A stretch of DNA of 64,000 bases, taken from NCBI RefSeq assembly GCF_000429125.1, contig NZ_AUBG01000015.1, positions 1 to 64,000 on the forward strand. The letters are read 5' to 3'. The stretch's first letter is position 1. Every line of letters starts with the position of its first letter. The stretch is from Aequorivita capsosiphonis DSM 23843. GTDB lineage: Bacteria > Bacteroidota > Bacteroidia > Flavobacteriales > Flavobacteriaceae. Both the position numbers and the translations under genes were made by a program. The notes under the pieces are model-generated. The model did not search any database. It worked only from the letters and a program-made list of their open reading frames with translations, and was not told the DNA's origin. Positions 1 to 64,000 of this stretch are shown one piece after another.

Positions 1-91
1 ACTTTGATATCAGATCCGTATTCCACGAAAATTCCGAATCCCGAAAGTTTTATATTTAAGTGCGTGGTATTATAAGTTGGCCGTTCTACGA
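1..91. other. Window edge, no assignable gene
   Basis: Short open frames run off the left edge on both strands: plus-strand frames end at TAA near 59 and 75, and a minus-strand frame without an ATG is also open. Any of them could be the end or start of a neighbouring gene, and the 91 bases do not decide which. No RNA fold or repeat was seen. Confidence 0.3.
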
Positions 92-115
92 TTGAGCAAA
101 ATTAATGTAAGTTTG
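92..115 (+). promoter_or_regulatory. Candidate Bacteroidota promoter for the T9SS protein
   Basis: TAAGTTTG at 108-115 matches the TAnnTTTG -7 box exactly, and a TTG lies at 92-94, about 13 nt upstream, slightly closer than usual. The predicted transcript starts near 122 and gives a leader of roughly 37 nt before the ATG at 159. Confidence 0.55.
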
Positions 116-158
116 TTGTTAAAATTTTAACAAACCTAACCACAAAACCCAAACTACC

Positions 159-1313
159 ATGAAAAAAATTCTACTCGTTTGTATAACTGCTGTCTTTTCA
201 ATTGCAGGATTTGCACAGAATGTTGACAAAGAATATTCCCTTTCAGAGTATCGATCTTCAGATGATCTTGAACACGAAAGATACACTTACAATTCAGATA
301 TGCTATTGGTGGCCACTGACATTCTTCTGGAAAGTGGAATAGAAGTGAAAGACTCGCTAACCTATGACGCATCTAACAATGTCATCAAACTGGATAGACA
401 TCAACTTCTAAATGGCAGTTGGACCCTCGTTTCTTATATTGATTACACCTATGACGCGAATGGAAATCGTTTATCCCGATCAAATTACAATAGTTTTGGC
501 GGCCCCACTTTCACCTTAGGCGGAGTTTATAACTATTTTTATGAAAATAATAGACTTACTGATTGGGAGCTCCTTTTTGGCGGAACCGATTTAGCTGAAG
601 TTTGTACGCTAACGTACAATGTCGATGGCCTGCTTATTGAAGAGTTCGCCCAAGACACTTGGAATTCAGGTACTTTGGAAAACTCCTGGAAAATCGTTTA
701 CCAATACAATTTAGACGGCACATTGAATACTTCATCACAAGCATTTTGGTCCGGCTCCACGTGGGACACGGCTGGTACGGAGTGGTTCTTCTATGACGAC
801 AATAAAAACTGCATAAAATGGGACCATAAAAATGGCAATACGGTTACGAACAGAAACGAATATGAATACAATCTGGAATTTACCGTTGATCAGCTTGTTT
901 TACCCTACAATCCAGAGGATGATTCAAAAGACACAAGCCTTATTGAGATGAAGAATATGCCTATCCTCCAACATTGGTACACCGAAAATGATCTAGGTGA
1001 GTTGGTGTATGTTTGTGATTATATATATGATTATGATTTCATTGGCACTATGGGAGTTGCTGCCCAAGGCTTTCATGCAGACAATTTCAGTATGTATCCA
1101 AATCCTGCTTCAAGTTTAATTACTATTGCAAGTGACAAGGATATTATTAGAAATATTGATATCATAGATACTACGGGAAAGTTGGTGTTAAAAAAGTCCA
1201 ACTTAAACAATAAAGAAACAAACCTGGATGTATCTAATCTACAATCGGGGGTTTATTTGATGAGGTTATCAACTTCAAAAGGTATTGTTACTGAGAAGTT
1301 GATAGTACAATAG
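159..1313 (+). CDS. Secreted protein with type IX secretion C-terminal sorting domain
   Basis: This 384-aa protein starts with a classical signal peptide (MKKILLVC, hydrophobic core, cut near FAQ-N). The middle, about residues 40-290, is rich in Tyr, Asp, Asn and Trp and contains YD-repeat-like pieces such as YTYDANGNRL, which suggests beta-strand repeats. The last 75 or so residues form a type A T9SS sorting domain: SMYPNPASS, a strand region with TGKLVLKK, and a GVYLMRL plus short tail ending in KLIVQ. By family knowledge it crosses the inner membrane by Sec and the outer membrane by T9SS, and is released or anchored at the surface. The passenger function is not recognised. It is monocistronic, with its own promoter and a downstream hairpin. 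Confidence 0.85.
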   Translation: MKKILLVCITAVFSIAGFAQNVDKEYSLSEYRSSDDLEHERYTYNSDMLLVATDILLESGIEVKDSLTYDASNNVIKLDRHQLLNGSWTLVSYIDYTYDANGNRLSRSNYNSFGGPTFTLGGVYNYFYENNRLTDWELLFGGTDLAEVCTLTYNVDGLLIEEFAQDTWNSGTLENSWKIVYQYNLDGTLNTSSQAFWSGSTWDTAGTEWFFYDDNKNCIKWDHKNGNTVTNRNEYEYNLEFTVDQLVLPYNPEDDSKDTSLIEMKNMPILQHWYTENDLGELVYVCDYIYDYDFIGTMGVAAQGFHADNFSMYPNPASSLITIASDKDIIRNIDIIDTTGKLVLKKSNLNNKETNLDVSNLQSGVYLMRLSTSKGIVTEKLIVQ

Positions 1314-1387
1314 TCTAACATCCCTCAGGATCAGCGCAGTATTTATTTTAGGTATGCGCTTGGTGCGAATTAAAACTGAAAAAAAGG

Positions 1388-1426
1388 AGTCGGGTTGTGC
1401 TTTAAGCGCTTCTCGACTTACTTTTT
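1388..1426 (+). terminator. Hairpin, possible terminator of the T9SS gene
   Basis: Arms AGTCGGGTTGTGCTT and AAGCGCTTCTCGACT pair with two mismatches and two G-U pairs, and TTACTTTTT follows. It lies 75 nt after the stop codon, so it could equally be a processing or repeat element. Confidence 0.45.
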
Positions 1427-1582
1427 GGGATTCTAACAGCTGATAAACTTAGAAATGTAAAATGCATGGGCAAATCGTCTCAATTCCATAAAGTCCTATA
1501 AAACCTTTTACCAAATTTTGCTAATCAATATTTTTAAGCAATCAAAATTCTTAAGAAGAACACAATCTTAAAGGAACAATTA

Positions 1583-1612
1583 TTTTTTTGTTTTACTTTT
1601 AAAACAAAAAAA
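1583..1612 (+). promoter_or_regulatory. Perfect 13-bp inverted repeat in front of topoisomerase IB
   Basis: TTTTTTTGTTTTA at 1583-1595 and its exact complement at 1600-1612 flank a CTTT loop and end 5 nt before the ATG at 1618. The segment also holds a TTG at 1588-1590 and a near -7 box TACTTTTA at 1594-1601. It could be an operator, a leader hairpin or simply A/T-rich promoter DNA. Confidence 0.45.
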
Positions 1613-1617
1613 TAGCG

Positions 1618-2607
1618 ATGTACCACAGAAAAAGACATGGAAAGGGTTTTACCTATCAGGATAAGAAGGGCAAGACAATAAAAGATGTAGAAACGCGCGA
1701 TTGGATAAAATCGCTCGTCATTCCACCCGCTTGGACTGATGTGGAAATAGAGGAAAATAGAAAAGCCAATTTATTAGTTACCGGCCGCGATGATAAAGAC
1801 CGCAAACAATATATCTACCATCCCAACTATACCGAAAAACAAAATTCCAAAAAATTTGATCGCATCATTGATTTTGCAGATCAGTTGGAACATATGCGAC
1901 GGGTTACTGGGCAGCATTTGCGCAAACGAAAGTTAAATCGCGAAAAAGTAATGGCTACTATGTTGCGATTATTGGAGGCTGCGTTTTTCAGAGCCGGAAG
2001 TGAAACCTACTCCAAGGAAAATGAGACTTATGGTTTAACCACTTTGCGACATAAACATCTGAGTATTGAAGGCAATGAAATGATTTTTAGCTACAATGGA
2101 AAGTCTAATCAAGACCAAGAAAAACACATTGTCGATAAAAAATTAGCTAAAATAGTTCAGGAAATAGACGATATGCCGGGCTATGAGGTTTTTAAATATT
2201 TAGATGAAGACAATAATGTCATCGATGTAAAAAGCGAAGATCTCAACGCTTATATCCACGAAGTAATGGGCGAAGAATTCTCCGCCAAAGATTTTAGGAC
2301 CTGGGCTGGAACCATGATTGCCGCCATTGCTTTGGATGAGCTAGGTGTTGTGGACAAAAAGAATCAAAAATTATTGGATAAAAACATAAAGGAAGCCGTA
2401 AATCGTGTTTCGGAAAGATTGGGAAATACTCCCTCTGTTGCAAGAGGCTCCTATATAGACCCAAGAATTATTGAAGATTACACTAATGGTCGCACCTTGC
2501 ACTATTTTGAAAAGGAGATAAACACCTTGCTTAAAAAAGCCGAAAATCTTTCCAAAGATGAAATCGGAGTATTGTGTATGCTTCGGAATCGTTTGAAAAA
2601 GAAGTAA
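1618..2607 (+). CDS. DNA topoisomerase IB (poxvirus/bacterial type)
   Basis: This 329-aa enzyme relaxes supercoils through a 3'-phosphotyrosyl intermediate without ATP. The N-terminal clamp domain (about 1-100) contains IPPAWTDVEI and GRDDKDRKQYIYHP, both typical of the family. The catalytic domain shows Arg144 in TTLRHKH, a Lys near 162, Arg227 in DFRTWAGT and the nucleophile Tyr279 in RGSYIDPR. The position of the vaccinia catalytic His is Asn270 (LGNTP), which I believe is common in bacterial members. Length is normal. The ATG at 1618 is chosen because the family motif begins immediately and an inverted repeat precedes it. It stands alone; the nrd genes downstream have a separate regulatory region. 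Confidence 0.93.
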   Translation: MYHRKRHGKGFTYQDKKGKTIKDVETRDWIKSLVIPPAWTDVEIEENRKANLLVTGRDDKDRKQYIYHPNYTEKQNSKKFDRIIDFADQLEHMRRVTGQHLRKRKLNREKVMATMLRLLEAAFFRAGSETYSKENETYGLTTLRHKHLSIEGNEMIFSYNGKSNQDQEKHIVDKKLAKIVQEIDDMPGYEVFKYLDEDNNVIDVKSEDLNAYIHEVMGEEFSAKDFRTWAGTMIAAIALDELGVVDKKNQKLLDKNIKEAVNRVSERLGNTPSVARGSYIDPRIIEDYTNGRTLHYFEKEINTLLKKAENLSKDEIGVLCMLRNRLKKK

Positions 2608-2908
2608 TCAAAGAAAAATAGCTATTTCAGAAAATTAACGTGTCATTTTAGGATGCCTATCTATGCCCAGAAAAATTCAAAAGGGAATTGAAAATCGAAA
2701 GATAGTTATTTCTTATTAACATTTAAAAAACGATTTTTGACGGCTGGAACATTGCATTTTTCTAAACACTCTCACCTCCAATTCTTTCCAAATCTCACCT
2801 CATTGTTGATAAACATTTAACAACATAATGTCTTTTCATTGAAAAGACATTGATAAAATTTTCATCTTTATACCTCATTTATTTTTCTAATTTTTAGTCC
2901 TCATTCCC
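2608..2908. other. Intergenic region upstream of nrdBA
   Basis: This 301-nt stretch has no ORF. Its 3' half holds two adjacent palindromes (2805-2824 and 2827-2851). No exact TAnnTTTG box and no sequence like the enterobacterial NrdR box was found. The leader from the palindromes to the ATG is AT-rich. Confidence 0.6.
2805..2851 (+). promoter_or_regulatory. Two tandem palindromes, candidate operator of nrdBA
   Basis: At 2827-2851 the arms AATGTCTTTTCA and TGAAAAGACATT flank a single T, a perfect 12-bp dyad. Two bases upstream, 2805-2824, is a second dyad (GTTGATAAAC / ATTTAACAAC) with 8 of 10 pairs. The distal end carries a TTG (2850-2852) that could be a -33 element. The ATG of nrdB follows 57 nt later. 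Tight spacing before an RNR operon suggests a repressor site; the regulator is unknown. Confidence 0.55.
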
Positions 2909-4183
2909 ATGGAAATTACCCACGTCATAAAAAGAGATGCCACCACGAAACTCTTTCATTTACAAAAGATTACAGATGCAACCTTAAAAGCTATGATCGC
3001 TGCTAAACACGGGGGACCGGAAGACGCTCAACGCATTTCTGAAAAGGTTTACCAGGCTCTGTTGGACAGAAAAAGCCAAGACGGGAAATATATTCCAACT
3101 GTGGAAGAAGTTCAGGATTTCGTGGAAAATAAATTGATGGAAAGCGGCTTTTTTGATGTTGCTAAAGGATATATTCTCTATAGAAATCAGCAGACCCAAA
3201 AGCGAAAATTAAACATCTTTGAGAAACGTATCAATTTAAAACCTTATGAATATCCAGCACTCTATGAATATGTGCCAGCGATTCGTCATTCATATTGGAT
3301 CCATACCGAATTCAACTTTACCAGCGATATTCAGGATTTTAAAACGCGCCTTACCGATGTGGAACGTACGGCAATAAAAAATACGATGCTTGCCATTTCA
3401 CAAATTGAAGTTGCGGTAAAAAGTTTCTGGGGCGATATCTACCACAGAATGCCAAAACCTGAAATTGGTTCCGTAGGTGCAACCTTTGCAGAGAGTGAAG
3501 TTCGCCATCACGATGCGTATTCACATCTCCTTGAAATATTAGGCCTAAATGAGGAATTTCAAAACCTTAAGAAAAAACCTGTAATTATGATGCGGGTTCA
3601 CTATTTGGAAACTGCTTTAAAAAATGCCAAAAGTGAAGACAATAAAGAATACGCAGAATCTATTTTACTGTTCTCCTTATTCATTGAGCACGTTTCTCTA
3701 TTCTCGCAGTTTTTGATAATCATGGCCTTTAACAAACATAAAAATATGTTTAAAGGAATTTCAAATGTTGTGGAAGCCACTTCCAAAGAAGAGCAAATTC
3801 ACGGTGATTTTGGAATTGATATTATCAAAATCATCAAACAAGAAAATCCAGAGTGGTTTGATGAGAGTTACATTATTATGATTCAAGAAATGTGCAAGGA
3901 AGCATTTTTGGCAGAAAGCAAAATTGTGGATTGGATTTTTGAAGATGGCGAACTCGATTTCCTTCCTAAAAATGTAGTAAATGAATTTATAAAAAACCGT
4001 TTTAATAATTCCCTTGAAAGTATCGGGATAGGAAAAATATTTGATATAGACCAAAATCTCTTGATTCAAACGGAATGGTTTGACGATGAGATTATCGGCA
4101 CCAAGCACGGCGATTTTTTCGTAAAACGCTCTATCAATTACAGTAAAAGAACCCAAAGTATAACCAGTGATGACCTTTTCTAA
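2909..4183 (+). CDS. nrdB: Ribonucleotide reductase class I beta subunit with N-terminal ATP-cone
   Basis: NrdB (424 aa) holds the dimetal cofactor that starts radical chemistry in NrdA for dNTP synthesis. Residues 2 to about 95 are an ATP-cone (VIKRDATTKLFHLQKI, then VEEVQDFVENKLMESGF), normally found on NrdA. The ferritin-like core follows: first carboxylate ligand Glu167, Glu197 and His200 in ESEVRHHDAY, Tyr204 at the radical tyrosine position, Glu260 in LFIEH, Glu295 and His298 in EEQIH. Known flavobacterial relatives (Leeuwenhoekiella blandensis NrdB) use this cone for dATP inhibition by beta-tetramer formation and carry a dimanganese cofactor; applying that here is inference. The stop codon abuts the nrdA ATG, so translation is probably coupled. 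Confidence 0.95.
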   Translation: MEITHVIKRDATTKLFHLQKITDATLKAMIAAKHGGPEDAQRISEKVYQALLDRKSQDGKYIPTVEEVQDFVENKLMESGFFDVAKGYILYRNQQTQKRKLNIFEKRINLKPYEYPALYEYVPAIRHSYWIHTEFNFTSDIQDFKTRLTDVERTAIKNTMLAISQIEVAVKSFWGDIYHRMPKPEIGSVGATFAESEVRHHDAYSHLLEILGLNEEFQNLKKKPVIMMRVHYLETALKNAKSEDNKEYAESILLFSLFIEHVSLFSQFLIIMAFNKHKNMFKGISNVVEATSKEEQIHGDFGIDIIKIIKQENPEWFDESYIIMIQEMCKEAFLAESKIVDWIFEDGELDFLPKNVVNEFIKNRFNNSLESIGIGKIFDIDQNLLIQTEWFDDEIIGTKHGDFFVKRSINYSKRTQSITSDDLF

Positions 4184-5974
4184 ATGAACGATCAAAATCT
4201 AAACCTCGACACACAAACTACAGAAACAATTTCCGACAACAACAACCTTGTAAACGCTAGAAAGGAAGCGCTTCATCATACCGAAGAGAAAAAACCACAA
4301 GGCTTTGAATGGCTTACCGAGCACAGCCGAAATTTTCTAGCTTCAGGTTATCTAAGCCCTGGCGTAACTGCAGAAGAACGCATTCGTGAAATCGCCGATA
4401 GAGCCGAACAAATTTTGGGTATCCCAGGCTATTCAGACAAATTTTTTGGTTATATGTCTGAAGGATTTTTCTCATTGGCATCACCGGTTTGGTCTAATTT
4501 CGGAAAGAAAAGAGGTCTTCCTATCAGCTGCTTTGGATCGCATATTGGCGACGATATGGGGAACATTCTTTACACACAATCTGAAGTGGGAATGATGTCG
4601 AAACTTGGCGGTGGAACTTCAGGCTATTTTGGGAAAATTCGTCATCGTGGAGCTGAAGTAAAAAATAACGGACAAGCATCTGGCGCGGTTCATATTATGC
4701 AATTATTTGAATCTATGGTTGATGTTGTAAGCCAAGGTTCCGTAAGACGCGGTCGTTTTTCACCCTATTTACCAGTAGAACACCCAGATATTATGGAGTT
4801 CTTGGAAATTGGTACCGAAGGAAACCCTATTCAGGAACTTACCCACGGTGTTACTGTAACCAATGAATGGATGGAAGAAATGATTGCCGGCGACGAGGCA
4901 AAACGTTCCATCTGGGCAAAAGTACTTCAGCGAAGAGGCGAAATGGGTTATCCATATATCTTCTTTAAGGACAACGCCAACAATTCTGCAGCAGACGTTT
5001 ATAAAGACAAAGACCTTCCTATTTACGCGAGTAATCTTTGTACCGAAATAATGCTACCATCCAATGACGACTGGTCCTTTGTATGTGTACTTTCTTCAGT
5101 AAATCTATTGCATTACGATAAGTGGAAAGACACCGATGCAGTTGAAACCATGGTTTATTTTCTAGACGCAGTTATCACCGAATTTGTTGATAAATTAGAA
5201 GATTATCGCGACTCTGAAAGTAGGGAAGATAGACAAACATTTCTATTTATGGAACGCGCTTACAACTTTGCTAAAGACAACCGTGCTTTAGGTTTAGGAG
5301 TTTTAGGATGGCACTCTTTATTACAGTCCAGAATGCTTCCTTTAAACAGCGCAAAAGCATACGACTTAAACAGTGAAATCTTTAGGTTAATCAAGGAAAA
5401 ATCGTATAAAGCATCAGAAGAATTGGCTGAAAAATTTGGCGAACCAGAAGTTCTAAAAGGCTATGGAAGACGTAATGCTACGCTAAACGCGATTGCTCCT
5501 ACTACATCATCCGCTTTTATCTTAGGCCAAGTTTCGCAAGGCATTGAACCAATATGGTCCAATGTTTATGTGAAGGATATCGCCAAGATCAAAACCACTA
5601 TCAAAAATCCATTTTTGGAGCAATTGCTTGAGGAAAAAGGAATGAACACACTCGAAATATGGCGAAATATTCGCGATTACGACGGTTCTGTTCAGCATCT
5701 TAACTTTTTGACAGATGAAGAAAAAGACGTTTTTAAAACCTATTCTGAAATAGATCAAATGGATCTAATCTATCAAGCTGCAAACCGTCAAAATCATATT
5801 GACCAAGGACAATCGTTAAATATAATTGTTCATCCCGAAATGCCGGTAAAAGAGATCAACAAGATTCACGTTACTGCTTGGAAACTAGGGTTAAAATCGC
5901 TGTACTACCAACACAGTATGAATGCCGCACAAAAATTTGCACAGAAAAAGGATTGTGCTAGTTGTGAAGCGTAG
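4184..5974 (+). CDS. nrdA: Ribonucleotide reductase class I alpha subunit, cone-less short form
   Basis: NrdA (596 aa) reduces ribonucleoside diphosphates. Active-site residues are visible: Cys116 in LPISCFGS and Cys301 in SFVCVLSS form the redox pair, Asn284-Cys286-Glu288 in SNLCTEIM are the radical Cys and its partners, Tyr574-Tyr575 in SLYYQHS lie on the radical pathway, and the C-terminal tail carries CASC (591-594) for thioredoxin or glutaredoxin. At 596 residues it is much shorter than E. coli NrdA because the ATP-cone is absent; that regulatory domain is on the partner NrdB. It begins directly after the nrdB stop with no gap, and a strong terminator ends the operon. Confidence 0.95.
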   Translation: MNDQNLNLDTQTTETISDNNNLVNARKEALHHTEEKKPQGFEWLTEHSRNFLASGYLSPGVTAEERIREIADRAEQILGIPGYSDKFFGYMSEGFFSLASPVWSNFGKKRGLPISCFGSHIGDDMGNILYTQSEVGMMSKLGGGTSGYFGKIRHRGAEVKNNGQASGAVHIMQLFESMVDVVSQGSVRRGRFSPYLPVEHPDIMEFLEIGTEGNPIQELTHGVTVTNEWMEEMIAGDEAKRSIWAKVLQRRGEMGYPYIFFKDNANNSAADVYKDKDLPIYASNLCTEIMLPSNDDWSFVCVLSSVNLLHYDKWKDTDAVETMVYFLDAVITEFVDKLEDYRDSESREDRQTFLFMERAYNFAKDNRALGLGVLGWHSLLQSRMLPLNSAKAYDLNSEIFRLIKEKSYKASEELAEKFGEPEVLKGYGRRNATLNAIAPTTSSAFILGQVSQGIEPIWSNVYVKDIAKIKTTIKNPFLEQLLEEKGMNTLEIWRNIRDYDGSVQHLNFLTDEEKDVFKTYSEIDQMDLIYQAANRQNHIDQGQSLNIIVHPEMPVKEINKIHVTAWKLGLKSLYYQHSMNAAQKFAQKKDCASCEA

Positions 5975-6002
5975 GTTTTAAAAGATATTTTCTAATAGAA
6001 AA

Positions 6003-6037
6003 AACAGGTTCAATTTTGATTGAACCTGTTTTTTTTT
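6003..6037 (+). terminator. Intrinsic terminator of nrdBA
   Basis: A 12-bp perfect stem (AACAGGTTCAAT / ATTGAACCTGTT) with loop TTTG is followed by a run of T, 29 nt after the nrdA stop codon. Confidence 0.9.
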
Positions 6038-6051
6038 GAACTAGTTATTAA

Positions 6052-6081
6052 TTTCACCACAGAGGTACGGAGGACACAGAG
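6052..6081 (+). repeat. Fragment of an intergenic CACAGAGG-type repeat
   Basis: The segment TTTCACCACAGAGGTACGG and the following GGACACAGAG resemble the widespread intergenic repeat with phased CACAGAG words seen in many Bacteroidota. Only one copy occurs in this window, so the assignment rests on recall of the motif. Confidence 0.35.
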
Positions 6082-6166
6082 TCATTGGCCTATTATTTTG
6101 AAAACTGATTCATGGAATTTTCGTCTCCTTCTTGAAAATAACTAAATTTACATTCCTATATATAAT

Positions 6167-6238
6167 GGCCTCATAGTTCAACGGATAGAACAAGAGTTTC
6201 CTAAACTTTAGATCCAAGTTCGATTCTTGGTGAGGCTA
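6167..6238 (+). tRNA. tRNA-Arg (anticodon CCT)
   Basis: A full cloverleaf can be drawn: acceptor GGCCTCA / TGAGGCT (pair 1-72 is G-U), D-stem GTTC/GAAC, anticodon stem AGAGT/ACTTT with loop TTCCTAA, 4-nt variable loop, T-stem CCAAG/CTTGG with loop TTCGATT, and discriminator A. Anticodon CCT reads AGG. The 3' CCA is not encoded (CAAA follows). A near-promoter TAAATTTA lies at 6143-6150. Confidence 0.92.
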
Positions 6239-6313
6239 CAAAATAGTTGGTAGTTGATAGACTTTAGTCGGTAGTGGGTTCAGGATTTATGAGTAAGTCT
6301 AGATTGAAAAGAT

Positions 6314-6352
6314 AAAACCCGGTTCAACGTCTAATTCTACTTAAACGGGTTT
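6314..6352 (-). terminator. Possible terminator of the MFS transporter gene
   Basis: Arms AAACCCG (plus-strand left) and CGGGTTT (right) pair across a loop of about 24 nt; on the minus strand the stem ends in GGGTTTTATC. It lies about 65 nt after the transporter stop. The long loop makes it modest. Confidence 0.4.
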
Positions 6353-6417
6353 CAGCTTCTAACTCAACTTCATCTTCTTTTTCAATTTCGTCTTCGATTT
6401 CGTTTTCATGTTCCGTC

Positions 6418-7710
6418 TCACCTCTTTCCTTCACCAATCGCTCTGTTTGTCAGCATTAGACTTACAATAAAACCAATTCCTAGCAAAATTGCTCCTGCCA
6501 TATAAGTTCTTGGCCCAATCATCTTGGGGGTTTCGGCGTAAAAATCCCTGATAAAAGCGGCCAGCTGAGGACCAACAATTCCTCCAATAGACCAAGCAGT
6601 AAGAATTACGCCATAAACAACAGGCATTAATTTTGAATGGAAAACATCAAGAACATAAGATGGCATTGCGCCAAAACCACCACCATAGCATAGTAATACA
6701 TAACATACTAAACCTCCAAAGAGCCAAGGATTTGTTGTGACCATCATAAGGATAAAAACTAAAATTTGAGACCCTAGAATGAGACGAAAAACCTGGATTC
6801 TTCCAATCTTATCCGATAATCCACCCCAAATAAAACGACCAATCCCATTAAACAAAGAACTGACAGCAATAAGAGTAGCACCAGCCATGGCGAGGCTTTC
6901 AGTATTCATTGTGGCATCTTTTAGTAGCAGCAAATCTTGTATCATTGGCGATTGCAAGCTAATAAACATAATGCCAGCCGCTATATTTAGAAAAAAGACA
7001 AGCCACATTCCTAAAAATTTTGTAGATAATAAGCTCTCCTTAATGCTTAGACTCTCTTTGAATTTTTTGTTTACAGTATGCTTCACAGGAGAAGTATATC
7101 CTTCAGGAACAAAGTTCTTGGGAGGATTCTTCATACATAAACTGGCAGGAATCCCAATGGCAAGAAGTACTAACGAAATATACAAAAACACTTGCACCAT
7201 GTTGCCATCAGTCATAATTATTAAAAAAGGCGCAATAACTTTCGACATTACAAATGCACCCAAGCCAAAACCCATAACAACCATTCCGGTGATAAAACCT
7301 TTTTTATCGGGGAACCACTTGGAGACTGTGGCAACAGGAGTTACATAACCTAAACCCAGGCCTATTCCACCAACTACTCCAAAACCAATATAGAAAAGAG
7401 GCAAGCTGGCAATAAACATAGCATAAGCACTAATCAGATAACCTACAGCATAAAGTAATGCGCCCATGGCGGCTAATTTGCGGGGACCATATTTGGGAAG
7501 AAGTATTCCCCCAAAGGCGGCCGCTATTCCAAGAAATAAAATAGACAAACTAAATATCCACATGGTTTCTACATTGGTCCATCCATACTCGATACTGATT
7601 GGTTTTTGAAAAAAGCTCCAAGCATAAACAGTGCCCAACACAACCTGAAGAAGAGTTCCCATAATCGCAATAAACCAACGTTTTGAATTAGTGTTACCTA
7701 TTTTACTCAT
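6418..7710 (-). CDS. MFS transporter, oxalate/formate antiporter (OFA) family
   Basis: A 430-aa inner-membrane carrier with about 12 hydrophobic segments. The start NSKRWFIAIMGTLLQVVLGTVYAWSFF is characteristic of the OFA branch of the major facilitator superfamily, and the loop 2-3 motif appears as GILLPKYGPRKLAAMG. A second loop with GRFIWGGLSDKIGRIQVF repeats the MFS signature in the C-terminal half. The family moves small carboxylates such as oxalate, formate or pyruvate; the substrate cannot be read from sequence. It is a single gene on the minus strand. Confidence 0.85.
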   Translation of the reverse strand: MSKIGNTNSKRWFIAIMGTLLQVVLGTVYAWSFFQKPISIEYGWTNVETMWIFSLSILFLGIAAAFGGILLPKYGPRKLAAMGALLYAVGYLISAYAMFIASLPLFYIGFGVVGGIGLGLGYVTPVATVSKWFPDKKGFITGMVVMGFGLGAFVMSKVIAPFLIIMTDGNMVQVFLYISLVLLAIGIPASLCMKNPPKNFVPEGYTSPVKHTVNKKFKESLSIKESLLSTKFLGMWLVFFLNIAAGIMFISLQSPMIQDLLLLKDATMNTESLAMAGATLIAVSSLFNGIGRFIWGGLSDKIGRIQVFRLILGSQILVFILMMVTTNPWLFGGLVCYVLLCYGGGFGAMPSYVLDVFHSKLMPVVYGVILTAWSIGGIVGPQLAAFIRDFYAETPKMIGPRTYMAGAILLGIGFIVSLMLTNRAIGEGKR

Positions 7711-8118
7711 CTATTTTTAATGTTTTTTTTAACTTTTTCAATCTACATATATTTTCCTAATCTCGCTTGATTTTCCATGGTGTAAATTGAGCTCAATTTG
7801 TTTAGGTTGTGATAGAATCTGAAAGCCAATTCCAATTAGACTTTTAAATGTATTCTTAAAAATTTGAAATCCTTTTAGTTTAGTTTAGGAAGGAGAATCA
7901 AGCAACCACCGTAGCGCAAGGTTTCCTTTTATGATAACCGAAAAACCTGTAAATCAATCTTATTCCTACGCTCTGAATTAACATCCTAAGCCCGATTCCA
8001 ACAAAAGGTTTATGTGTTGTGATTTCCCTAGGAATACACTCAAGTCTTTTTTACCATAACTTTAAGTAAAAACCACATTATTTTCACTTAATTTATTCAT
8101 CTCTATATTTGATACATT
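7711..8118. other. Intergenic region between divergent genes
   Basis: This 408-nt AT-rich stretch lies between the divergently transcribed MFS gene and the SdiA-regulated-type gene. It has no plausible ORF or RNA fold. The only clear signal is the promoter box at 8104-8111; no matching box was found for the MFS gene. Confidence 0.55.
8104..8111 (+). promoter_or_regulatory. TATATTTG -7 box, implies a leaderless mRNA
   Basis: An exact TAnnTTTG box ends only 7 nt before the ATG at 8119, so transcription would begin at or within a base or two of the start codon. No TTG was seen at the -33 spacing. Confidence 0.45.
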
Positions 8119-8991
8119 ATGAATGAAAACAGAATTGCATTTTTTATTATTGTTGGCGTGCTCGCCTTTGTAGGTGTTTTGTGGTGGGCATTTGAAAATC
8201 CTGCTATAAATCCACGTTTGGATAACGAAACATATACAATAATCCACAAATGGGATATGCCGAATGAACTCAACGAAATTTCAGGAATTAGCTGGATTTC
8301 AGAAGATAAAATGGCCTGTGTACAAGATGAGGAAGGCATTATTTATATCTACAACTTCAATACAGAACTCGTGGAAAAAAAAGTGAATTTCGCCAAATCG
8401 GGTGATTATGAAGCCTTGGCAGTCGTTGATAGCACCGCCTATGTTATGGAGAGTAGTGGAAAATTATTTGAAGTAAGCAATTACCTCAGTCCCGATTTTG
8501 AAGTTCAACAATATCAAACACCTTTTTCGGGAAAAAACAATATGGAGTCTTTGGTGGCAGATACTCTAAATAACCGACTTCTATATACTGTAAAAAATAA
8601 AGACCCTCACAGCGATAGCTATAAGGGAATTTATGCATTTAATTTGGAAACTAAAAAATCTGAAACACTTCCTATCCTTAAAATTCCATTAGACGATCCA
8701 ATATTTGAGAAAAAGGATAAAGGTGACGATGGCGATATAGAAAGTAGTTTTTATCCTTCTGAAATTGCTATTAATCCGAAAAACGGAAATATCTATGTTC
8801 TGACTTCCAAGAAAAAACCACAGCTTTTGATCATGGACAACGAAGGAAAACTATTAAAGCTACATCAGTTGTATCCAAAGTCGTTTCCACAACCAGAAGG
8901 CCTTGCATTTTCAGCAGAAGGAACCGTTTTTATCTCCAATGAAGGTAGAAATGGAACTGCCAATATTTTGGAAGTAGAATTTAATAAATAA
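8119..8991 (+). CDS. Membrane-anchored SdiA-regulated-domain beta-propeller protein
   Basis: A 290-aa protein with one N-terminal membrane helix (residues 7-25, FFIIVGVLAFVGVLWWAF) followed by a periplasmic domain. The domain has propeller-like strand repeats: LNEISGISWISEDKMACVQDEEG, GDYEALAVVDSTAYV, SEIAINPKNGNIYVL and QPEGLAFSAEGTVFISNEG. This matches the SdiA-regulated (PF06977-like) family, whose activity is unproven; related folds include phytase-like esterases. It is monocistronic with a convergent neighbour 13 nt away. Confidence 0.75.
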   Translation: MNENRIAFFIIVGVLAFVGVLWWAFENPAINPRLDNETYTIIHKWDMPNELNEISGISWISEDKMACVQDEEGIIYIYNFNTELVEKKVNFAKSGDYEALAVVDSTAYVMESSGKLFEVSNYLSPDFEVQQYQTPFSGKNNMESLVADTLNNRLLYTVKNKDPHSDSYKGIYAFNLETKKSETLPILKIPLDDPIFEKKDKGDDGDIESSFYPSEIAINPKNGNIYVLTSKKKPQLLIMDNEGKLLKLHQLYPKSFPQPEGLAFSAEGTVFISNEGRNGTANILEVEFNK

Positions 8992-9004
8992 CCAACATCA
9001 TTTT

Positions 9005-9955
9005 TTACTGATATTTATCCTTTAAATTAGTAAGCATAATTTCAGTCATTTCGTCGAGGGAGATTTTACTTTCCCAGCCCCAATCTTTTCTAGCTTCACT
9101 ATCGTCAATACTCTGTGGCCAACTGTCAGCAATGGGTTGTCTAAAATCAGGTTCGTAGCTAATTTCAAATTTAGGAATGTGTTTTTTGATGCTTGCAGTT
9201 ATTTCCTCAGGATCAAAACTCATCCCAGAAAGGTTATACGAACTTCTCACTTTTATATCTTCCCTGTCAGCTTCCATAATGCTTACGGTGGCGCGAATGG
9301 CATCATCCATAAACATCATTGGCAAAGTTGTTTCGGAATTTAAAAAGCAGATATATTTTTTGTGCTTTAAGGCTTTGTGGTATATATCAACTGCATAATC
9401 TGTAGTACCTCCACCTGGCAGGGTTTTGTAGCTAATTAGTCCAGGATAACGGATGCTGCGCACATCTACGCCATAGCGATTAAAATAATATTCACACCAA
9501 CGTTCACCGGTCTGTTTGCTAATTCCATAAACCGTGCTCGGCTCCATAACGGTGCGTTGTGGTGTATCATTTTTGGGTGTAGTGGGTCCAAAAACAGCGA
9601 TACTGGAAGGCCAAAATAGCTTTTCAATTTTTTTCTCCTTCGCCAGTTTTAAAACATTGAAAAGTGAATCCATATTCAAATTCCAACCTTTCATAGGGAA
9701 TTTTTCGGCGGTAGCAGAAAGCATGGCTGCCATTAAATAGACATCAGTTATTTCATGACGAATCACAACCTCTTCAACCTCATCGTAATTTGTGGCGTCG
9801 AGAATTTCAAAAGGACCACTTTTCATGAGCGGCTTATCTCCTTCACGGATATCACTAGCAATCACTTTGTGTTTGCCAAATTTCTCTCGAAGATATAAGG
9901 TTAATTCTGTTCCTATTTGTCCACAGGCGCCGATAATGAGAATTCGTTTCTTCAT
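9005..9955 (-). CDS. L-threonine 3-dehydrogenase, SDR (epimerase-like) type
   Basis: A 316-aa NAD-dependent enzyme that oxidises threonine to 2-amino-3-ketobutyrate. The N-terminal Rossmann motif is GACGQIG (9-15) and the catalytic pair is Tyr143 and Lys147 in TVYGISK. The stretch GLISYKTLPGGGTTDYAVD and the hinge TLPMMFMDDAIRATV are characteristic of the SDR-type threonine dehydrogenases described from Bacteroidota and related bacteria, unlike the zinc-dependent Tdh of E. coli. No glycine acetyltransferase (kbl) neighbour is present in the window. A generic NAD-dependent epimerase is the fallback call. Confidence 0.85.
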   Translation of the reverse strand: MKKRILIIGACGQIGTELTLYLREKFGKHKVIASDIREGDKPLMKSGPFEILDATNYDEVEEVVIRHEITDVYLMAAMLSATAEKFPMKGWNLNMDSLFNVLKLAKEKKIEKLFWPSSIAVFGPTTPKNDTPQRTVMEPSTVYGISKQTGERWCEYYFNRYGVDVRSIRYPGLISYKTLPGGGTTDYAVDIYHKALKHKKYICFLNSETTLPMMFMDDAIRATVSIMEADREDIKVRSSYNLSGMSFDPEEITASIKKHIPKFEISYEPDFRQPIADSWPQSIDDSEARKDWGWESKISLDEMTEIMLTNLKDKYQ

Positions 9956-9983
9956 GAATTTATTTTTTTCTAAAATTGAAATG

Positions 9984-9991
9984 CAAATATA
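9984..9991 (-). promoter_or_regulatory. TATATTTG -7 box of the threonine dehydrogenase gene
   Basis: On the minus strand the exact box TATATTTG lies 28 nt before the ATG, giving a leader of about 20 nt. No TTG is at the expected -33 distance. Confidence 0.5.
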
Positions 9992-10230
9992 CAGATATTA
10001 GAAGGTGTGGCATTTAAAAGAAAGTGAAATCTGTTTATCCTCATCATAAATTGTAAGACTTTAAATACTTCTGCATAGGGAAAGTATAACACAGTTCTTT
10101 TTCTATCATCTAAGTGATTTTATAATATTATAATCATCAGTAAATTATGTTTGCAGAGCTACTGTTATATCATTAAGTCAATCGGTGCTAATCTGGCAAG
10201 AACATTAAAAACAGACTGAAAGTCTATTAC

Positions 10231-10333
10231 ACCTGCCTGACGGCAGTCAGATTTGCAAAATTTAAAACTATGCCGATTGCATAACTGTTTTCAACAAACA
10301 AGCTAATTTTTGTTAACCTGCAAACAGGCAGGT
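10231..10333. repeat. Inverted 9-bp arms of a CCTGCCTG-type repeat
   Basis: ACCTGCCTG at 10231-10239 and its perfect complement CAGGCAGGT at 10325-10333 enclose 85 nt. The left arm continues into CTGACGGCAGTCAG, itself a short dyad. GC-rich words of this type are frequent in Bacteroidota intergenic DNA and look like a decayed palindromic repeat split by intervening sequence. Confidence 0.45.
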
Positions 10334-10440
10334 GGGTTCGTGTTCCCGAGATTTGGGGAGTGGCAAAATAGTATAAAAATTCTCAAAAAAAACATTCCCA
10401 GGAGAATCGAAATTTTCTGTGTCATTAGTTTAATAACCAG

Positions 10441-10448
10441 TATCTTTG
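10441..10448 (+). promoter_or_regulatory. TATCTTTG -7 box of the lipoprotein-M13 unit
   Basis: An exact TAnnTTTG box lies 17 nt before the ATG at 10465, so the leader would be about 10 nt. No clear -33 TTG. Confidence 0.5.
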
Positions 10449-10464
10449 TAAACCTTTTTTTTAT

Positions 10465-11052
10465 ATGAAGTTTATAATTCCACTCTTATCGTTAGTGCTA
10501 CTTGCTATATCCTGCGGAAATTCAGAGGATCAAAAAGAAGAAGCACCAAAAAATGATGTATCCATTCTTTTCGGAAACAAGAATTTTGAATTTCCTGAGC
10601 TTTCCGCGCCGGCGAAGGAGCAGGCCATTCACTGGGGGATTTTAGAAGATTATGTTGCCGAAGCAAAAAATGCAAACGGCAGCAACTATCAAGAACTTCG
10701 AAACCGTTCTGAACTTTTAAGGGAATATTCCGATTCACTCGTTAAAAAAATTCCAGACACCCTTAATACAAACCCTATTAAAAGCAGATTGTTTGTTCTT
10801 AAAACTCGTTCGGAACTATTGTTTCAAGCCGCAAACCAATCCAAGATTGATTCGTTAAAGCTAGAGAATTCCATAGAAAAAATGAATATGGCTTTAAAAA
10901 ACCTGATTGTTCAACTCAACCAAAAATTTCAGAAAGACAAAATCGATTTCCAAAGAAAGGACAATGAGGAAAACGAACTAAAGAAACAAAAACGATTTCG
11001 AGATTCGATACTAAATCTGGAGCTACAAGATATTAAGAATAAAAAAGTGTAA
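10465..11052 (+). CDS. Hypothetical lipoprotein with coiled-coil C-terminus
   Basis: A 195-aa protein with a lipoprotein signal peptide ending in the lipobox LAISC (Cys17), so it is probably anchored in a membrane facing the periplasm. Residues 50-110 are helical (ELRNRSELLREYSDSLVKK), and 120-195 are highly charged with heptad-like Leu/Ile spacing, suggesting a coiled coil. No known domain is recognised. It lies 61 nt upstream of the M13 peptidase lipoprotein gene on the same strand and probably shares its promoter. Confidence 0.65.
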   Translation: MKFIIPLLSLVLLAISCGNSEDQKEEAPKNDVSILFGNKNFEFPELSAPAKEQAIHWGILEDYVAEAKNANGSNYQELRNRSELLREYSDSLVKKIPDTLNTNPIKSRLFVLKTRSELLFQAANQSKIDSLKLENSIEKMNMALKNLIVQLNQKFQKDKIDFQRKDNEENELKKQKRFRDSILNLELQDIKNKKV

Positions 11053-11113
11053 CATTCAAAACGAAAGGACAACTTATCCTTTCATAATTATTTAAAATAA
11101 ATAAAAACCATAA

Positions 11114-13180
11114 ATGAAAACGAATTTTTTAAAACCTGTATTGGCTTTTGCAGTTGTTGCTGCAGCGGCCACCGCTTGTAAGGAAAAAACCGAAGTGGCC
11201 AAAACAGACAATGAACCGCACGGAATTATCCTCGCAAACATGGATACTACCGTAAGCCCAAAAGTTGATTTTTACAACTACGTAAACGGAAACTGGATGA
11301 AGGAAAATGAAATTCCAGACGATCAAACGAGTTGGGGTGGATTTACAATCCTTCGGAAAAAGACTGATGCCGACATGCTTAATATTATGAAAAAAGCAAA
11401 AGAGAGCGGCGACTATGCAGATGATACCGATCAAGCAAAAGCCTTGATGATCTACGAATCAAAGCTGGACACTGTTGCAAGAAACGAAGCTGGTATTGAC
11501 CCAATAAAACCTACACTTGCGAAAATTGAGGCCATCAAAAATATGGAGGACTTTCAAAAAGTAGCTACGGAAGATGCCGTGAGTGTTTCTCAGCCATTTT
11601 TTGGTGTAGCAGCTTTCTCAAATCCATCTAACAGTTCGATGAACTCTGCGTACATTACCCCAGGAGGATTAGGCCTTCCAGATAGAGATTTCTATACCAA
11701 TACAGATCCTGCTTCAGAAAAAATTCGCCAGCAGTATGTGGCGCATATTACCAGAATGCTTCAGTTTTTGGGTGATAGTGAAGAATCTGCACACAAACAG
11801 GCAGAGACTATTCTCGCATTCGAAACCAAACTTGCAACCCCGAGATTGGACAAAGTTGCAAGCCGCGATTTTAGAAACTTCAACAACCCAAGAAGTATTG
11901 CCGAACTACAAAAAATGGTGCCGGAGATTAAATGGGAAAAGGCTTTTAAAGATATGGGTGTTGCTAAAAAATTGGATACCGTACTTGTGATGCAACCTAA
12001 ATATATGGAAACAGTGCAAAAAATGTTTGCAAATCCAGATATAGATACTTGGAAAACTGTTATGCGTTGGGCTACCTTAAATAATTCTGCTGGAATGCTT
12101 ACAACAGATATTGATAAGGCCAACTGGGATTTCTATAGTAAAACCTTAAACGGTACCCAAAAACAAAAACCAGCCAACGAACGTGCCATGGCAACCGTAA
12201 ATGGAAGTGTGGGTGAAGCTGTTGGAAAATTATATGTAGATCAAATGTTTCCACCAGAAGCTAAAGAAAAAGCGGAAGCAATGATTGCCAATATTATTGA
12301 TGCCTACAAAGTGCGTATTAACAATATAGATTGGATGACTGATAGCACAAAAACGAAGGCTATCGAAAAACTAAACAAGTTTACCGTAAAAATAGGATAT
12401 CCTGATAAATGGAAAGATTACTCTTCTATGGAAGTAAAACCTGGAAACTCGTATTATGACGATATGGTTGCCGTTCAACAATGGAATTATAAAGATAACT
12501 TAGAAAAAATAGATGAACCTGTAGACCGGACCGAATGGGGAATGAACCCACAAACGGTAAACGCTTACTTCAATCCATTCAACAATGAAATCGTTTTTCC
12601 AGCAGCAATTCTTCAACCTCCTTTTTATGACTATAAAGCAGATGAAGCTGTAAACTACGGTGGAATGGGCGCTGTAATCGGTCACGAAATATCACACGCT
12701 TTTGATGATAGCGGTTCGCGTTTTGACGCTGACGGAAACTTAGTAAACTGGTGGACAGCTAAAGATCTTGAAAACTTTACCGAGCGTGGCGATAAACTTG
12801 CCGAGCAATACAGTAATGTAGAAGTTTTGGACAGTGTTTACATCAACGGAAAATTCACTTTGGGTGAAAACATTGGTGATTTAGGTGGCGTTCTTGCCGC
12901 TTACGACGGTTTGCAACATTTTTATAAAGAAAACGGACGTCCTGATGATATTGACGGTTTCACTCCAGAGCAACGTTTCTTTATGAGTTGGGCCACTGTT
13001 TGGCGCACCAAAGCTCGTGATGAAGCTGTTAAAAATCAAGTGAAAACAGATCCGCACTCTCCAGGAATGGTAAGAGCTACACAACCTTTAGTAAATGTTG
13101 ATGCTTTTTACAAAGCTTTTGATATTAAAGAAGGCGATCCAATGTACGTTGCCCCAGAAGACAGGGTTCGTATTTGGTAG
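11114..13180 (+). CDS. M13-family zinc metallopeptidase (neprilysin/PepO-like) lipoprotein
   Basis: A 688-aa endopeptidase. The N-terminus is a lipoprotein signal with lipobox near TACK, so the enzyme is tethered outside the cytoplasm. The M13 N-terminal domain begins with VDFYNYVNGNWM. The catalytic domain has NAYFNPFNNEIVFPAAILQPP, zinc motif HEISH (His524, Glu525, His528), third ligand Glu585 in GENIGDLGG, and the C-terminal DPHSPGMVRA stretch, all diagnostic of M13. The family cleaves oligopeptides. Length matches bacterial PepO homologues. It ends in RIW and is followed by a good terminator. Confidence 0.95.
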   Translation: MKTNFLKPVLAFAVVAAAATACKEKTEVAKTDNEPHGIILANMDTTVSPKVDFYNYVNGNWMKENEIPDDQTSWGGFTILRKKTDADMLNIMKKAKESGDYADDTDQAKALMIYESKLDTVARNEAGIDPIKPTLAKIEAIKNMEDFQKVATEDAVSVSQPFFGVAAFSNPSNSSMNSAYITPGGLGLPDRDFYTNTDPASEKIRQQYVAHITRMLQFLGDSEESAHKQAETILAFETKLATPRLDKVASRDFRNFNNPRSIAELQKMVPEIKWEKAFKDMGVAKKLDTVLVMQPKYMETVQKMFANPDIDTWKTVMRWATLNNSAGMLTTDIDKANWDFYSKTLNGTQKQKPANERAMATVNGSVGEAVGKLYVDQMFPPEAKEKAEAMIANIIDAYKVRINNIDWMTDSTKTKAIEKLNKFTVKIGYPDKWKDYSSMEVKPGNSYYDDMVAVQQWNYKDNLEKIDEPVDRTEWGMNPQTVNAYFNPFNNEIVFPAAILQPPFYDYKADEAVNYGGMGAVIGHEISHAFDDSGSRFDADGNLVNWWTAKDLENFTERGDKLAEQYSNVEVLDSVYINGKFTLGENIGDLGGVLAAYDGLQHFYKENGRPDDIDGFTPEQRFFMSWATVWRTKARDEAVKNQVKTDPHSPGMVRATQPLVNVDAFYKAFDIKEGDPMYVAPEDRVRIW

Positions 13181-13202
13181 TGTTATAATATAATTTGAAT
13201 TG

Positions 13203-13228
13203 AAAGGAGCCTTAATTGGCTCCTTTTT
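13203..13228 (+). terminator. Intrinsic terminator of the M13 peptidase gene
   Basis: Stem AAAGGAGCC / GGCTCCTTT with loop TTAATT and a following T run, 22 nt after the stop codon. Confidence 0.9.
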
Positions 13229-13384
13229 ATTTTAACAAACAATGAATAAAGTGAGAATATAGAAATGATAATCTGCCCTTAAGCCTTTGACATAAAGGAT
13301 AAGAAGAAATATTGCAATATTACTTTTTAATCAAAATCAAACAAATTACTTTAGCCTGAACCGGCCTTATTTTGTCAATATATG

Positions 13385-13437
13385 AGAAAACCTTGTAAGG
13401 TTTCCACATGTCCGCAAGAGGAGAAAACCTTGAAGGT
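13385..13437 (-). repeat. Family A hairpin repeat, copy 1
   Basis: Read on the minus strand: arm ACCTTCAAGGTTTTC, core CTCCTCTTGCGGACATGT, arm GGAAACCTTACAAGGTTTTC. The same order (arm, CCTCCTnCGGnnnACAAGT core, arm) occurs at 57044-57095 and 57688-57735. It lies between convergent genes and may act as a terminator. Confidence 0.65.
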
Positions 13438-13460
13438 ATTGCTTTCGTTAATAGCGAGAA

Positions 13461-14270
13461 TTAACTCAATTTATTTTTAAACTCATATCCCAGCACATTT
13501 CCCAAGTTTTCGGAATCAACCTGTTTAAATATTTCCCCAGAATCAGTTTCAGCAAATGTTGGCGGTTCCAATCCAAGCTCTTTTGCTTTTTGAATATAGT
13601 AATCAGACTTTTTGGGATGGTCTGGGTTTACGGCATTAAAAGTTTTTCCGAAGGCATCTTGCCTAACAATCTCTATAAGGACTTTAATACAATCATCCCG
13701 ATGTATCAAGTTTACGGGCGCTGCACCACCTGCTAAATCTTTTCTTCCAGCCAAATACTTTGCTGGGTTTCTACTCCCACCAAACAAGCCGCCAAAACGC
13801 ACAACTGTTGTTTCCAAGTCATGCGAATGATTGAATAATTCTTCTACTTGCCTCAACTGCTTTCCTGCGATTGTTTCAGGTTTTGGTTCGTCCTCTTCAG
13901 TCACATTTCTTTGGGAATCATCATAAACTGAAGTACTACTGACTAAAATAATTTTTTGTACCGAAGCATTATTTATCTCTTCTAAAAAATGAGTCATTTT
14001 CAGTACGTAATCAGTGCCGGTGTTTCTTCTTAAGCCCGGAGGAATCATGATAATTAAATAATCAGCATTTTTCAAAAAGACTTTTACTTCCCCCTGAACA
14101 CCACTTTCAGAAATTTCCACTGGATAGGCTTCAACTCCATTCTGCTGGAGCATTGTGGCTTTCTCAATACTTGTAACTGAGCCTTTAACTTTATAGCCCA
14201 AAGTTGTTAAGCGATGCGCTAGAGGTTGTCCGAGCCATCCAAGACCGGCAATGGCGATTGATTTGTTCAT
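13461..14270 (-). CDS. NAD(P)-binding SDR-type reductase/epimerase-like protein
   Basis: A 269-aa protein with an N-terminal Rossmann motif AIAGLGWLGQPLA (GxGxxG). VSSTSVYDD marks the SDR Ser/Tyr region, and VVRFGGLFGGSRNP plus PVNLIHRDDC follow the atypical SDR5 (YeeZ-like) pattern. The classical YxxxK is not obvious, as in other YeeZ-like members. The ATG at 14270 is preferred over an upstream start at 14312 because the Rossmann strand begins immediately after it and the extra 14 residues (MKNLYLQFYH...) do not fit. The substrate is unknown. Single gene. Confidence 0.7.
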   Translation of the reverse strand: MNKSIAIAGLGWLGQPLAHRLTTLGYKVKGSVTSIEKATMLQQNGVEAYPVEISESGVQGEVKVFLKNADYLIIMIPPGLRRNTGTDYVLKMTHFLEEINNASVQKIILVSSTSVYDDSQRNVTEEDEPKPETIAGKQLRQVEELFNHSHDLETTVVRFGGLFGGSRNPAKYLAGRKDLAGGAAPVNLIHRDDCIKVLIEIVRQDAFGKTFNAVNPDHPKKSDYYIQKAKELGLEPPTFAETDSGEIFKQVDSENLGNVLGYEFKNKLS

Positions 14271-14549
14271 TGGTGCATTATTATGATAAAACTGCAAATA
14301 TAGGTTTTTCATTAAGTAAAAGGCTTTGCTCCGCAGATTCGAAACACTTGAGAATTGGCAGTGATATATTTGAAAGATGGGTATTGATATACGAACATTT
14401 TGGCTAAAGCCTTTGTTATAGTTGATGGGGAAACCCTAGGCTAAAGCACGGGGTTATTAATTTAAGAAGATATCGTTTAATAATAAATACCTAAGAATAT
14501 TACCTCCTTCTAAGCAGAGACAAAGAAAATTTCGAAATAAAAATCTCTA

Positions 14550-16901
14550 TTAATCAACAGAATTTAAAATGGTGTTAACAACTTTCCGATGTAAAGAATC
14601 TACCGAAAAAGTGCGTTTTACCATCACCGCATCTGTAATTACAAAAGGTTTTGGCATAGTATAATCCGGCCGCTTTGTTATTTTGAAATCTGGATTGTCC
14701 ATTAAATCAAAAGAATATTCCATTACTTTAAAAGTAACAGGTGTATTCTTTTCAACTGAAAACTTCACTTTTAAGGAGTCATTAGCCGAAACATAATAAT
14801 TGATAAGCGCCGCATTTTTAGTTCCTCTATAATCTTTCAATGTATCTGAAACAGAAGCTTTTTGTCCATTGAATTCCAAATATTTAAACGCAGTATTTTC
14901 CACGCTATACAAATCGATTTTATTCACTTTTCGCTTTGGAACAATGATAAATTTGACATTTCGAAGATTTTCAACTAATGTATCTTTTTCTAAAATAACT
15001 TCGAAATTCGCTATGTCTTTTTCAGGCGCTTCAGCTGCGAAACTAAAATTAGTTCCATATTTATTATAGGCTGCATCGCCCGTAATTATGGACGCATCTT
15101 CAGGCGTTTCACCTAGATACTCTTTGGTCCATTCATCAATTTCTTTATCATAAGTGAGCCAATACGTTTTTCCTGCATCTGCATCTTTATAATAAACAAG
15201 GCTGTTTGGTTTTCTTCTTTCATCGGAGTAATCACTTTTGGAATGTGCTACTATAAAGAAAGAAATCGCGAGTAAGAAACACACTGCCGAGAGTAAAACT
15301 TTTCTTTTATAGTATGTGAAAATCGGCAACATCAACCCAAAAAGCAATACGGTAAAAACACAACTAATCACCAACATTTTTAACCCCAATCCAACTGGAA
15401 AAAATTGAATGAGCGGCACAAAAATAAGAATTGCGGGAATTGCTAAAAGCGTCAATGCTAAAAGATTTGGACGTTCTTGACGAAGCATTACAAAGAAAGA
15501 TATAAGTCCAAAGAATACTGGAATAATAAAAAATGCTGCACCTTTCAGAATTATAAAAACTGTCAAATTTATCAAGAGCCAGAAAAATAACGGTGCCACA
15601 TAAAATGCTGCTTCGTTGAATTTGATAGCAAATTTTTTATAAAATGCAAACGTAATGGCCAAGGAAAGAAAGACGAAAAATGCAATATACCAATGCCCGT
15701 TATAAGTAAACCCTTGTTGAATTTCTAGATATTGCGGATAAAGAACGAACAGTAATTTCCAGCCGAAGAAACCGATAAGTACGCAAGTGATCAAGGATAA
15801 TAAAAGTGGAACAAAACCTCTAGCAATACTCTTCCCTAAGAGTCTTCCTTTACGGATTCCATAAAAAATAAGGATCCAAAAAATCAGCGTTGCCAAAATA
15901 AGCATCGGTAATATCCACGAGAAGGGATAATGAACCATTTTTAGCACGGGAAAATTAAAATAAACATCGTCTGTATCAGACTTTAAACTTGACAGATCGG
16001 CATCTGCGAAATAATGAAGTAGCGGGAGCAAATAACTTCCTTGATGCATCAAGCTGTTCCAATCCAGATGATACATATTGTCATTAGCCGTGTGATAGTT
16101 GAAGTGGCTGTCAATAAAGGCGAAGAAAAAACTGTCTATATCACCATCTACTCTAAAAATAGTGGAATCCGTATCATTAGGCAGCATTTTGTAAACGCTG
16201 TACATCAACGAAGAAGCCACAGGAAAATCTGGATTCGCCTTGATAAATTCCTTTACTAATTTAGAATTCCCACCATTGGTTTCCAAAATCATATTACTGG
16301 GACCACTGGTTCCACGTGCTTCAAAATTGAGCACCAAGCTCACATTCTTTGCCCAGGGATGTTCATTGACAAAAAGTTTAGCCCCATCTAGTCCTATTTC
16401 TTCTGCATCGGTAAAAAGAATGATAATATCGTTTTTCGGACGTTTTCCAGAAGCAAGATAAGCTCGGAAACTTTCCAAAATTGTAACTAAACCTGTGCCA
16501 TCATCACTTGCTCCAAAGGAAGGAACGAGCGCGCTGTCATAATGAGAAAGTAGTAAAAGGGCTTTTCCTTCTTCAGATCCTTCTATGCGAGCAGCAATAT
16601 TTATGGGTTTATTTAAGGTTTTTGATTGCGGATTTAAACTAAATCCTTCTTGGATGTGAGGTTCCAAACCCAGCTTTCGCAATTCACCTATCAAAAATTT
16701 TCGCACATCTTCGTGTGCTTGAGAGCCTAAATAATGCGGTGCTTTCGCAATTTCCTCCAAAGGAGTCAAAGCTCTATCCACGGAGAATTCAGTGGGGGGA
16801 ATACCTTCGTTTTCGTCGTATTGAGGCATCAATCCATAAAAACTATAAAAACTCAATGCGATTATAAGAAGAAGAGATAAAACCGCATAAAGATTTTTCA
16901 T
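14550..16901 (-). CDS. Membrane-embedded M28-family metallopeptidase
   Basis: A 783-aa protein. Residues 5-25 form a membrane anchor. Residues about 60-310 are an M28 aminopeptidase domain facing the periplasm: LLLLSHYDSALVPSFGASDDGTG gives the first His and bridging Asp, FTDAEEIGLDGA the catalytic and ligand Glu, LNFEARGTSG the Asp/Glu region, and FNYHTANDNMYHLD the last His. About eight membrane segments follow (330-560), then a soluble C-terminal domain (580-783) of beta type. This arrangement matches the bacterial relatives of the vacuolar membrane protease. It probably degrades peptides at the envelope. No operon partner. Confidence 0.88.
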   Translation of the reverse strand: MKNLYAVLSLLLIIALSFYSFYGLMPQYDENEGIPPTEFSVDRALTPLEEIAKAPHYLGSQAHEDVRKFLIGELRKLGLEPHIQEGFSLNPQSKTLNKPINIAARIEGSEEGKALLLLSHYDSALVPSFGASDDGTGLVTILESFRAYLASGKRPKNDIIILFTDAEEIGLDGAKLFVNEHPWAKNVSLVLNFEARGTSGPSNMILETNGGNSKLVKEFIKANPDFPVASSLMYSVYKMLPNDTDSTIFRVDGDIDSFFFAFIDSHFNYHTANDNMYHLDWNSLMHQGSYLLPLLHYFADADLSSLKSDTDDVYFNFPVLKMVHYPFSWILPMLILATLIFWILIFYGIRKGRLLGKSIARGFVPLLLSLITCVLIGFFGWKLLFVLYPQYLEIQQGFTYNGHWYIAFFVFLSLAITFAFYKKFAIKFNEAAFYVAPLFFWLLINLTVFIILKGAAFFIIPVFFGLISFFVMLRQERPNLLALTLLAIPAILIFVPLIQFFPVGLGLKMLVISCVFTVLLFGLMLPIFTYYKRKVLLSAVCFLLAISFFIVAHSKSDYSDERRKPNSLVYYKDADAGKTYWLTYDKEIDEWTKEYLGETPEDASIITGDAAYNKYGTNFSFAAEAPEKDIANFEVILEKDTLVENLRNVKFIIVPKRKVNKIDLYSVENTAFKYLEFNGQKASVSDTLKDYRGTKNAALINYYVSANDSLKVKFSVEKNTPVTFKVMEYSFDLMDNPDFKITKRPDYTMPKPFVITDAVMVKRTFSVDSLHRKVVNTILNSVD

Positions 16902-17098
16902 ATTATAGTTTTTGGAATTTAATCAGTAGTGCCCGATTCAATTTGTAGGGGAATGAAATGCTGAAATTCAGTTTAATGATCAAACACAGTTACCAAATGA
17001 ATTCAACCTTAACAAAAATAAGAACTTTAATGAATTAACAGCTTATCTAATAACCAATAAATCCATATCCCCATCGATTGTCATCGGACACCTCCCGA

Positions 17099-18337
17099 TT
17101 AAAAGTAACTACTGAAGCCCATATACCAAGTGGCGGCTCTTTCGGCTGGATTATTAATAATATCATTTTGCCATTCGTAGCGATAGTTAATTCTAAAAAC
17201 TGTTTTCGATGTAGGTCGAAAGCTAATTCCTGGGGTAATAGCAATAATTTGATCACCGATATTGGTATTTGTTGCTTCAAATTTTCCAACATTCCAATCT
17301 ACATAATCAAATCTTGCTGCAACATTAAAAGTAGCATCTTCCCATTCAAATATTTTCTTCTTATACACTGGTTGCACCACATCCATAAAAACACCGTGTT
17401 GCTTATTGCCGTACTGTGGCGTGTAAGTTTCAGGAGTTTGAACTCTTACAAATGCCGCTTCTCCAACTATATAAGTGCCGGTGGCTTTAATTGTCGTGTT
17501 CCAATCTATGGCAAATACGTCAACTCTGGCCTTATCTTCAATTTCTTCTCCATCATCTTCAAACTTATTGTAAACACCTCCCATATATGATAAACCAATC
17601 TCTCCTATCTTTCTGTTTTTAATTGCCAGTTTTCCAGAGAACATCGCTTTTCCACTAAAGTTTTCTTCAAATAAATCCTCTCCTTCTTTATAGGCTGGCA
17701 GAAAGGTTTTGTCTTCTTCATTGGAAATTATTTTACTGTTGAAACCATTGGTTAGATATGCTTCATATCCAAAAATCCAATTTCCAGAATAGGTTTTACC
17801 GTACATCCCAAAGCCTGCATTCGATTGGGTTGCAGCCAACATATTTACTGCTACATCTGGACGTTCCACAAATTCCCACTTTGGCCCATCGTGGTTTTCG
17901 TTAAATGCGCCGATGGGATTCATAACAATCCCACCTCTAAAATTAAACATAGGATGAAATGCTACATCAAGTGCGGCAAATTCTATGGCTACTTCTTTTC
18001 CGCCGTCTTCAAATTCTATTTCGGTTAAAAACTTAACTCTTTCTGAAATGGAAGCTGCCATAAAAATCGTTAATCGTCTGGCTTGAAAAGATAAGCCTTC
18101 AGATATTCCCTCTTCGGTTCTATGCATTGTATTTGCTTCCAAATATCCTCCTAATGCTACTGGAACTTTATCAAATTTCAGGGAAGGTCTGCTAAAAACG
18201 GCATCCATATTTAAGTGGTTGTCATCATTAGAATTCTCCTGTTCGGTTTCATATTCTTGGGCGAGTAAATTCCCCACACAGAAAAAACTAAATAAAAGAA
18301 GACTTGCTTTAAGATAGTTCGATGTAAATATTTTCAT
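17099..18337 (-). CDS. Outer-membrane beta-barrel porin, OprO/OprP-like
   Basis: A 412-aa protein with a signal peptide (MKIFTSNYLK, cut after LLAQ) and a C-terminal Phe ending GFSSYF, the mark of an outer-membrane barrel. Alternating strands with aromatic girdles run throughout: ALGGYLEANTMHR, RRLTIFMAASISERVKFLTEIEFEDG, FNFRGGIVMNPIGAFNENHDGP, and ITPGISFRPTSKTVFRINYRYEWQ. The motif RGGIVMNPIGAFN recalls phosphate-selective-porin-like barrels, but the solute is not known. Its ATG lies inside the 3' end of the Rieske gene (29-nt overlap), so the two are translationally coupled as the last genes of a three-gene operon. Confidence 0.82.
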   Translation of the reverse strand: MKIFTSNYLKASLLLFSFFCVGNLLAQEYETEQENSNDDNHLNMDAVFSRPSLKFDKVPVALGGYLEANTMHRTEEGISEGLSFQARRLTIFMAASISERVKFLTEIEFEDGGKEVAIEFAALDVAFHPMFNFRGGIVMNPIGAFNENHDGPKWEFVERPDVAVNMLAATQSNAGFGMYGKTYSGNWIFGYEAYLTNGFNSKIISNEEDKTFLPAYKEGEDLFEENFSGKAMFSGKLAIKNRKIGEIGLSYMGGVYNKFEDDGEEIEDKARVDVFAIDWNTTIKATGTYIVGEAAFVRVQTPETYTPQYGNKQHGVFMDVVQPVYKKKIFEWEDATFNVAARFDYVDWNVGKFEATNTNIGDQIIAITPGISFRPTSKTVFRINYRYEWQNDIINNPAERAATWYMGFSSYF

Positions 18338-18749
18338 TGTCGATTGTTGTTTTGTATGTTTTTAAATCTTGGTCGGCTGGACCTTCCAAAAGAGTTCCTT
18401 TAGCATCGAATTCACTACCGTGGCAAGGGCAGCTATAAATTCCTCCACCCACATTAAGCTCGCATCCACGATGTGTGCATTTCATTAGGGATGCACTGTA
18501 TTGATTCTCTCCTGTTTTATACAAACAGATAGGAAAACCTTCCGAAGTAGATTTTACCATTACAAAATCGCGATACGCGGTGCTGGACTTCTTTATAATT
18601 TTGAACTCAGAAAGAGGAACTACAAGTCGATTGTTTATCATATTGCTGGAAGCATAATAAATACTTTGGCAGGAGGTTAAAATCGCTGAAGCAAAGGGTA
18701 ATCCAACCAAAGCGACTCCACAAGTTTTTAAAAATTTTTTTCTGTCCAT
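18309..18749 (-). CDS. Rieske [2Fe-2S] lipoprotein
   Basis: A 146-aa electron carrier. The N-terminus MDRKKFLKTCG looks like a shortened export signal with lipobox LTSC, so it is a lipid-anchored periplasmic protein. The cluster motifs are CTHRGC and CPCHGSEFD, giving two Cys and two His ligands plus the extra Cys pair that forms the disulfide in high-potential Rieske proteins. The spacing between the two motifs is short. The ATG at 18749 is used because a longer version would need a TTG start inside the upstream gene. It begins 1 nt after the stop of the di-heme gene and overlaps the porin gene. It may relay electrons to or from the di-heme partner. Confidence 0.85.
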   Translation of the reverse strand: MDRKKFLKTCGVALVGLPFASAILTSCQSIYYASSNMINNRLVVPLSEFKIIKKSSTAYRDFVMVKSTSEGFPICLYKTGENQYSASLMKCTHRGCELNVGGGIYSCPCHGSEFDAKGTLLEGPADQDLKTYKTTIDNENIYIELS

Positions 18750-18750
18750 T

Positions 18751-19947
18751 TTATAAAGATTCAATGAAGGTTAAGAGTTGCTCTTTTTCGTGTTGACCTA
18801 AGTTTTGATAGCTGGTTCTTGAGTTTTGAGCTTCTCCTCCATGAAGTAATATGGCTTCTTCAATGCTTCTAGCTCTTCCATCGTGCATAAGGTAATACTC
18901 GCCTCCTTGCGAATCTTTAGCAAGACCGATTCCCCAAAGTGGAGCGGTTCTCCATTCGGAGGAAAAAGCATATCCCTCGGTATAACCGTCATCCAATTCA
19001 GGTCCCATATCGTGCAAAAGCAAATCGGTATAAGGATGGAACTCCTTATAAGAAATAGCCACAATAGGAGAGTATGATGTTCGTAAAGTTGGTTTATGGC
19101 AAGCAATACATTGTGCACTTTCAAACAATGTTGATCCAGCAATAACATCGGGATTGTCTTGATCGCGAGGTAACGGAGCTTTTAAGGTTTTTAAATAAAA
19201 TACCACGTCGTTAATAGTTGCTCTATCGATTTCTGGTTGCACTTTGTCACCACTATAGGTTTCATAAGGTTCGTAGAACGAGTTAATCCCGATATCCTGA
19301 TTATAAGCATCCGCAGTTTGTTGAAGTAAGTCATACATACCTGCTTTTTTTCCAAAGCGAGTAATGTATTTTCCATTTTCAGAAATTGTTCCTGTCCGGT
19401 CATTAACATAGTCTGGCCTATCATTCCAGTGCACGCGGCCACTAATACCGTCGCCATCCAAATCGTCGGGATCTGCCATTGCTAATAAATCTTCATCCGA
19501 AACCGCATCCAGAAATCCGAGACCTGTAACTATGGGCGCTATAAGATCCGCGTGAGGCACTCCAGGTGGCAATGTTTCGGGTTCATAACCAGGAATCGCT
19601 CGGTTCTGCAATTGTGGAGCGCCCTGATCTAAGTAATTTTTCACCCCTGGAAGGCCTTGTCCAAAACGGGTAAACTTTACGAAAGGATGTCCTTTTCCAT
19701 CTCCTGCATGACAACTAACGCAGCTGGTTCCGGTAAATATGGGGCCCAGCCCAGTTTCCACAGTAAATATTTGATCGTTAAAAGCCTTGTCGCCTTCTAT
19801 AAAACGTTTGGCTTCTGCTTGATTAAGATCTTCAACAGGCCCGTCCAACAATTCATATTCTTCTGGTTCTTGCGGACCTAAAGCTTCACAAGCAAACAGG
19901 AGAGGAATACAAATTAAAGCACCTAACAGATGTTTTTTGGTTTTCAT
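18751..19947 (-). CDS. Di-heme oxidoreductase-like lipoprotein (DUF1111 type)
   Basis: A 398-aa secreted protein with lipobox LFAC near residue 19 and two c-type heme sites, SCVSCH and QCIACH. The central stretch DPDDLDGDGISGRVHW, with Asp-rich metal-binding character, and LWGIGLAKDSQGGEYYLMHDGRARSIEEAI are characteristic of the putative di-heme peroxidase/thiol oxidoreductase family (DUF1111). The function in the family is not settled; some members sit beside imelysin in iron-uptake clusters, but here the partners are a Rieske protein and a porin. It is the first gene of the operon, with a near-consensus promoter 16 nt upstream. Confidence 0.85.
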   Translation of the reverse strand: MKTKKHLLGALICIPLLFACEALGPQEPEEYELLDGPVEDLNQAEAKRFIEGDKAFNDQIFTVETGLGPIFTGTSCVSCHAGDGKGHPFVKFTRFGQGLPGVKNYLDQGAPQLQNRAIPGYEPETLPPGVPHADLIAPIVTGLGFLDAVSDEDLLAMADPDDLDGDGISGRVHWNDRPDYVNDRTGTISENGKYITRFGKKAGMYDLLQQTADAYNQDIGINSFYEPYETYSGDKVQPEIDRATINDVVFYLKTLKAPLPRDQDNPDVIAGSTLFESAQCIACHKPTLRTSYSPIVAISYKEFHPYTDLLLHDMGPELDDGYTEGYAFSSEWRTAPLWGIGLAKDSQGGEYYLMHDGRARSIEEAILLHGGEAQNSRTSYQNLGQHEKEQLLTFIESL

Positions 19948-19953
19948 TATCTA

Positions 19954-19994
19954 TATTTTTAGGCAAAGCTAAAAATATTATTTGTTAAGGCAAA
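19954..19994 (-). promoter_or_regulatory. Promoter and overlapping dyad of the di-heme/Rieske/porin operon
   Basis: On the minus strand TTTG (19991-19994), 19 nt, then TAGCTTTG (19964-19971) is a textbook Bacteroidota promoter. A perfect 9-bp inverted repeat TATTTTTAG / CTAAAAATA with 6-nt spacer spans 19954-19977 and covers the -7 box, a position expected for a repressor site. The predicted leader is about 10 nt. Confidence 0.7.
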
Positions 19995-20236
19995 TAAAAT
20001 AATTCACTTAAGCTAACATATCTTTTGAACGAAAATATTAAACATTGAATTACAGATGAATACCATCAAAAGATTATTTTTAAATAACAAGGAATATCTT
20101 CTGCTTTATAGGAAAAGGAAGCAGTAAGAAACATATGTGAAATCTAAAAACTATAAATTCATTAATTTCTAAATGGTGTAAAAACCTAACCTATCAAAAA
20201 ATTGACTATCTTAGAAGTTCGCAAAAATTTGATATT

Positions 20237-20698
20237 ATGGGAATTAAAAGTTTTATGGGCAAAAGAGCAAAGCCCCAGAAAGGTACTTCGGAAAGAATAA
20301 AGGTCTCTGATTTTATGACTCGCAATCTAATTACATTCAGGCCAGAACAATCCATTATGGAAGTTATGGAAGTACTTTTGAAAAAGAGAATTTCTGGTGG
20401 CCCTGTTGTAAATGACAAAAATGAACTGGTTGGAATTATTTCCGAAGGAGATTGTTTAAAGGAACTGAGTGACTCCAGGTATCACAATCATCCCATGGAA
20501 GACGTAAAAGTGGAACGACACATGATTAAAAACGTTGACACCATTGATGGAGAAATGAACGTGCTGGACGCTGCCAACAAGTTTTTGGAGTCCAAACGCC
20601 GCCGTTTTCCAATTCTAGAAAATGGCAAACTTGTGGGACAGATAAGCCAAAGTGATGTATTACGTGCGGCTATGGAATTAAAAGGACAAACTTGGTAG
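20237..20698 (+). CDS. CBS-domain pair protein
   Basis: A 153-aa soluble protein made of two CBS domains. The first (about 22-80) contains VSDFMTRNLITFRPEQSIMEV and GGPVVNDKNELVGIISEGD, the second (85-150) IKNVDTIDGEMNVLDAANKF and RRFPILENGKLVGQISQSD. CBS pairs bind adenine nucleotides and regulate partner proteins; no effector domain is attached, so the partner is unknown. The N-terminal 20 residues are basic. It converges on the TMEM175-like gene with a shared hairpin at the stop codon. Confidence 0.88.
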   Translation: MGIKSFMGKRAKPQKGTSERIKVSDFMTRNLITFRPEQSIMEVMEVLLKKRISGGPVVNDKNELVGIISEGDCLKELSDSRYHNHPMEDVKVERHMIKNVDTIDGEMNVLDAANKFLESKRRRFPILENGKLVGQISQSDVLRAAMELKGQTW

Positions 20699-20708
20699 TT
20701 GTCCTTTT
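20680..20708. terminator. Bidirectional terminator between CBS and TMEM175 genes
   Basis: AAAGGACAAACT and AGTTGTCCTTT pair with one bulge around TGGT. The stem includes the CBS stop codon, with A and T runs on the two sides. Confidence 0.7.
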
Positions 20709-20717
20709 AAAATCATA

Positions 20718-21299
20718 TTATTGCTTTTCTTTAAAAATTAATTCTATCCGTTTATCGGGAATCAACCACATGAAAGCCACCAATACATATATGGCGCCAG
20801 CAATCCATGTATTGAAAAAAGACATGCTAATTGCGATAATGTAAAATAGTGGCGAAGCTTTCCCCTTTAAATCCTTTCCCAGTGATTTGGCCAACAAGGA
20901 ATCTTTTCCCTGCACAGCCAAGATACTTTTCTGCAAAATAAAATACGCAATTGCCGCCATTAAAAGAACGCCACCGTACATTGCCATGGGCAGTTTAGCG
21001 AAGTGATTTTCTCCCATCCAACCTGTTACAAAAGGAATTAAGGAAAGCCAAAACAACAAATGAAGGTTCGCCCAAAGTATTCCACCACTTACTTTTTCTA
21101 CGGTATACATCATGTGGTGATGATTGTTCCAATAAATTCCAACATAAATAAAACTAAGTACATAACTAGAGAATACGGGCAACACAGATTTTAGTGATTG
21201 CAAATCCGTTCCCTCAGGAACCTTCAGTTCCAACACCATAATTGTAATTATTATGGCCAGCACACCATCGCTAAAAGCTTCTAATCTATTACTGTTCAT
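20718..21299 (-). CDS. TMEM175/DUF1211-type cation channel subunit
   Basis: A 193-aa integral membrane protein with six hydrophobic segments. The first helix carries the family signature RLEAFSDGVLAIIITIMVLE (FSDG motif), and IYWNNHHHMM is also typical of the family. Bacterial members form tetrameric potassium-leaning channels. Length fits the single-repeat bacterial form. It is an isolated minus-strand gene. Confidence 0.9.
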   Translation of the reverse strand: MNSNRLEAFSDGVLAIIITIMVLELKVPEGTDLQSLKSVLPVFSSYVLSFIYVGIYWNNHHHMMYTVEKVSGGILWANLHLLFWLSLIPFVTGWMGENHFAKLPMAMYGGVLLMAAIAYFILQKSILAVQGKDSLLAKSLGKDLKGKASPLFYIIAISMSFFNTWIAGAIYVLVAFMWLIPDKRIELIFKEKQ

Positions 21300-21498
21300 T
21301 CTTTACGAATAATTAATATTATGATAATATTACCACAATCTTTTTATTAAAAACGAAATTAAAATAAGGCAAATTTGCCATTATTTCATTATTTAACTGT
21401 TTTTATTAAACCGTTAATAAATATTTAACTTGAAATAGAAAACCATGTATCCCTCCCTTACGTAAATTTAACAATTAACTCTAAAAACAAAAACTATT

Positions 21499-22248
21499 AT
21501 GAAAAACAAAGTGAAAGTAAGTGAAGTAGGATCCATCAAGAATGGACGACGTCGATTCCTGAAATTGAGCGGAGCAGCCGTTGTAGGATCAGGTATTTTA
21601 TTGATGGCAGGTTGTAGTGATGATGACGATGCGCCATTGCCTCCAAACGGAATTTTCGATTTAGGCACAGGTGACCTCGGAGTACTTAATTATGCATATG
21701 CTCTTGAGCAACTAGAAGCAGATTTCTACACAAGAGTTGTAAATAATGCAAATTTTAGAAGTGCATTTAGCGAGAATGAACAAGAAGTAATGACAGATTT
21801 ATATTACCATGAAGTAATTCACCGTGATTTCTTCAAAACAGCAATCGGAGCTGCAGTAGGTAATGATGAGAGTTTAATGCTTCCTATTTTGGAATTTGAT
21901 TATGCCGGTCTGGATTTTTCAAACCGTGATACAGTTCTAGCCACATCCCAATCTCTTGAGGATACAGGGGTAAGAGCTTATAATGGCGCAGGAAAACTTC
22001 TTAGCGATCCAGGTTATCTATTAATTGCAGGAAAAATTGTTTCGGTGGAAGCAAGACATGCTTCTGCAATAAGAAATATAATTGCCACAGGAACAATTGA
22101 TGGAAGCAGCTCCAGTGCTTTTGCAGGTGATGATGTAATCGATCCCGTAACAGGTTTAGGACAAGCATTTCCTCCAAAAGAGATCATTGCTGCCGCAGGT
22201 GGTTTTATTACCACTCCTTTTACCTACATGGAACAGGGCGTTGGATAG
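21499..22248 (+). CDS. Ferritin-like domain lipoprotein, first of two
   Basis: A 249-aa exported protein. GRRRFLKLSG at residues 15-25 is a twin-arginine-like signal and LLMAGC gives a lipobox, so it is probably Tat-exported and lipid anchored. The mature part has a ferritin-like four-helix bundle (PF13668 type): LNYAYALEQLEADFYTRVV and HEVIHRDFFKTAIG in one half, LEDTGVRAYNGAGKLL and VSVEARHASAIRNIIATG in the other. Carboxylate/His pairs (EQLEADFY, YHEVIH, VEARHAS) could bind metal. The function is not established. It is followed at 44 nt by a paralogue. Confidence 0.8.
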   Translation: MKNKVKVSEVGSIKNGRRRFLKLSGAAVVGSGILLMAGCSDDDDAPLPPNGIFDLGTGDLGVLNYAYALEQLEADFYTRVVNNANFRSAFSENEQEVMTDLYYHEVIHRDFFKTAIGAAVGNDESLMLPILEFDYAGLDFSNRDTVLATSQSLEDTGVRAYNGAGKLLSDPGYLLIAGKIVSVEARHASAIRNIIATGTIDGSSSSAFAGDDVIDPVTGLGQAFPPKEIIAAAGGFITTPFTYMEQGVG

Positions 22249-22292
22249 GTCATAAATTTAATTAATCATTTTTCAAATTTAAAAAACATATT

Positions 22293-23117
22293 ATGAATAT
22301 TATAAAAATTATGGATCACCTTTCTGATAGTGAACTTTTGAACAAGAAAGGTTCAAGACGTGATTCCTTCGATCAATTAAGAACATTGGGTAAAAACCTT
22401 GCTGTAGCTTCTATTCCTTTTGGATTGGCAGCAACAAGCTCAAAAACAAGAGCAGCGACCATGGCTATGCCAGCATCATTTATGATGGCTTCTCCTACTG
22501 AGATTTTGAATTTCGCACTCGCGTTGGAATATTTAGAACGCAATTTCTACCAAATGGGTTTAGATACCTCTGGTTTAATTCCAAGTGAAGACCAAGCTGT
22601 CTTCGCACAAATCTCAAAACACGAAACTTCACATGTTGACTTTTTATTAGCAGCATTAGGTGATGATGCCATAGAGGAACCTACTTTTGACTTCACGGGA
22701 GCACCTGGTGGTTTGAACTTAGATACTTTCAGCAATTATCAAACTTTTATGGCTTTGGCCCAAGGTTTTGAAGATACAGGTGTTCGTGCATACAAGGGAC
22801 AAGCTGGAGGACTTATTGATGACGATGCGCTGCTAACCTATGCGCTCCAGATACATTCAGTAGAAGCGCAACACGCTTCACAAGTTAGAAGAATGCGAGG
22901 CGAAAAAGGTTGGATAACAAAATCTGAAAACACTTTACCAAGTGCTTTTGATGCAATCTATCAAGGTTCAACTCCCGAAAGTAATTTAACCCAAGGAGGC
23001 GTGAACTTAAGCGGCATGTTTAACAGTGTTGGTGGTGACAAGGCTGTAACGGAATCCTTTGACGAGCCACTGACGATGGATGAAGTTAATGCTATTGCAA
23101 GTATTTTTATTGTTTAA
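22293..23117 (+). CDS. Ferritin-like domain protein, second of two
   Basis: A 274-aa paralogue of the preceding protein, with the same helix motifs: LNFALALEYLERNFYQMGL, ISKHETSHVDFLLAALG, FEDTGVRAYKGQAGGLI and IHSVEAQHASQVRRMRG. The N-terminus has a hydrophobic stretch (LAVASIPFGLAATSS) without a clear twin-arginine or lipobox, so its location is less certain. The two genes form an operon closed by a long hairpin. Tandem pairs of this family are common in Bacteroidota, sometimes near stress functions. Confidence 0.8.
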   Translation: MNIIKIMDHLSDSELLNKKGSRRDSFDQLRTLGKNLAVASIPFGLAATSSKTRAATMAMPASFMMASPTEILNFALALEYLERNFYQMGLDTSGLIPSEDQAVFAQISKHETSHVDFLLAALGDDAIEEPTFDFTGAPGGLNLDTFSNYQTFMALAQGFEDTGVRAYKGQAGGLIDDDALLTYALQIHSVEAQHASQVRRMRGEKGWITKSENTLPSAFDAIYQGSTPESNLTQGGVNLSGMFNSVGGDKAVTESFDEPLTMDEVNAIASIFIV

Positions 23118-23140
23118 TAAACGCTTGCAATTTAGAATAA

Positions 23141-23185
23141 AAAATGAAGTTGGTTCAAAATGTACTTTTGAATCAACTTCATTTT
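23141..23185 (+). terminator. Strong terminator of the ferritin-like operon
   Basis: A 20-bp stem with one G-T pair (AAAATGAAGTTGGTTCAAAA against TTTTGAATCAACTTCATTTT) and loop TGTAC, 23 nt after the stop codon. Confidence 0.88.
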
Positions 23186-23662
23186 GCTTTTGAGCCTATA
23201 AAAATCTAGTAATAATCTCGCAAGCTTATAATATTTTTCAAAATCTGCCCCATTATTGTCCTGTCAATAGTTATTTTAATAATAAGATTTCTGATGCTTA
23301 TGCTTCACACCTTCTCTCAAATCGAGATTTATTCACCGCTAAAAATTAAGAAAATCATAAACAAATTCTTCAATAATTCTGGAAATCATTTAGACTTTTA
23401 AATTTAATCTATTTCAAAACGAGATAATTTCAACATTTTTCAGAAAAACCCTATTCTGTCTTTCATTTTTAAGGAATCGTCTAAGTGTAAGTCATAACAG
23501 TAATATCCAACAATCATATTCAATTACAAACGCTTACAAACAACTATAAACGAAAGTAAGTGATTAACAACCAACTAACATTTGGAAGCTCTCCTAAGTT
23601 TGTCCTGTCGGATATAATGAACTTCGATAGTATCAATTGTTTAATCTTAAAAATTAGAAATC
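23186..23662. other. Intergenic region upstream of the short SSB gene
   Basis: This 477-nt AT-rich stretch has no plausible ORF. A promoter box lies at 23595-23602. A direct word TGTCCTGTC recurs at 23260 and 23601. Nothing else recognised; a small RNA cannot be excluded. Confidence 0.45.
23595..23602 (+). promoter_or_regulatory. TAAGTTTG -7 box of the SSB gene
   Basis: An exact TAnnTTTG box 60 nt before the ATG, giving a leader of about 54 nt. The nearest TTG (23582-23584) is too close to be the -33 element. Confidence 0.5.
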
Positions 23663-23995
23663 ATGAACGCACTTAGAAACAAAGTACAGTTGATTGGAAG
23701 ATTGGGTCAAGACCCAGAAATCGTAACTTTTGCCGATGGCAACAAAATGGCTAAATTTTCAATGGCCACAGATGATAGTTACAAAGACAAGGAAGGTCAA
23801 AAAGTTGAACGCGCCTATTGGCACAATGTAGTTGTAAGAGGCGGCCTAGTAAAGGTAGTAGAAACTTATGTTACCAAAGGACAGGAAATTGCCATAGAGG
23901 GCAAATTAACCAACCGCTCTTGGGAGGACAAAGAAGGAAACAAGCATTATATAACAGAAGTGTTTTGTAATGAGTTGCTAATGTTGAGCAAATAG
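23663..23995 (+). CDS. ssb: Short single-stranded DNA-binding protein without acidic tail
   Basis: A 110-aa OB-fold protein. LRNKVQLIGRLGQDPEI opens the fold, KMAKFSMATDDSYKD and YWHNVVVRGGLVKVVETYVTKGQEIAIEGKLTNRSWEDKEG give the strands and DNA-binding aromatics. It stops at CNELLMLSK, directly after the fold, and lacks the Gly/Pro linker and DDDIPF-like acidic tip that recruits repair partners in the housekeeping SSB. It is therefore likely an accessory SSB, though a second SSB gene is not visible here. It precedes the GIY-YIG gene and repeats. Confidence 0.88.
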   Translation: MNALRNKVQLIGRLGQDPEIVTFADGNKMAKFSMATDDSYKDKEGQKVERAYWHNVVVRGGLVKVVETYVTKGQEIAIEGKLTNRSWEDKEGNKHYITEVFCNELLMLSK

Positions 23996-24002
23996 TGTTT
24001 GT

Positions 24003-24060
24003 GTCCTCGGCGCTGCTGGGACACCGGAGACTGTTCCGGTGTACGAGCGGAGCCGAGGAC
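24003..24060 (+). repeat. Compound palindrome of the GAGCGGAGCCGAGG family
   Basis: Outer arms GTCCTCGGC / GCCGAGGAC (9 bp) enclose inner arms ACACCGGA / TCCGGTGT (8 bp) with loop GACTGT. It starts 8 nt after the SSB stop and 39 nt before the GIY-YIG ATG. The right half CGAGCGGAGCCGAGG recurs at 24411-24435 and, degenerate, at 46704, 49781 and 27213. It may also end SSB transcription. Confidence 0.75.
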
Positions 24061-24098
24061 TATTTTAATATCTTTTATAATCATCTTGATTCAATATT

Positions 24099-24455
24099 AT
24101 GCCAACTGGATATATGTATATTCTTAAATGTCATGAGGACACCTATTATACGGGAAGCACAATAGATTTGATGCAACGGTTTTTAGAACATCAAAGTGGG
24201 CATGGAGCTAATTACACAGTTAAAAGGCTTCCAGTATTACTTTTTTATTTTGAAGAATATCCTCGGATCGAATTAGCATTTCATCGTGAAAAACAGGTGC
24301 AGAATTGGAATCGAAAAAAGAAAGAAGCACTCGTATTTAAAAAATATAAGGAATTACATCAATTGTCGGTTTGCAAAAACAATTCTCATTGCTCAAACAA
24401 AACCACTGGATCCCCGAGCGGAGCCGAGGGGGACGAAAGCAAAGAAATAAATTGA
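24099..24455 (+). CDS. Small GIY-YIG nuclease with repeat-derived C-terminal tail
   Basis: A 118-aa protein with the GIY-YIG motif in the form YMYILKCHEDTYYTGST (5-21), then Arg27 and HxS/GHG, and a Glu in EYPRIELAFHREKQVQNWNRKKKEAL, matching UPF0213/YhbQ-like stand-alone nucleases. Residues about 103-118 (GSPSGAEGDESKEIN) are not part of the fold: they are encoded by a copy of the GAGCGGAGCCGAGG repeat. A second, truncated copy of the gene follows immediately. The substrate is unknown; members of this family are often multi-copy in Flavobacteriia. Confidence 0.85.
   Translation: MPTGYMYILKCHEDTYYTGSTIDLMQRFLEHQSGHGANYTVKRLPVLLFYFEEYPRIELAFHREKQVQNWNRKKKEALVFKKYKELHQLSVCKNNSHCSNKTTGSPSGAEGDESKEIN
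24411..24435 (+). repeat. GAGCGGAGCCGAGG repeat inside the GIY-YIG 3' end
   Basis: TCCCCGAGCGGAGCCGAGGG shares its 14-nt core with the palindrome at 24003-24060 and encodes GSPSGAEG in the nuclease tail. Confidence 0.65.
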
Positions 24456-24654
24456 AAGATTACCAGTTCATTTAATATATGTTGAAATTTTCACAAGAAT
24501 AGATCACGCTTATGAAAGAGAACACCGACTAAAAAGATGGTCTAGAAAAAAGAAAGAAGCTCTCACAAATGGACAATTAATAGAACCAACAACTCTTTCA
24601 AAAAAGAAATTTACAATCAAAGTGGCTCGAATGATTTCTCATTCACAATGTTAA
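24454..24654 (+). pseudogene. Truncated second GIY-YIG nuclease (3' half)
   Basis: A 67-codon frame without a start translates to RLPVHLIYVEIFTRIDHAYE and continues RLKRWSRKKKEALTNG. It aligns with the C-terminal half of the intact gene (KRLPVLLFYFEEYPRIELAF and QNWNRKKKEAL) and ends at TAA 24652. The GIY-YIG half is missing, with an in-frame TAA just upstream. It begins exactly at the stop codon of the intact gene, so a recombination between tandem copies is likely. Confidence 0.8.
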
Positions 24655-24740
24655 TGGAAAAGAACAATCAAAGATCCCTGAGTGATTACAGTATATTCCA
24701 ATGTTTAATTAAAAGAACAGTCAAAGGTTCTTGAGTGATT
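24646..24740 (+). repeat. Two direct repeats of a 42-nt GIY-YIG 3'-end segment
   Basis: Copies at 24646-24687 and 24699-24740 both run CAATGTT...AAAAGAACA, TCAAAG, then TGAGTGATT, with a handful of mismatches. The words GATCCCTGAGTGA look like decayed forms of the GATCCCCGAGCGG repeat at 24410. Beyond them, 24741-24826 shows only AT-rich sequence leading to recQ. Confidence 0.6.
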
Positions 24741-24826
24741 TTTGTTATACTTGGCAAAGCCAAGAATTATAAAAATCATACCTAAGGGTCGGAACAAACG
24801 CAATAATTATTCTTAATTTTACCAGT

Positions 24827-26914
24827 ATGCATTCCACATCAGAAATCCACCCGACCGATATAAAATCCCTTCTAAAAACCCATTTTGGTTATGATGATTT
24901 TCTTGCTAACCAGGAGGAGATAATCAATAACGTTTTAGACCAAAAAGACACTATTGCTATTATGCCAACAGGCGGTGGAAAATCATTGTGTTTTCAGTTG
25001 CCAGCTTTGGCTTTGGAAGGAACTGCGATTGTAATCTCGCCGTTAATTGCTTTGATGAAAGATCAAGTAGATGCTTTAAAAGCAGATGGAATCTCAGCTA
25101 CTTTTTTCAATAGTTCACAACCCTATGAAGAACAACAAGAGGTTTTGAAAAAATTAGAAAACGGAGATTTAGAGTTGCTCTATGTTGCGCCGGAAAGTCT
25201 CCCGCAGTTGAATTATATTCTGAATTCAATAAAAATCAGTCTTTTCGCAGTAGATGAGGCGCATTGTATTTCCAGTTGGGGCCACGATTTTAGACCGGCA
25301 TATACGCAACTGAAAAGTTTAAAAGAACAATTCCCAAGTGTTCCATTAATTGCCTTGACAGCAACAGCAGATCGTCCTACCCGTGAAGATATTGCAACCC
25401 AGCTCGCAATTCCAAACGCCAAAACTTTTATAGCTTCATTTGATCGACCAAACCTCTATTTAGATGTTCGCCCTGGTCAAAATCGCAATAAACAGATTTT
25501 AAATTTTCTTGCAAAACGTGGCAAACAAAGTGGTATCGTTTATTGTTTAAGCAGGAAAAGCACCGAAAAACTCGCGGCAACTCTTCGCGCCAAAGGTCAC
25601 GAAGCCGAAGCTTATCACGCCGGACTTACTTCGGAAGAAAGAAGTACCATACAGGATAATTTTTTAAATGACCGCACACCAATTATAGTTGCAACAATCG
25701 CTTTTGGAATGGGCATTGATAAAAGCAACGTACGTTGGGTGATTCATTATAATATGCCCAAAAATATTGAAGGTTATTATCAGGAAATTGGCCGTAGCGG
25801 AAGAGATGGCTTAGCTTCTCATACCGTACTTTTCTACAGTTTTGCAGATGTGATTATGCTTCGGAAATTTGCCGAAGGCACCGAAACCGAAGCCTATCAA
25901 TTAGCAAAGTTAGAAAGAATGCAGCAGTTTGCAGAAGCATTAAGCTGCCGAAGAAAAGCACTGCTCGGCTATTTTGGAGAGCACATCACCGAAGATTGCG
26001 GCAATTGCGATATCTGCAAAACGCCACCAAAATATTTTGATGGGACCCTTATCGCACAAAAAATCTGTTCCGCGGTAACTAGATTACACGAGCAAGAAGC
26101 CTTGGGAATGGTTTTAGATGTACTTCGGGGCGCACAAAACGCTCAAGTTTTTGAAAAAGGATATCAAAATATCAAAACTTTTGGGGCGGCAAAAGATATT
26201 TCGTGGCGCGATTTACAGCAATATGTTATTCAGCTTTTGAATCAAGGCGTTTTACAAATTCATTTTCATGAAAACGGAAGATTGTTACTCACACCTTTCG
26301 CTAAAAAAGTTTTATTTGAAGGACAAAAAGTAAGTTTAGCAAAAGTAATTCAGGAAACAGAAAAAGTAAAAACAGAAAGAACGCCAAGAAAGCGAGCAGA
26401 TCTTTTTGAAAAACTGAGAATGCTCCGTTCAAAATTAGCACAAGAGGCAAAAATGCCCGCATATATCGTTTTTAGTGATGCCGCTTTGGAAGATATGGAG
26501 CATAAAAAACCTAGAACCCGTGAAGAATTTGCAGAAGTTTCAGGAGTTGGAGAAGCAAAGCTCGAAAAATATGCTGACGAGTTCTTAAAAGTCATCAACC
26601 GCCATTTCGATAATTTGGACAGCAATTTACCAACTCATGAACGTACGTATAAAATGTTTGTAGAAGATAATCTTTTACCATCTGAGATAGCTACTAAACG
26701 CGGACTTTCAGAAGATTCAATTTATGGACATTTTATAAAAATACATCAATCCGGAGAGCCTTTTGATTTTTCAGAATTTATTACTTCGGAAGAAATTAAG
26801 AAGATGAAGGAAGCAAAAGATAAGCTTCAAAATCCCGAATCTTTAAAACCTTACTTTGAATATTTCGAGGAGAAAATTCCGTATTGGAAAATAAAAATGG
26901 GACTTTATTTGTAA
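24827..26914 (+). CDS. recQ: ATP-dependent DNA helicase RecQ
   Basis: A 695-aa 3'-5' helicase. Motif 0 FGYDDFLANQEEII, Walker A MPTGGGKSLCFQLP (about 45-58), DEAH box in FAVDEAHCISSWGHDFRPAY, motif III LTATAD, motif V/VI GIDKSNVRWVIHYNMPK and QEIGRSGRDG. The RQC region binds zinc through CRRKALLGYFGE and CGNCDIC, followed by a winged helix, an HRDC domain (EEFAEVSGVGEAKLEKYAD) and a C-terminal helix-turn-helix extension (LLPSEIATKRGLSEDSIYGH), as usual in Bacteroidota RecQ. It unwinds recombination intermediates. Transcribed after the repeat-rich GIY-YIG locus. Confidence 0.96.
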   Translation: MHSTSEIHPTDIKSLLKTHFGYDDFLANQEEIINNVLDQKDTIAIMPTGGGKSLCFQLPALALEGTAIVISPLIALMKDQVDALKADGISATFFNSSQPYEEQQEVLKKLENGDLELLYVAPESLPQLNYILNSIKISLFAVDEAHCISSWGHDFRPAYTQLKSLKEQFPSVPLIALTATADRPTREDIATQLAIPNAKTFIASFDRPNLYLDVRPGQNRNKQILNFLAKRGKQSGIVYCLSRKSTEKLAATLRAKGHEAEAYHAGLTSEERSTIQDNFLNDRTPIIVATIAFGMGIDKSNVRWVIHYNMPKNIEGYYQEIGRSGRDGLASHTVLFYSFADVIMLRKFAEGTETEAYQLAKLERMQQFAEALSCRRKALLGYFGEHITEDCGNCDICKTPPKYFDGTLIAQKICSAVTRLHEQEALGMVLDVLRGAQNAQVFEKGYQNIKTFGAAKDISWRDLQQYVIQLLNQGVLQIHFHENGRLLLTPFAKKVLFEGQKVSLAKVIQETEKVKTERTPRKRADLFEKLRMLRSKLAQEAKMPAYIVFSDAALEDMEHKKPRTREEFAEVSGVGEAKLEKYADEFLKVINRHFDNLDSNLPTHERTYKMFVEDNLLPSEIATKRGLSEDSIYGHFIKIHQSGEPFDFSEFITSEEIKKMKEAKDKLQNPESLKPYFEYFEEKIPYWKIKMGLYL

Positions 26915-26917
26915 TTT

Positions 26918-27187
26918 TTAAACTTGAGAATCGATTTTTATTTCAAGATTCTTAAACCGATTTAACCGTCCCGTATCACTCATATCAAAACAAGGACAGC
27001 GCTTGCAGCGTTTGTGTTCTCCTTTTTTCAGGTACTTTTCGCAACATTCAACCTTAAGGCCTTTCCCTTTGTCCTCCGAAGCCTTGGCGTAGGAGGATTT
27101 CTTCTCCTTGTCCTCCGTAGCCTTACGGCCTTCGTAGCCACTTCGGCGTAGTTGGCTAGCGTAGGAGGGTTCTTTTTTATTTCCCAT
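26918..27187 (-). CDS. Small Cys-rich protein with repeat-expanded N-terminus
   Basis: An 89-codon frame from the ATG at 27187. The conserved core is VECCEKYLKKGEHKRCKRCPCFD, a Cys/Lys-rich motif seen in short Bacteroidota proteins of unknown role and probably metal binding. The segment before it (EPSYASQLRRSGYEGRKATE, KSSYAKASEDKGKG) is encoded by two copies of a palindromic repeat and is unlikely to be ancestral. It lies 46 nt downstream of the deacetylase gene on the same strand and 3 nt from the convergent recQ stop. It is real but of unclear expression. Confidence 0.55.
   Translation of the reverse strand: MGNKKEPSYASQLRRSGYEGRKATEDKEKKSSYAKASEDKGKGLKVECCEKYLKKGEHKRCKRCPCFDMSDTGRLNRFKNLEIKIDSQV
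27070..27169 (-). repeat. Two tandem CCTACGCCGAAG-type palindromic repeats inside a gene
   Basis: Copy 1 (27070-27096) and copy 2 (27109-27169) both read, on the minus strand, TCCTACGC... to GGAGGACAA, with internal dyads such as CTACGGAGG and GGCTACGAAGGCC. In frame they encode SYAKASEDK and SYAS...YEGRKATEDK. This word pattern recurs throughout Bacteroidota genomes. Confidence 0.7.
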
Positions 27188-27233
27188 TACATTATTCAAT
27201 AAGAATTTTCGTTCACTGAGCGGAGTTTAAGTC

Positions 27234-28175
27234 TTAGAAATAAATTTCTTTCGCTAATCGAAACGTATTCGCGTGCGCCTCTATAATAATTTTTATATCT
27301 GGTGAATAGCCACCGCCCATGCTAACCTGAACAGGGATTTCTAAATCTTTACACAATTGCAATACATAGCGATCGCGTTCTTTGCAACCTTCCACAGAAC
27401 AATTCAGTCTTCCTAATTTATCTGTTTCTAAAATATCTACACCGCTTAAATAAAAAATGAAATCTGGATTCTGTTCATCAATAAGCTTTGGTAAAGTTTC
27501 TTTTAATTTCTGAAGATATACTTCATCGCCACTTCCATCAGGAACTGCCATATCTAAATCACTCTTTTCCTTTTTAAAAGGATAGTTCCCAGCTCCGTGC
27601 ATAGAAAATGTAAAAACAGCATCATCATTTTGGAAAATTTCTGCCGTCCCGTTTCCCTGATGCACATCTAAATCTACAATCAGAATTTTCTTGATAACAA
27701 AATTGCTAGCCTGCGAAGCAATCTCTCCACTTTCTCCATAATACTTCAATAAATAGCGTGCCGCAATGGCTTGGTCGTTCAACATACAGAAACCTTCCCC
27801 GTGATCGGTATATGCATGATGGGTTCCGCCTGCAATGTTCATTGATACTCCATATTTTAAAGCAAATTCACAGCAATCTAACGTTCCTTTTGAGATAATT
27901 CGCCCTCTTTGAATAAGCATTTCCGAAAGCGGAAAACCTATTTTTCGCGCTGCACGTGTATCGACGCTTAGGTTTATTAAACTATCAAGATATTCTTTGG
28001 TGTGAACCTCCAAAATATGTTCTTCGGAAAGTATATCAGGTTCAAAAAAATTTTCGGTATAACAAGTCCCTTCATATAATAATTGCTGTTGCAAAAGTTC
28101 ATACTTTTCCATTGGGAAACGGTGTCCTTCCGGTAAAGGATGTTTATAAATAGGATGATACGCGATTTTCAGCAT
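27234..28175 (-). CDS. Histone deacetylase-superfamily protein
   Basis: A 313-aa zinc-dependent deacetylase of the class II-like bacterial group. Active-site elements are GGTHHAYTDHGEGFCMLND (His pair), VDLDVHQGNGTA (zinc Asp and His), the downstream zinc Asp in YLSGVDILETDKLG, and GGGYS near the C-terminus. Bacterial members deacetylate small amines such as acetylpolyamines or acetoin-related targets; the substrate is not predictable. Length is normal and the start is at the first Met. The small Cys-rich gene follows. Confidence 0.9.
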   Translation of the reverse strand: MLKIAYHPIYKHPLPEGHRFPMEKYELLQQQLLYEGTCYTENFFEPDILSEEHILEVHTKEYLDSLINLSVDTRAARKIGFPLSEMLIQRGRIISKGTLDCCEFALKYGVSMNIAGGTHHAYTDHGEGFCMLNDQAIAARYLLKYYGESGEIASQASNFVIKKILIVDLDVHQGNGTAEIFQNDDAVFTFSMHGAGNYPFKKEKSDLDMAVPDGSGDEVYLQKLKETLPKLIDEQNPDFIFYLSGVDILETDKLGRLNCSVEGCKERDRYVLQLCKDLEIPVQVSMGGGYSPDIKIIIEAHANTFRLAKEIYF

Positions 28176-28512
28176 AAGAAGAAATTTTTGTCGAAACCTA
28201 ACAAATATCCTATTTTAAAAAGAAAGCAAGTCCAAATTTTGGATTCATTTTTTAAAGTTTTAACCTTGAATACTTTTGAAAAAACAGAATTATTCGTTTC
28301 ATTTGACGGCTTTTAATTATAGCAAATTACATTGGACAATCCTTTCGGTCTTTTAAAGTTGAAGTTAAATAAATGCACTCGCAAAAAACAGAAAAATCAT
28401 CTTTCTCTATTCCGAATAAAAGCAATATCTTTTCACCTTAAAGCTTGCAGATAAGGTCGATTTAGAAACCTACGAAACCATGTTTAATCAAAATGATTTC
28501 AACGAAATTGAA
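28176..28512. other. Intergenic region with a short decayed reading frame
   Basis: This 337-nt stretch lies between two minus-strand genes. Its right half contains a plus-strand coding remnant (28378-28524). The left half is AT-rich with no signal seen. Confidence 0.45.
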
Positions 28513-28524
28513 TTAACCTTTTAA
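28378..28524 (+). pseudogene. Possible gene remnant with an internal stop
   Basis: One frame reads LAKNRKIIFLYSE, TAA, then KQYLFTLKLADKVDLETYET and MFNQNDFNEIELTF before TAA at 28522. The composition looks protein-like, but no start codon exists, and the 3' end overlaps the transporter stop on the other strand. It could be the tail of a lost gene or chance. Confidence 0.3.
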
Positions 28525-29415
28525 AACTATTTCTGGGTTTTTAATCTCTTTTCCAATGATTGGAATTGTCTTAGTATAGAAGGTGACCCGTATTCCGAAT
28601 AAGAGAATTATTCCGCCCACAATCATTTGAAAAGTGACCTCCTCATTAATAAACACCCAAGCAAAGATGGTGGTTAAAACCGCTTGCCCCAATAAACTCA
28701 CCGAAACTCTAGTTGCACGCATATGCTTGGTAGCATAGCCCAAAAGTAACCAGGCTGCTAATTGGCAAACCAAACCCTGAATAAGTAAAGAAAGCCACCC
28801 CATTTCGCTAAAACTTGTAAAAGGTTCCTTCAGAAAGTAGCTTAGTATTCCAAGAAAAACCGCCGACGTAAACGTGCTTAAAGTGATAAAAGGAACCACT
28901 TCCACATCGTAAAGCACATATTTACTCACCAACATATATACGGCATAAAAAATACCAGAAAGAACGGCAAAAATAAAGGCTAGATCGAAATCTAAGTTTA
29001 CAAAAAAGTGATAACCAACTAGCGTTATCATCCCGAAAATTGCAATAATTGTTCCAATCCAAAAATTTCTCGTAGGCTTATTCCTTAAAAAGAAAAACGA
29101 TCCAATCCCTACCCATACTGGGGAAAGATTGGATAGAAGGGTGGCTTGTGTAGCCGAAGATTCTTGAATGGCAATATTCCAAACAGCCACATCTAGTGCG
29201 AATATTGACCCACAGACCATGGTGAGTATTAATAATTTTATTGAAGGAACCTTCAATTTTCCTGTTAGTAAAGCAAATGGAACCAACACAGCAGCCGCAA
29301 TTGCCATTCTATAAAATGCTGAAATTATTGGAGGTGACAACTTAAGTTTTACCAAAATTGGAAAAATAGAAATACAAATAATTCCAATGACAAGGGCTAT
29401 TCTGGGCTTTGTCAT
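28513..29415 (-). CDS. EamA-family (DMT) transporter
   Basis: A 300-aa inner-membrane protein with ten hydrophobic helices arranged as two EamA repeats, each ending in a conserved block (ATLLSNLSPVWVGIGSFFFL and VSLLGQAVLTTIFAWVFINE). The drug/metabolite superfamily exports amino acids, purines or other metabolites; the substrate is not inferable. Monocistronic. Confidence 0.87.
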   Translation of the reverse strand: MTKPRIALVIGIICISIFPILVKLKLSPPIISAFYRMAIAAAVLVPFALLTGKLKVPSIKLLILTMVCGSIFALDVAVWNIAIQESSATQATLLSNLSPVWVGIGSFFFLRNKPTRNFWIGTIIAIFGMITLVGYHFFVNLDFDLAFIFAVLSGIFYAVYMLVSKYVLYDVEVVPFITLSTFTSAVFLGILSYFLKEPFTSFSEMGWLSLLIQGLVCQLAAWLLLGYATKHMRATRVSVSLLGQAVLTTIFAWVFINEEVTFQMIVGGIILLFGIRVTFYTKTIPIIGKEIKNPEIVLKG

Positions 29416-29522
29416 AATCGTAAAATTGTAGAGATTAATAATAAAGCCGGCAAAAATAATTCATAAATATGGATAGCAACCTGCTTATAAGGGGAATAAA
29501 CAAAACATTAACACAGAAAAAC

Positions 29523-31661
29523 TTACTTATGAAGTTTTAGCTGAATTCGTTTTCTGTCCACATCCACATCGAGGACTTTTACGATGATTTGTTGATGCAA
29601 ATGTACGTGCTCACTTACGTCTGAAACAAATGAATCGGCAAGATTGGAAACGTGAATCAAGCCACTTTCTTTGATCCCAATATCTACAAAACAGCCGAAA
29701 TTGGTGATGTTGTTTACAATTCCAGGAAGTAATTGACCTTCCTGCAAATCGGTGATGTTTTTTATGTCTTGATTAAAAGTAAAAACTTTTGCCTCTTCGC
29801 GAATGTCTAATCCCGGTTTTTCTAATTCTTTAATAATATCTTTTAAAGTGGGCATTCCTACTTTTTCGGTGACGTATTTTTCTAGCTCTATTTTCTGAAG
29901 AAGTGTTTTGTTTCCAAGTAACTCTGAAACTTTCACCCCTTTGTCTTTCGCTATTTTTGAAACAACTGAATAACTCTCTGGGTGTACAGATGAATCGTCC
30001 AACGGATTCTTTCCTTCTCTAATGCGAAGAAATCCAGCTGCTTGTTCAAAAGCCTTTGCACCTAAACGCGGTACGCTCATTATTTCCTTTCGTGAGGTAA
30101 AAGCGCCGTTCTCCTCACGATAATTAACCACATTTTCAGCAAGTTTTTGCCCTATTCCAGAAACATAACTCAATAACGGAACACTTGCTGTATTGATATT
30201 TACACCTACGGCATTCACACATAACTCCACTGAAGTATCCAAAGAACTCTTCAATTTAGCCTGATCCACATCGTGTTGATATTGACCCACACCAATGGAT
30301 TTAGCATCAATTTTCACCAATTCGGCCAACGGATCCTGCAAACGGCGCCCGATGGAAACCGAACCTCGCACCGTAACATCATAATTAGGGAATTCATCCC
30401 GTGCAATTTTTGAAGCAGAATAAATAGAAGCACCAGCCTCGCTCACTACAAAAACCTGTATTGGATTTTTAAAGTGAATTCGTTTGATAAATTGCTCCGT
30501 TTCTCTTGAAGCTGTTCCATTCCCTATCGCAATTGCCTCGATTTTATGTGCATCAGCTAGCGAACTTATCTTTTTCATCGCACCTTTTGTATCGTTTTTT
30601 GGAGCGTGCGGATAGATGGTTTCATTGTGTTGCAAACTGCCTTGGGCATCAAGACAAACCACTTTACATCCGGATCTAAAGCCAGGATCAATTGCCAAAA
30701 CTCGCTTTTCACCTAAAGGCGAACCGAGCAACAATTGTTTTAGATTTTTGGCGAAAACGTTTATTGCAGTTTCATCAGCTTTTTCTTTTGCTGCGGAAAG
30801 AGCTTCATTTGAAAGTGCTGGAAGTAAAAGGCGTTTGTAGCTATCTTCAATTGCAAGTTTTATTTGTTTTGAAGCCGCATCGTTTGACTTTATGATCCTA
30901 TCTTCGATTTTAAATAGTGCTTTCTCGTCGTCAATCTCTATTTTATTTCGAATAAATCCTTCGGAAGTAGCTCTGAGAATAGCCAATAACCGATGTGATG
31001 GAATTCTAGTTAAAGATTCATTCCAGTCAAAATAATCACGGAATTTCTGGGCTTTCTCATCATCAATATACTTCTTTACAACTTTAGACGAAATTGTAGC
31101 GAAACGCTCCAACTGGTTTCGAAGCATATTCCGAATGTCCGTACGTTCATTGATCCATTCTGCAATAATGTGGCGAGCGCCTTCCAAAGCTTCTTCTTCA
31201 GAATTTACTTCTCTCTTTGCATACTTCATTGCAAGTGTAGCAATATCAGAACTTCCAAGATTTCGGGATTGGCTCATTATTATTTTCGCCAAAGGTTCCA
31301 AACCATTTTCGCGCGCCGTGTCGGCTTTGGTTTTTCGTTTCTTTTTGTAGGGTAAATACAGATCTTCCAAAGCGATTAAATCTGTCGTTTCCTCAATTTT
31401 ATTTTGAAGTTCTGAAGTTAGAACTTCTTGTTCTTCCAAGGATTTTAGAATAGCGGACTTACGCTTTTCAAACGCCTCAAACTGCTCTTTAAACTTTACG
31501 ATATCGCCAATTTGAACCTCATCGAGATTTCCTGTCAGCTCTTTTCGGTAACGGGAAATGAAGGGAATGGTACAATCTTCGTTTAATAGTTTTATAGTAT
31601 TATGCACACTTTTAGTTGGAAGTTGTGTCTGGGAGACAATGTAGGTTTCTATACTTTTCAA
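29523..31661 (-). CDS. tex: Tex-family RNA-binding protein
   Basis: A 712-aa cytoplasmic protein with the Tex order: N-terminal helical domain (TIPFISRYRKELTGNLDEVQ), YqgF-like nuclease-fold domain (RVLAIDPGFRSGCKVVCLD, IAIGNGTASRETE), tandem HhH domain (YVSGIGQKLAENVVNYREENGAF), and C-terminal S1 domain (GQLLPGIVNNITNFGCFVDIG, VKVLDVDVDRKRIQL). It binds RNA and DNA and influences transcription in other bacteria. Length is normal. It stands alone. Confidence 0.95.
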   Translation of the reverse strand: MKSIETYIVSQTQLPTKSVHNTIKLLNEDCTIPFISRYRKELTGNLDEVQIGDIVKFKEQFEAFEKRKSAILKSLEEQEVLTSELQNKIEETTDLIALEDLYLPYKKKRKTKADTARENGLEPLAKIIMSQSRNLGSSDIATLAMKYAKREVNSEEEALEGARHIIAEWINERTDIRNMLRNQLERFATISSKVVKKYIDDEKAQKFRDYFDWNESLTRIPSHRLLAILRATSEGFIRNKIEIDDEKALFKIEDRIIKSNDAASKQIKLAIEDSYKRLLLPALSNEALSAAKEKADETAINVFAKNLKQLLLGSPLGEKRVLAIDPGFRSGCKVVCLDAQGSLQHNETIYPHAPKNDTKGAMKKISSLADAHKIEAIAIGNGTASRETEQFIKRIHFKNPIQVFVVSEAGASIYSASKIARDEFPNYDVTVRGSVSIGRRLQDPLAELVKIDAKSIGVGQYQHDVDQAKLKSSLDTSVELCVNAVGVNINTASVPLLSYVSGIGQKLAENVVNYREENGAFTSRKEIMSVPRLGAKAFEQAAGFLRIREGKNPLDDSSVHPESYSVVSKIAKDKGVKVSELLGNKTLLQKIELEKYVTEKVGMPTLKDIIKELEKPGLDIREEAKVFTFNQDIKNITDLQEGQLLPGIVNNITNFGCFVDIGIKESGLIHVSNLADSFVSDVSEHVHLHQQIIVKVLDVDVDRKRIQLKLHK

Positions 31662-31954
31662 AAGTCAAAGATTTTAGATAAATGCGGTGAAAAATTAATA
31701 GATTTATATCGGTTTGTCAGGGTTCCTATAAAAATTAACACGTTTTTTTATTGGATTTCGCACGTATTGTATCATTAAGAAATAGATAAGTATTTTAACC
31801 TTATTAATTTACACGTTTATCGATTCTTTCATACTTTTATAATATCCCTTTTTAGACATAAAAAGTTTTATTTTAAAAGGTACAATTTTAGATCTTATTT
31901 CAATAATATCCCCAATTATATTATTAAAATATAAACCAACTATATTCTAAGACT

Positions 31955-32665
31955 ATGGCCACCTCCATTCGCCCGAAACGTTTCGTAAATCTGTCTTTTG
32001 AAGTCATAGATCCAGAAATAGTTATATCTTATAAACTGGATTCTATTTTTGCTTTGGCAGAGAATATTCCTGCAATTGTTACCGTTCAGGATTTTAAAAC
32101 CTGGGCAAACATATATATAAATGAATACGGATGTAACTTTTTGGAACGAAGCAAATCTGAACTTTTGGAAATGGGTAAAAAATACTATTCCAAATTTTTT
32201 CCTTCCGAGGAGCGAGAGCAGATAAAATGGCAGCTACGGACCATCACAACAGATAAGTCAACTTCTTTCTTCCAACGCATACGCCCTAATGAATCCAGTG
32301 AATATGTTTGGTTTTTTACAACCTCGCAAATTTATGTTATCACCCAAAAAACAGAAAGATATTTGTTGAACATCTCCTTTTTGGTAAATAAATGCAGTTA
32401 TATGGGGCAAAAACTTGATAATTTGGTTGCAGAAAATTTATTTCTTCAAGAACATAATCAAGATTTAAATCATTTGAGTGATCGGGAAAAAGAAATCTTT
32501 GAGCTAATTGCACAAGGCCATAGCAGTTTACAAATTTCCAAACTATTATGCATTTCCATTCACACCGTCAACAATCATCGTAAAAACATAATTCAGAAAA
32601 TTGGAAAGAAAAATCTAAGTGCTTTTTTAAAAATCAATTCAATTTTTCCTTCCAATAATATTTAA
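31955..32665 (+). CDS. LuxR-type helix-turn-helix transcription regulator
   Basis: A 236-aa protein. The C-terminal 60 residues are a LuxR/GerE DNA-binding domain: LSDREKEIFELIAQGHSSLQ, ISKLLCISIHTVNNHRKNII, QKIGKKNL. The N-terminal 160 residues look like a PAS-like sensor (KYYSKFFPSEEREQIKWQLR, then strands FFTTSQIYVITQK and YLLNISFLVNK), with no receiver Asp signature. This arrangement is common in Flavobacteriaceae. It converges on the 1367-codon gene, with the two stop codons 1 nt apart, so a regulatory link to that operon is possible but unproven. Confidence 0.85.
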   Translation: MATSIRPKRFVNLSFEVIDPEIVISYKLDSIFALAENIPAIVTVQDFKTWANIYINEYGCNFLERSKSELLEMGKKYYSKFFPSEEREQIKWQLRTITTDKSTSFFQRIRPNESSEYVWFFTTSQIYVITQKTERYLLNISFLVNKCSYMGQKLDNLVAENLFLQEHNQDLNHLSDREKEIFELIAQGHSSLQISKLLCISIHTVNNHRKNIIQKIGKKNLSAFLKINSIFPSNNI

Positions 32666-32666
32666 T

Positions 32667-35600
32667 TTAACAATCCACACAGCAGGTTGCTGGAACTTCA
32701 GTAAGTGGAGAAGTTCGTAAAATCCTGTATTTCCCTAGATCTCTGCTAAGAGGTATACCGGTATCCTTAGGTACTTCACCGCTTCTTTTCAAAGCCCTCT
32801 CAATTTGTTGTTCTCCCATATAATCGCTTCCTTTTTTATCGACATCCATTATTATGCCCTGCGCGACTTCTTTTACGATATGATTGTCATACCATATGGA
32901 AGTAATATGTTCCCTGATATTGCGAATGTATCCAAAGACTTCTACACAGATAATACTTAATGGCGAATTTTCAGGTAGGCCATATGCCTCTAGTTTATGG
33001 ATTATTTCATTGTTGGTAAAGGTGATTGCACCCTGTTGCGTTCTTCCATTAAGTTTGTCTATAAAAATCCCAGTTGTGGGATCGACATCGGTTTTTAAAG
33101 GTTGTAATATTCCTTCGTGAATCAAAATATTTCTAATGGCTTTACCATCTGCCTGAGCAACTTGTGCATATAGCAAACACCAAATAGAAGTACGCGGTGG
33201 ACTCGCAGTTACGTTTTTTCCATTGCTAACGGCCAAAGCGTATGGCGCACTAACAGTGATAATATTTCCGATTCTGCTGATAGCACATAATAAAGTAGGT
33301 GATGGATGTTGAAGACCTGTCAATCTAAAGGAACGCCCAAATCTGCCTTGGGCGGTACTCCATAGCTGTTCGGTATGTCCAAATCTAAATTCATAGGTAT
33401 GGAATCCAAAAAGTTCGGGACTTTCGTGATGTAATCCTTCGGGTAATGGCAAAATATAGAAATGGCGGTCAGCTTCACTGGATTTTTGCATTCTTTTCAT
33501 CGCTTTTAAACCGGAATGGTCATGACCAGAATCTGGGGTGATAACACGAGTATATTCTGGATCCAGAACAAGTGGCACATCTTCTTCTACTTTGTACAAT
33601 TCGGGATGGTTGTTGCTAATCAATTGGTCAGGGGAATATGCCACTTGCCTAGCGAAAAGGGCATCACGATTATCATCGGGCAATTGATCAAATTCAAGCC
33701 ATAGAAATCTTTTTCGAGGTTCGGTTTTTGAGTATTTATCATCTTTAATATAAGGAGAAAGAGCAATTCCCGATCCTATTACTTTTGGAATTTGACTTGG
33801 TTTAATTGTAGTTGGCACCAATAGATTATTGGTTTCGAATGCATCATCTTTTAAAGTAATACCTGTTTTTAAAAGTGGTTTTATTCTATACTTCACGGCA
33901 ATGGTATCGGGACCTTCTCCGGTGGCGGGAAGCGTATCTACGGCGTCTATAAATATCAATCGCGTATACTCGCGATGAACTTTCTCGTCCTCCCCTTCCT
34001 GGATTGCCTGGAATGAGGCAATTCTTCGCATATCAACATCTCCAATTTGTTGGTATGGAATACTTTCTAGCATGGTTTCGCGATCAGTAGTCTCTGTAGG
34101 GTTGTTTTTCATGCTCTTTTTCCTTTCGATAGTAAAAGCCAATGTTTCCAATCCGTCCCAACTCCAATCTCTATTGATTTTTACTGAAGTTGCCACATAC
34201 CATTTATGGATCAATTCATTTTTATTGGCGAAGGTAATGCTACTCTTATCTGGACTTAAAGTATGACGTATTAAATTGCTACACCAAAATTGGATCCTTT
34301 CTCCTTTCTCTGCAGAAAGAGTCAGATTTTTTGGATCGTTATTACAGGCAACATCAATTTGTTGGGCGAGACGTTGAAGAATATTTGGCAAGCCGCCATC
34401 CTCAGGAAGAATATTTTTTATTGAAATTTCCCCTTGCTTTGGAATGATGGGATCCGGTTGTAAATATAATGCCTGAATCACCTTAGCGGCATTTAAATCG
34501 GTTAAGATGTTTTTTTCACTTTCGCTATTCCTGCGCATTTTAAGAATAGTGGGTTTGCCATATCTACTATCAACCGCGGCAACATCAGTATTTCCCCAAT
34601 AACTGTCATCTCCATCGCATACCGGTCTTAAGCTAAGGCGAATGTTTCTGCTCGTGGGTATTACAATTTTTCCGCTGGAATCTTGAATATCGCTGGCATA
34701 GGTTTCAAATGGCAAATCAAAATCTATTACGGGAAGATCTTGATAATTGAATTCAAGAGTTAATTCTTGATCATAGTCTTTTTTGAATTTTCGGCGCGTG
34801 GTGTAAAGCTTAATAAAATTGTCTCTTCCTGTGTCACTCCTAAGATTGTCCATTTTGAGCGTTTCTACTTCAACTTTTACTTCTACACTCACGACATCAG
34901 GATCGGCGATACCAACTATTACATTGGCCTCTCCTGATGAATCCACCTCGGCTAATTGAGCTTCTATTGATTCATGCAGTAAAGCAACGGGATCATCATA
35001 TTTTCCTGTATACACTACCGCCGGATATCCGATTAGTGGTCTTTTTAATTTTAAGTTGTTTCCATTAAAGCTCAGTTCATCGTTAAAGGGATCTATTGCA
35101 TCATCATTTACAATGCGCAAAGCATAGGGAGCCACGTATCGTTTAAAATGCATTTCCGCTTTATCACTTACTCCATTTTGACTTGGAGCTTGATCCACCG
35201 TCGGTCCGCCGCCCGTATTATCACTCAGACGAACACGGAATTTATAGGATTTTCCATAGCGCAAGTGATTTATTTGGGTGAGCGGTTTATACGTATCTGA
35301 AATTGTCACCTTTCGATCTTTTACGGGACTGTCTGGATCTTTAATATCTTCTTTTTGAATAGCGTGCTGGTTTAAATAGAGTTCCGAAGCTATTTTATCT
35401 GGAAGGACCATAGAATGGTCGTTCCAATTGGCAAAGTAAATGGGCAACCAATAGTTCTCTTCTTCTTCACCATACACTTTAACGGGATATACTTGAAATG
35501 GCAATTCACCTTCATAGGAACCAAGATTGATGGGAACATCACTTGAAGTGTCCAATAGCATAGTTCCATTGCTTTTTACTGCGGTAAGGCTTTCCCAATT

Positions 35601-36770
35601 CTCTTCTTCATCTACATCAACTTTTATTTCTTGCACGTCAATATGATAACCCATTACTCCCAAGGGCGCATCTAGCCGGTTATTTCCAGCGTCAACATTG
35701 GGGTCCTTGGCAAGTTGTCTTAGATACCAAATTAATATTTGTTCATCGTCCCACCCTAAACGTATACCCAATTCCTGTTGTGGAGGCATTCCATCCTGCG
35801 TATCTGCGAGTAAATTACTACTCACTGGCTGGTTGGCGTGGACTATTTTAGCAAAACCATCATTGTAGGTGGAACTTTCTATATAAAGTTCATCATATAT
35901 TCCTTTAGGAGTCTCGTCGGGTTTTATTACTGGGAATAAAACAGCCGCAAAAAGACTTCTCTCCAAGAATTTGTCATTTTTTCTTTTTAATTGAGGAATC
36001 CGAGCGGCATAACGTTTAATAAAAATATCCTTTCCGGGTTCTAGGGAATTTTGTTGTTCAGGAAAATAAACACTATCATCAGCCACATCCACATATAACC
36101 AACCACCATTTTTGAAGTCAGTTTCTGCTAAGGGAATTTTAATATTTCTATATAAAAGTCCAGCTTTTTCTGCCAATTGTGGCTGGCGAAGTAAATGGGC
36201 ATACACTTTTCCCCAACTTACTTTGTTATTTTCAACTACTGTTTTTGGCTTTTCCCTATGTCGCATGGCACAGGCATAACTGTCATCGGTCACGGCGTTC
36301 GGGGTACGAGGTCCTGTAAAATTAAAGGCGTTTTGGTAGGAAAGTGGCAAATATTTTTTGATGGATTTTGATGCATCCATTGCTTTGGGCATGCGTTGAT
36401 CCGGATTTGTACTATAGGTTTCATCGATATCAAAATATTTCGGCTTACCCTCTTCATCCGTGGTGTTTTTAAGAGTTTCATAAATAGTTCTGGAAATTTC
36501 TGAATATATTACGTCTATTGGAATTCCATTTCCTTCATTTTCTAAAATCCCAGGAAATTCATTGGGATTATTTACAATCATAGCTTTAAAAACAGGTTGG
36601 GCATCTGCAAAAGCCTGCGCTTCTCCAGCTTCGCCAAATACTGTATCCACAGGTTCCAGAGGGCTGAAATTGCGGGGAACGAACAATATATTGAGATGGA
36701 GATGTCCATCGACATCAACCTTTTGCGGAAATACCATTAAGGTAAAACGAATATCATCTAATTCTTCCAT
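32667..36770 (-). CDS. Giant protein of unknown function (1367 aa), partner of the 1803-aa protein
   Basis: I do not recognise this family. The protein begins MEELDDIRFTLMVFPQKVDV without a signal peptide or membrane helix. It is rich in short beta-type segments, Pro and acidic residues. A segment near residue 500, LRYGKSYKFRVRLSDNTGGGP, resembles a fibronectin-like strand pair; VSAPYALAVSNGK and PRTSIWCLLYAQVAQADGKA (about 1190-1230) look like conserved blocks. It ends in CCVDC, a possible metal or disulfide cluster. No catalytic motif was found. It follows the 1803-aa gene by 41 nt, so they are probably cotranscribed. Size and fold suggest a structural, surface or effector assembly; that is inference only. 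Confidence 0.8.
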   Translation of the reverse strand: MEELDDIRFTLMVFPQKVDVDGHLHLNILFVPRNFSPLEPVDTVFGEAGEAQAFADAQPVFKAMIVNNPNEFPGILENEGNGIPIDVIYSEISRTIYETLKNTTDEEGKPKYFDIDETYSTNPDQRMPKAMDASKSIKKYLPLSYQNAFNFTGPRTPNAVTDDSYACAMRHREKPKTVVENNKVSWGKVYAHLLRQPQLAEKAGLLYRNIKIPLAETDFKNGGWLYVDVADDSVYFPEQQNSLEPGKDIFIKRYAARIPQLKRKNDKFLERSLFAAVLFPVIKPDETPKGIYDELYIESSTYNDGFAKIVHANQPVSSNLLADTQDGMPPQQELGIRLGWDDEQILIWYLRQLAKDPNVDAGNNRLDAPLGVMGYHIDVQEIKVDVDEEENWESLTAVKSNGTMLLDTSSDVPINLGSYEGELPFQVYPVKVYGEEEENYWLPIYFANWNDHSMVLPDKIASELYLNQHAIQKEDIKDPDSPVKDRKVTISDTYKPLTQINHLRYGKSYKFRVRLSDNTGGGPTVDQAPSQNGVSDKAEMHFKRYVAPYALRIVNDDAIDPFNDELSFNGNNLKLKRPLIGYPAVVYTGKYDDPVALLHESIEAQLAEVDSSGEANVIVGIADPDVVSVEVKVEVETLKMDNLRSDTGRDNFIKLYTTRRKFKKDYDQELTLEFNYQDLPVIDFDLPFETYASDIQDSSGKIVIPTSRNIRLSLRPVCDGDDSYWGNTDVAAVDSRYGKPTILKMRRNSESEKNILTDLNAAKVIQALYLQPDPIIPKQGEISIKNILPEDGGLPNILQRLAQQIDVACNNDPKNLTLSAEKGERIQFWCSNLIRHTLSPDKSSITFANKNELIHKWYVATSVKINRDWSWDGLETLAFTIERKKSMKNNPTETTDRETMLESIPYQQIGDVDMRRIASFQAIQEGEDEKVHREYTRLIFIDAVDTLPATGEGPDTIAVKYRIKPLLKTGITLKDDAFETNNLLVPTTIKPSQIPKVIGSGIALSPYIKDDKYSKTEPRKRFLWLEFDQLPDDNRDALFARQVAYSPDQLISNNHPELYKVEEDVPLVLDPEYTRVITPDSGHDHSGLKAMKRMQKSSEADRHFYILPLPEGLHHESPELFGFHTYEFRFGHTEQLWSTAQGRFGRSFRLTGLQHPSPTLLCAISRIGNIITVSAPYALAVSNGKNVTASPPRTSIWCLLYAQVAQADGKAIRNILIHEGILQPLKTDVDPTTGIFIDKLNGRTQQGAITFTNNEIIHKLEAYGLPENSPLSIICVEVFGYIRNIREHITSIWYDNHIVKEVAQGIIMDVDKKGSDYMGEQQIERALKRSGEVPKDTGIPLSRDLGKYRILRTSPLTEVPATCCVDC

Positions 36771-36811
36771 AATCTTTATAATTGAAAATCCTGACTATTT
36801 TACTGTATTGT

Positions 36812-39800
36812 TTACGCGATTTGTTTTGTTTCTTCCCAACTTTTACTAAAACTTATATTGATGATAAAAGCGATACTAATATCCAAACCAAAAGTTACGC
36901 TAGCGCGACAGTTGGTTGGACCGTCTCCGCTTTTTTCTATGGCACCTTTTGCTTCAATGGTAATAGTAACACCCACTATACCACCAAGAATTTCGGCATG
37001 TCCACGGAACATCATCATGGCGGCCACCGATACATTATTACCAGTATCTGCGTGGATTTCAACACTTATCATAAACTGGATACTCACCGTTCCGATTACC
37101 GGTAAACCCACAGATAGCTGGGCACCGAAACCAAATTTCATATCTACCCCCAACATTGGAGTAGTGTCCGCAGCAATTTTCAAATCCACATTTCCGATGG
37201 CATATATTGTGGCAGCGGCAACACTCACACACATTACTTGAAGTCCACCATGAAATTTGAAGAACGCTCCTGCCGATGGCAAAAGATCTTTAGGATCACT
37301 GGTAACCTTTAGCGCAGCGTTAAAACTAAAGCCAATGCTCAGGCTTGCTTCTAATTTTAAAGGAGTTTGTGGCGCTTCATAAGCAGGTGCGGGTGGAAAA
37401 CGGATGAGGCCAATTTCCTTGGTAGCTTCATATTTATATTCCCAAATATTTGCACTGTTGCTCATAGCCACTTTGAGGCCTTTGTTAAAGGCATCGGCAT
37501 AATCTCCTCCGGAAACATCTTGTAGAATTTCTAGTATCTGAATTACTGGTTCAACTGCATCACTAAAAACTATTTTTGGAGTTGGCAATGTGTCCGCACC
37601 TGCTGATATTTTCCCTCCAAAATTTGATTCCTTACCTTTTTCATTATTGGAATTTCCCATTACAGTCATTAAATCAGTAAAAGGTCCTAAGCTGACCACG
37701 ATAGACACATTGTTCAATCTTCCACGCCATTGATCTTCAAAATCATCCGCAAAGGAATCTAGATTGTAATCCAATTTACTTTCATTGTCAGCTTTGTATT
37801 TTATAATGATCTTAAAGTTCTCGTTGTTGATCAATTTGTAATCTCCAGCGGGAAAGTCAAAATTCAAAGCTTTGTTTATTTGACCGTCTATTCCAGATTT
37901 TAGGATTTCGTAACCTTGATCCACTAATTTCCCTCCATCCACTTTTGAAGCTATTTCAAGTAGTTTATAAACATCTTTTGCGCCATCGGTTACTCCTGCA
38001 ACCTTGGAAAAAATATCATTTGCACCACCTGCTACTTTTAATAGTTTTACAGCATCTCCTAAATTGTCAATGGCATCTCCCACATTCGGAAAAATCCCTT
38101 TTGAATTGAGCAAACGATATCCATCTGCCATTAAGGGCGGGGTTTTACTTAATAAAGAATCTATTCCTATTTTAAACGAAGGCGTTAAAAACAACAATTT
38201 TTGGGTATCCAAATTTTGTAAAAATCCAAAATTGATAGTTTCAGCACCTGCTTCGCGCACCAATTCTATAGGATGGGCGATTCGCTGAAGGTTTTGTAGA
38301 TCGACAATATTTTCCAGCTTACCCAAATCCCATTTTCCTTTACGGATCAATGGCACAGATATATTTGTATCCAAGGGCGTTACTGTTCCATCACTGGCTT
38401 TATGAGTAACCATGGTCCAACTTCCTTCCTTGGGCAAAACGACCGATCCCCTGGCAGCAGCAACAAAAATGGGTTGGTTGCTCATATCCTTGGAATTATT
38501 CACATCAACCCTATTGATCTTCATATGTTGCTCCGTATCTGCAATTTTAAGGCTACAGTTAACCGGGGCACCTATGGAGTCATTTTGTGAAGCGAGTAGA
38601 TTAAATAAGTTCTCTTTGGAAATTGCCATTCCTCTTGGCGCTAATTGCACAAAACCCAAAACGCCTTTGGAAGGAACTCGATTTGTGGTGGGATTTTGTC
38701 CTTCAATAACACTTTCAATATCAATATCCGCATCAAAGGTCAATCCTCGCAAAAGAACATCTTCAGTATAGCTAGCGCCGTGATAAATTATTTCCTTGTT
38801 GGTCTCAGGATCGAAAATAGTATCTCCATCTTTCACCTCCATTTCATCCTTAAAGGTCAAACTATTTTCGCGGATATTTTTGACGTTGTATAGTCCACGG
38901 ACCAAGCCCGCATGTATTTCATAGGGATTTGGTTGATTGTTTATTCCGAAGTAGAATTTACCATTATTTACAGCTTGCCATCCACTGTCCAATCGCATAA
39001 TATAACCATTGCTCAATCTTAGGATTGTAATGGTACGTACTACAAAAATTCCCCAGGGGTAGATAACACTTTTTACCTGAACCACTTCTTGCATGGTGCG
39101 ACCGGTGGTGACATTAAATGTAGTTTGGCTAGTAGCGGCGAAGGCGGCATTTTTATTTCTCCAATCACTAAAAGTATTGGCACCATAACCACTCAATCCT
39201 ATTTTTTCCAAAGGTACGGCTGGTCTTGTCCTGTCGTTTGGATTATTGGGAGCTTCACTAAATTCCCGGCTGAATATTTCGTGAACACTGGAGCCCAAGG
39301 TGCTAAATTTATCACCAAATCCGCCCATATCTAGAACATTGGGAAGTTGAACGGTTATTCCCTGAAATAAATCTCCTTCTGCGGCAAAAGAATTTCCGGC
39401 TGTAAGCTCTAGTTGGATTCCGCCTTTAACCGAATCATTAAATTTCGGACTAATATTGGTGATGGTTGGTTTTTTGGTTTGGTCTGATTGATTGTCGAGA
39501 AGACTCAGCGCCACCATTCCAAAAGGAAGATTAAAAAGCGCATAGGTAATTTTATCCTTTTTCGATTTATAAATATCCACCAGAAATCTGGACAAAGGAA
39601 TGGGAGAAAGAGCTACAGGTTCATCACTTAAGTTTCCCACATAAGTTGGCAGACCATCATTTGGATAATAATTAAAGCCTTGTGGCGGATCATTTGCTTT
39701 TGTTGAGCCGTCCGTTACAACCTGTTCTGATAAATTGAAGGTAGGTTCCCACGAAATTTGTGGCAACATAAATACCTGAGAGTTTATTCCTTGGGCGATT

Positions 39801-42223
39801 ACGTCCATTTTATTGATTTGAAGCGGAAATTCCCACAAGGTGGCATCGCCTCCGTCATCTTTTTGTCTTCTTCTTCTTTGGTATTGTTTAAAACTCACGC
39901 CAGTTTGGTTTGCGTTGCTACTAACATCCAATAATGTGAAGCGGTCTTTACTTAGAATATTTAGCTCTATTTCCTCAATTATCCTTATTGTATCATTGGG
40001 TTTTGTATTCGTTTGATTATTGTAGGATTTAGACAAAAAGTTGGCTTTACTTAGTTCGGTATAATCATCTGTTGATGATTTAAACATAGATTGGAAATCA
40101 GTTTTTTCCGCATCTGCATTGCCTTCATTAGATTGGGCATTATAAGTCTGGTTTTGAATATTATTCGCGTTAGGTAATGCCTGAAATTTGAACTCAGTAG
40201 TTATTGGGTCATTTTCTTTCCAAGAAGTAGTATTCAATAAATTGAGAACAACATCCCGGATTCTAAAAATATTCTCTTTTTGCCTCGGATTGTTCCTTAT
40301 CAAGATCCCAATATTTGCAGCGTATGGATCTGGAAGTGTGGGTATGTAATTGAATATTCCGTATAAAGTATTCAGTGAAGCCTGATAAACATTTTGAAAA
40401 TCTTCATCAAAATTTCCGGTTAATGAAATGGCCATAACTGGAGTTACGGTTAAAAGTGCATTTTGAAGGGCAAAAGCAAGCGGTACTACAGAATCAGGAT
40501 ATGGCTGATTTGGACTGGGCGGAATATAATTATCCTGTAAAATATTCAGATCCAAAATCAGAATGCTTCTGGTTTTTGACTTCCCATTAAAAAACACTAA
40601 ACTTTCTTTTGTATTTATTTTTACAGGTTCTCCATTCACTTTTACTGGCCGATCTACTTTAAAATTTAAATCCGCAAGTAAGCCTAAACTCTCTTCCCCT
40701 TTACCATCGCTGAGAAAGAGCAAAACACTTTCTTTACGGTATTTGATTTGAAACGAGGTTCCAAAAACTTTATCCTCTTCCTTCCATAGGTTTATCTCTC
40801 GTTGCAAACCTTCTCCATTACTTTTTTGATCAATTAAAAGTATATTTCCTGGATATAAAAAAACTGACGGCTGGGAAAGGGAAAGAATTTCTTCGGTTTT
40901 TTTGATATTACAGAAGAGGCCATTTTCACATTCAAATAGCAAACCTCCATTTCCATCTGCTTCCAGAGGTTTTGTAATATCAATCGCATTGCTGAACAAC
41001 GTCCAATAATTATTTTTTATGACTGCGTTTCCTGAAAGATCAATAAGTTCGGATTTGCATTCTTTGACGGAAAAATCAACTTGGTCATTTTTTATGGGAA
41101 TTGTAATGCTTGATATTAATTCATTATAATCAGTACTCTGGGAATTCTCATAACTTAAGGAATATTTCTCTCCAAATACACTACATTCTATCTGGGAAAT
41201 ACCCAAAATTGATTTTTGGGTGTCTTTGAGGGTAAAACTAAAAGTTTCCGGCAACTTATAAAAAGCCTCCTTTGCATCCACACCGAATATTTCGTCGTTA
41301 ATTGTTGGAGCATCCTTTTGTGCCAAATTAATATTTACGGTAATAGTGGTATTTTTACTGACGGTTATTTTATTATTTTTCTCATTGGTTGGCAAAGAAT
41401 TTAAAAAAACCGTTCCGGCTGTAATTCGCAGTCCGCAATAATGTCCATGGGGCGCAGCAGGACTCAAAAGATTTGCCCGCACCCAAATCGTATTCCCAGC
41501 TAATTGGTAAAGACGAGTGGTTTGTGGGAAATAATCTGAAAGATCCTTAGGTGTTTTTAGTATCAGTTTATCCGAAAAAAGGGAATTTCCAATTTTTAAA
41601 TCAGAAATTTTCTTGGGAAAATTGATTTTTCTTTTTTCAATTGATCCTAATTTTCTAGTCTCATGAGAAGTTTTCTTTTGTTGCGGAATTATTATGGGTG
41701 GGAATGGAATTTCAATAGGAAATCTAAAAGTGCGCGTTTTAAACAATAATGCAGGCAATGTTTGCCCTTCAATATATAATGAATTGAGTTTGGTTAATAT
41801 TGGAAAGAAATCGAAAGAGAGATCAATCCCACCTGCTCCTAAAAATGGCCCCTCTGTTTTCGCCTTTTTTATTCCTGTTAATAAAGGAATAACATTCTTT
41901 AAAGAGCCAGTTTGCCTTGCATCTTGAAAAAGCTTGGATTGAAAATCGGAGGTGCGTAATGCTACCTGCATTTCATTTTCTGAGTCTACAGGTTTTGCTT
42001 CAGATACTATATCTTTTATCCGACCTTTGTCGAAGTTTATAGAAACAATACTTTTTGAAGCCAGTATGTTGGATTCAATTTCTTTTAAGGGGATCTCTTG
42101 GGTGAGTAAAACTTCAGCCAAGGATTTTTGTAGCTCACTTAAGCGTTTGCCGTCGTCTGGTGTTTCTACATTTAAATGCGAAGTAATGCCCGCCAATAAA
42201 CTCTCTATTTGCTTTCGTTTCAT
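36812..42223 (-). CDS. Giant protein of unknown function (1803 aa)
   Basis: Not recognised. It starts MKRKQIESLLAGITSHLNVE, with no signal peptide. A Pro/Ile-rich stretch (FPIEIPFPPIIIPQQ) lies near 170, a predicted beta-rich part covers 200-600, and a basic cluster QYQRRRRQKDDGG near 780. The block IYPWGIFVVRTITILRLSNG, RLDSGWQAVNNGKFYFG and EIHAGLVRGLYNVKNIRE (about 1060-1120) looks conserved. The last 200 residues (for example TPMLGVDMKFGFGAQLSVGL) alternate small and hydrophobic residues like amphipathic strands. Base and codon use do not stand out from neighbours by eye. It is the first gene of a two-gene unit with the 1367-aa gene. Confidence 0.8.
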   Translation of the reverse strand: MKRKQIESLLAGITSHLNVETPDDGKRLSELQKSLAEVLLTQEIPLKEIESNILASKSIVSINFDKGRIKDIVSEAKPVDSENEMQVALRTSDFQSKLFQDARQTGSLKNVIPLLTGIKKAKTEGPFLGAGGIDLSFDFFPILTKLNSLYIEGQTLPALLFKTRTFRFPIEIPFPPIIIPQQKKTSHETRKLGSIEKRKINFPKKISDLKIGNSLFSDKLILKTPKDLSDYFPQTTRLYQLAGNTIWVRANLLSPAAPHGHYCGLRITAGTVFLNSLPTNEKNNKITVSKNTTITVNINLAQKDAPTINDEIFGVDAKEAFYKLPETFSFTLKDTQKSILGISQIECSVFGEKYSLSYENSQSTDYNELISSITIPIKNDQVDFSVKECKSELIDLSGNAVIKNNYWTLFSNAIDITKPLEADGNGGLLFECENGLFCNIKKTEEILSLSQPSVFLYPGNILLIDQKSNGEGLQREINLWKEEDKVFGTSFQIKYRKESVLLFLSDGKGEESLGLLADLNFKVDRPVKVNGEPVKINTKESLVFFNGKSKTRSILILDLNILQDNYIPPSPNQPYPDSVVPLAFALQNALLTVTPVMAISLTGNFDEDFQNVYQASLNTLYGIFNYIPTLPDPYAANIGILIRNNPRQKENIFRIRDVVLNLLNTTSWKENDPITTEFKFQALPNANNIQNQTYNAQSNEGNADAEKTDFQSMFKSSTDDYTELSKANFLSKSYNNQTNTKPNDTIRIIEEIELNILSKDRFTLLDVSSNANQTGVSFKQYQRRRRQKDDGGDATLWEFPLQINKMDVIAQGINSQVFMLPQISWEPTFNLSEQVVTDGSTKANDPPQGFNYYPNDGLPTYVGNLSDEPVALSPIPLSRFLVDIYKSKKDKITYALFNLPFGMVALSLLDNQSDQTKKPTITNISPKFNDSVKGGIQLELTAGNSFAAEGDLFQGITVQLPNVLDMGGFGDKFSTLGSSVHEIFSREFSEAPNNPNDRTRPAVPLEKIGLSGYGANTFSDWRNKNAAFAATSQTTFNVTTGRTMQEVVQVKSVIYPWGIFVVRTITILRLSNGYIMRLDSGWQAVNNGKFYFGINNQPNPYEIHAGLVRGLYNVKNIRENSLTFKDEMEVKDGDTIFDPETNKEIIYHGASYTEDVLLRGLTFDADIDIESVIEGQNPTTNRVPSKGVLGFVQLAPRGMAISKENLFNLLASQNDSIGAPVNCSLKIADTEQHMKINRVDVNNSKDMSNQPIFVAAARGSVVLPKEGSWTMVTHKASDGTVTPLDTNISVPLIRKGKWDLGKLENIVDLQNLQRIAHPIELVREAGAETINFGFLQNLDTQKLLFLTPSFKIGIDSLLSKTPPLMADGYRLLNSKGIFPNVGDAIDNLGDAVKLLKVAGGANDIFSKVAGVTDGAKDVYKLLEIASKVDGGKLVDQGYEILKSGIDGQINKALNFDFPAGDYKLINNENFKIIIKYKADNESKLDYNLDSFADDFEDQWRGRLNNVSIVVSLGPFTDLMTVMGNSNNEKGKESNFGGKISAGADTLPTPKIVFSDAVEPVIQILEILQDVSGGDYADAFNKGLKVAMSNSANIWEYKYEATKEIGLIRFPPAPAYEAPQTPLKLEASLSIGFSFNAALKVTSDPKDLLPSAGAFFKFHGGLQVMCVSVAAATIYAIGNVDLKIAADTTPMLGVDMKFGFGAQLSVGLPVIGTVSIQFMISVEIHADTGNNVSVAAMMMFRGHAEILGGIVGVTITIEAKGAIEKSGDGPTNCRASVTFGLDISIAFIINISFSKSWEETKQIA

Positions 42224-42273
42224 AATCAGGAATATAAGAACCCCATAAATTTAAACGATTGCAAAATACTGTG

Positions 42274-42295
42274 AAATAGCTAGTTATAGCTATTT
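42274..42295 (-). promoter_or_regulatory. Hairpin in front of the giant-gene operon
   Basis: A perfect 9-bp stem AAATAGCTA / TAGCTATTT with a 4-nt loop lies 50 nt upstream of the 1803-aa gene. A near -7 box TATTTTGC follows on the minus strand at about 42263-42270. It could be an operator or a hairpin ending antisense or upstream transcription. Confidence 0.4.
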
Positions 42296-42436
42296 TTAAA
42301 AGAACATAATATTTCTCAAAATGGAATTAGAAAGAAGAATTACAGGTATTTTATGAATGAAAATAAGAAGATCAATATGAAAGAAGTTTAATGCTTATAT
42401 AGCTAACTATCAAGAAACTGGGTCTATCAAAGAAAG

Positions 42437-42477
42437 CAAAAAAAATCCTCGTTCTTTATTTCTAAAAAACGAGGATT
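42437..42477 (-). terminator. Intrinsic terminator of metG
   Basis: On the minus strand the 10-bp stem AATCCTCGTT / AACGAGGATT is followed by eight T, 20 nt after the metG stop codon. Confidence 0.88.
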
Positions 42478-42496
42478 ATTTATTAATGGTGAAAAT

Positions 42497-44629
42497 TTAA
42501 TTAATAGTTGCTCCATTATCGACGTCACTAGCATCAGGATTCATAAATACCAATTTTCCATTAATATCTTCTGTCATCAATATCATCCCTTGACTTTCCA
42601 CACCACGCAGTTTTCTAGGCGCTAGGTTTACAAGTACGGTAACTTTTTTACCTATGATTTCCTCAGCAGTAAAACTCTGCGCAATACCTGAAACGATAGT
42701 ACGAATATCAATTCCTGTATCAACTTTTAAAACCAGAAGTTTATCTGCTTTCGGCATTTTTTCAGCTTCAATGATGGTTCCAACACGCATATCAAGTTTT
42801 ACGAAATCTTCATATTGAATGGTTTCTTTTTGAGAGGCTATTGCAGCCGAAGCAATCTCTTCCGAAGCTTCTTCTGTAGAAGGAACCTGTTTGTTATCTG
42901 CTGTATTATCCATTTTAGTCTTTTCCAGTTTGTCTAATTGTTGTTGTATTTGTTCGTCTTCAATTTTGCTGAAAAGGAGTTCAGCTTTTCCAATTTTGTG
43001 TCCCCCTCTGCCTAAAGGCATCTCCCCCGAAGGGTGAGAAAGTACGGCTACACTTTTCCAAGTAGGTTGAATTTTTAAGCCTTGAAAGTTCAGCATGTTT
43101 TTCAATTTATCTGAAGTAAACGGCAGGAACGGCTCACTTAAGACCGCCAAAGCTGAAGCTATTTGCAACGCAACATACATAACAGTTTTTGTGCGCTCTT
43201 CGTCGGTTTTAATGGTTTTCCAAGGCTCTTCATCCGCGAGATATTTGTTTCCGAGGCGAGCAACGTTCATCAACTCTCCTTGCGCTTCACGGAAACGGTA
43301 ACGCTCCAAAGAACTTGCGATCACGGCTGGATATGCTTTTAATTCCTTTAAAGTATGTTCGTCAACTTCGGAAAAAGTTGATGGTTCAGGTACAACTCCT
43401 TCGTAATATTTATCGGTTAAAACTAATACGCGGTTGATGAAATTTCCGAAGATAGCTACTAACTCATTATTATTTCGAGCTTGGAAATCGGCCCAAGTAA
43501 AATCGTTATCCTTGGTTTCTGGTGCGTTTGCAGTTAAAGTGTATCGCAAAACATCTTGTTGATTTGGAAAATCTTCCAAATATTCGTGCAACCAAACTGC
43601 CCAGTTTTTACTGGTAGAGATTTTATTTCCTTCAAGATTTAAAAATTCGTTTGCAGGAACGTTTTCAGGTAAAATATAACTTCCTTCCGCTTTTAGCATC
43701 GCTGGGAAAATGATACAGTGAAAAACAATGTTGTCTTTTCCTATAAAATGAAGCATTTTGGTTTTTTCGTCTTTCCAATAATCTTCCCAGTTTTTTCCTT
43801 CACGCGCCGCCCATTCTTTGGTTGAAGAAATATAACCGATAGGCGCATCAAACCAGACGTAAAGAACCTTTCCTTCGGCGCCTTTCACTGGCACAGGAAT
43901 TCCCCAATCCAAGTCGCGAGTCACAGCACGCGGACGTAAGCCATCATCTATCCAGCTTTTGCATTGCCCATAAACATTGGTCTTCCAATCTTTTTTATGG
44001 TCAACGAGAATCCATTGTTTTAAGAAATCTTCATATTCATTTAAAGGTAAAAACCAATGTTTGGTTTCCTTTAAAATAGGGACATTTCCAGAAATGGCAC
44101 TTTTTGGGTTGATTAGGTCCGTGGCGTTTAAGCTAGAACCGCATTTTTCGCATTGGTCGCCATAAGCTTCTTCATATCCACATTTTGGACATGTTCCCGT
44201 GATATATCGGTCTGCCAAAAACTGATTGGCTTCTTCGTCGTATAATTGTTCGGTAACCTCTTCAGTGAATTTTCCATCTTCATATAATTTTTTAAAAAAC
44301 TCTGAAGCGGTTTTATGATGAATCTCCGCAGAAGTACGCGAATAGTTATCAAAGGAAATTCCGAAGTCTTCAAAACTTTTTTTGATAATTCCGTGATATT
44401 TATTGACCACTTCTTGCGGGGTAATCCCTTCTTTTTTTGCCTTAATTGTAATTGGCACTCCGTGTTCATCACTCCCACAAATAAAGGCAACATCTTTATT
44501 TTGAAGTCTTTGGTAACGCGCGTAAATATCGGCTGGCACGTAAACGCCCGCTAAATGGCCTATGTGAACAGGGCCGTTTGTGTATGGTAGAGCTGCGGTA
44601 ATTGTGTACCTATTTGGATTTTGATTCAT
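42497..44629 (-). CDS. metG: Methionyl-tRNA synthetase with C-terminal tRNA-binding domain
   Basis: A 710-aa class I synthetase. HIGH motif in [12 protein letters not shown] (about 18-29), four-Cys zinc knuckle [23 protein letters not shown]-equivalent [10 protein letters not shown], anticodon-binding helical region, and a C-terminal EMAPII-like domain (from about 605: [35 protein letters not shown]). Residues 529-543 ([14 protein letters not shown]) look out of place before [17 protein letters not shown] and are encoded by a palindromic repeat, apparently an in-frame insertion. Divergent from the LD-carboxypeptidase gene with 62 nt between start codons. Confidence 0.96.
43001..43044 (-). repeat. 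Palindromic repeat inserted in frame in metG
   Basis: The plus-strand text TCCCCCTCTGCCTAAAGGCA, then TCTCCCCCGAAGGGTGAG, is made of two small dyads (TGCC..GGCA and CCC..GGG) of the kind found in Bacteroidota intergenic DNA. A similar CCCCCTATCCCCCGAAGGGG occurs at 63605. It interrupts metG between the anticodon-binding region and the conserved [10 protein letters not shown]. Confidence 0.65.
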
Positions 44630-44646
44630 AATTTTTTTTGAGACAA

Positions 44647-44654
44647 CAAAAGTA
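44647..44654 (-). promoter_or_regulatory. TACTTTTG -7 box of metG
   Basis: An exact TAnnTTTG match on the minus strand, 17 nt before the metG ATG. No TTG at the standard -33 position. Confidence 0.5.
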
Positions 44655-44691
44655 CATATAAATGTAGTAATTTGCGGACTAAAATCAATTC

Positions 44692-45633
44692 ATGATAACA
44701 CCTACATCTCTTCAAATTGGCGATACTGTAGCCATAGTTGCTACTGCAAGGAAAGTTTCAAAAGAAGAGTTGCAACCCGCGCTACAATTGCTCGAAAACT
44801 GGGGATTAAAAGCTGTTTTGGGGAAGTCGATTGGAGCCGAGGAAAACCAATTTGCCGGAAGTGATGATTTGCGAGAAAGAGATTTTCAGCAAATGATGAT
44901 CGATCCAAATATAAAAGCAATTTGGTGTGCACGTGGTGGCTATGGAACTGTTAGGATAATTGATAAATTAGACTTTTTAAAATTTAAAAAAAATCCTAAA
45001 TGGATTATTGGTTATAGCGATGTCACGGTATTGCATTCGCACATAAATAATTTAGGAGTTGAAACCCTTCACGCTCAAATGTGTCTGGAAGTTGAAAAGA
45101 AAACTGAAGAAACGAGGGAGTCCATTCGGAAGGTTTTATTTGGGGAAGAACATTCTATCTCATCTGAGACAAACATAGACAAGAAGAACACACTTCGACA
45201 AGCTCAGCACAATGCCTTGCATAAATTTAATCGACCAGGTTTGGTCAAAGGTGAAATTATTGGTGGAAATCTTTCCGTACTTTATTCCCTCTGCGGAAGT
45301 GATTCAGCAATAAATACCGATGGGAAAATTCTTTTTATTGAAGATCTGGATGAATATCTCTATCACATAGACCGAATGATGATGAATCTGAAACGAAATG
45401 GAATGCTCGAAAACTTGGCGGGTTTGATTGTTGGTGGAATGACAATGATGAATGATAACACCATTCCCTTCGGAAAAACCGCGCAAGAAATTATTGTGGA
45501 AGTAGTTTCAGAATATAATTATCCAGTTTGTTTTAATGTACCTGCGGGACATTGTAAAGACAATCGAGCCTTAATTATGGGGAGAAATATTACTTTGGAA
45601 GTGACTGAAAATGAAACTAGACTTGTTTTTTAA
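44692..45633 (+). CDS. LD-carboxypeptidase, peptidase family S66
   Basis: A 313-aa enzyme that removes the terminal D-alanine from murein tetrapeptides during peptidoglycan recycling in known members. Family signatures are WCARGGYGTVRIID (nucleophile region follows YSDVTVLHSHI), GGNLSVLYSLCGS, LFIEDLDEYLYHIDRMM (Glu) and NVPAGHCKDNRALIMG (His). No signal peptide, so cytoplasmic. Residues 166-175 (TLRQAQHNAL) lie in a loop that normally joins the two lobes and are encoded by a repeat-like sequence. A terminator overlaps the stop codon. Confidence 0.93.
   Translation: MITPTSLQIGDTVAIVATARKVSKEELQPALQLLENWGLKAVLGKSIGAEENQFAGSDDLRERDFQQMMIDPNIKAIWCARGGYGTVRIIDKLDFLKFKKNPKWIIGYSDVTVLHSHINNLGVETLHAQMCLEVEKKTEETRESIRKVLFGEEHSISSETNIDKKNTLRQAQHNALHKFNRPGLVKGEIIGGNLSVLYSLCGSDSAINTDGKILFIEDLDEYLYHIDRMMMNLKRNGMLENLAGLIVGGMTMMNDNTIPFGKTAQEIIVEVVSEYNYPVCFNVPAGHCKDNRALIMGRNITLEVTENETRLVF
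45189..45216 (+). repeat. CACTTCGACAAGCTCAG-type repeat in the S66 gene
   Basis: CACACTTCGACAAGCTCAG, then CACAATGCC, matches from memory a word common in Bacteroidota repeats (TTCGACAAGCTCAG). It falls in the inter-lobe loop, in frame. Confidence 0.5.
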
Positions 45634-45655
45634 AAAACTGACAAATAGTTTTTTT
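45632..45655 (+). terminator. Terminator of the LD-carboxypeptidase gene
   Basis: AAAAAACT and AGTTTTTT pair around GACAAAT with a continuing T run, beginning within the stop codon. Confidence 0.65.
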
Positions 45656-45796
45656 CATTTAGCGTCTTCTTCAAAAACTTAAAATGCGGTTTACTCATTC
45701 ATAAGCGCTGTTTATTTAATAATATCCGTTGATTGCTAAAAAGTTCCCTTTTTCATACAATGATTTTGTAACTTTCACTTGAATAATCCACTATAT

Positions 45797-46227
45797 ATGA
45801 AAAGCTCAATATTAAAAAATGCAGTTTTAGTAGTGCTAATTTACACTGTAACCTCCAGTTGTGTTACTCTTCAACAGCCGCTTCCTAGAAGTCTTTGGGG
45901 AAATTGGGCTTTTGTACAAACTGGTACAATAATCAACGGTTCAAACCAACATCTTGAAAACTATAGGAATGTATGTTCTAAAAAGAGTGATCGATTGCAC
46001 TTTTCGTCAGACAATAAAATCTCACTGCGTCGGTATGATGAAATCTGTATAATCCATCATTATTTATTGGGGGATACCACGTAGAGGGCAATACTTTAAA
46101 AATTGATTTGGCAGATAGCCGGCCTTATCGGGATAGTGCATTTCCACCGATTAAGGAATTTAGAATTATAAATATCAGTGACACTACTTTGAAACTTGAG
46201 GAGATTCCAGATGAATTTCGATTCTAG
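45797..46227 (+). pseudogene. Lipocalin-like lipoprotein gene split by a one-base frameshift
   Basis: From the ATG at 45797 a lipoprotein signal leads to SSC (lipobox) and continues QPLPRSLWGNWAFVQTGTII to LLGDTT, stopping at TAG 46084. The next frame continues seamlessly: GYHVEGNTLKIDLADSRPYR, DSAFPPIKEFRIINISDTTL, KLEEIPDEFRF, ending TAG 46227. Adding one G to the run of five at 46069-46073 would restore a 144-codon protein with a lipocalin-like strand pattern. It may be a real mutation, slipped-strand phase variation, or a sequencing error. Confidence 0.75.
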
Positions 46228-46333
46228 AAATATATTCAAGAATTAAAAATCACTCGAAATTGAAGCTATGGATCTTACAGAGCAAACTGATCTTTTCAGC
46301 TTAAATCCGTGATATTTATTATTTTTAAGAATT

Positions 46334-46696
46334 ATGGCTTCACACAACGAACTCGGAAAAATAGGAGAAGAGATAGCCGCTCAATATCTAATGACGAGCG
46401 GTTATAAAATCTTACGTCGCAATTTCTTTTTCGACAAAGCAGAAATAGATATCATAGCTCAAAAAGAGGAAGGAACTGTTGTAATCGTTGAAGTAAAAAC
46501 TAGAAACAGTGATTTTTTTGGGAATCCACAGAGTTTTGTAACTCCTGGTAAGATCAAAAATTTGGTGAAAGCTGCGAACGAATATATTGTTTCAAATGAT
46601 CTTGATGTTGAAGTTCGATTTGATATCATTGCTATTCTGAAAAATCAAAAAGCCGAAAGCCTAGAGCATTTTGAAAATGCATTCTATCACTTTTAA
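46334..46696 (+). CDS. YraN/UPF0102 family nuclease-fold protein
   Basis: A 120-aa protein with a restriction-endonuclease-like fold. GKIGEEIAAQYLMTSGYKIL opens the domain, and the catalytic-type acidic/lysine pattern is visible as AEIDIIAQ and VEVKTRNSDFFG (D-x-n-ExK). The family is nearly universal and lacks a settled function, with DNA or RNA processing suggested. It is cytoplasmic and monocistronic. Confidence 0.92.
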   Translation: MASHNELGKIGEEIAAQYLMTSGYKILRRNFFFDKAEIDIIAQKEEGTVVIVEVKTRNSDFFGNPQSFVTPGKIKNLVKAANEYIVSNDLDVEVRFDIIAILKNQKAESLEHFENAFYHF

Positions 46697-46703
46697 TTCC
46701 CAT

Positions 46704-46787
46704 CTTTCGGCTACTGCTCAGGATAAACTATGACGGGAATCTCTATCTTTATTTCTCTTTCCTGCGAGGTTTTTAGAACCTTGTAGG
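46704..46787. repeat. Degenerate repeat words after yraN
   Basis: CTTTCGGCTACTGCTCAGGATA (46704-46725) resembles the CTTCGGCTCCGCTCAGGATA of the mfd insertion. At 46761-46787 CCTGCGAGGTTTTTAG and AACCTTGTAGG form an imperfect dyad. Both fall between convergent genes. Confidence 0.45.
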
Positions 46788-46884
46788 TATTACCAATTCC
46801 CAATATAATGACCTACAATGTAGCCTACGGCAATATACTTTGACAATCTCAGCACCACGCCTTGCAAGAAATAACCTTTACGGA

Positions 46885-48225
46885 CTATTTTTTATATGCT
46901 TCCAAAGAATCAATTATGCCAAACAGATTTTTCTGACCCCGAGGCTTCCCGATAATCTTTTTATTCTTGTCCAAAACATAGTAGGTGGGAGTTCCAGTAA
47001 TATTATATTTTAAGGTAATATTTGCGCGATCTTCATCCGTTTTAAACACATGAATAAAACTCGGAAGCTTTGTTATTGTTTCTTTCCAAGGCTCATCTTC
47101 CATTTCCAGGCCAATGGCGATAACTTTAATTTTCTCACTTTTAAGGTTTGTCATTTTCTCATTCAAAACCGGCATTTGCTCCATACAATGTGAACATTCT
47201 GAACTCCAAAAAACCAGAACATAATAGTCGGCCACGTCTGTAGTATAAAATGTATTTTTATTATCGTTTTCATCTTTCCAAGAAAAATCTGGAGCTTTGG
47301 CTCCTATGGCAAGATTCTTAAATAAATTTAATTTTTCACTAAGTGCAGTATCATCAAGAGAAGAAGCAAGGTCAGATAAATAATTTTCGGCTAAATAATT
47401 GGCAGCATTATTTTTATTTCTATTGACCAATGATTGCCAGAACTCAGCTAATAATGTTTTTTGAAATTCAGAATCGCAATTTCGGAGCTCAAAAGAAATA
47501 TCATTTATTATAGAACGATAAAACGAAGCGCCTTGTACCTCGATAAATTCGTAATAATATTTTTCAATAATTTTTATGGGAAAGGAGGAGCTTTGCAGTT
47601 GTCTATCCTCAAAATCGAAATTCTTGAAAAAATTGCTCTTTTTGTCACCGAAGTAGATGTTTCTATTTTTAAAATCATTCGGTATGTAAGGCTTGTTGGC
47701 CTTAATGAATAAGGAAGCAAAGGAATTCTCCGACTCTTTCTCAGCTTTATTTTGAATTCCTAATTGGCTTCTAAGAAGTCTTTCAGTCTCGTTTGCATTT
47801 GGTTTATCAGCAGTCAATTCTGAATTAAGCTCATTTTCGACTGAGGTCATTTTATTCAAGTATTCGGACAACATTTTATTCTGAGCATCGCTAAATACCA
47901 CTCCCGATTCTTCAGAAAACGTAAAAGAAACTTCATCTTTCCCGTTAAATATTAAATCGAAATAGTTTACTTCCTCTGGTAAATTATACACCAATCGATA
48001 ACTTCCTTTTGGTAGTGAATCCAAATTTATTTTAAATTCTCCATTCTCCCCTACCTTGGAATCTTTTGCATACACTTTTCCAGTAGGCGTTAGACGATAT
48101 AGAATTCCAAAATCATAATCTTTGGCAGGCGAAAATTTTCCGATTAAGGCATTCTCAGTCTTGGAATCCTGACAAAAAAGGAAGAATGGGATTATAAGAA
48201 AAAGAAGAAATGCCTTGTTAAACAT
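46885..48225 (-). CDS. TlpA-like thioredoxin-fold lipoprotein
   Basis: A 446-aa envelope protein. The signal peptide ends in a lipobox FLFC (Cys19). The first 110 residues resemble a DUF4369-type beta domain (DYDFGILYRLTPTGKVYAKD). The C-terminal 140 residues are a TlpA thioredoxin fold with FWSSECSHCMEQMPVLNEKM carrying redox pair CSHC, and cis-Pro in YNITGTPTYYVLD. It probably reduces or oxidises envelope thiols. The CxxC pair is CSHC rather than the common CGPC. Monocistronic. Confidence 0.88.
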   Translation of the reverse strand: MFNKAFLLFLIIPFFLFCQDSKTENALIGKFSPAKDYDFGILYRLTPTGKVYAKDSKVGENGEFKINLDSLPKGSYRLVYNLPEEVNYFDLIFNGKDEVSFTFSEESGVVFSDAQNKMLSEYLNKMTSVENELNSELTADKPNANETERLLRSQLGIQNKAEKESENSFASLFIKANKPYIPNDFKNRNIYFGDKKSNFFKNFDFEDRQLQSSSFPIKIIEKYYYEFIEVQGASFYRSIINDISFELRNCDSEFQKTLLAEFWQSLVNRNKNNAANYLAENYLSDLASSLDDTALSEKLNLFKNLAIGAKAPDFSWKDENDNKNTFYTTDVADYYVLVFWSSECSHCMEQMPVLNEKMTNLKSEKIKVIAIGLEMEDEPWKETITKLPSFIHVFKTDEDRANITLKYNITGTPTYYVLDKNKKIIGKPRGQKNLFGIIDSLEAYKK

Positions 48226-48244
48226 AGCTAGTGAATTAAAAATG

Positions 48245-48252
48245 CAAAGTTA
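48245..48252 (-). promoter_or_regulatory. TAACTTTG -7 box of the TlpA-like gene
   Basis: An exact box on the minus strand about 19 nt upstream of the ATG. No convincing -33 element. Confidence 0.5.
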
Positions 48253-48339
48253 TCAATCTTTTGCACAGCTATCTGGAATTCACAAGTACTTAACAAGAAA
48301 AAGAGTAATTCTTCACAAAAATCTTAAATCGTAAAAATT

Positions 48340-49137
48340 TCAGCTTTTATTTTTTACAAACTCCCCAATTTTGTAGAGCAAAATAATTTGTAAAAAAATA
48401 CTAGGAATTAAAAACAGATACCCTAACCAAGCCATAAAAACAATTATAAAAAACACTCCGCTCGCTATTTCAAATCCGCCGGCAATTTGGGAAATACTAC
48501 CCATTGGTTTTAGTAATCGAAGCAATGCGAAGCCAAAAATAAAACTTCCAATTCCGCAGAAAATGGATTGTACTACTAAAACATACTCCATATAAAATGG
48601 CTCAACATAAAGTGAAACCATATCGTAACCATAAAACAAAATAGTTGTTCCTATTAAAAAGAAACCTCCAATTTTCATTAAATAGTTGTCAAAGATTTTT
48701 CCGCTTAAAACAAACCCCCATATAAAATAAATATAAGCGATCATAACTATAAACTTCATACTGATATAAGCTCCATTTGAAATTATCAGTTCCTCTTCAT
48801 AAAATCTGGCATAATCAACTGCGAACTCTACAAAGCCAGAAAGAAAATAAATCAAGCCACAAATCCAAGCAAGTTTTATATAGAACGTAAAAGATTTGAT
48901 TTCTTTTATATCGAAGTTTTCAAATGCTAAGGATTCGGCCTCTTTTAGATTTTCCAAATCTTCACCTAGTGCATTCAAAATAGTTTTAAGGGTAAAGCTT
49001 CGTGGCGTAACTTCCCCAGCTTCTATACGCTGAATGGTTCGCACATTTATATTGCACTGCTCCACAAGTTCCTCCTGCGTAAAGCCTTTTTGCTTTCGGA
49101 GTTCTAAAATTTTTCGGCCAAGTTCAGGTTGTTTCAT
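48340..49137 (-). CDS. XRE helix-turn-helix membrane protein
   Basis: A 265-aa protein with an N-terminal XRE DNA-binding domain (ELRKQKGFTQEELVEQCNIN, VRTIQRIEAGEVTPRSFTLK) and about six membrane helices from residue 80. This fused form is known in Bacteroidota, where a membrane-bound regulator is expected. The ligand or signal is unknown. A perfect 12-bp palindrome upstream is a candidate binding site. Confidence 0.88.
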   Translation of the reverse strand: MKQPELGRKILELRKQKGFTQEELVEQCNINVRTIQRIEAGEVTPRSFTLKTILNALGEDLENLKEAESLAFENFDIKEIKSFTFYIKLAWICGLIYFLSGFVEFAVDYARFYEEELIISNGAYISMKFIVMIAYIYFIWGFVLSGKIFDNYLMKIGGFFLIGTTILFYGYDMVSLYVEPFYMEYVLVVQSIFCGIGSFIFGFALLRLLKPMGSISQIAGGFEIASGVFFIIVFMAWLGYLFLIPSIFLQIILLYKIGEFVKNKS

Positions 49138-49179
49138 TTGTCTAAGAATTTATGAAGCAATAGTACGATGACAGTAAAT

Positions 49180-49191
49180 ATAGTGCACTAT
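49180..49191 (-). promoter_or_regulatory. ATAGTGCACTAT palindrome upstream of the XRE gene
   Basis: Perfect 12-bp dyad 43 nt upstream of the XRE start. A near -7 box TATATTTA lies just below it at about 49175-49182, so a bound XRE protein could block it. A related half-site AATAGT is at 49160-49165. Confidence 0.5.
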
Positions 49192-49240
49192 TTTGAAGGG
49201 AATTTAACCCGACATTTACCCGACATTCAATTAAAGACTA

Positions 49241-49304
49241 GACCTAACAGGTTTTTAAAACCTGTCAGGTCTTGCAATTCTTCCAGAGTTTGAAACCCTG
49301 GAAG
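49241..49304. repeat. Two adjacent ACAGGTTT-type hairpins after mfd
   Basis: 49241-49271: GACCTAACAGGTTTT and AAAACCTGTCAGGTC, one mismatch. 49280-49304: CTTCCAGAGTTT and AAACCCTGGAAG, one mismatch. They end 2 nt from the mfd stop codon and probably terminate it. Confidence 0.7.
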
Positions 49305-49306
49305 AG

Positions 49307-52300
49307 TTAGTTTTTAAAAGGCTCCAAAGCATTCAACGCTTTATCAACCGAAGAAATCCCCTCAAAAGTCAAAATCAAACGCAATCCGTTGCGGGTTTGT
49401 TTTTCTTTCATCGTCACCTTTTGCCGATGAATTTGCACATATTGAAGCACTTTTGAAAATGAAGGGCTTTGGTAAAACGCGCTCTGTTGATCTGCAACAA
49501 AATAACCGACCATCTTTTTCTTCTTCATTATCAAACGCTCTAAGCCCATAGAAATAGCAAGCCATTTTATCCTTACGCTGTTCAGCAAATCTTCTGCTTC
49601 CCTGGGAAGTTCTCCAAAACGATCTAGCAATTCTTTTTCAAATTTCTGTAGCTCTGCTTCGTTTTTCAACTGGTTCAACTTTGTGTAGAGATTAAGCCTT
49701 TCAGTAATATTATTGACATAATCATCTGGAAAAAGAAGTTCGAAATCTGCGTCTATAGTAATTTCTTTTACAAATTTCCGGTCTCCTCGTCCTTCGGCTC
49801 CGCTCAGGATAGACTCCGACGAAGTGTCGTCATAAAGATCTTTAAATTCCTTTTCCTTGAGTTCGTCAATGGCTTCTGAAAGAATTTTTTGATAGGTTTC
49901 AAAACCAATTTCGTTGATAAATCCGCTTTGTTCGCCACCAAGCAAATCACCAGCACCTCTGATTTCCAAATCTTTCATTGCGATGTTTATTCCACTTCCC
50001 AATTCTGAAAACTGTTCTAAAGCAGTGATTCGTTTTCTCGCTTCATCCGTCATTGCAGAAAAATCTGGGGTGATAAAATAGCAAAATGCTTTTTTATTAC
50101 TTCTACCTACGCGTCCACGCATCTGATGCAAATCGGAAAGTCCGAAATTATTGGCGTTGTTGATAAAAATAGTATTTGCATTCGGCACATCCAAGCCACT
50201 TTCAATAATGGTTGTAGAAACCAAAACATCAAATTCATTGTTCATAAACCGAAGCATCAAATCTTCCAGTTTCTTCCCGTCCATCTGCCCGTGGCCGATC
50301 CCGATTTTCGCATCTGGCACCAAGCGCTGGATCAATCCTGCGACTTCTTTAATATTTTCAATTCTATTGTGAACAAAGAAAACCTGTCCGCCACGTGATA
50401 TTTCATAACGAACCGCATCGCGAATGCTTTCTTCCCCAAAACGAATAACGTGCGTCTCCACAGGATAACGGTTTGGAGGAGGCGTTGTAATTACCGATAA
50501 ATCCCGCGCAGCCATCAAACTAAACTGCAAGGTGCGCGGGATTGGGGTTGCCGTTAGGGTTAGCGTATCTACATTTTCCTTAATGGTTTTCAATTTGTCT
50601 TTAACACCTACACCAAACTTTTGTTCTTCATCAATTACCAACAATCCCAAATCTTTAAATTCTACCGATTTGCTTACCAATTGATGCGTGCCGATTACAA
50701 TATCAAGTCGACCGTCTTTTAAACCTTCCAAGACTGCTTTTCTTTCTTTTGCAGTTCTAAAACGGTTTAGATAATCAACTTTTACGGGCATTTCTGAAAG
50801 ACGTTCCGAAAAAGTTTTAAAATGCTGAAACGCCAAAATAGTTGTGGGTACTAATACAGCGACCTGTTTTCCGTTGTCTACCGCTTTGAAAGCCGCGCGA
50901 ATGGCGACTTCCGTTTTTCCGAAGCCAACGTCGCCACAAACCAAACGATCCATTGGCCGCTCGTTTTCCATATCTTTTTTTACATCTTCCGTGGCGGTAC
51001 TTTGGTCTGGCGTATCTTCATAAATAAAGGAAGATTCCAATTCTGCTTGTAAATAACTGTCCGGATCATAAGCAAATCCTTTTAGCGTTCTACGTTTTGC
51101 GTAGAGTTCAATTAAATTGAAAGCAATTTCCTTGACACGGGTTTTCGTTTTTTGCTTTAGTTTTTTCCACGCATCACTACCCAATTTATAGATTTTGGGT
51201 TCACGACCATCCTTGCCGTTATATTTTGAAATCTTATGAAGACTGTGAATGCTGAGGTACAGAATATCGCGTTCGCCATAAAAAAGTTTGATAGCCTCTT
51301 GCATCTTTCCTTCCACTTCAATTTTTTGAAGTCCGCCAAATTTCCCAATTCCGTGGTCAATATGCGTCACATAATCACCAACTTCCAGATTAGAGATTTC
51401 CTTTAAAGTAATTGCCTGTTTTTTAGCGTACCCATTTTTCAGCTGAAACTTATGATAACGCTCAAAAATCTGGTGATCGGTATAGCAAACTACTTTTAAA
51501 TCATCATCAATAAAACCCTGAAATAACGGAAACACGACGGTTTCAAACTGCTGCACATTTTGTTCGGCATCTTCAAAAATATCTTGAAAGCGTTTTGCCT
51601 GCTGATCACTACTACAGAATATGTAATTTTTATATCCATTCTCCGTATTTTCATTCAAATTCTCAATCAGTAAATTAAATTGTTTGTTGAATGAAGGTTG
51701 TGGTCTAGTTGAAAACGAAATCAAATCTGAAATCGAAATCGAACCATTTTTTATATGAACTGAAGTAAAATCCTCAAGTTGTTGTTTCAATAAATCCGAA
51801 GTACAGAATAACTCAGACGGTTTTGCGCGTTTTATTTCTGAATCGATTGCATTAAAAGCTTCAGTAGCTTTATTGAACAGGGTGTCAATAGCACTGCTGA
51901 AAAGTTCTTCGTTTTTCAGAAAAACCACGGTTTTTGAATTTATATACTTCAGAAACGTTTCTCGATTTTCATCAATCATCTTGTTTTCCACATTCGGAAT
52001 GATGGAAACCTTTTTCACCTGTTCTAAAGAAAGTTGTGTTTCCACGTCGAAAGTCCGGATGCTATCAACATCATCCCCAAAAAACTCAATTCGGTATGGT
52101 TCGTCATTGCTAAAGCTGAAAACATCCAAAATTCCACCACGAACAGAAAACTCACCTGGTTCGGTAACGAAATCTGTTCTTTTGAAATGGTATTCAAACA
52201 AAACCTCGTTTACAAAATCGATTGAAAGTTGGTCGTTAACTGCAATCTTTAATGTATTTCTTTCTAATTCCTTTCGGGTAACTACTTTTTCAAATAGCGC

Positions 52301-52678
52301 TTCGGGATAAGTAACGATAAATGCAGGTTTCTTTCTGGAATTAATTCGGTTTAAAACCTCACTTCGCAGTAAAACATTGGCGTTATCGGTTTCCTCAATT
52401 TGATAGGGTCTTCGGTAACTTCCGGGATAAAAAAGCACATTTTTATCTCCCAAGAGATTTTCGAGATCGTTTAGATGGTATGCGGCTTCCTCTTTATCAT
52501 TTAGGATTAAGAGAAAAGGAAGGTCTCCATTTTTAAATGTTTGGGCCAAAACCATTGAAACCGAAGAGCCAATAAGGCCCGAAACCGCAATTGTTGCTTG
52601 ATTTTTGGATATAGTTTCCCCCAGTTTTTGCGTTTGCAAAGACCGTGAATAGAGTGAAGTAGCGAATTTTTTTTGCAT
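49307..52678 (-). CDS. mfd: Transcription-repair coupling factor Mfd
   Basis: A 1123-aa translocase that removes stalled RNA polymerase and recruits UvrA. UvrB-homology domains in the first 350 residues (FLILNDKEEAAYHLNDLENL, VEPGEFSVRGGILDVFSF), RNAP-interacting domain with GDYVTHIDHGIGKFGGL, then a RecG-like helicase: Walker A DVGFGKTEVAIRA, LLVIDEEQKFGV, LTATPIPRTL, QMRGRVGRSNKKAFCYF. The C-terminal TRCF domain begins near 980. Residues about 951-966 (SSESILSGAEGRGDRK) are an insertion encoded by a GC-rich repeat. Length otherwise normal. Confidence 0.97.
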   Translation of the reverse strand: MQKKFATSLYSRSLQTQKLGETISKNQATIAVSGLIGSSVSMVLAQTFKNGDLPFLLILNDKEEAAYHLNDLENLLGDKNVLFYPGSYRRPYQIEETDNANVLLRSEVLNRINSRKKPAFIVTYPEALFEKVVTRKELERNTLKIAVNDQLSIDFVNEVLFEYHFKRTDFVTEPGEFSVRGGILDVFSFSNDEPYRIEFFGDDVDSIRTFDVETQLSLEQVKKVSIIPNVENKMIDENRETFLKYINSKTVVFLKNEELFSSAIDTLFNKATEAFNAIDSEIKRAKPSELFCTSDLLKQQLEDFTSVHIKNGSISISDLISFSTRPQPSFNKQFNLLIENLNENTENGYKNYIFCSSDQQAKRFQDIFEDAEQNVQQFETVVFPLFQGFIDDDLKVVCYTDHQIFERYHKFQLKNGYAKKQAITLKEISNLEVGDYVTHIDHGIGKFGGLQKIEVEGKMQEAIKLFYGERDILYLSIHSLHKISKYNGKDGREPKIYKLGSDAWKKLKQKTKTRVKEIAFNLIELYAKRRTLKGFAYDPDSYLQAELESSFIYEDTPDQSTATEDVKKDMENERPMDRLVCGDVGFGKTEVAIRAAFKAVDNGKQVAVLVPTTILAFQHFKTFSERLSEMPVKVDYLNRFRTAKERKAVLEGLKDGRLDIVIGTHQLVSKSVEFKDLGLLVIDEEQKFGVGVKDKLKTIKENVDTLTLTATPIPRTLQFSLMAARDLSVITTPPPNRYPVETHVIRFGEESIRDAVRYEISRGGQVFFVHNRIENIKEVAGLIQRLVPDAKIGIGHGQMDGKKLEDLMLRFMNNEFDVLVSTTIIESGLDVPNANTIFINNANNFGLSDLHQMRGRVGRSNKKAFCYFITPDFSAMTDEARKRITALEQFSELGSGINIAMKDLEIRGAGDLLGGEQSGFINEIGFETYQKILSEAIDELKEKEFKDLYDDTSSESILSGAEGRGDRKFVKEITIDADFELLFPDDYVNNITERLNLYTKLNQLKNEAELQKFEKELLDRFGELPREAEDLLNSVRIKWLAISMGLERLIMKKKKMVGYFVADQQSAFYQSPSFSKVLQYVQIHRQKVTMKEKQTRNGLRLILTFEGISSVDKALNALEPFKN
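49781..49826 (-). repeat. GAGCGGAGCCGAAGG repeat inserted in frame in mfd
   Basis: Minus-strand text includes ATCCTGAGCGGAGCCGAAGG and ACGAGGAGACC, the same core as at 24052 and 24412. It encodes SILSGAEGRGDR in the linker before the C-terminal TRCF domain. Confidence 0.7.
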
Positions 52679-52685
52679 CGAACGG

Positions 52686-52716
52686 CAAATTTAATCCAAA
52701 CCTCACAGGTCTCAAA
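52686..52716 (-). promoter_or_regulatory. mfd promoter using a -33 element inside a palindrome
   Basis: On the minus strand TTTG (52713-52716), 19 nt, TAAATTTG (52686-52693) is a consensus Bacteroidota promoter. The TTTG lies in the loop of the palindrome at 52701-52727. The -7 box ends 7 nt before the ATG, so the mRNA would be leaderless or nearly so. Confidence 0.7.
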
Positions 52717-52727
52717 GACCTGTAAGG
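52701..52727. repeat. ACAGGTCT palindrome upstream of mfd
   Basis: CCTCACAGGTCT and AGACCTGTAAGG pair with one mismatch around CAA. It belongs to the same general type as the hairpin at 49241. Confidence 0.65.
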
Positions 52728-52806
52728 CTTTTGTTTTCAACTTTATCATTTTGCTAACATTCATTAGGTTCGTGTTTCTGTATTTTTAAGATCACACGAA
52801 TTATAT

Positions 52807-52839
52807 AGACCCCCAAAGGTTTCCGAAACCTTTGGGTCT
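52807..52839. repeat. AAAGGTTTC palindrome before the FAD oxidoreductase gene
   Basis: AGACCC and AAAGGTTTC pair with GAAACCTTTGGGTCT, with two extra C on the left side. It ends 14 nt before the ATG at 52854 and would fold in the 5' leader. Confidence 0.65.
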
Positions 52840-52853
52840 AAAAAACCTTAATT

Positions 52854-54206
52854 ATGGCAATAAAAGAATACGATGTTTTTGTAATAGGAACTGGTACAGC
52901 CGGAAAATCCGTGGCGTATGATTGCGCAGCCGAAGGAATGAAAGTGGCAATTGCCGACAATCGTGAATTTGGCGGCACTTGCTCTCAGCGTGGTTGTGAT
53001 CCTAAAAAGGTATTGGTAGGAATAACTGAAGCGATGCATCTTGCAGCGTGTTTAGAGGGAAAAGGAATCGCTTCGGTTCCAAAAATTGATTGGACCGCGC
53101 TTCAGAAATTTAAATCTACTTTTACCGATGCAATTCCCTTTACAACCGAAAGAGATCTTAATGAAGCTGGAATTACAATGTACCATCAATCCCCGCAGTT
53201 TTTGGATGAAAACACCCTTTCGGTAGAAGGCAAAACAGTGAAAGCGAAGAAAATTGTAATCGCTACCGGACAAAAACCGATGGAGCTGAAAATTCCTGGA
53301 AGAGATTATTTAAAAATAAGTGATGACTTTTTAGAATTGCCAGAATTGCCAGAAAGCATTGTATTTGTGGGTGGAGGTTATATTGGGATGGAATTTGCGC
53401 ACATCGCAGCTCGTTGTGGGGCAAAGGTTACTATTGTTGAGTTTGGACCTCGTCCACTCGGTCCTTTTGATGCAGATATTGTTTCCCACCTTACAAAAGC
53501 TTCGGAAGAATTGGGAATTAAATTTATTTTCAACGCAAAGGTTTCCGAAGTGGAAAAACTTCAGAAAAATTATCGTGTTTCATTTCAGAAGAACGGCAAA
53601 ACCCAATCGGTCGATGCGCGAATGGTTTTTAATACCGCTGGCCGCGTTCCTTCCATTGATGATTTAGATTTAGAAAAAGGAAATGTCTCCTTTGAAAAAG
53701 GTGGGATTTCGGTAAATGAATATCTTCAAAATACCACCAATAAAAGTGTGTATTCTTGTGGTGATGTTTCCGCAAGTGGGTCGCTTCCATTAACGCCTAC
53801 ATCCTCTCAAGAAGCGCGAATTGTTTCGTTAAATATCAGAAAAGGGAATCATACAAAAATGGATTTTCCTCCCGTTCCATCCGTTGTTTTCACTATTCCA
53901 CAAGTGGCAACTATTGGGTTGACCGAAGAAGAAGCCAAGGAAAAAGGATATAATTATGTGGTAGAATATAAAAGTGTCCCGCAATGGTTTAACGCCAAAC
54001 GTATCAATGAAAAGGTTTATGCTTATAAAACTATTGTCGACAAAGACAGAAATATTGTTCTTGGCGCTCACATTATCGCTTCGGAAGCTGGTGAAATGAT
54101 AAATCTTTTTGTGCTAGCAATGTGTGGAAAATTGACTTGCGAAAATATAAAGGCAATGATTTTCGCTTATCCAACTTGGGGGAATGATATTAAGGGAATG
54201 GTTTGA
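52854..54206 (+). CDS. Pyridine nucleotide-disulfide oxidoreductase-like flavoprotein lacking the His-Glu dyad
   Basis: A 450-aa FAD/NAD(P) enzyme of the glutathione reductase/dihydrolipoamide dehydrogenase family. FAD site VIGTGTAGKSVAYD (10-23), redox Cys43 and Cys48 in GGTCSQRGCDPKK, NAD(P) site FVGGGYIGMEFAHIAARCGA, second FAD motif SVYSCGDVSASG. The C-terminal interface, normally HPTxxE, reads FAYPTWGND: His is replaced by Tyr439 and Glu by Asn444. The proton-donating dyad is therefore absent, so a thiol substrate at that interface is doubtful. True substrate unknown. Leader carries a hairpin. Confidence 0.88.
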   Translation: MAIKEYDVFVIGTGTAGKSVAYDCAAEGMKVAIADNREFGGTCSQRGCDPKKVLVGITEAMHLAACLEGKGIASVPKIDWTALQKFKSTFTDAIPFTTERDLNEAGITMYHQSPQFLDENTLSVEGKTVKAKKIVIATGQKPMELKIPGRDYLKISDDFLELPELPESIVFVGGGYIGMEFAHIAARCGAKVTIVEFGPRPLGPFDADIVSHLTKASEELGIKFIFNAKVSEVEKLQKNYRVSFQKNGKTQSVDARMVFNTAGRVPSIDDLDLEKGNVSFEKGGISVNEYLQNTTNKSVYSCGDVSASGSLPLTPTSSQEARIVSLNIRKGNHTKMDFPPVPSVVFTIPQVATIGLTEEEAKEKGYNYVVEYKSVPQWFNAKRINEKVYAYKTIVDKDRNIVLGAHIIASEAGEMINLFVLAMCGKLTCENIKAMIFAYPTWGNDIKGMV

Positions 54207-54341
54207 GGGAAATCGAAACTGAAAACGAAAACGAAATTGAGATGATAGTTGTAGCTGTAGATTTGGTTAATATCTAAAGTTATTTTTTATGTGATTTTTG
54301 TAAAGTCTAGCGACCTTCTGGTCGTAGAAGGGTCTTAAATC

Positions 54342-55145
54342 TTATGTCTTTTTTTGAGAATATTCCTTCCATTTATTAATTGGACTGGTTGCGCGATTTT
54401 TAAAACCGTGATACCCACTGCTAATACTTAAAACTACCGCAACGGCAAGTGCTGCATTGGCAACTGTTTGACTTACTTCCCAATTTGCTACACTAATGGC
54501 AATCAATGCCCAAGCCCCAACTAAGGCAAATTCTCGCATATTTCTTCTCCAAGTAACTACTAGGTTTATGATTCCTGCAATAATGATCATTGTCACTGCC
54601 CAGGAAATTTCACTATAACCCCAAGCATTCCATTTTATACTGGTTAAATAAGCCGAAACATTTGCGATGCTTGCAACAGTAACCCAGCCGCTATAAAATA
54701 CAAACGGCCACCAAAGAAATGCTATTACGGAAATTGGCGCATCCCAAAGTTCCATTCGGTTTTTCATCACGATTTTTAAGAGGGAATAGAGAAGCACAAA
54801 AATTGCAAGAATGGAATATTCCATAAAACCATAGAGCCAAAAGGTAATCCACATTATATTGGCGAAGCAGGAAAGTACAAACCACCAGCCTGTTTTCAAA
54901 ATAAATGCATCATCCCGCACTTTTTTAAAAAGACTTCGGCTTTGGTAAATTACAAAGCCCAAAAGCATCAAATAAATAAGTCCCCAAATGGAAAAAGCGT
55001 ATCCCGCTGGTGTAAACAAGTTGTTGTTAGCTTTTGAAATATCTGCAATAGTCGTATTATTTATTGCACCCGTTCCCGAAAGATAGTTAACAAAAACCAT
55101 TATCGCGAAAAGTATGATATTAGCTATTTGTAGTGTCTTTTTCAT
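54342..55145 (-). CDS. TspO/MBR-like tryptophan-rich membrane protein
   Basis: A 267-aa integral membrane protein with about eight hydrophobic segments rich in Trp. The stretch FTPAGYAFSIWGLIYLML is typical of long bacterial TspO-like proteins annotated as tryptophan-rich sensory proteins. Classical TspO is half this length. Ligand and role are unknown. It follows pdeM by 6 nt and is probably cotranscribed with it, although no functional link is evident. Confidence 0.72.
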   Translation of the reverse strand: MKKTLQIANIILFAIMVFVNYLSGTGAINNTTIADISKANNNLFTPAGYAFSIWGLIYLMLLGFVIYQSRSLFKKVRDDAFILKTGWWFVLSCFANIMWITFWLYGFMEYSILAIFVLLYSLLKIVMKNRMELWDAPISVIAFLWWPFVFYSGWVTVASIANVSAYLTSIKWNAWGYSEISWAVTMIIIAGIINLVVTWRRNMREFALVGAWALIAISVANWEVSQTVANAALAVAVVLSISSGYHGFKNRATSPINKWKEYSQKKT

Positions 55146-55151
55146 AATGGC

Positions 55152-55790
55152 TTAGTTTTTAGAAACACAGAATACTTCTCCTTCCACAATTGCATAAACC
55201 TCATCTTTTTCCGAAGGGGTTAAAATGTGTTTCCCCGTAAAGTTACCAAAAGCGGGTAAAATAAGTTGGTTTTCTGTTTTATAAAAACAAGGAAGTCTTA
55301 AAAATTGTCTGCCCACTCCTTTCATTCTAATTCCTGGGTGGATGTGACCAGAAAAATTAAACATTTCTTCTAGTTCTGTTGGGTGATGTGTTAAATAAAA
55401 ACCATCCAATAACAACTCATCAAACACATTTACACCTAAATCTTCGTATAAATAGTTTGGGATAATATCGTGATTTCCTGAAATAAGGATAACTTTGGCT
55501 TTGCAGTATTCCACCCATTTTTCAAAATCATTCCATTCCTCGTTTAATTTGCTGTGAAATAAATCGCCGAGAAAACACACAGTATCTGGTTCAAAATGAT
55601 TGGTGACCTCAGTGAGTTTTTCGAAATTTTGATATGCGGCAGTTGCAGGAACGGGAGCGCCATATTTTCTGAAGTGAACAACTTTTCCCAAATGGACATC
55701 TGCAATTAGAAGCATTTTTTGATCTTCCCAATAAATGGCACCGCTTGGGTGAAGGGTAAAATTCTGGGTATTTATTTGGATCTTTTTCAT
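55152..55790 (-). CDS. pdeM: PdeM, ligase-associated DNA damage response metallophosphoesterase
   Basis: A 212-aa calcineurin-like nuclease. Metal motifs: LLIADVHLGK, FLGDLFHSK, ISGNHDIIPN, LTHHPTE and FSGHIHPG. KVVHFRKYGAPVP after motif I is specific to the ligase-associated group. Characterised homologues are manganese-dependent DNA nucleases encoded with a DNA ligase, Lhr-core helicase and MBL exonuclease. Here the other three genes lie 2 to 7 kb upstream on the same strand, separated by two unrelated genes. The start is at the first ATG. Confidence 0.92.
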   Translation of the reverse strand: MKKIQINTQNFTLHPSGAIYWEDQKMLLIADVHLGKVVHFRKYGAPVPATAAYQNFEKLTEVTNHFEPDTVCFLGDLFHSKLNEEWNDFEKWVEYCKAKVILISGNHDIIPNYLYEDLGVNVFDELLLDGFYLTHHPTELEEMFNFSGHIHPGIRMKGVGRQFLRLPCFYKTENQLILPAFGNFTGKHILTPSEKDEVYAIVEGEVFCVSKN

Positions 55791-55851
55791 CTACACTCAC
55801 AAAGATAGAACATCCAAAACTAAAATATATCTCTAAAACAATGTGATTATC

Positions 55852-55899
55852 GGTGATTGTATTCACTGAATATACGTATATTTGGTGAATACAATCACC
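55852..55899 (+). promoter_or_regulatory. 48-bp near-perfect palindrome overlapping the ATPase promoter
   Basis: Arms GGTGATTGTATTCAC (55852-55866) and GTGAATACAATCACC (55885-55899) are exact complements, 15 bp. The 18-nt middle contains the dyad AATATACGTATATT, so only two positions per side fail to pair. TTG at 55857-55859, 17 nt, TATATTTG at 55877-55884 form a good promoter inside it; the right arm covers the expected start site, 5 nt before the ATG. This is the geometry of an autorepression operator. Confidence 0.75.
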
Positions 55900-55903
55900 A
55901 TAT

Positions 55904-57025
55904 ATGCAATTCGAAAGGATAATTCAACCTTATATTGAGAAGAAAATGGGTAATGGTAAGGCCATTATTCTCATTGGGCCAAGACAAGTTGGGAAGACGA
56001 CGCTTATTCGGGAAATTCTACTCAATAAGAATTATCTGTTTTTAAATGGCGATGATCCTACAGTTCGCCAAGTTCTAAATTCACCAAATACCAAGGAGCT
56101 CGAAAATATAATTGGTGGGAAAAATTACGTTTTTATCGATGAAGCCCAACGTATTGAAAATATTGGACTTACCTCTAAAATTATAACTGATCAATTTCCA
56201 GATGTTCAACTTCTGCTATGCGGATCATCATCTTTTGAACTGAACAATCAAATAAATGAACCCTTAACCGGAAGAAAATGGGAATATGAACTTTTCCCGA
56301 TTTCCTGGTCCGAAATGGAAAATACTGTTGGTTATCTTGAAGCAAAACAGCAACTTAATCTTCGATTGATATATGGAATGTATCCAGAAGTTCTTACATC
56401 AATTGGTTCTGAAAAGGAAGTTCTTAAGGAGCTTGTGAGTAGTTATTTGTATAAGGATATTTTGGCGTTAAGCGGTATTCGCAAAGCGGAAGTCTTAGAC
56501 AAACTCTTACGGGCACTTGCCTTTCAAGTTGGCAATGAAGTGAGTTATAATGAAGTTGCACAGTTGGTTGGTATCGACAAAAACACTGTTTCAAATTATA
56601 TTGATATGCTTTGTAAAGCTTATGTAATATTTAAAATACCAAGTTTTAGCAAAAACCTTCGCAATGAAATTAAGACCAATCAAAAAATCTATTTTTATGA
56701 TAACGGAGTACGAAACGCCGTAATAGGCAATCTGAATTTGCTTGAAACTCGTGCCGATAAAGGCGCTCTATGGGAAAATTTTATAATTGCTGAAAGATTA
56801 AAAGTGCTTCGTTATTCTAAGAGTGATGCCCGAATGTATTTTTGGCGAACCGTTCGCCAACAGGAAATTGATTATGTGGAAGAAAATGCGGGACAAATAA
56901 AAGGCTTCGAATTTAAATTCAACCCTAAAGCCGAAACCAAAATTCCAAAACTTTTCGGGGAAACCTACAATACCGAAGTTAATGTTGTGAATACTGAAAA
57001 TTTTCGAGGGTTTTTGGAACTCTGA
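55904..57025 (+). CDS. AAA-type ATPase with C-terminal DUF4143 domain
   Basis: A 373-aa protein. Walker A IGPRQVGKTTLIRE (about 23-36), Walker B YVFIDEAQRIENIG, sensor-like LLCGSSSFELN, then DUF4143 (about 190-345) with EVSYNEVAQLVGIDKNTVSNYIDML (winged helix-like), FYDNGVRNAVIGNLN and FWRTVRQQEIDYVEE, a nuclease-fold-like segment. The family is widespread in Bacteroidota and its function is unknown. It is inserted, on the opposite strand, inside the ligase-associated cassette, with a strong palindromic promoter. Confidence 0.9.
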   Translation: MQFERIIQPYIEKKMGNGKAIILIGPRQVGKTTLIREILLNKNYLFLNGDDPTVRQVLNSPNTKELENIIGGKNYVFIDEAQRIENIGLTSKIITDQFPDVQLLLCGSSSFELNNQINEPLTGRKWEYELFPISWSEMENTVGYLEAKQQLNLRLIYGMYPEVLTSIGSEKEVLKELVSSYLYKDILALSGIRKAEVLDKLLRALAFQVGNEVSYNEVAQLVGIDKNTVSNYIDMLCKAYVIFKIPSFSKNLRNEIKTNQKIYFYDNGVRNAVIGNLNLLETRADKGALWENFIIAERLKVLRYSKSDARMYFWRTVRQQEIDYVEENAGQIKGFEFKFNPKAETKIPKLFGETYNTEVNVVNTENFRGFLEL

Positions 57026-57043
57026 AAAAATATATTTCTGATA

Positions 57044-57095
57044 AAACCTCACAAGTTTTCCTCCTGCGGCGGACAAGTAAAAACCTGTGAGGTTT
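57044..57095. repeat. Family A hairpin repeat, copy 2
   Basis: Arms AAACCTCACAAGTTTT and AAAACCTGTGAGGTTT pair with one mismatch around the core CCTCCTGCGGCGGACAAGT. It lies between the convergent ATPase and transglutaminase-like genes and can terminate both. Confidence 0.75.
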
Positions 57096-57110
57096 GGCGC
57101 CAATCTTAGT

Positions 57111-57668
57111 TTAAAGCGAAATATTATTAATACACTTTTCACGAATCTCCCAAACTTCTTCAAATGTGAAATTCACTTCATTTTCCGTAAGCCACTTTTT
57201 GAGGTAATTCTTATGAAAATCAACTTTAAAGTTCGAGACTTGTTCAGGTAGAATTTCGATTTCTTTCATAATATCCTTTTTAATCCTTGCAAAATCTGAA
57301 GTGGCGGAAGTTACATCAACTCTTTCATCTTTATATTTAAGATAACAATGAGCCTCAGGAATGTAATTCAGATTATTTTCAGAAAGAGCAGGAGTTATTT
57401 TGGGTGTATTGATTTCGCTCATTTTATAAATTCCCAGCATCAATTTGACTTCTGAAAAATTATTTTCCATTGCAACAGCCTTTAAAAAAGCGTGCTTAGA
57501 ACTGCAAGTTCCCTTACTTTCTGATATAATCAAATATAAATCCTCCCTATTTGTATTTCTTCCATAAGGCAAATTCTTTACAAAAAATAGCAGCGATTGA
57601 AAGTCGTGGATGCCATAAGCTTTTAGTCTTTTTGTAAAAGTGTCGTTTGATTTAAACTCAAAATCCAT
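57111..57668 (-). CDS. Transglutaminase-like fold protein
   Basis: A 185-aa cytoplasmic protein without signal peptide. The catalytic-type triad pattern of transglutaminase-like proteases can be read: Cys in GTCSSKHAFLKAVA, His in PEAHCYLKYKDERVDVTSAT, and Asp in RVDVTSA. YGIHDFQSLLFFVKNLPYGRN precedes it. The family often forms peptidase-like or amidase-like domains in DNA-repair or defence neighbourhoods. The call is by motif only. It is bracketed by two family A hairpins and lies directly downstream of the Lhr-like gene. Confidence 0.6.
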   Translation of the reverse strand: MDFEFKSNDTFTKRLKAYGIHDFQSLLFFVKNLPYGRNTNREDLYLIISESKGTCSSKHAFLKAVAMENNFSEVKLMLGIYKMSEINTPKITPALSENNLNYIPEAHCYLKYKDERVDVTSATSDFARIKKDIMKEIEILPEQVSNFKVDFHKNYLKKWLTENEVNFTFEEVWEIREKCINNISL

Positions 57669-57687
57669 AATTCTATTTTAAAAATAA

Positions 57688-57735
57688 ATCTTCAGGCATT
57701 TCCTCCTTCGGCACACAAGTGGAAACCCTGAAGAT
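57688..57735. repeat. Family A hairpin repeat, copy 3
   Basis: Arms ATCTTCAGG and CCTGAAGAT with inner TTTCC/GGAAA enclose the core CCTTCGGCACACAAGT. Same orientation as copy 2. It sits 7 nt after the Lhr-like stop codon, upstream of the transglutaminase-like start. Confidence 0.7.
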
Positions 57736-57741
57736 AGTTCG

Positions 57742-60201
57742 TCATTTCTCAAGCAGCAAAGTCATTCTCTTTATTCTATCTGCTAATTTTTCCGAAGAAA
57801 GTTTTTCTCGAAGTCTATCGGTAATTATTGGAAAACTGAAGGGCGTGGCTTTTTGGCATTGTTTCCAGATAATTTCTTGTTTATTTATGCGTTCCAAAGC
57901 CAGCCGTAATCGACCTTCTTCTAACTGATGTTCAAAGGTTTCACGATAGGCTTGAAGATATAACAGATTGTTTGGCTCATAATCTCTAAAAACATCAAAG
58001 AGGAGTTGGCTATTACTTTGCAAATGTTTCGTTTTAATGAATTTGTTCGGATAACCTTGAAAAACCATTCCACTAATTACCGCAATATCTCGAAATTTCC
58101 GTCGTGCCAATTCGGTAGCATTTAAACTTTTTTGAAGATCATCATACAGATATTCTTCAGAAAACAAGTTATTGTCCAATATGGTTTGAATATCTAAAAA
58201 TTGGTCGCTTAGCAATTCAAAACCATAATCGTTGTAAGCTAAAGAAAAGGTTATTGGCGATAACAAACTGATTCTATACGCCAATAAACTGCTCATAGCC
58301 TCGTGTACAAATCTACCTTCAAAAGGATAAAATATTGAATGATACCCCTCTCGGGTTTTGAAGGTTTCAATTAAGAATTCATTTTCTCCTGGAACAATGC
58401 TTTCGCGTTCTTGACGATCAAAAATATGGCTTAAGGCCTTCAGTTCTGGAGTATTGCGTTTATGGTCTGCTTCGCTTTGCATTTCTTCGCGAAGAATTTT
58501 ACTCATCTGTGAGGAAAGCGGCAAACGTCCGCCCATAAAACTTACAATATTTCTGGTGCGTTTATTAGATTTTCTCACCTGTGCTTGCATTTGCCTAAGT
58601 CGAACCAATTCCAATGTTCTTCCAGCAAAAACAAAAGTGTCACCAGGCTTCATCTTGCTTATAAACCATTCTTCAATAGTTCCAATAAATCCGCCAGAAA
58701 CATATTTAACCAACATCATAGAATCGCTCACAATAGTTCCTATACTAAGGCGATGCATCATTGCGATTCGTCTACTCTCCACTTTAAAAAGACCTTCAGG
58801 AGTTACTTCCACTTTTTTATATTCGTCGTAAGCTTGGAGGCTTTGACTTCCCAAAGTGATGAAATTAAGGCACCAATTCCATTGTTCTTCCGTTATTCCT
58901 TGAAAACAGAAGGTGTTTTTTATTTCTGGGAAAATTTCAGTCGCAAAGAATCCTTCGCTCACCGCCAATGTGACCAAATACTGAATTAATACGTCGAAAC
59001 TGAGTAAATACGGAGTTCGATCTTCAACAACTTCTTCTTTCACGGCTCTTTTTAAAGCCGAAGCTTCCAGTAATTCCAAAGCGTGAGTTGGTAAAAAATA
59101 TATCACCGAAGCTTCTCCTGGACGGTGGTTACTTCTTCCCGCACGTTGTAGAAACTTTGCAACTCCTTTTGGTCCACCAATTTGGATTACGGTTTCCACA
59201 GGGGCAAAATCCACTCCCAAATCCAGACTGGAAGTTGCAACCACCGCCAATAATGATTCATTCCGGATGGCTTGTTCCACCCAAAGACGTGTATCTTTCG
59301 CAATACTTCCGTGATGCATCGCCAATTCACCGGCAAATTCGGGATGCTTTTCAAGCAGTTTTTGAAACCAAATTTCACATTGACCCCGTGTGTTAGTAAA
59401 AATAATCGTGGTTTTGCTCGCTTTAATGATCGGTACAATTTCTTCTAAAAGATGTATCCCCAAATGTCCGCGCCACGGAAATGTTTCCATCTTTTTTGGA
59501 ATAATGGAACGGACTTCAATTTTGGATTTCTGTTTGGCTTTTATTAAGACAGAATTTTTTCTGAATTCAGGATCCATTCCCAAGAGAACATCCTGTGCTT
59601 CTTCCAAGTTTCCTATGGTCGCAGAGATTCCCCATATTCGCAACTTAGGCGAAACGGTTTTTAAACGGGAAAGCGCCAGTTCCATTTGCACGCCCCGTTT
59701 GCTTCCCAAAAGTTCGTGCCATTCATCTACTACTATAGCCGTTAGGGTTTTAAAGGTTTTGTCATATCCTTTTGAAGCCAACAGCAGCATTAAACTTTCT
59801 GGGGTTGTGATCAGCAAATCTGGCATTTGGCGTTTTTGTTTTGCACGGTCACTTTGTGAAGTATCTCCAGTTCGTATTCCAATGGTCATTCCAGTTCCCA
59901 AATCATCTGCAAAACGTTGGGCGGCTTGTTGAATTTCTACGGATAGTGCGCGTAATGGTGTTATCCAAATGGCCTTTATCCCTTTTCTATGTTTCGTTTT
60001 ATAATCTGGATTCTCTTTTAAATATTGAAGTACAATGGGAATCCAAAGCGCGTATGTTTTTCCACTACCCGTTGGCGCGTTGAGCAAGCCGTGTTTTCCT
60101 TCTAGGAATGCTTTCCAGGTTTGCTTTTGGAATGGGAAGGATTTCCATTCCTTCGACTGAAACCAATCCTCTGCAATCGAAATGAGTTCGGATTGTTTCA
60201 T
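57742..60201 (-). CDS. Lhr-like DEXH helicase, ligase-associated
   Basis: An 819-aa SF2 helicase. Walker A NAPTGSGKTYALWIP, IWITPLRALSVEI, TTPESLMLLLASKG, DEWHELLGSKRG (DEXH), ISATIGN, IIFTNTRGQCEIWFQ, VVATSSLDLGVDFAPVE, and QRAGRSNHRPGE. The C-terminal winged-helix and Lhr-core domains follow. It matches the Lhr-core helicases of the ligase-associated damage response cassette, which translocate 3' to 5' on single-stranded DNA and unwind RNA:DNA hybrids. Its ATG overlaps the ligase stop codon by 4 nt, indicating translational coupling. Confidence 0.93.
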   Translation of the reverse strand: MKQSELISIAEDWFQSKEWKSFPFQKQTWKAFLEGKHGLLNAPTGSGKTYALWIPIVLQYLKENPDYKTKHRKGIKAIWITPLRALSVEIQQAAQRFADDLGTGMTIGIRTGDTSQSDRAKQKRQMPDLLITTPESLMLLLASKGYDKTFKTLTAIVVDEWHELLGSKRGVQMELALSRLKTVSPKLRIWGISATIGNLEEAQDVLLGMDPEFRKNSVLIKAKQKSKIEVRSIIPKKMETFPWRGHLGIHLLEEIVPIIKASKTTIIFTNTRGQCEIWFQKLLEKHPEFAGELAMHHGSIAKDTRLWVEQAIRNESLLAVVATSSLDLGVDFAPVETVIQIGGPKGVAKFLQRAGRSNHRPGEASVIYFLPTHALELLEASALKRAVKEEVVEDRTPYLLSFDVLIQYLVTLAVSEGFFATEIFPEIKNTFCFQGITEEQWNWCLNFITLGSQSLQAYDEYKKVEVTPEGLFKVESRRIAMMHRLSIGTIVSDSMMLVKYVSGGFIGTIEEWFISKMKPGDTFVFAGRTLELVRLRQMQAQVRKSNKRTRNIVSFMGGRLPLSSQMSKILREEMQSEADHKRNTPELKALSHIFDRQERESIVPGENEFLIETFKTREGYHSIFYPFEGRFVHEAMSSLLAYRISLLSPITFSLAYNDYGFELLSDQFLDIQTILDNNLFSEEYLYDDLQKSLNATELARRKFRDIAVISGMVFQGYPNKFIKTKHLQSNSQLLFDVFRDYEPNNLLYLQAYRETFEHQLEEGRLRLALERINKQEIIWKQCQKATPFSFPIITDRLREKLSSEKLADRIKRMTLLLEK

Positions 60202-61790
60202 TTTGGGATTAATGCTTTAAGGTCGGAAAGCGTATTGGCCTCTTCTATTGGTTTATCTTTCCGCCATCTTAAAATCCTTGGAAAACGAGTGGCGATTCCA
60301 CTTTTATGACGGCTGCTTTCGGCAATTCCTTCGAATCCGATTTCAAAGACGTGATGCGGCGTTACGCTTCTTACTGGGCCGAAGCGCTCTAAAGTGTTCT
60401 TCTTTATCCAAGCGTCAACTTGTCTAAATTCAGCATCAGTTAGGCCAGAATACGCTTTTGCAAAAGTTACCAATTCACCATCGTTCCAAAGCCCAAAAGT
60501 ATAGTCGGTATATAGATTGGCTCTTCGTCCGTGGCCGCGCATGGCGTAGGTTAAGACGGCGTCAATGGTGAAAGGATCAATTTTCCACTTCCACCAATCT
60601 CCTTTTTTTCTTCCTACTAAATAGGGCGAATCTTTTCGCTTGAGCATTAAACCTTCGCTTCGTTTTTCTCTGGAAAGATCGCGTTCAGCAGCAGCCTCTT
60701 CCCAAGTTTCAAAATTCATCGTTTCGCTTAAATATATTCCAAATTCACTGGAATCAATGTTTTGAATTAATTCATCCAGAATTTGTCTTCTTTCTATAAA
60801 TGGTTTTTGACGAATATCTTTACCTTCCCATTCCAATATATCATAAGCATTCAGAATTACCGGTGTTTTCTTTAAAAGTGCTTTTGAAATATTCTTCCTT
60901 CCTATTCTCGTCTGGAGCGCATTGAAATTACCAATCTCCCCTTCGCCAAATGGTAAAATCTCTCCATCCAAAACAGTTCCGTTTGGAATAACTTTTAAAA
61001 ACTCCTGAAACTCTGGATATTTGTCCGTGACCAATTCCTCCCCGCGCGACCAAACGAAAACTTCGTCATTTCTGATAATCACCTGACTGCGGATTCCGTC
61101 CCATTTATGTTCAAAGCTCCAATCTGAAATTGGCCCCAGATCTTCTTGAAACTTATCTTCCACGGCATACGCCAAATAAAACGGATAGGGTTTACTAAGG
61201 TAATCCTCTTCGTTATGCTCAAGAATCAACTTTTTATAAGTAGTATTTTCAGGGGTCCAATCGCCCATTAATTTATAGGCTAATATATCCTCATCAATTC
61301 CTGTGGCTTTGGAAAGTGCACGGGTCATTAATTTTTGACTCACTCCTATTCTAAAACTTCCTGTTAGGATTTTATTAAAAACAAAACGTTCAAAATAATT
61401 CAGCGCCAACCAATTGTCGTGTAGGTATTTCTTTTTTTCTTCTTCGGAAAGAGTTCGGAGTTCGATAATTTCTGAAACAAATTGAGAAAGTGACTTCTTG
61501 GAATGTTCTTCCGAAGCTGGTAAGATTAATGCAATTGTTTCAGCCAAATCGCCAACAATATGATAACTTTCCTCAAAAAGCCAAAGTGGAATCCCACTGA
61601 TTTCTGTAGCCCAAAGTCGTAAAAGAGTAGTATTTACCGGACGTTTTGGACGTCGGTGTGAAAGTATGGCTATCGTCCAAAGCTTATCATCATCATTTGC
61701 ATTTTGAAAATAGGCAGTTAGCGCCGACACTTTTTCATTGGTTTTGTTGGTGCTGTCAAGCTTTTTTATGAGTTGGGCGAAGTCCTTCAT
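60198..61790 (-). CDS. ATP-dependent DNA ligase of the ligase-associated cassette
   Basis: A 530-aa ligase. Adenylation lysine in EHKWDGIRSQVII (KxDG), motif III-like TVLDGEILPF, motif IV EGLMLKRKDSPY and motif V GRKKGDWWKWK. The N-terminal 190 residues are the helical DNA-binding domain (ISGIPLWLFEESYHIVGD, FERFVFNKILTGSFRIGVSQ). Members join nicks and work with the MBL exonuclease and Lhr-like helicase. The ATG at 61790 is preferred over a TTG at 61808. It is the second gene of a coupled unit. Confidence 0.94.
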   Translation of the reverse strand: MKDFAQLIKKLDSTNKTNEKVSALTAYFQNANDDDKLWTIAILSHRRPKRPVNTTLLRLWATEISGIPLWLFEESYHIVGDLAETIALILPASEEHSKKSLSQFVSEIIELRTLSEEEKKKYLHDNWLALNYFERFVFNKILTGSFRIGVSQKLMTRALSKATGIDEDILAYKLMGDWTPENTTYKKLILEHNEEDYLSKPYPFYLAYAVEDKFQEDLGPISDWSFEHKWDGIRSQVIIRNDEVFVWSRGEELVTDKYPEFQEFLKVIPNGTVLDGEILPFGEGEIGNFNALQTRIGRKNISKALLKKTPVILNAYDILEWEGKDIRQKPFIERRQILDELIQNIDSSEFGIYLSETMNFETWEEAAAERDLSREKRSEGLMLKRKDSPYLVGRKKGDWWKWKIDPFTIDAVLTYAMRGHGRRANLYTDYTFGLWNDGELVTFAKAYSGLTDAEFRQVDAWIKKNTLERFGPVRSVTPHHVFEIGFEGIAESSRHKSGIATRFPRILRWRKDKPIEEANTLSDLKALIPK

Positions 61791-61898
61791 AAGCCCCCTA
61801 ATCCCCAAAGAGGGAATTGTGTTTGGTAATTAACTATCCGGGCTCTCAAGCGAGTTTTTCCTTTTCGCAACTGGTGCGTGGCAAGCTCTTGCAAAAAG

Positions 61899-61944
61899 AA
61901 ACACCCCGCCTTCGGCACTTCTCCTTGAAATAAGAAGGAGAGCA
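61899..61944. repeat. CGCCTTCGGC-type repeat between ligase and exonuclease genes
   Basis: AAACACCCCGCCTTCGGC, CTTCTCCTTGAAATAAGAAG and GAGAGC form a hairpin (CTCCTT/AAGGAG) with the flanking word GCCTTCGGC. This combination recalls a common Bacteroidota intergenic repeat. The exonuclease stop lies 27 nt away. Confidence 0.55.
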
Positions 61945-61970
61945 TTTGTGAATTTAATTTAAATAGTAAG

Positions 61971-62993
61971 CTAATCTTCATTATCTATTTTCTTTTCGGT
62001 TTCAGAATTTTCCTCCTCGTATTGGGTTTTTTCCGTTCTTGCGTCATAGCCCAATTCCTCTCTTAGATAGCGGGAAAATATATCTGTATATCCGTGCGTA
62101 GTGATTATTTTCTCACATCCTGTTGCATCGATTGCAGAAAGTAAACCGTCCCAGTCTGCGTGGTCGCTCAGTACGAATCCGCGATCAATAGCTCGTCTTC
62201 TTCGCGCGCCTCGGAAAGTCATCCACCCACTGGCGCTTGCCGTTACGTAAGGAACAAATCTTCGAATCCAAGTACTACCGTGGGCACTGGGCGGAGCAAC
62301 TACTATGTTTCCTTTTATTTCTTCTTTGGAAGTATCGCGCGTAATTAACGTAGTTGGCGGCAAATCGTAATAGGGTCGCACTACTTCTGTCATATTCTCA
62401 ACAGCGCCGTGCGTGTAAATTTTTCCGATGGAAGTGTCCAAATGTTTTAGTAAACGCTGGGCTTTTCCTAAGCTGTACCCAAAAAGAATAGAAGTTTTTC
62501 CTTCCTCTTTATTGGTAGCCCACCAATTGTTTATATCCCTAAATACTTCCTCTTGAGGGGTCCATTTAAAAGCGGGAAGGCCGAAAGTACATTCAGTAAT
62601 AAAGGTGTGACATTTTACGGGTTGATAAACTTCGGCCAAGCCATCATCCTCCGTTTTAAAATCGCCTGTAAAAACCCAAACTTCTCCTTTATACTCCACA
62701 CGAACCTGAGAAGAAGCGATAATATGTCCTGCTGGATGCAGGGAAAAAGTTACACTATTTATTGTAAATGTTTCATTCCAGTCTTTCCCCGTAACCGAAA
62801 TTTCGCCCAGCCGGTGTTTGATTATGGGCACATTATTTTTATGAGTAATATATTGTTTATGCCCCCAGCGACTGTGATCCGCGTGACCGTGCGTGATGAT
62901 GCATTTATCAACCGGACGCCATGCATCTATGTAGACATTGGCTTGTTCGCAATAAATTCCCTTATCGTTAAAGACCAAAAGTGGTTGCTTCAT
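61971..62993 (-). CDS. Ligase-associated DNA damage response exonuclease (MBL/beta-CASP)
   Basis: A 340-aa metallo-beta-lactamase-fold nuclease. Metal site THGHADHSRWGH (HxHxDH), HPAGHIIASSQVRVEY, FTGDFKTEDDG, and LSDHADWDGLLSAIDATGC with ITTHGYTD. Homologues described with this cassette are 3'-end DNA exonucleases related to SNM1 and Pso2. It begins the ligase-helicase unit, separated by 180 nt that include a repeat hairpin. The C-terminal acid-rich tail (EENSETEKKIDNED) is unusual but short. Confidence 0.93.
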   Translation of the reverse strand: MKQPLLVFNDKGIYCEQANVYIDAWRPVDKCIITHGHADHSRWGHKQYITHKNNVPIIKHRLGEISVTGKDWNETFTINSVTFSLHPAGHIIASSQVRVEYKGEVWVFTGDFKTEDDGLAEVYQPVKCHTFITECTFGLPAFKWTPQEEVFRDINNWWATNKEEGKTSILFGYSLGKAQRLLKHLDTSIGKIYTHGAVENMTEVVRPYYDLPPTTLITRDTSKEEIKGNIVVAPPSAHGSTWIRRFVPYVTASASGWMTFRGARRRRAIDRGFVLSDHADWDGLLSAIDATGCEKIITTHGYTDIFSRYLREELGYDARTEKTQYEEENSETEKKIDNED

Positions 62994-63146
62994 GGATTTC
63001 TTTTAAATAGCTCTCTAAAAATAATGAAAGCTTAGTCAGTCACGCTCGCAATTATGAAAATTTTAGGTTGAAATTCTTTTAATGTTGCTGAAGAAAAAAC
63101 GTTAACAGAATGCTTCGCAATGCTCGCAATTGTCATTAACAAGTTT

Positions 63147-63154
63147 TATCTTTG
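63147..63154 (+). promoter_or_regulatory. TATCTTTG -7 box of the TerB-like gene
   Basis: An exact TAnnTTTG box 21 nt before the ATG at 63176, with TTG at 63130-63132, 14 nt upstream of the box. Confidence 0.6.
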
Positions 63155-63175
63155 CAACTTAACCAAATCCAAATT

Positions 63176-63601
63176 ATGGCATTTACAGATTTATTCGAAA
63201 GTGGGGAACATTCCCGAAATTTAGGACACTTTGCATCTATTGCAAACATAGCTTCAGTTAACGGCGAACTTAATGCTGAAGAGGAAAAGTTGTTAAAGCG
63301 ATTTGCTCGTAAACTGGACATTGACGAGTCTGAGTATATCGAGGTTCTAAAAAACCCAGGAAAATACCCAATAAATCCACCTAATGATTCAGAAAGACGT
63401 TTGGAACGTATGCACGACCTTTTTGAGATGATTTTTGCAGATCATGAAATAGATGACCATGAACGTTTTCTAATTGAAAGATATGCTATAGGTTTGGGGT
63501 ACGATCCTAAAACCGCTCAACATTTAATAAAGCGATCTATTGATATTTATAGCGGCGGGCTCGATCTTGAAGATTATCGATACTTGTTGAATAAGAAATA
63601 A
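63176..63601 (+). CDS. TerB-like protein
   Basis: A 141-aa cytoplasmic helical protein. AFTDLFESGEHSRNLGHFAS, VNGELNAEEEKLLKRFARKL and MIFADHEIDDHERFLIERYA show the acidic/helical TerB pattern of two metal-binding-like repeats. TerB proteins take part in tellurite resistance and stress pathways, but stand-alone copies in Bacteroidota have no proven role. The ATG at 63176 is chosen because the promoter and TerB core fit; an earlier ATG-like start at 63152 would overlap the promoter. Confidence 0.82.
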   Translation: MAFTDLFESGEHSRNLGHFASIANIASVNGELNAEEEKLLKRFARKLDIDESEYIEVLKNPGKYPINPPNDSERRLERMHDLFEMIFADHEIDDHERFLIERYAIGLGYDPKTAQHLIKRSIDIYSGGLDLEDYRYLLNKK

Positions 63602-63602
63602 A

Positions 63603-63628
63603 AGCCCCCTATCCCCCGAAGGGGGGAT
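63603..63628. repeat. CCCCCGAAGGGGG repeat after the TerB-like gene
   Basis: ATCCCCC and GGGGGAT pair around GAA plus one G. The word CCCCCTATCCCCCGAAGGG resembles the insertion in metG and the CCCCCTAATCCCC at 61792. Confidence 0.6.
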
Positions 63629-63648
63629 TTCCACGATTAAGAAACTAT

Positions 63649-63670
63649 AAAAGCTCCTTCTGGAGCTTTT
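63649..63670. terminator. Bidirectional terminator between TerB-like gene and fbp
   Basis: AAAAGCTCC and GGAGCTTTT pair around TTCT, with A and T runs on both sides, between two convergent stop codons. Confidence 0.85.
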
Positions 63671-63698
63671 ATATTGGGTTTGAGTAAGAGTTCCCCCT

Positions 63699-64000
63699 TT
63701 AGGGGCTAGGAGCCGTCTGTTTCATAAATTCTTCTGCTTTTTCTACCATTTGGGTACTTCCACAGAAAAACGGTACCCGTTGGTGCAAGCTTGTGGGTTG
63801 GATATTCAAAATACTTTCGAAACCATTACTGGCCTTTCCTCCCGCCTGTTCAGCAATCATTGCCATAGGGTTGCATTCGTATAAAAGTCGAAGTTTTCCT
63901 TCCTTATTTTTTGAAGTATTTGGGTAAATATAGATTCCCCCTTTAATCATATTTCTGTGAAAATCAGAAACCAATGAACCTATATAACGTGAAGTGTATG
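63699..64000 (-). CDS. fbp: Fructose-1,6-bisphosphatase class I, 3' part
   Basis: Only the C-terminal 100 or so residues are in the window; the reading frame stays open to base 64000. [40 protein letters not shown] and [20 protein letters not shown] are the FBPase C-terminal blocks, with the substrate-contacting region and the LLYECNP motif. The enzyme catalyses the last irreversible step of gluconeogenesis. The last residues TAPSP are encoded by a repeat-like CCCCTAAAGGGGG at the stop codon. Confidence 0.93.

Follow-up and report, generated by a model that had tools for sequence, protein, structure and literature searches.

Stand-alone GIY-YIG nuclease genes between inverted hairpin repeats: candidate partners for CGTC-type REPs

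REPs rank among the common repeat types found in bacteria. Di Nocera, De Gregorio and Rocco (2013, PMC3733652) sorted them into GTAG and CGTC superfamilies; of these two tagged superfamilies, one had a partner enzyme (RAYT), and the CGTC REPs were apparently without a dedicated transposase, a question left open in 2013. As described there, CGTC REPs carry a CGTC, TGTC or CCTC tag, an 8–9 bp stem starting with AT and a loop of 4–5, their tails are mostly CCA, dimers are frequent and intragenic copies occur (PMC3733652). The word GIY is absent from that paper and from the passages considered of the later REP papers PMC12306157 and PMC6006769. Searches of open-licence full texts likewise found no report of a REP/GIY-YIG link (an earlier report elsewhere is possible), and the papers in the open-licence literature that matched a literal search for our repeat words were unrelated by title.

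The unit described here resembles the REP plus RAYT system (REPtron) in that a dispersed, tagged hairpin repeat flanks a small enzyme gene in inverted orientation, each enzyme has its matching repeat type, and repeat dimers occur. However, the enzyme is a GIY-YIG protein (PF01541) instead of a Y1/HUH protein (PF01797), and the tag is GTCA instead of GTAG. Because the enzyme differs, the unit falls outside REP/RAYT, and the best reading, by analogy, is that it would work like REP/RAYT without being a member.

A second point of comparison is provided by free-standing GIY-YIG homing endonuclease genes, which are also small and patchily distributed, with occupied and empty sites. In contrast to these, the present genes are bracketed by a dispersed repeat family that tracks them, and there is no single fixed target gene. 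As for the protein itself, its nearest relatives of solved structure are the UPF0213 proteins 1zg2 and 1ywl (E 8e-13 and 2e-9), which by sequence belong to the same protein family.

The ssb–recQ locus and its repeats

The window, i.e. the whole stretch of 64,000 nucleotides from Aequorivita capsosiphonis that was analysed, contains an intact GIY-YIG gene with ssb (PF00436) on one side and a recQ-type gene, named from its sequence, on the other. Its product matches PF01541 only, and not Y1/HUH PF01797. Tyr7, Tyr17, Gly19, Arg27, His31 and Glu64, which we take to be the catalytic positions, are among the columns invariant in 10 diverse members. The following features are relevant:

24003..24060, no strand: upstream palindrome, an inverted dimer of the compact repeat with a spacer of ~26 nt and a decayed left arm (from arm pairing and folding, and from the corresponding dimer of congener G174, which is better preserved)
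24099..24455, + strand: intact stand-alone GIY-YIG nuclease gene of 118 codons (PF01541, E 4.8e-14)
24412..24431, no strand: single copy of the compact repeat overlapping the 3′ end of the GIY-YIG gene (core CCCCGAGCGGAGCCGAGGGG; same core 3′ of the G174 gene)
24465..24654, + strand: 3′ end left over from an older GIY-YIG gene that belongs to another subfamily (76% identity over 37 aa to the intact G151 gene)
24646..24740, no strand: two decayed direct copies of CAAAGGTCCCTGAGTGATT-type words, probable remains of the older element's long repeat (an intact long repeat follows the G151 gene)
49792..49805, − strand: compact repeat core, in-frame insert in mfd (present in 3 of 26 congeners)

The first-pass annotation had placed a compound palindrome just ahead of the open reading frame, and this structure is real: it is 58 nt long, its 26-nt arms are 85% complementary, it ends 38 nt before 24099, and as single-stranded DNA it folds at -25.3 kcal/mol (z -8.05), with 0 of 200 shuffles as good. 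The short copy at 24412-24431 folds no better than shuffles (z 0.08). It had also been proposed that the tail of the gene is made of the repeat. The core CCCCGAGCGGAGCCGAGGGG does encode part of the last 15 residues, but this is best read as an overlap between gene end and repeat; in congener G174, the same core lies at about the same place after its gene. Within the window, a 12-nt core occurs three times at ≤1 mismatch (24045, 24416 and 49794; 0.07 expected), and the genome holds 27 matches to a 14-nt pattern versus five for the reversed pattern. Of the further copies claimed, those at 27213 and 46704 were not found at ≤1 mismatch, while the one inside mfd is real and in frame. This compact repeat (window 49780-49820) is found in three of 26 genomes of the genus, namely the window genome, G166 and G151, and mfd lacks it in the other 23, which shows that the repeats enter the reading frames of essential repair genes. 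Downstream of recQ, at 27060-27170, the window also contains another GC-rich palindromic repeat family (CCTCCGTAGCC..., GTAGGAGG).

The site itself varies within the genus. recQ could be placed in 26 of 28 genomes, the other two lacking a placed recQ match. In 22 of these 26, no GIY-YIG gene is present, ssb and recQ are ~80–120 nt apart and, judged by eye, a terminator-like hairpin lies between them. The remaining four (the window genome, G156, G174 and G151) have a GIY-YIG gene upstream of recQ; for G151, ssb falls outside the stretch fetched. G174 shows the unit in better shape: CCTCGGCTCCGCTCG, ~26 nt and CGAGCGGAGCCGAGG are followed by the gene and then by a single copy near the gene end. 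The GIY-YIG gene of G151 is a different one, with a long repeat of the form AAAGGTCCCTGAGTG-hairpin-TATCGAAGGG behind it; upstream of this gene (L274) lie about three tandem copies of a ~110-nt unit containing AACCTTTGATTGTTAGATTC.

The partial second GIY-YIG gene reported after the stop codon is confirmed as well: the remnant matches PF01541 positions 36-76 (E 7.7e-4, below the cut-off), and its 76% identity over 37 aa is to the intact gene upstream of recQ in G151. Behind it, the presence of two direct copies of 42 nt (24646-24687 and 24699-24740, 81%) is also borne out; they resemble decayed words from the long repeat of the older element, which is seen whole after the G151 gene. Because the decayed words at 24646-24740 resemble pieces of that long repeat, the site appears to have received two elements one after the other, with the 5′ part of the first displaced by the second.

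Repeats beside GIY-YIG genes in other genomes

A search with the window protein in 149 genomes of its family, nearly one per genus, gave 100 matches in 62 genomes. For flank analysis, 66 genes were used, i.e. the window's gene and 65 others, with the second copy in its own genome (G000:C2:170-421) left out. One of two motifs, H (GTCANNYYGAGY) or C (YYGAGC N3-4 YCGARR), lies within 300 bp of 54 of these 66 genes versus 35 of 252 other ORFs at the same loci, a comparison that is partly circular since both motifs were read from the very loci scored; 12 of the 66 genes have neither motif nearby. Among 33 held-out, weaker matches (again leaving out G000:C2:170-421), only 12 had H or C, and the pair was dropped as a universal description. 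This low rate revealed two further dialects: many of the other 21 held-out genes are preceded either by a CGTCATGCTGAACTTGTTTCAGCAT-type sequence (dialect D) or by a TGTCATTCCGCACTTGATGCGGAATCC-type sequence (dialect E), in each case with the reverse complement after the gene. Plain scoring of the flanks for inverted copies is weak because the repeat centres vary (31/66 at score ≥14 versus 22/252 controls), and a strict hairpin test is weak in this first set because the stems contain mismatches (upstream, 8/66 versus 11/325).

The check proposed by the first-pass annotation, enrichment of repeats beside genes of the window's subfamily, came out positive. In the window's clade, 16 of 17 genes adjoin a repeat versus 13 of 70 control ORFs, and 13 of 17 have repeats on both sides versus 4 of 70, with patterns that were chosen after seeing the loci and a gene set that includes G000:C2:170-421.

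Beyond the family, named genomes were scanned with the D/E alignment, and the best 80 of at least 492 relatives, from many phyla and with 38 of the 80 in Bacteroidota, were analysed. As the query for this set (A1) was derived from the D/E subgroup once the repeats of that subgroup were known, the resulting 71 of 80 genes with GTCA plus a hairpin within 200 bp (best 80 of at least 492; 31 of 200 control ORFs) describe that subgroup; overlap with the family genomes is possible. The motif is absent near the other nine of these best 80. Orientation follows a rule, with tags pointing inward: among the best 80 of at least 492, an inward-pointing GTCA hairpin lies upstream of 55 genes (controls, 11/200), downstream of 51 (8/200) and on both sides of 38 (0/200). 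When all 256 tetramers before hairpins were ranked blind to the tag, GTCA came first, at 66% of the flanks of the best 80 of at least 492 versus 5%. It was also the top tetramer in the held-out family set (33% versus 2%), the first family set being led by TCGA; GTAG was outside the top eight in all three sets.

Plasmids carry such genes too. Of 33 plasmid records that matched, eight were opened, and five of the eight genes are flanked on either side by strict inverted repeats of CGTC type; two Sphingobium loci share a neighbourhood and are not independent. The Sinorhizobium meliloti gene apparently has a CCTC-tag variant, Planktothrix shows partial copies and the Rhizobium tumorigenes gene lacks such repeats. 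In Planktothrix agardhii plasmid p1 (L350), the GIY-YIG gene sits between an annotated MmeI-type restriction enzyme and an annotated DISARM drmA. Tandem or clustered GIY-YIG copies with repeat arrays, identical or nearly so per genome, were seen in L098 (G013), L083 (G108) and L086 (G128).

Among 12 stand-alone GIY-YIG loci of the window's own genome whose flanks were inspected by eye, such repeats occur only at the window gene and at C2:170-421. Seven of these 12 genes sit just 3′ of tRNA-like sequence (L003/L170, L004/L175, L016/L173, L017/L174, L006 and L008/L171, L010/L172), and several are followed, after the stop codon, by a decayed tRNA 3′ half. ARAGORN predicted an intact tRNA beside the gene in L170 (Val), L173 (Met), L174 (Asn) and L175 (Arg) and none in L171 and L172. 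These observations would be compatible with a sister habit, tRNA homing, within the same enzyme superfamily.

Repeat anatomy, copy number and dialects

Dialects A–C share a common plan, YYGAG-X-YCGARR, with either a short loop or another hairpin at X. At the flanking NN/N′N′ positions, 36 of 49 distinct compact elements show complementarity (5.6 on average and 13 at most after shuffling), as do 80 of 88 long elements (32 on average and 43 at most). Among 66 distinct centres of the long B dialect, 51 close with at least 5 bp, and the mean of 6.5 bp compares with a shuffled mean of 2.9 and a greatest value of 3.4 in 200 shuffles. Pairing is maintained while the letters vary. Counted over whole genomes, as the fetched loci alone gave too few pairs, compact elements form inverted dimers 12–40 nt apart 51 times with tags out (27 genomes) versus seven times with tags in (7 genomes), some of them adjoining GIY-YIG genes (e.g. 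in G032, G108, G117 and G138). The layout of a tags-out dimer equals that of the repeat–gene–repeat unit, with ~25 nt in place of the gene.

Tagged elements were characterised beside the best 80 of at least 492 loci, where 111 were picked for GTCA and a stem of ≥7 bp, which fixes GTC and the A at the stem start by construction. In these 111, GTC is preceded by T in 100 and by C in eight, the stem has 8 bp in 102 and 9 bp in six and starts with AT in 101, and the loop has a length of five in 73 and four in 25, with 35 distinct stems in all; the tails are CCA (40), CTA (22), CTT (18), CTC (11) and CTG (7). The elements beside these best 80 of at least 492 genes fit the CGTC REPs closely, as described in the 2013 paper: TGTC/CGTC tag, 8–9 bp stem starting with AT, loop of 4–5, C-initial tail, inverted dimers and intragenic copies, with CCA merely the commonest tail. 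In contrast, that paper presents CGTC REPs without transposase genes and does not tie them to GIY-YIG. A further difference concerns the window's family, in which dialects A–C have mismatched stems. The GAGCGGAGCCGAGG copies of the window and of G174 have no GTCA tag, and the window's repeat is tied to the tagged dialects B and C only via the common YYGAG...YCGARR core, so that it is not filed in the CGTC superfamily.

Repeat numbers, taken as whole-genome totals, follow the gene. Genomes with the gene are richer in compact repeats (median 9, n=62, versus 0, n=87; p=5e-12), against the prospect, raised in the first-pass annotation, that genomes lacking the subfamily would hold as many, and the same applies to long B repeats (p=5e-7). 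Genome size was rejected as the cause, given that in genomes of 2.6–4.8 Mb alone the combined medians are 15 with and 1 without the gene. Dialect D replicates the result, with a median of 5 in 36 genomes with D/E genes versus 0 in the 113 without (p=2.8e-12), and in the close D clade 17 of 17 genomes have D repeats.

Which repeat is abundant goes with which nuclease is present. Long B repeats have a median of 10 in genomes with a B gene (n=19) versus 1 in those that have C and lack B genes (n=21; p=3e-4). For compact repeats, the median is 27 with a C gene (n=27) versus 9 in genomes that have B and lack C genes (n=13; p=0.006). A tree was built from 160 of the 179 proteins of the three sets, after dropping genes with stop codons or of <70 aa; 136 of the proteins bear a repeat label. 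This tree is based on 94 columns and has many unresolved forks. With D and E treated as one merged type, it shows seven changes of repeat type, compared with an average of 54.7 and a minimum of 47 in 200 shuffles; treating them separately raises the number to 22. For 130 of the 136, the nearest relative from another genome has the same merged dialect (52.6 expected), and inside 12 genomes holding several types, 24 of 27 match. Repeat dialect thus tracks nuclease clade, even within one genome. The likeness to REPs and their RAYTs, which the first-pass annotation had drawn from the window, holds in layout: inverted flanks, an unpaired tag plus hairpin, tags-out dimers and a repeat type that follows the enzyme clade. 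The pattern noticed there is real and much wider than the window.

What the nuclease may do

A functional partnership between nuclease and repeat, whether the enzyme spreads the repeats or homes to them, is likely. Within it, we prefer the reading that the nuclease spreads the repeats, with a rough probability of 0.5–0.55. The scales also tip slightly towards a mobile or formerly mobile unit, in which the GIY-YIG gene is framed on both sides by its cognate hairpin repeat in inverted orientation. Weighing against this reading are the 17 of 76 genomes that have at least five repeats but no detected gene, the untagged repeat of the window itself, and the lack of the repeats at most other stand-alone GIY-YIG genes of the window's genome, at 12 of the 66 family genes, at nine of the best 80 and at one of eight plasmid genes. 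The wider proposal has about even odds: the stand-alone GIY-YIG nucleases could be the mobilisers so far missing for the CGTC-tagged REPs. They would make up a second system of REP mobilisation, with a fold unrelated to tyrosine transposases, in which the GTC(A) tag and a freely drifting stem would be read, and enzyme and repeat dialects would have co-evolved across many phyla.

Under such a mechanism, the nuclease would recognise the unpaired GTC(A) tag together with the folded hairpin, either as an extruded cruciform or as a lagging-strand hairpin, and nick or cut beside it. Break repair at new sites, primed from repeat-bearing DNA, could then copy in a repeat or a repeat dimer and, occasionally, the whole repeat–gene–repeat unit. 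The repeats would scatter through the genome as single copies and tags-out inverted dimers, their non-autonomous form.

A less likely alternative holds that another agent spreads the repeats, and that the nuclease is a homing-type parasite which cuts them, its own gene inserting between the halves of a dimer. The inverted flanks, the dialect matching and the copy-number correlation would all follow, the repeats being a precondition for the gene; tags-out dimers do share the flank layout, and 17 of 76 genomes without a detected A–C or D/E gene still have at least five repeats. Yet a further spreading agent is required, for which the PF01797 transposases do not fit, and the 22 empty ssb–recQ sites hold the terminator-like hairpin and no repeat dimer.

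A housekeeping role, in which the enzyme trims repeat-borne cruciforms or hairpins and its gene is regulated or terminated by the repeats beside it, is unlikely. GIY-YIG domains do include structure-specific nucleases. The nucleases are also under purifying selection, which suits this role as it does the preferred reading: over 31 pairs, two of them repeated via two identical gene copies, dN/dS has a median of 0.13 and stays below 0.7 throughout, same-genome paralogues included. Against it, the gene is present patchily, in 62 of 149 genomes, as a mobile unit would be, and occupied and empty sites coexist within one genus. Moreover, 11 of the 100 family matches contain stop codons, as expected of units that come and go.

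That the gene is mere cargo, with RAYT-type or other transposases moving the repeats, is very improbable. PF01797 proteins are common enough to suggest it (59/149 genomes, with five matches in the window's own genome), but the median repeat number is 15 in genomes with the GIY-YIG gene and no PF01797 (n=33), 11 with both (n=29), 1 with PF01797 and no GIY-YIG gene (n=30) and 0 with neither (n=57). RAYT-type transposases were rejected as the cause on these medians; among holders of the gene, PF01797 has no effect on repeat number (p=0.78), and the dialect goes with the GIY-YIG clade. Finally, chance or a composition artefact, for which it could be argued that H and C came from loci later scored and that many small genomes lack both gene and repeats, can be dismissed in view of the same-locus control ORFs, the inward orientation rule, the tetramer ranking, the dialect–clade match and the size-limited comparison; that the neighbourhood of GIY-YIG genes and hairpin repeats is real is practically certain.

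A gene family that is itself bracketed by REPs, and that tracks their copy number and dialect, is a direct candidate partner for the CGTC REPs. If this is confirmed, GIY-YIG nucleases would be among the enzymes that spread DNA, there would be a source for the hairpin inserts of coding genes like mfd, and a hairpin-guided nuclease could be set beside REP/RAYT. Since many relatives in other bacteria likewise sit between such repeats, this GIY-YIG family may be the overlooked partner of widespread repeats without a known mobilising enzyme.
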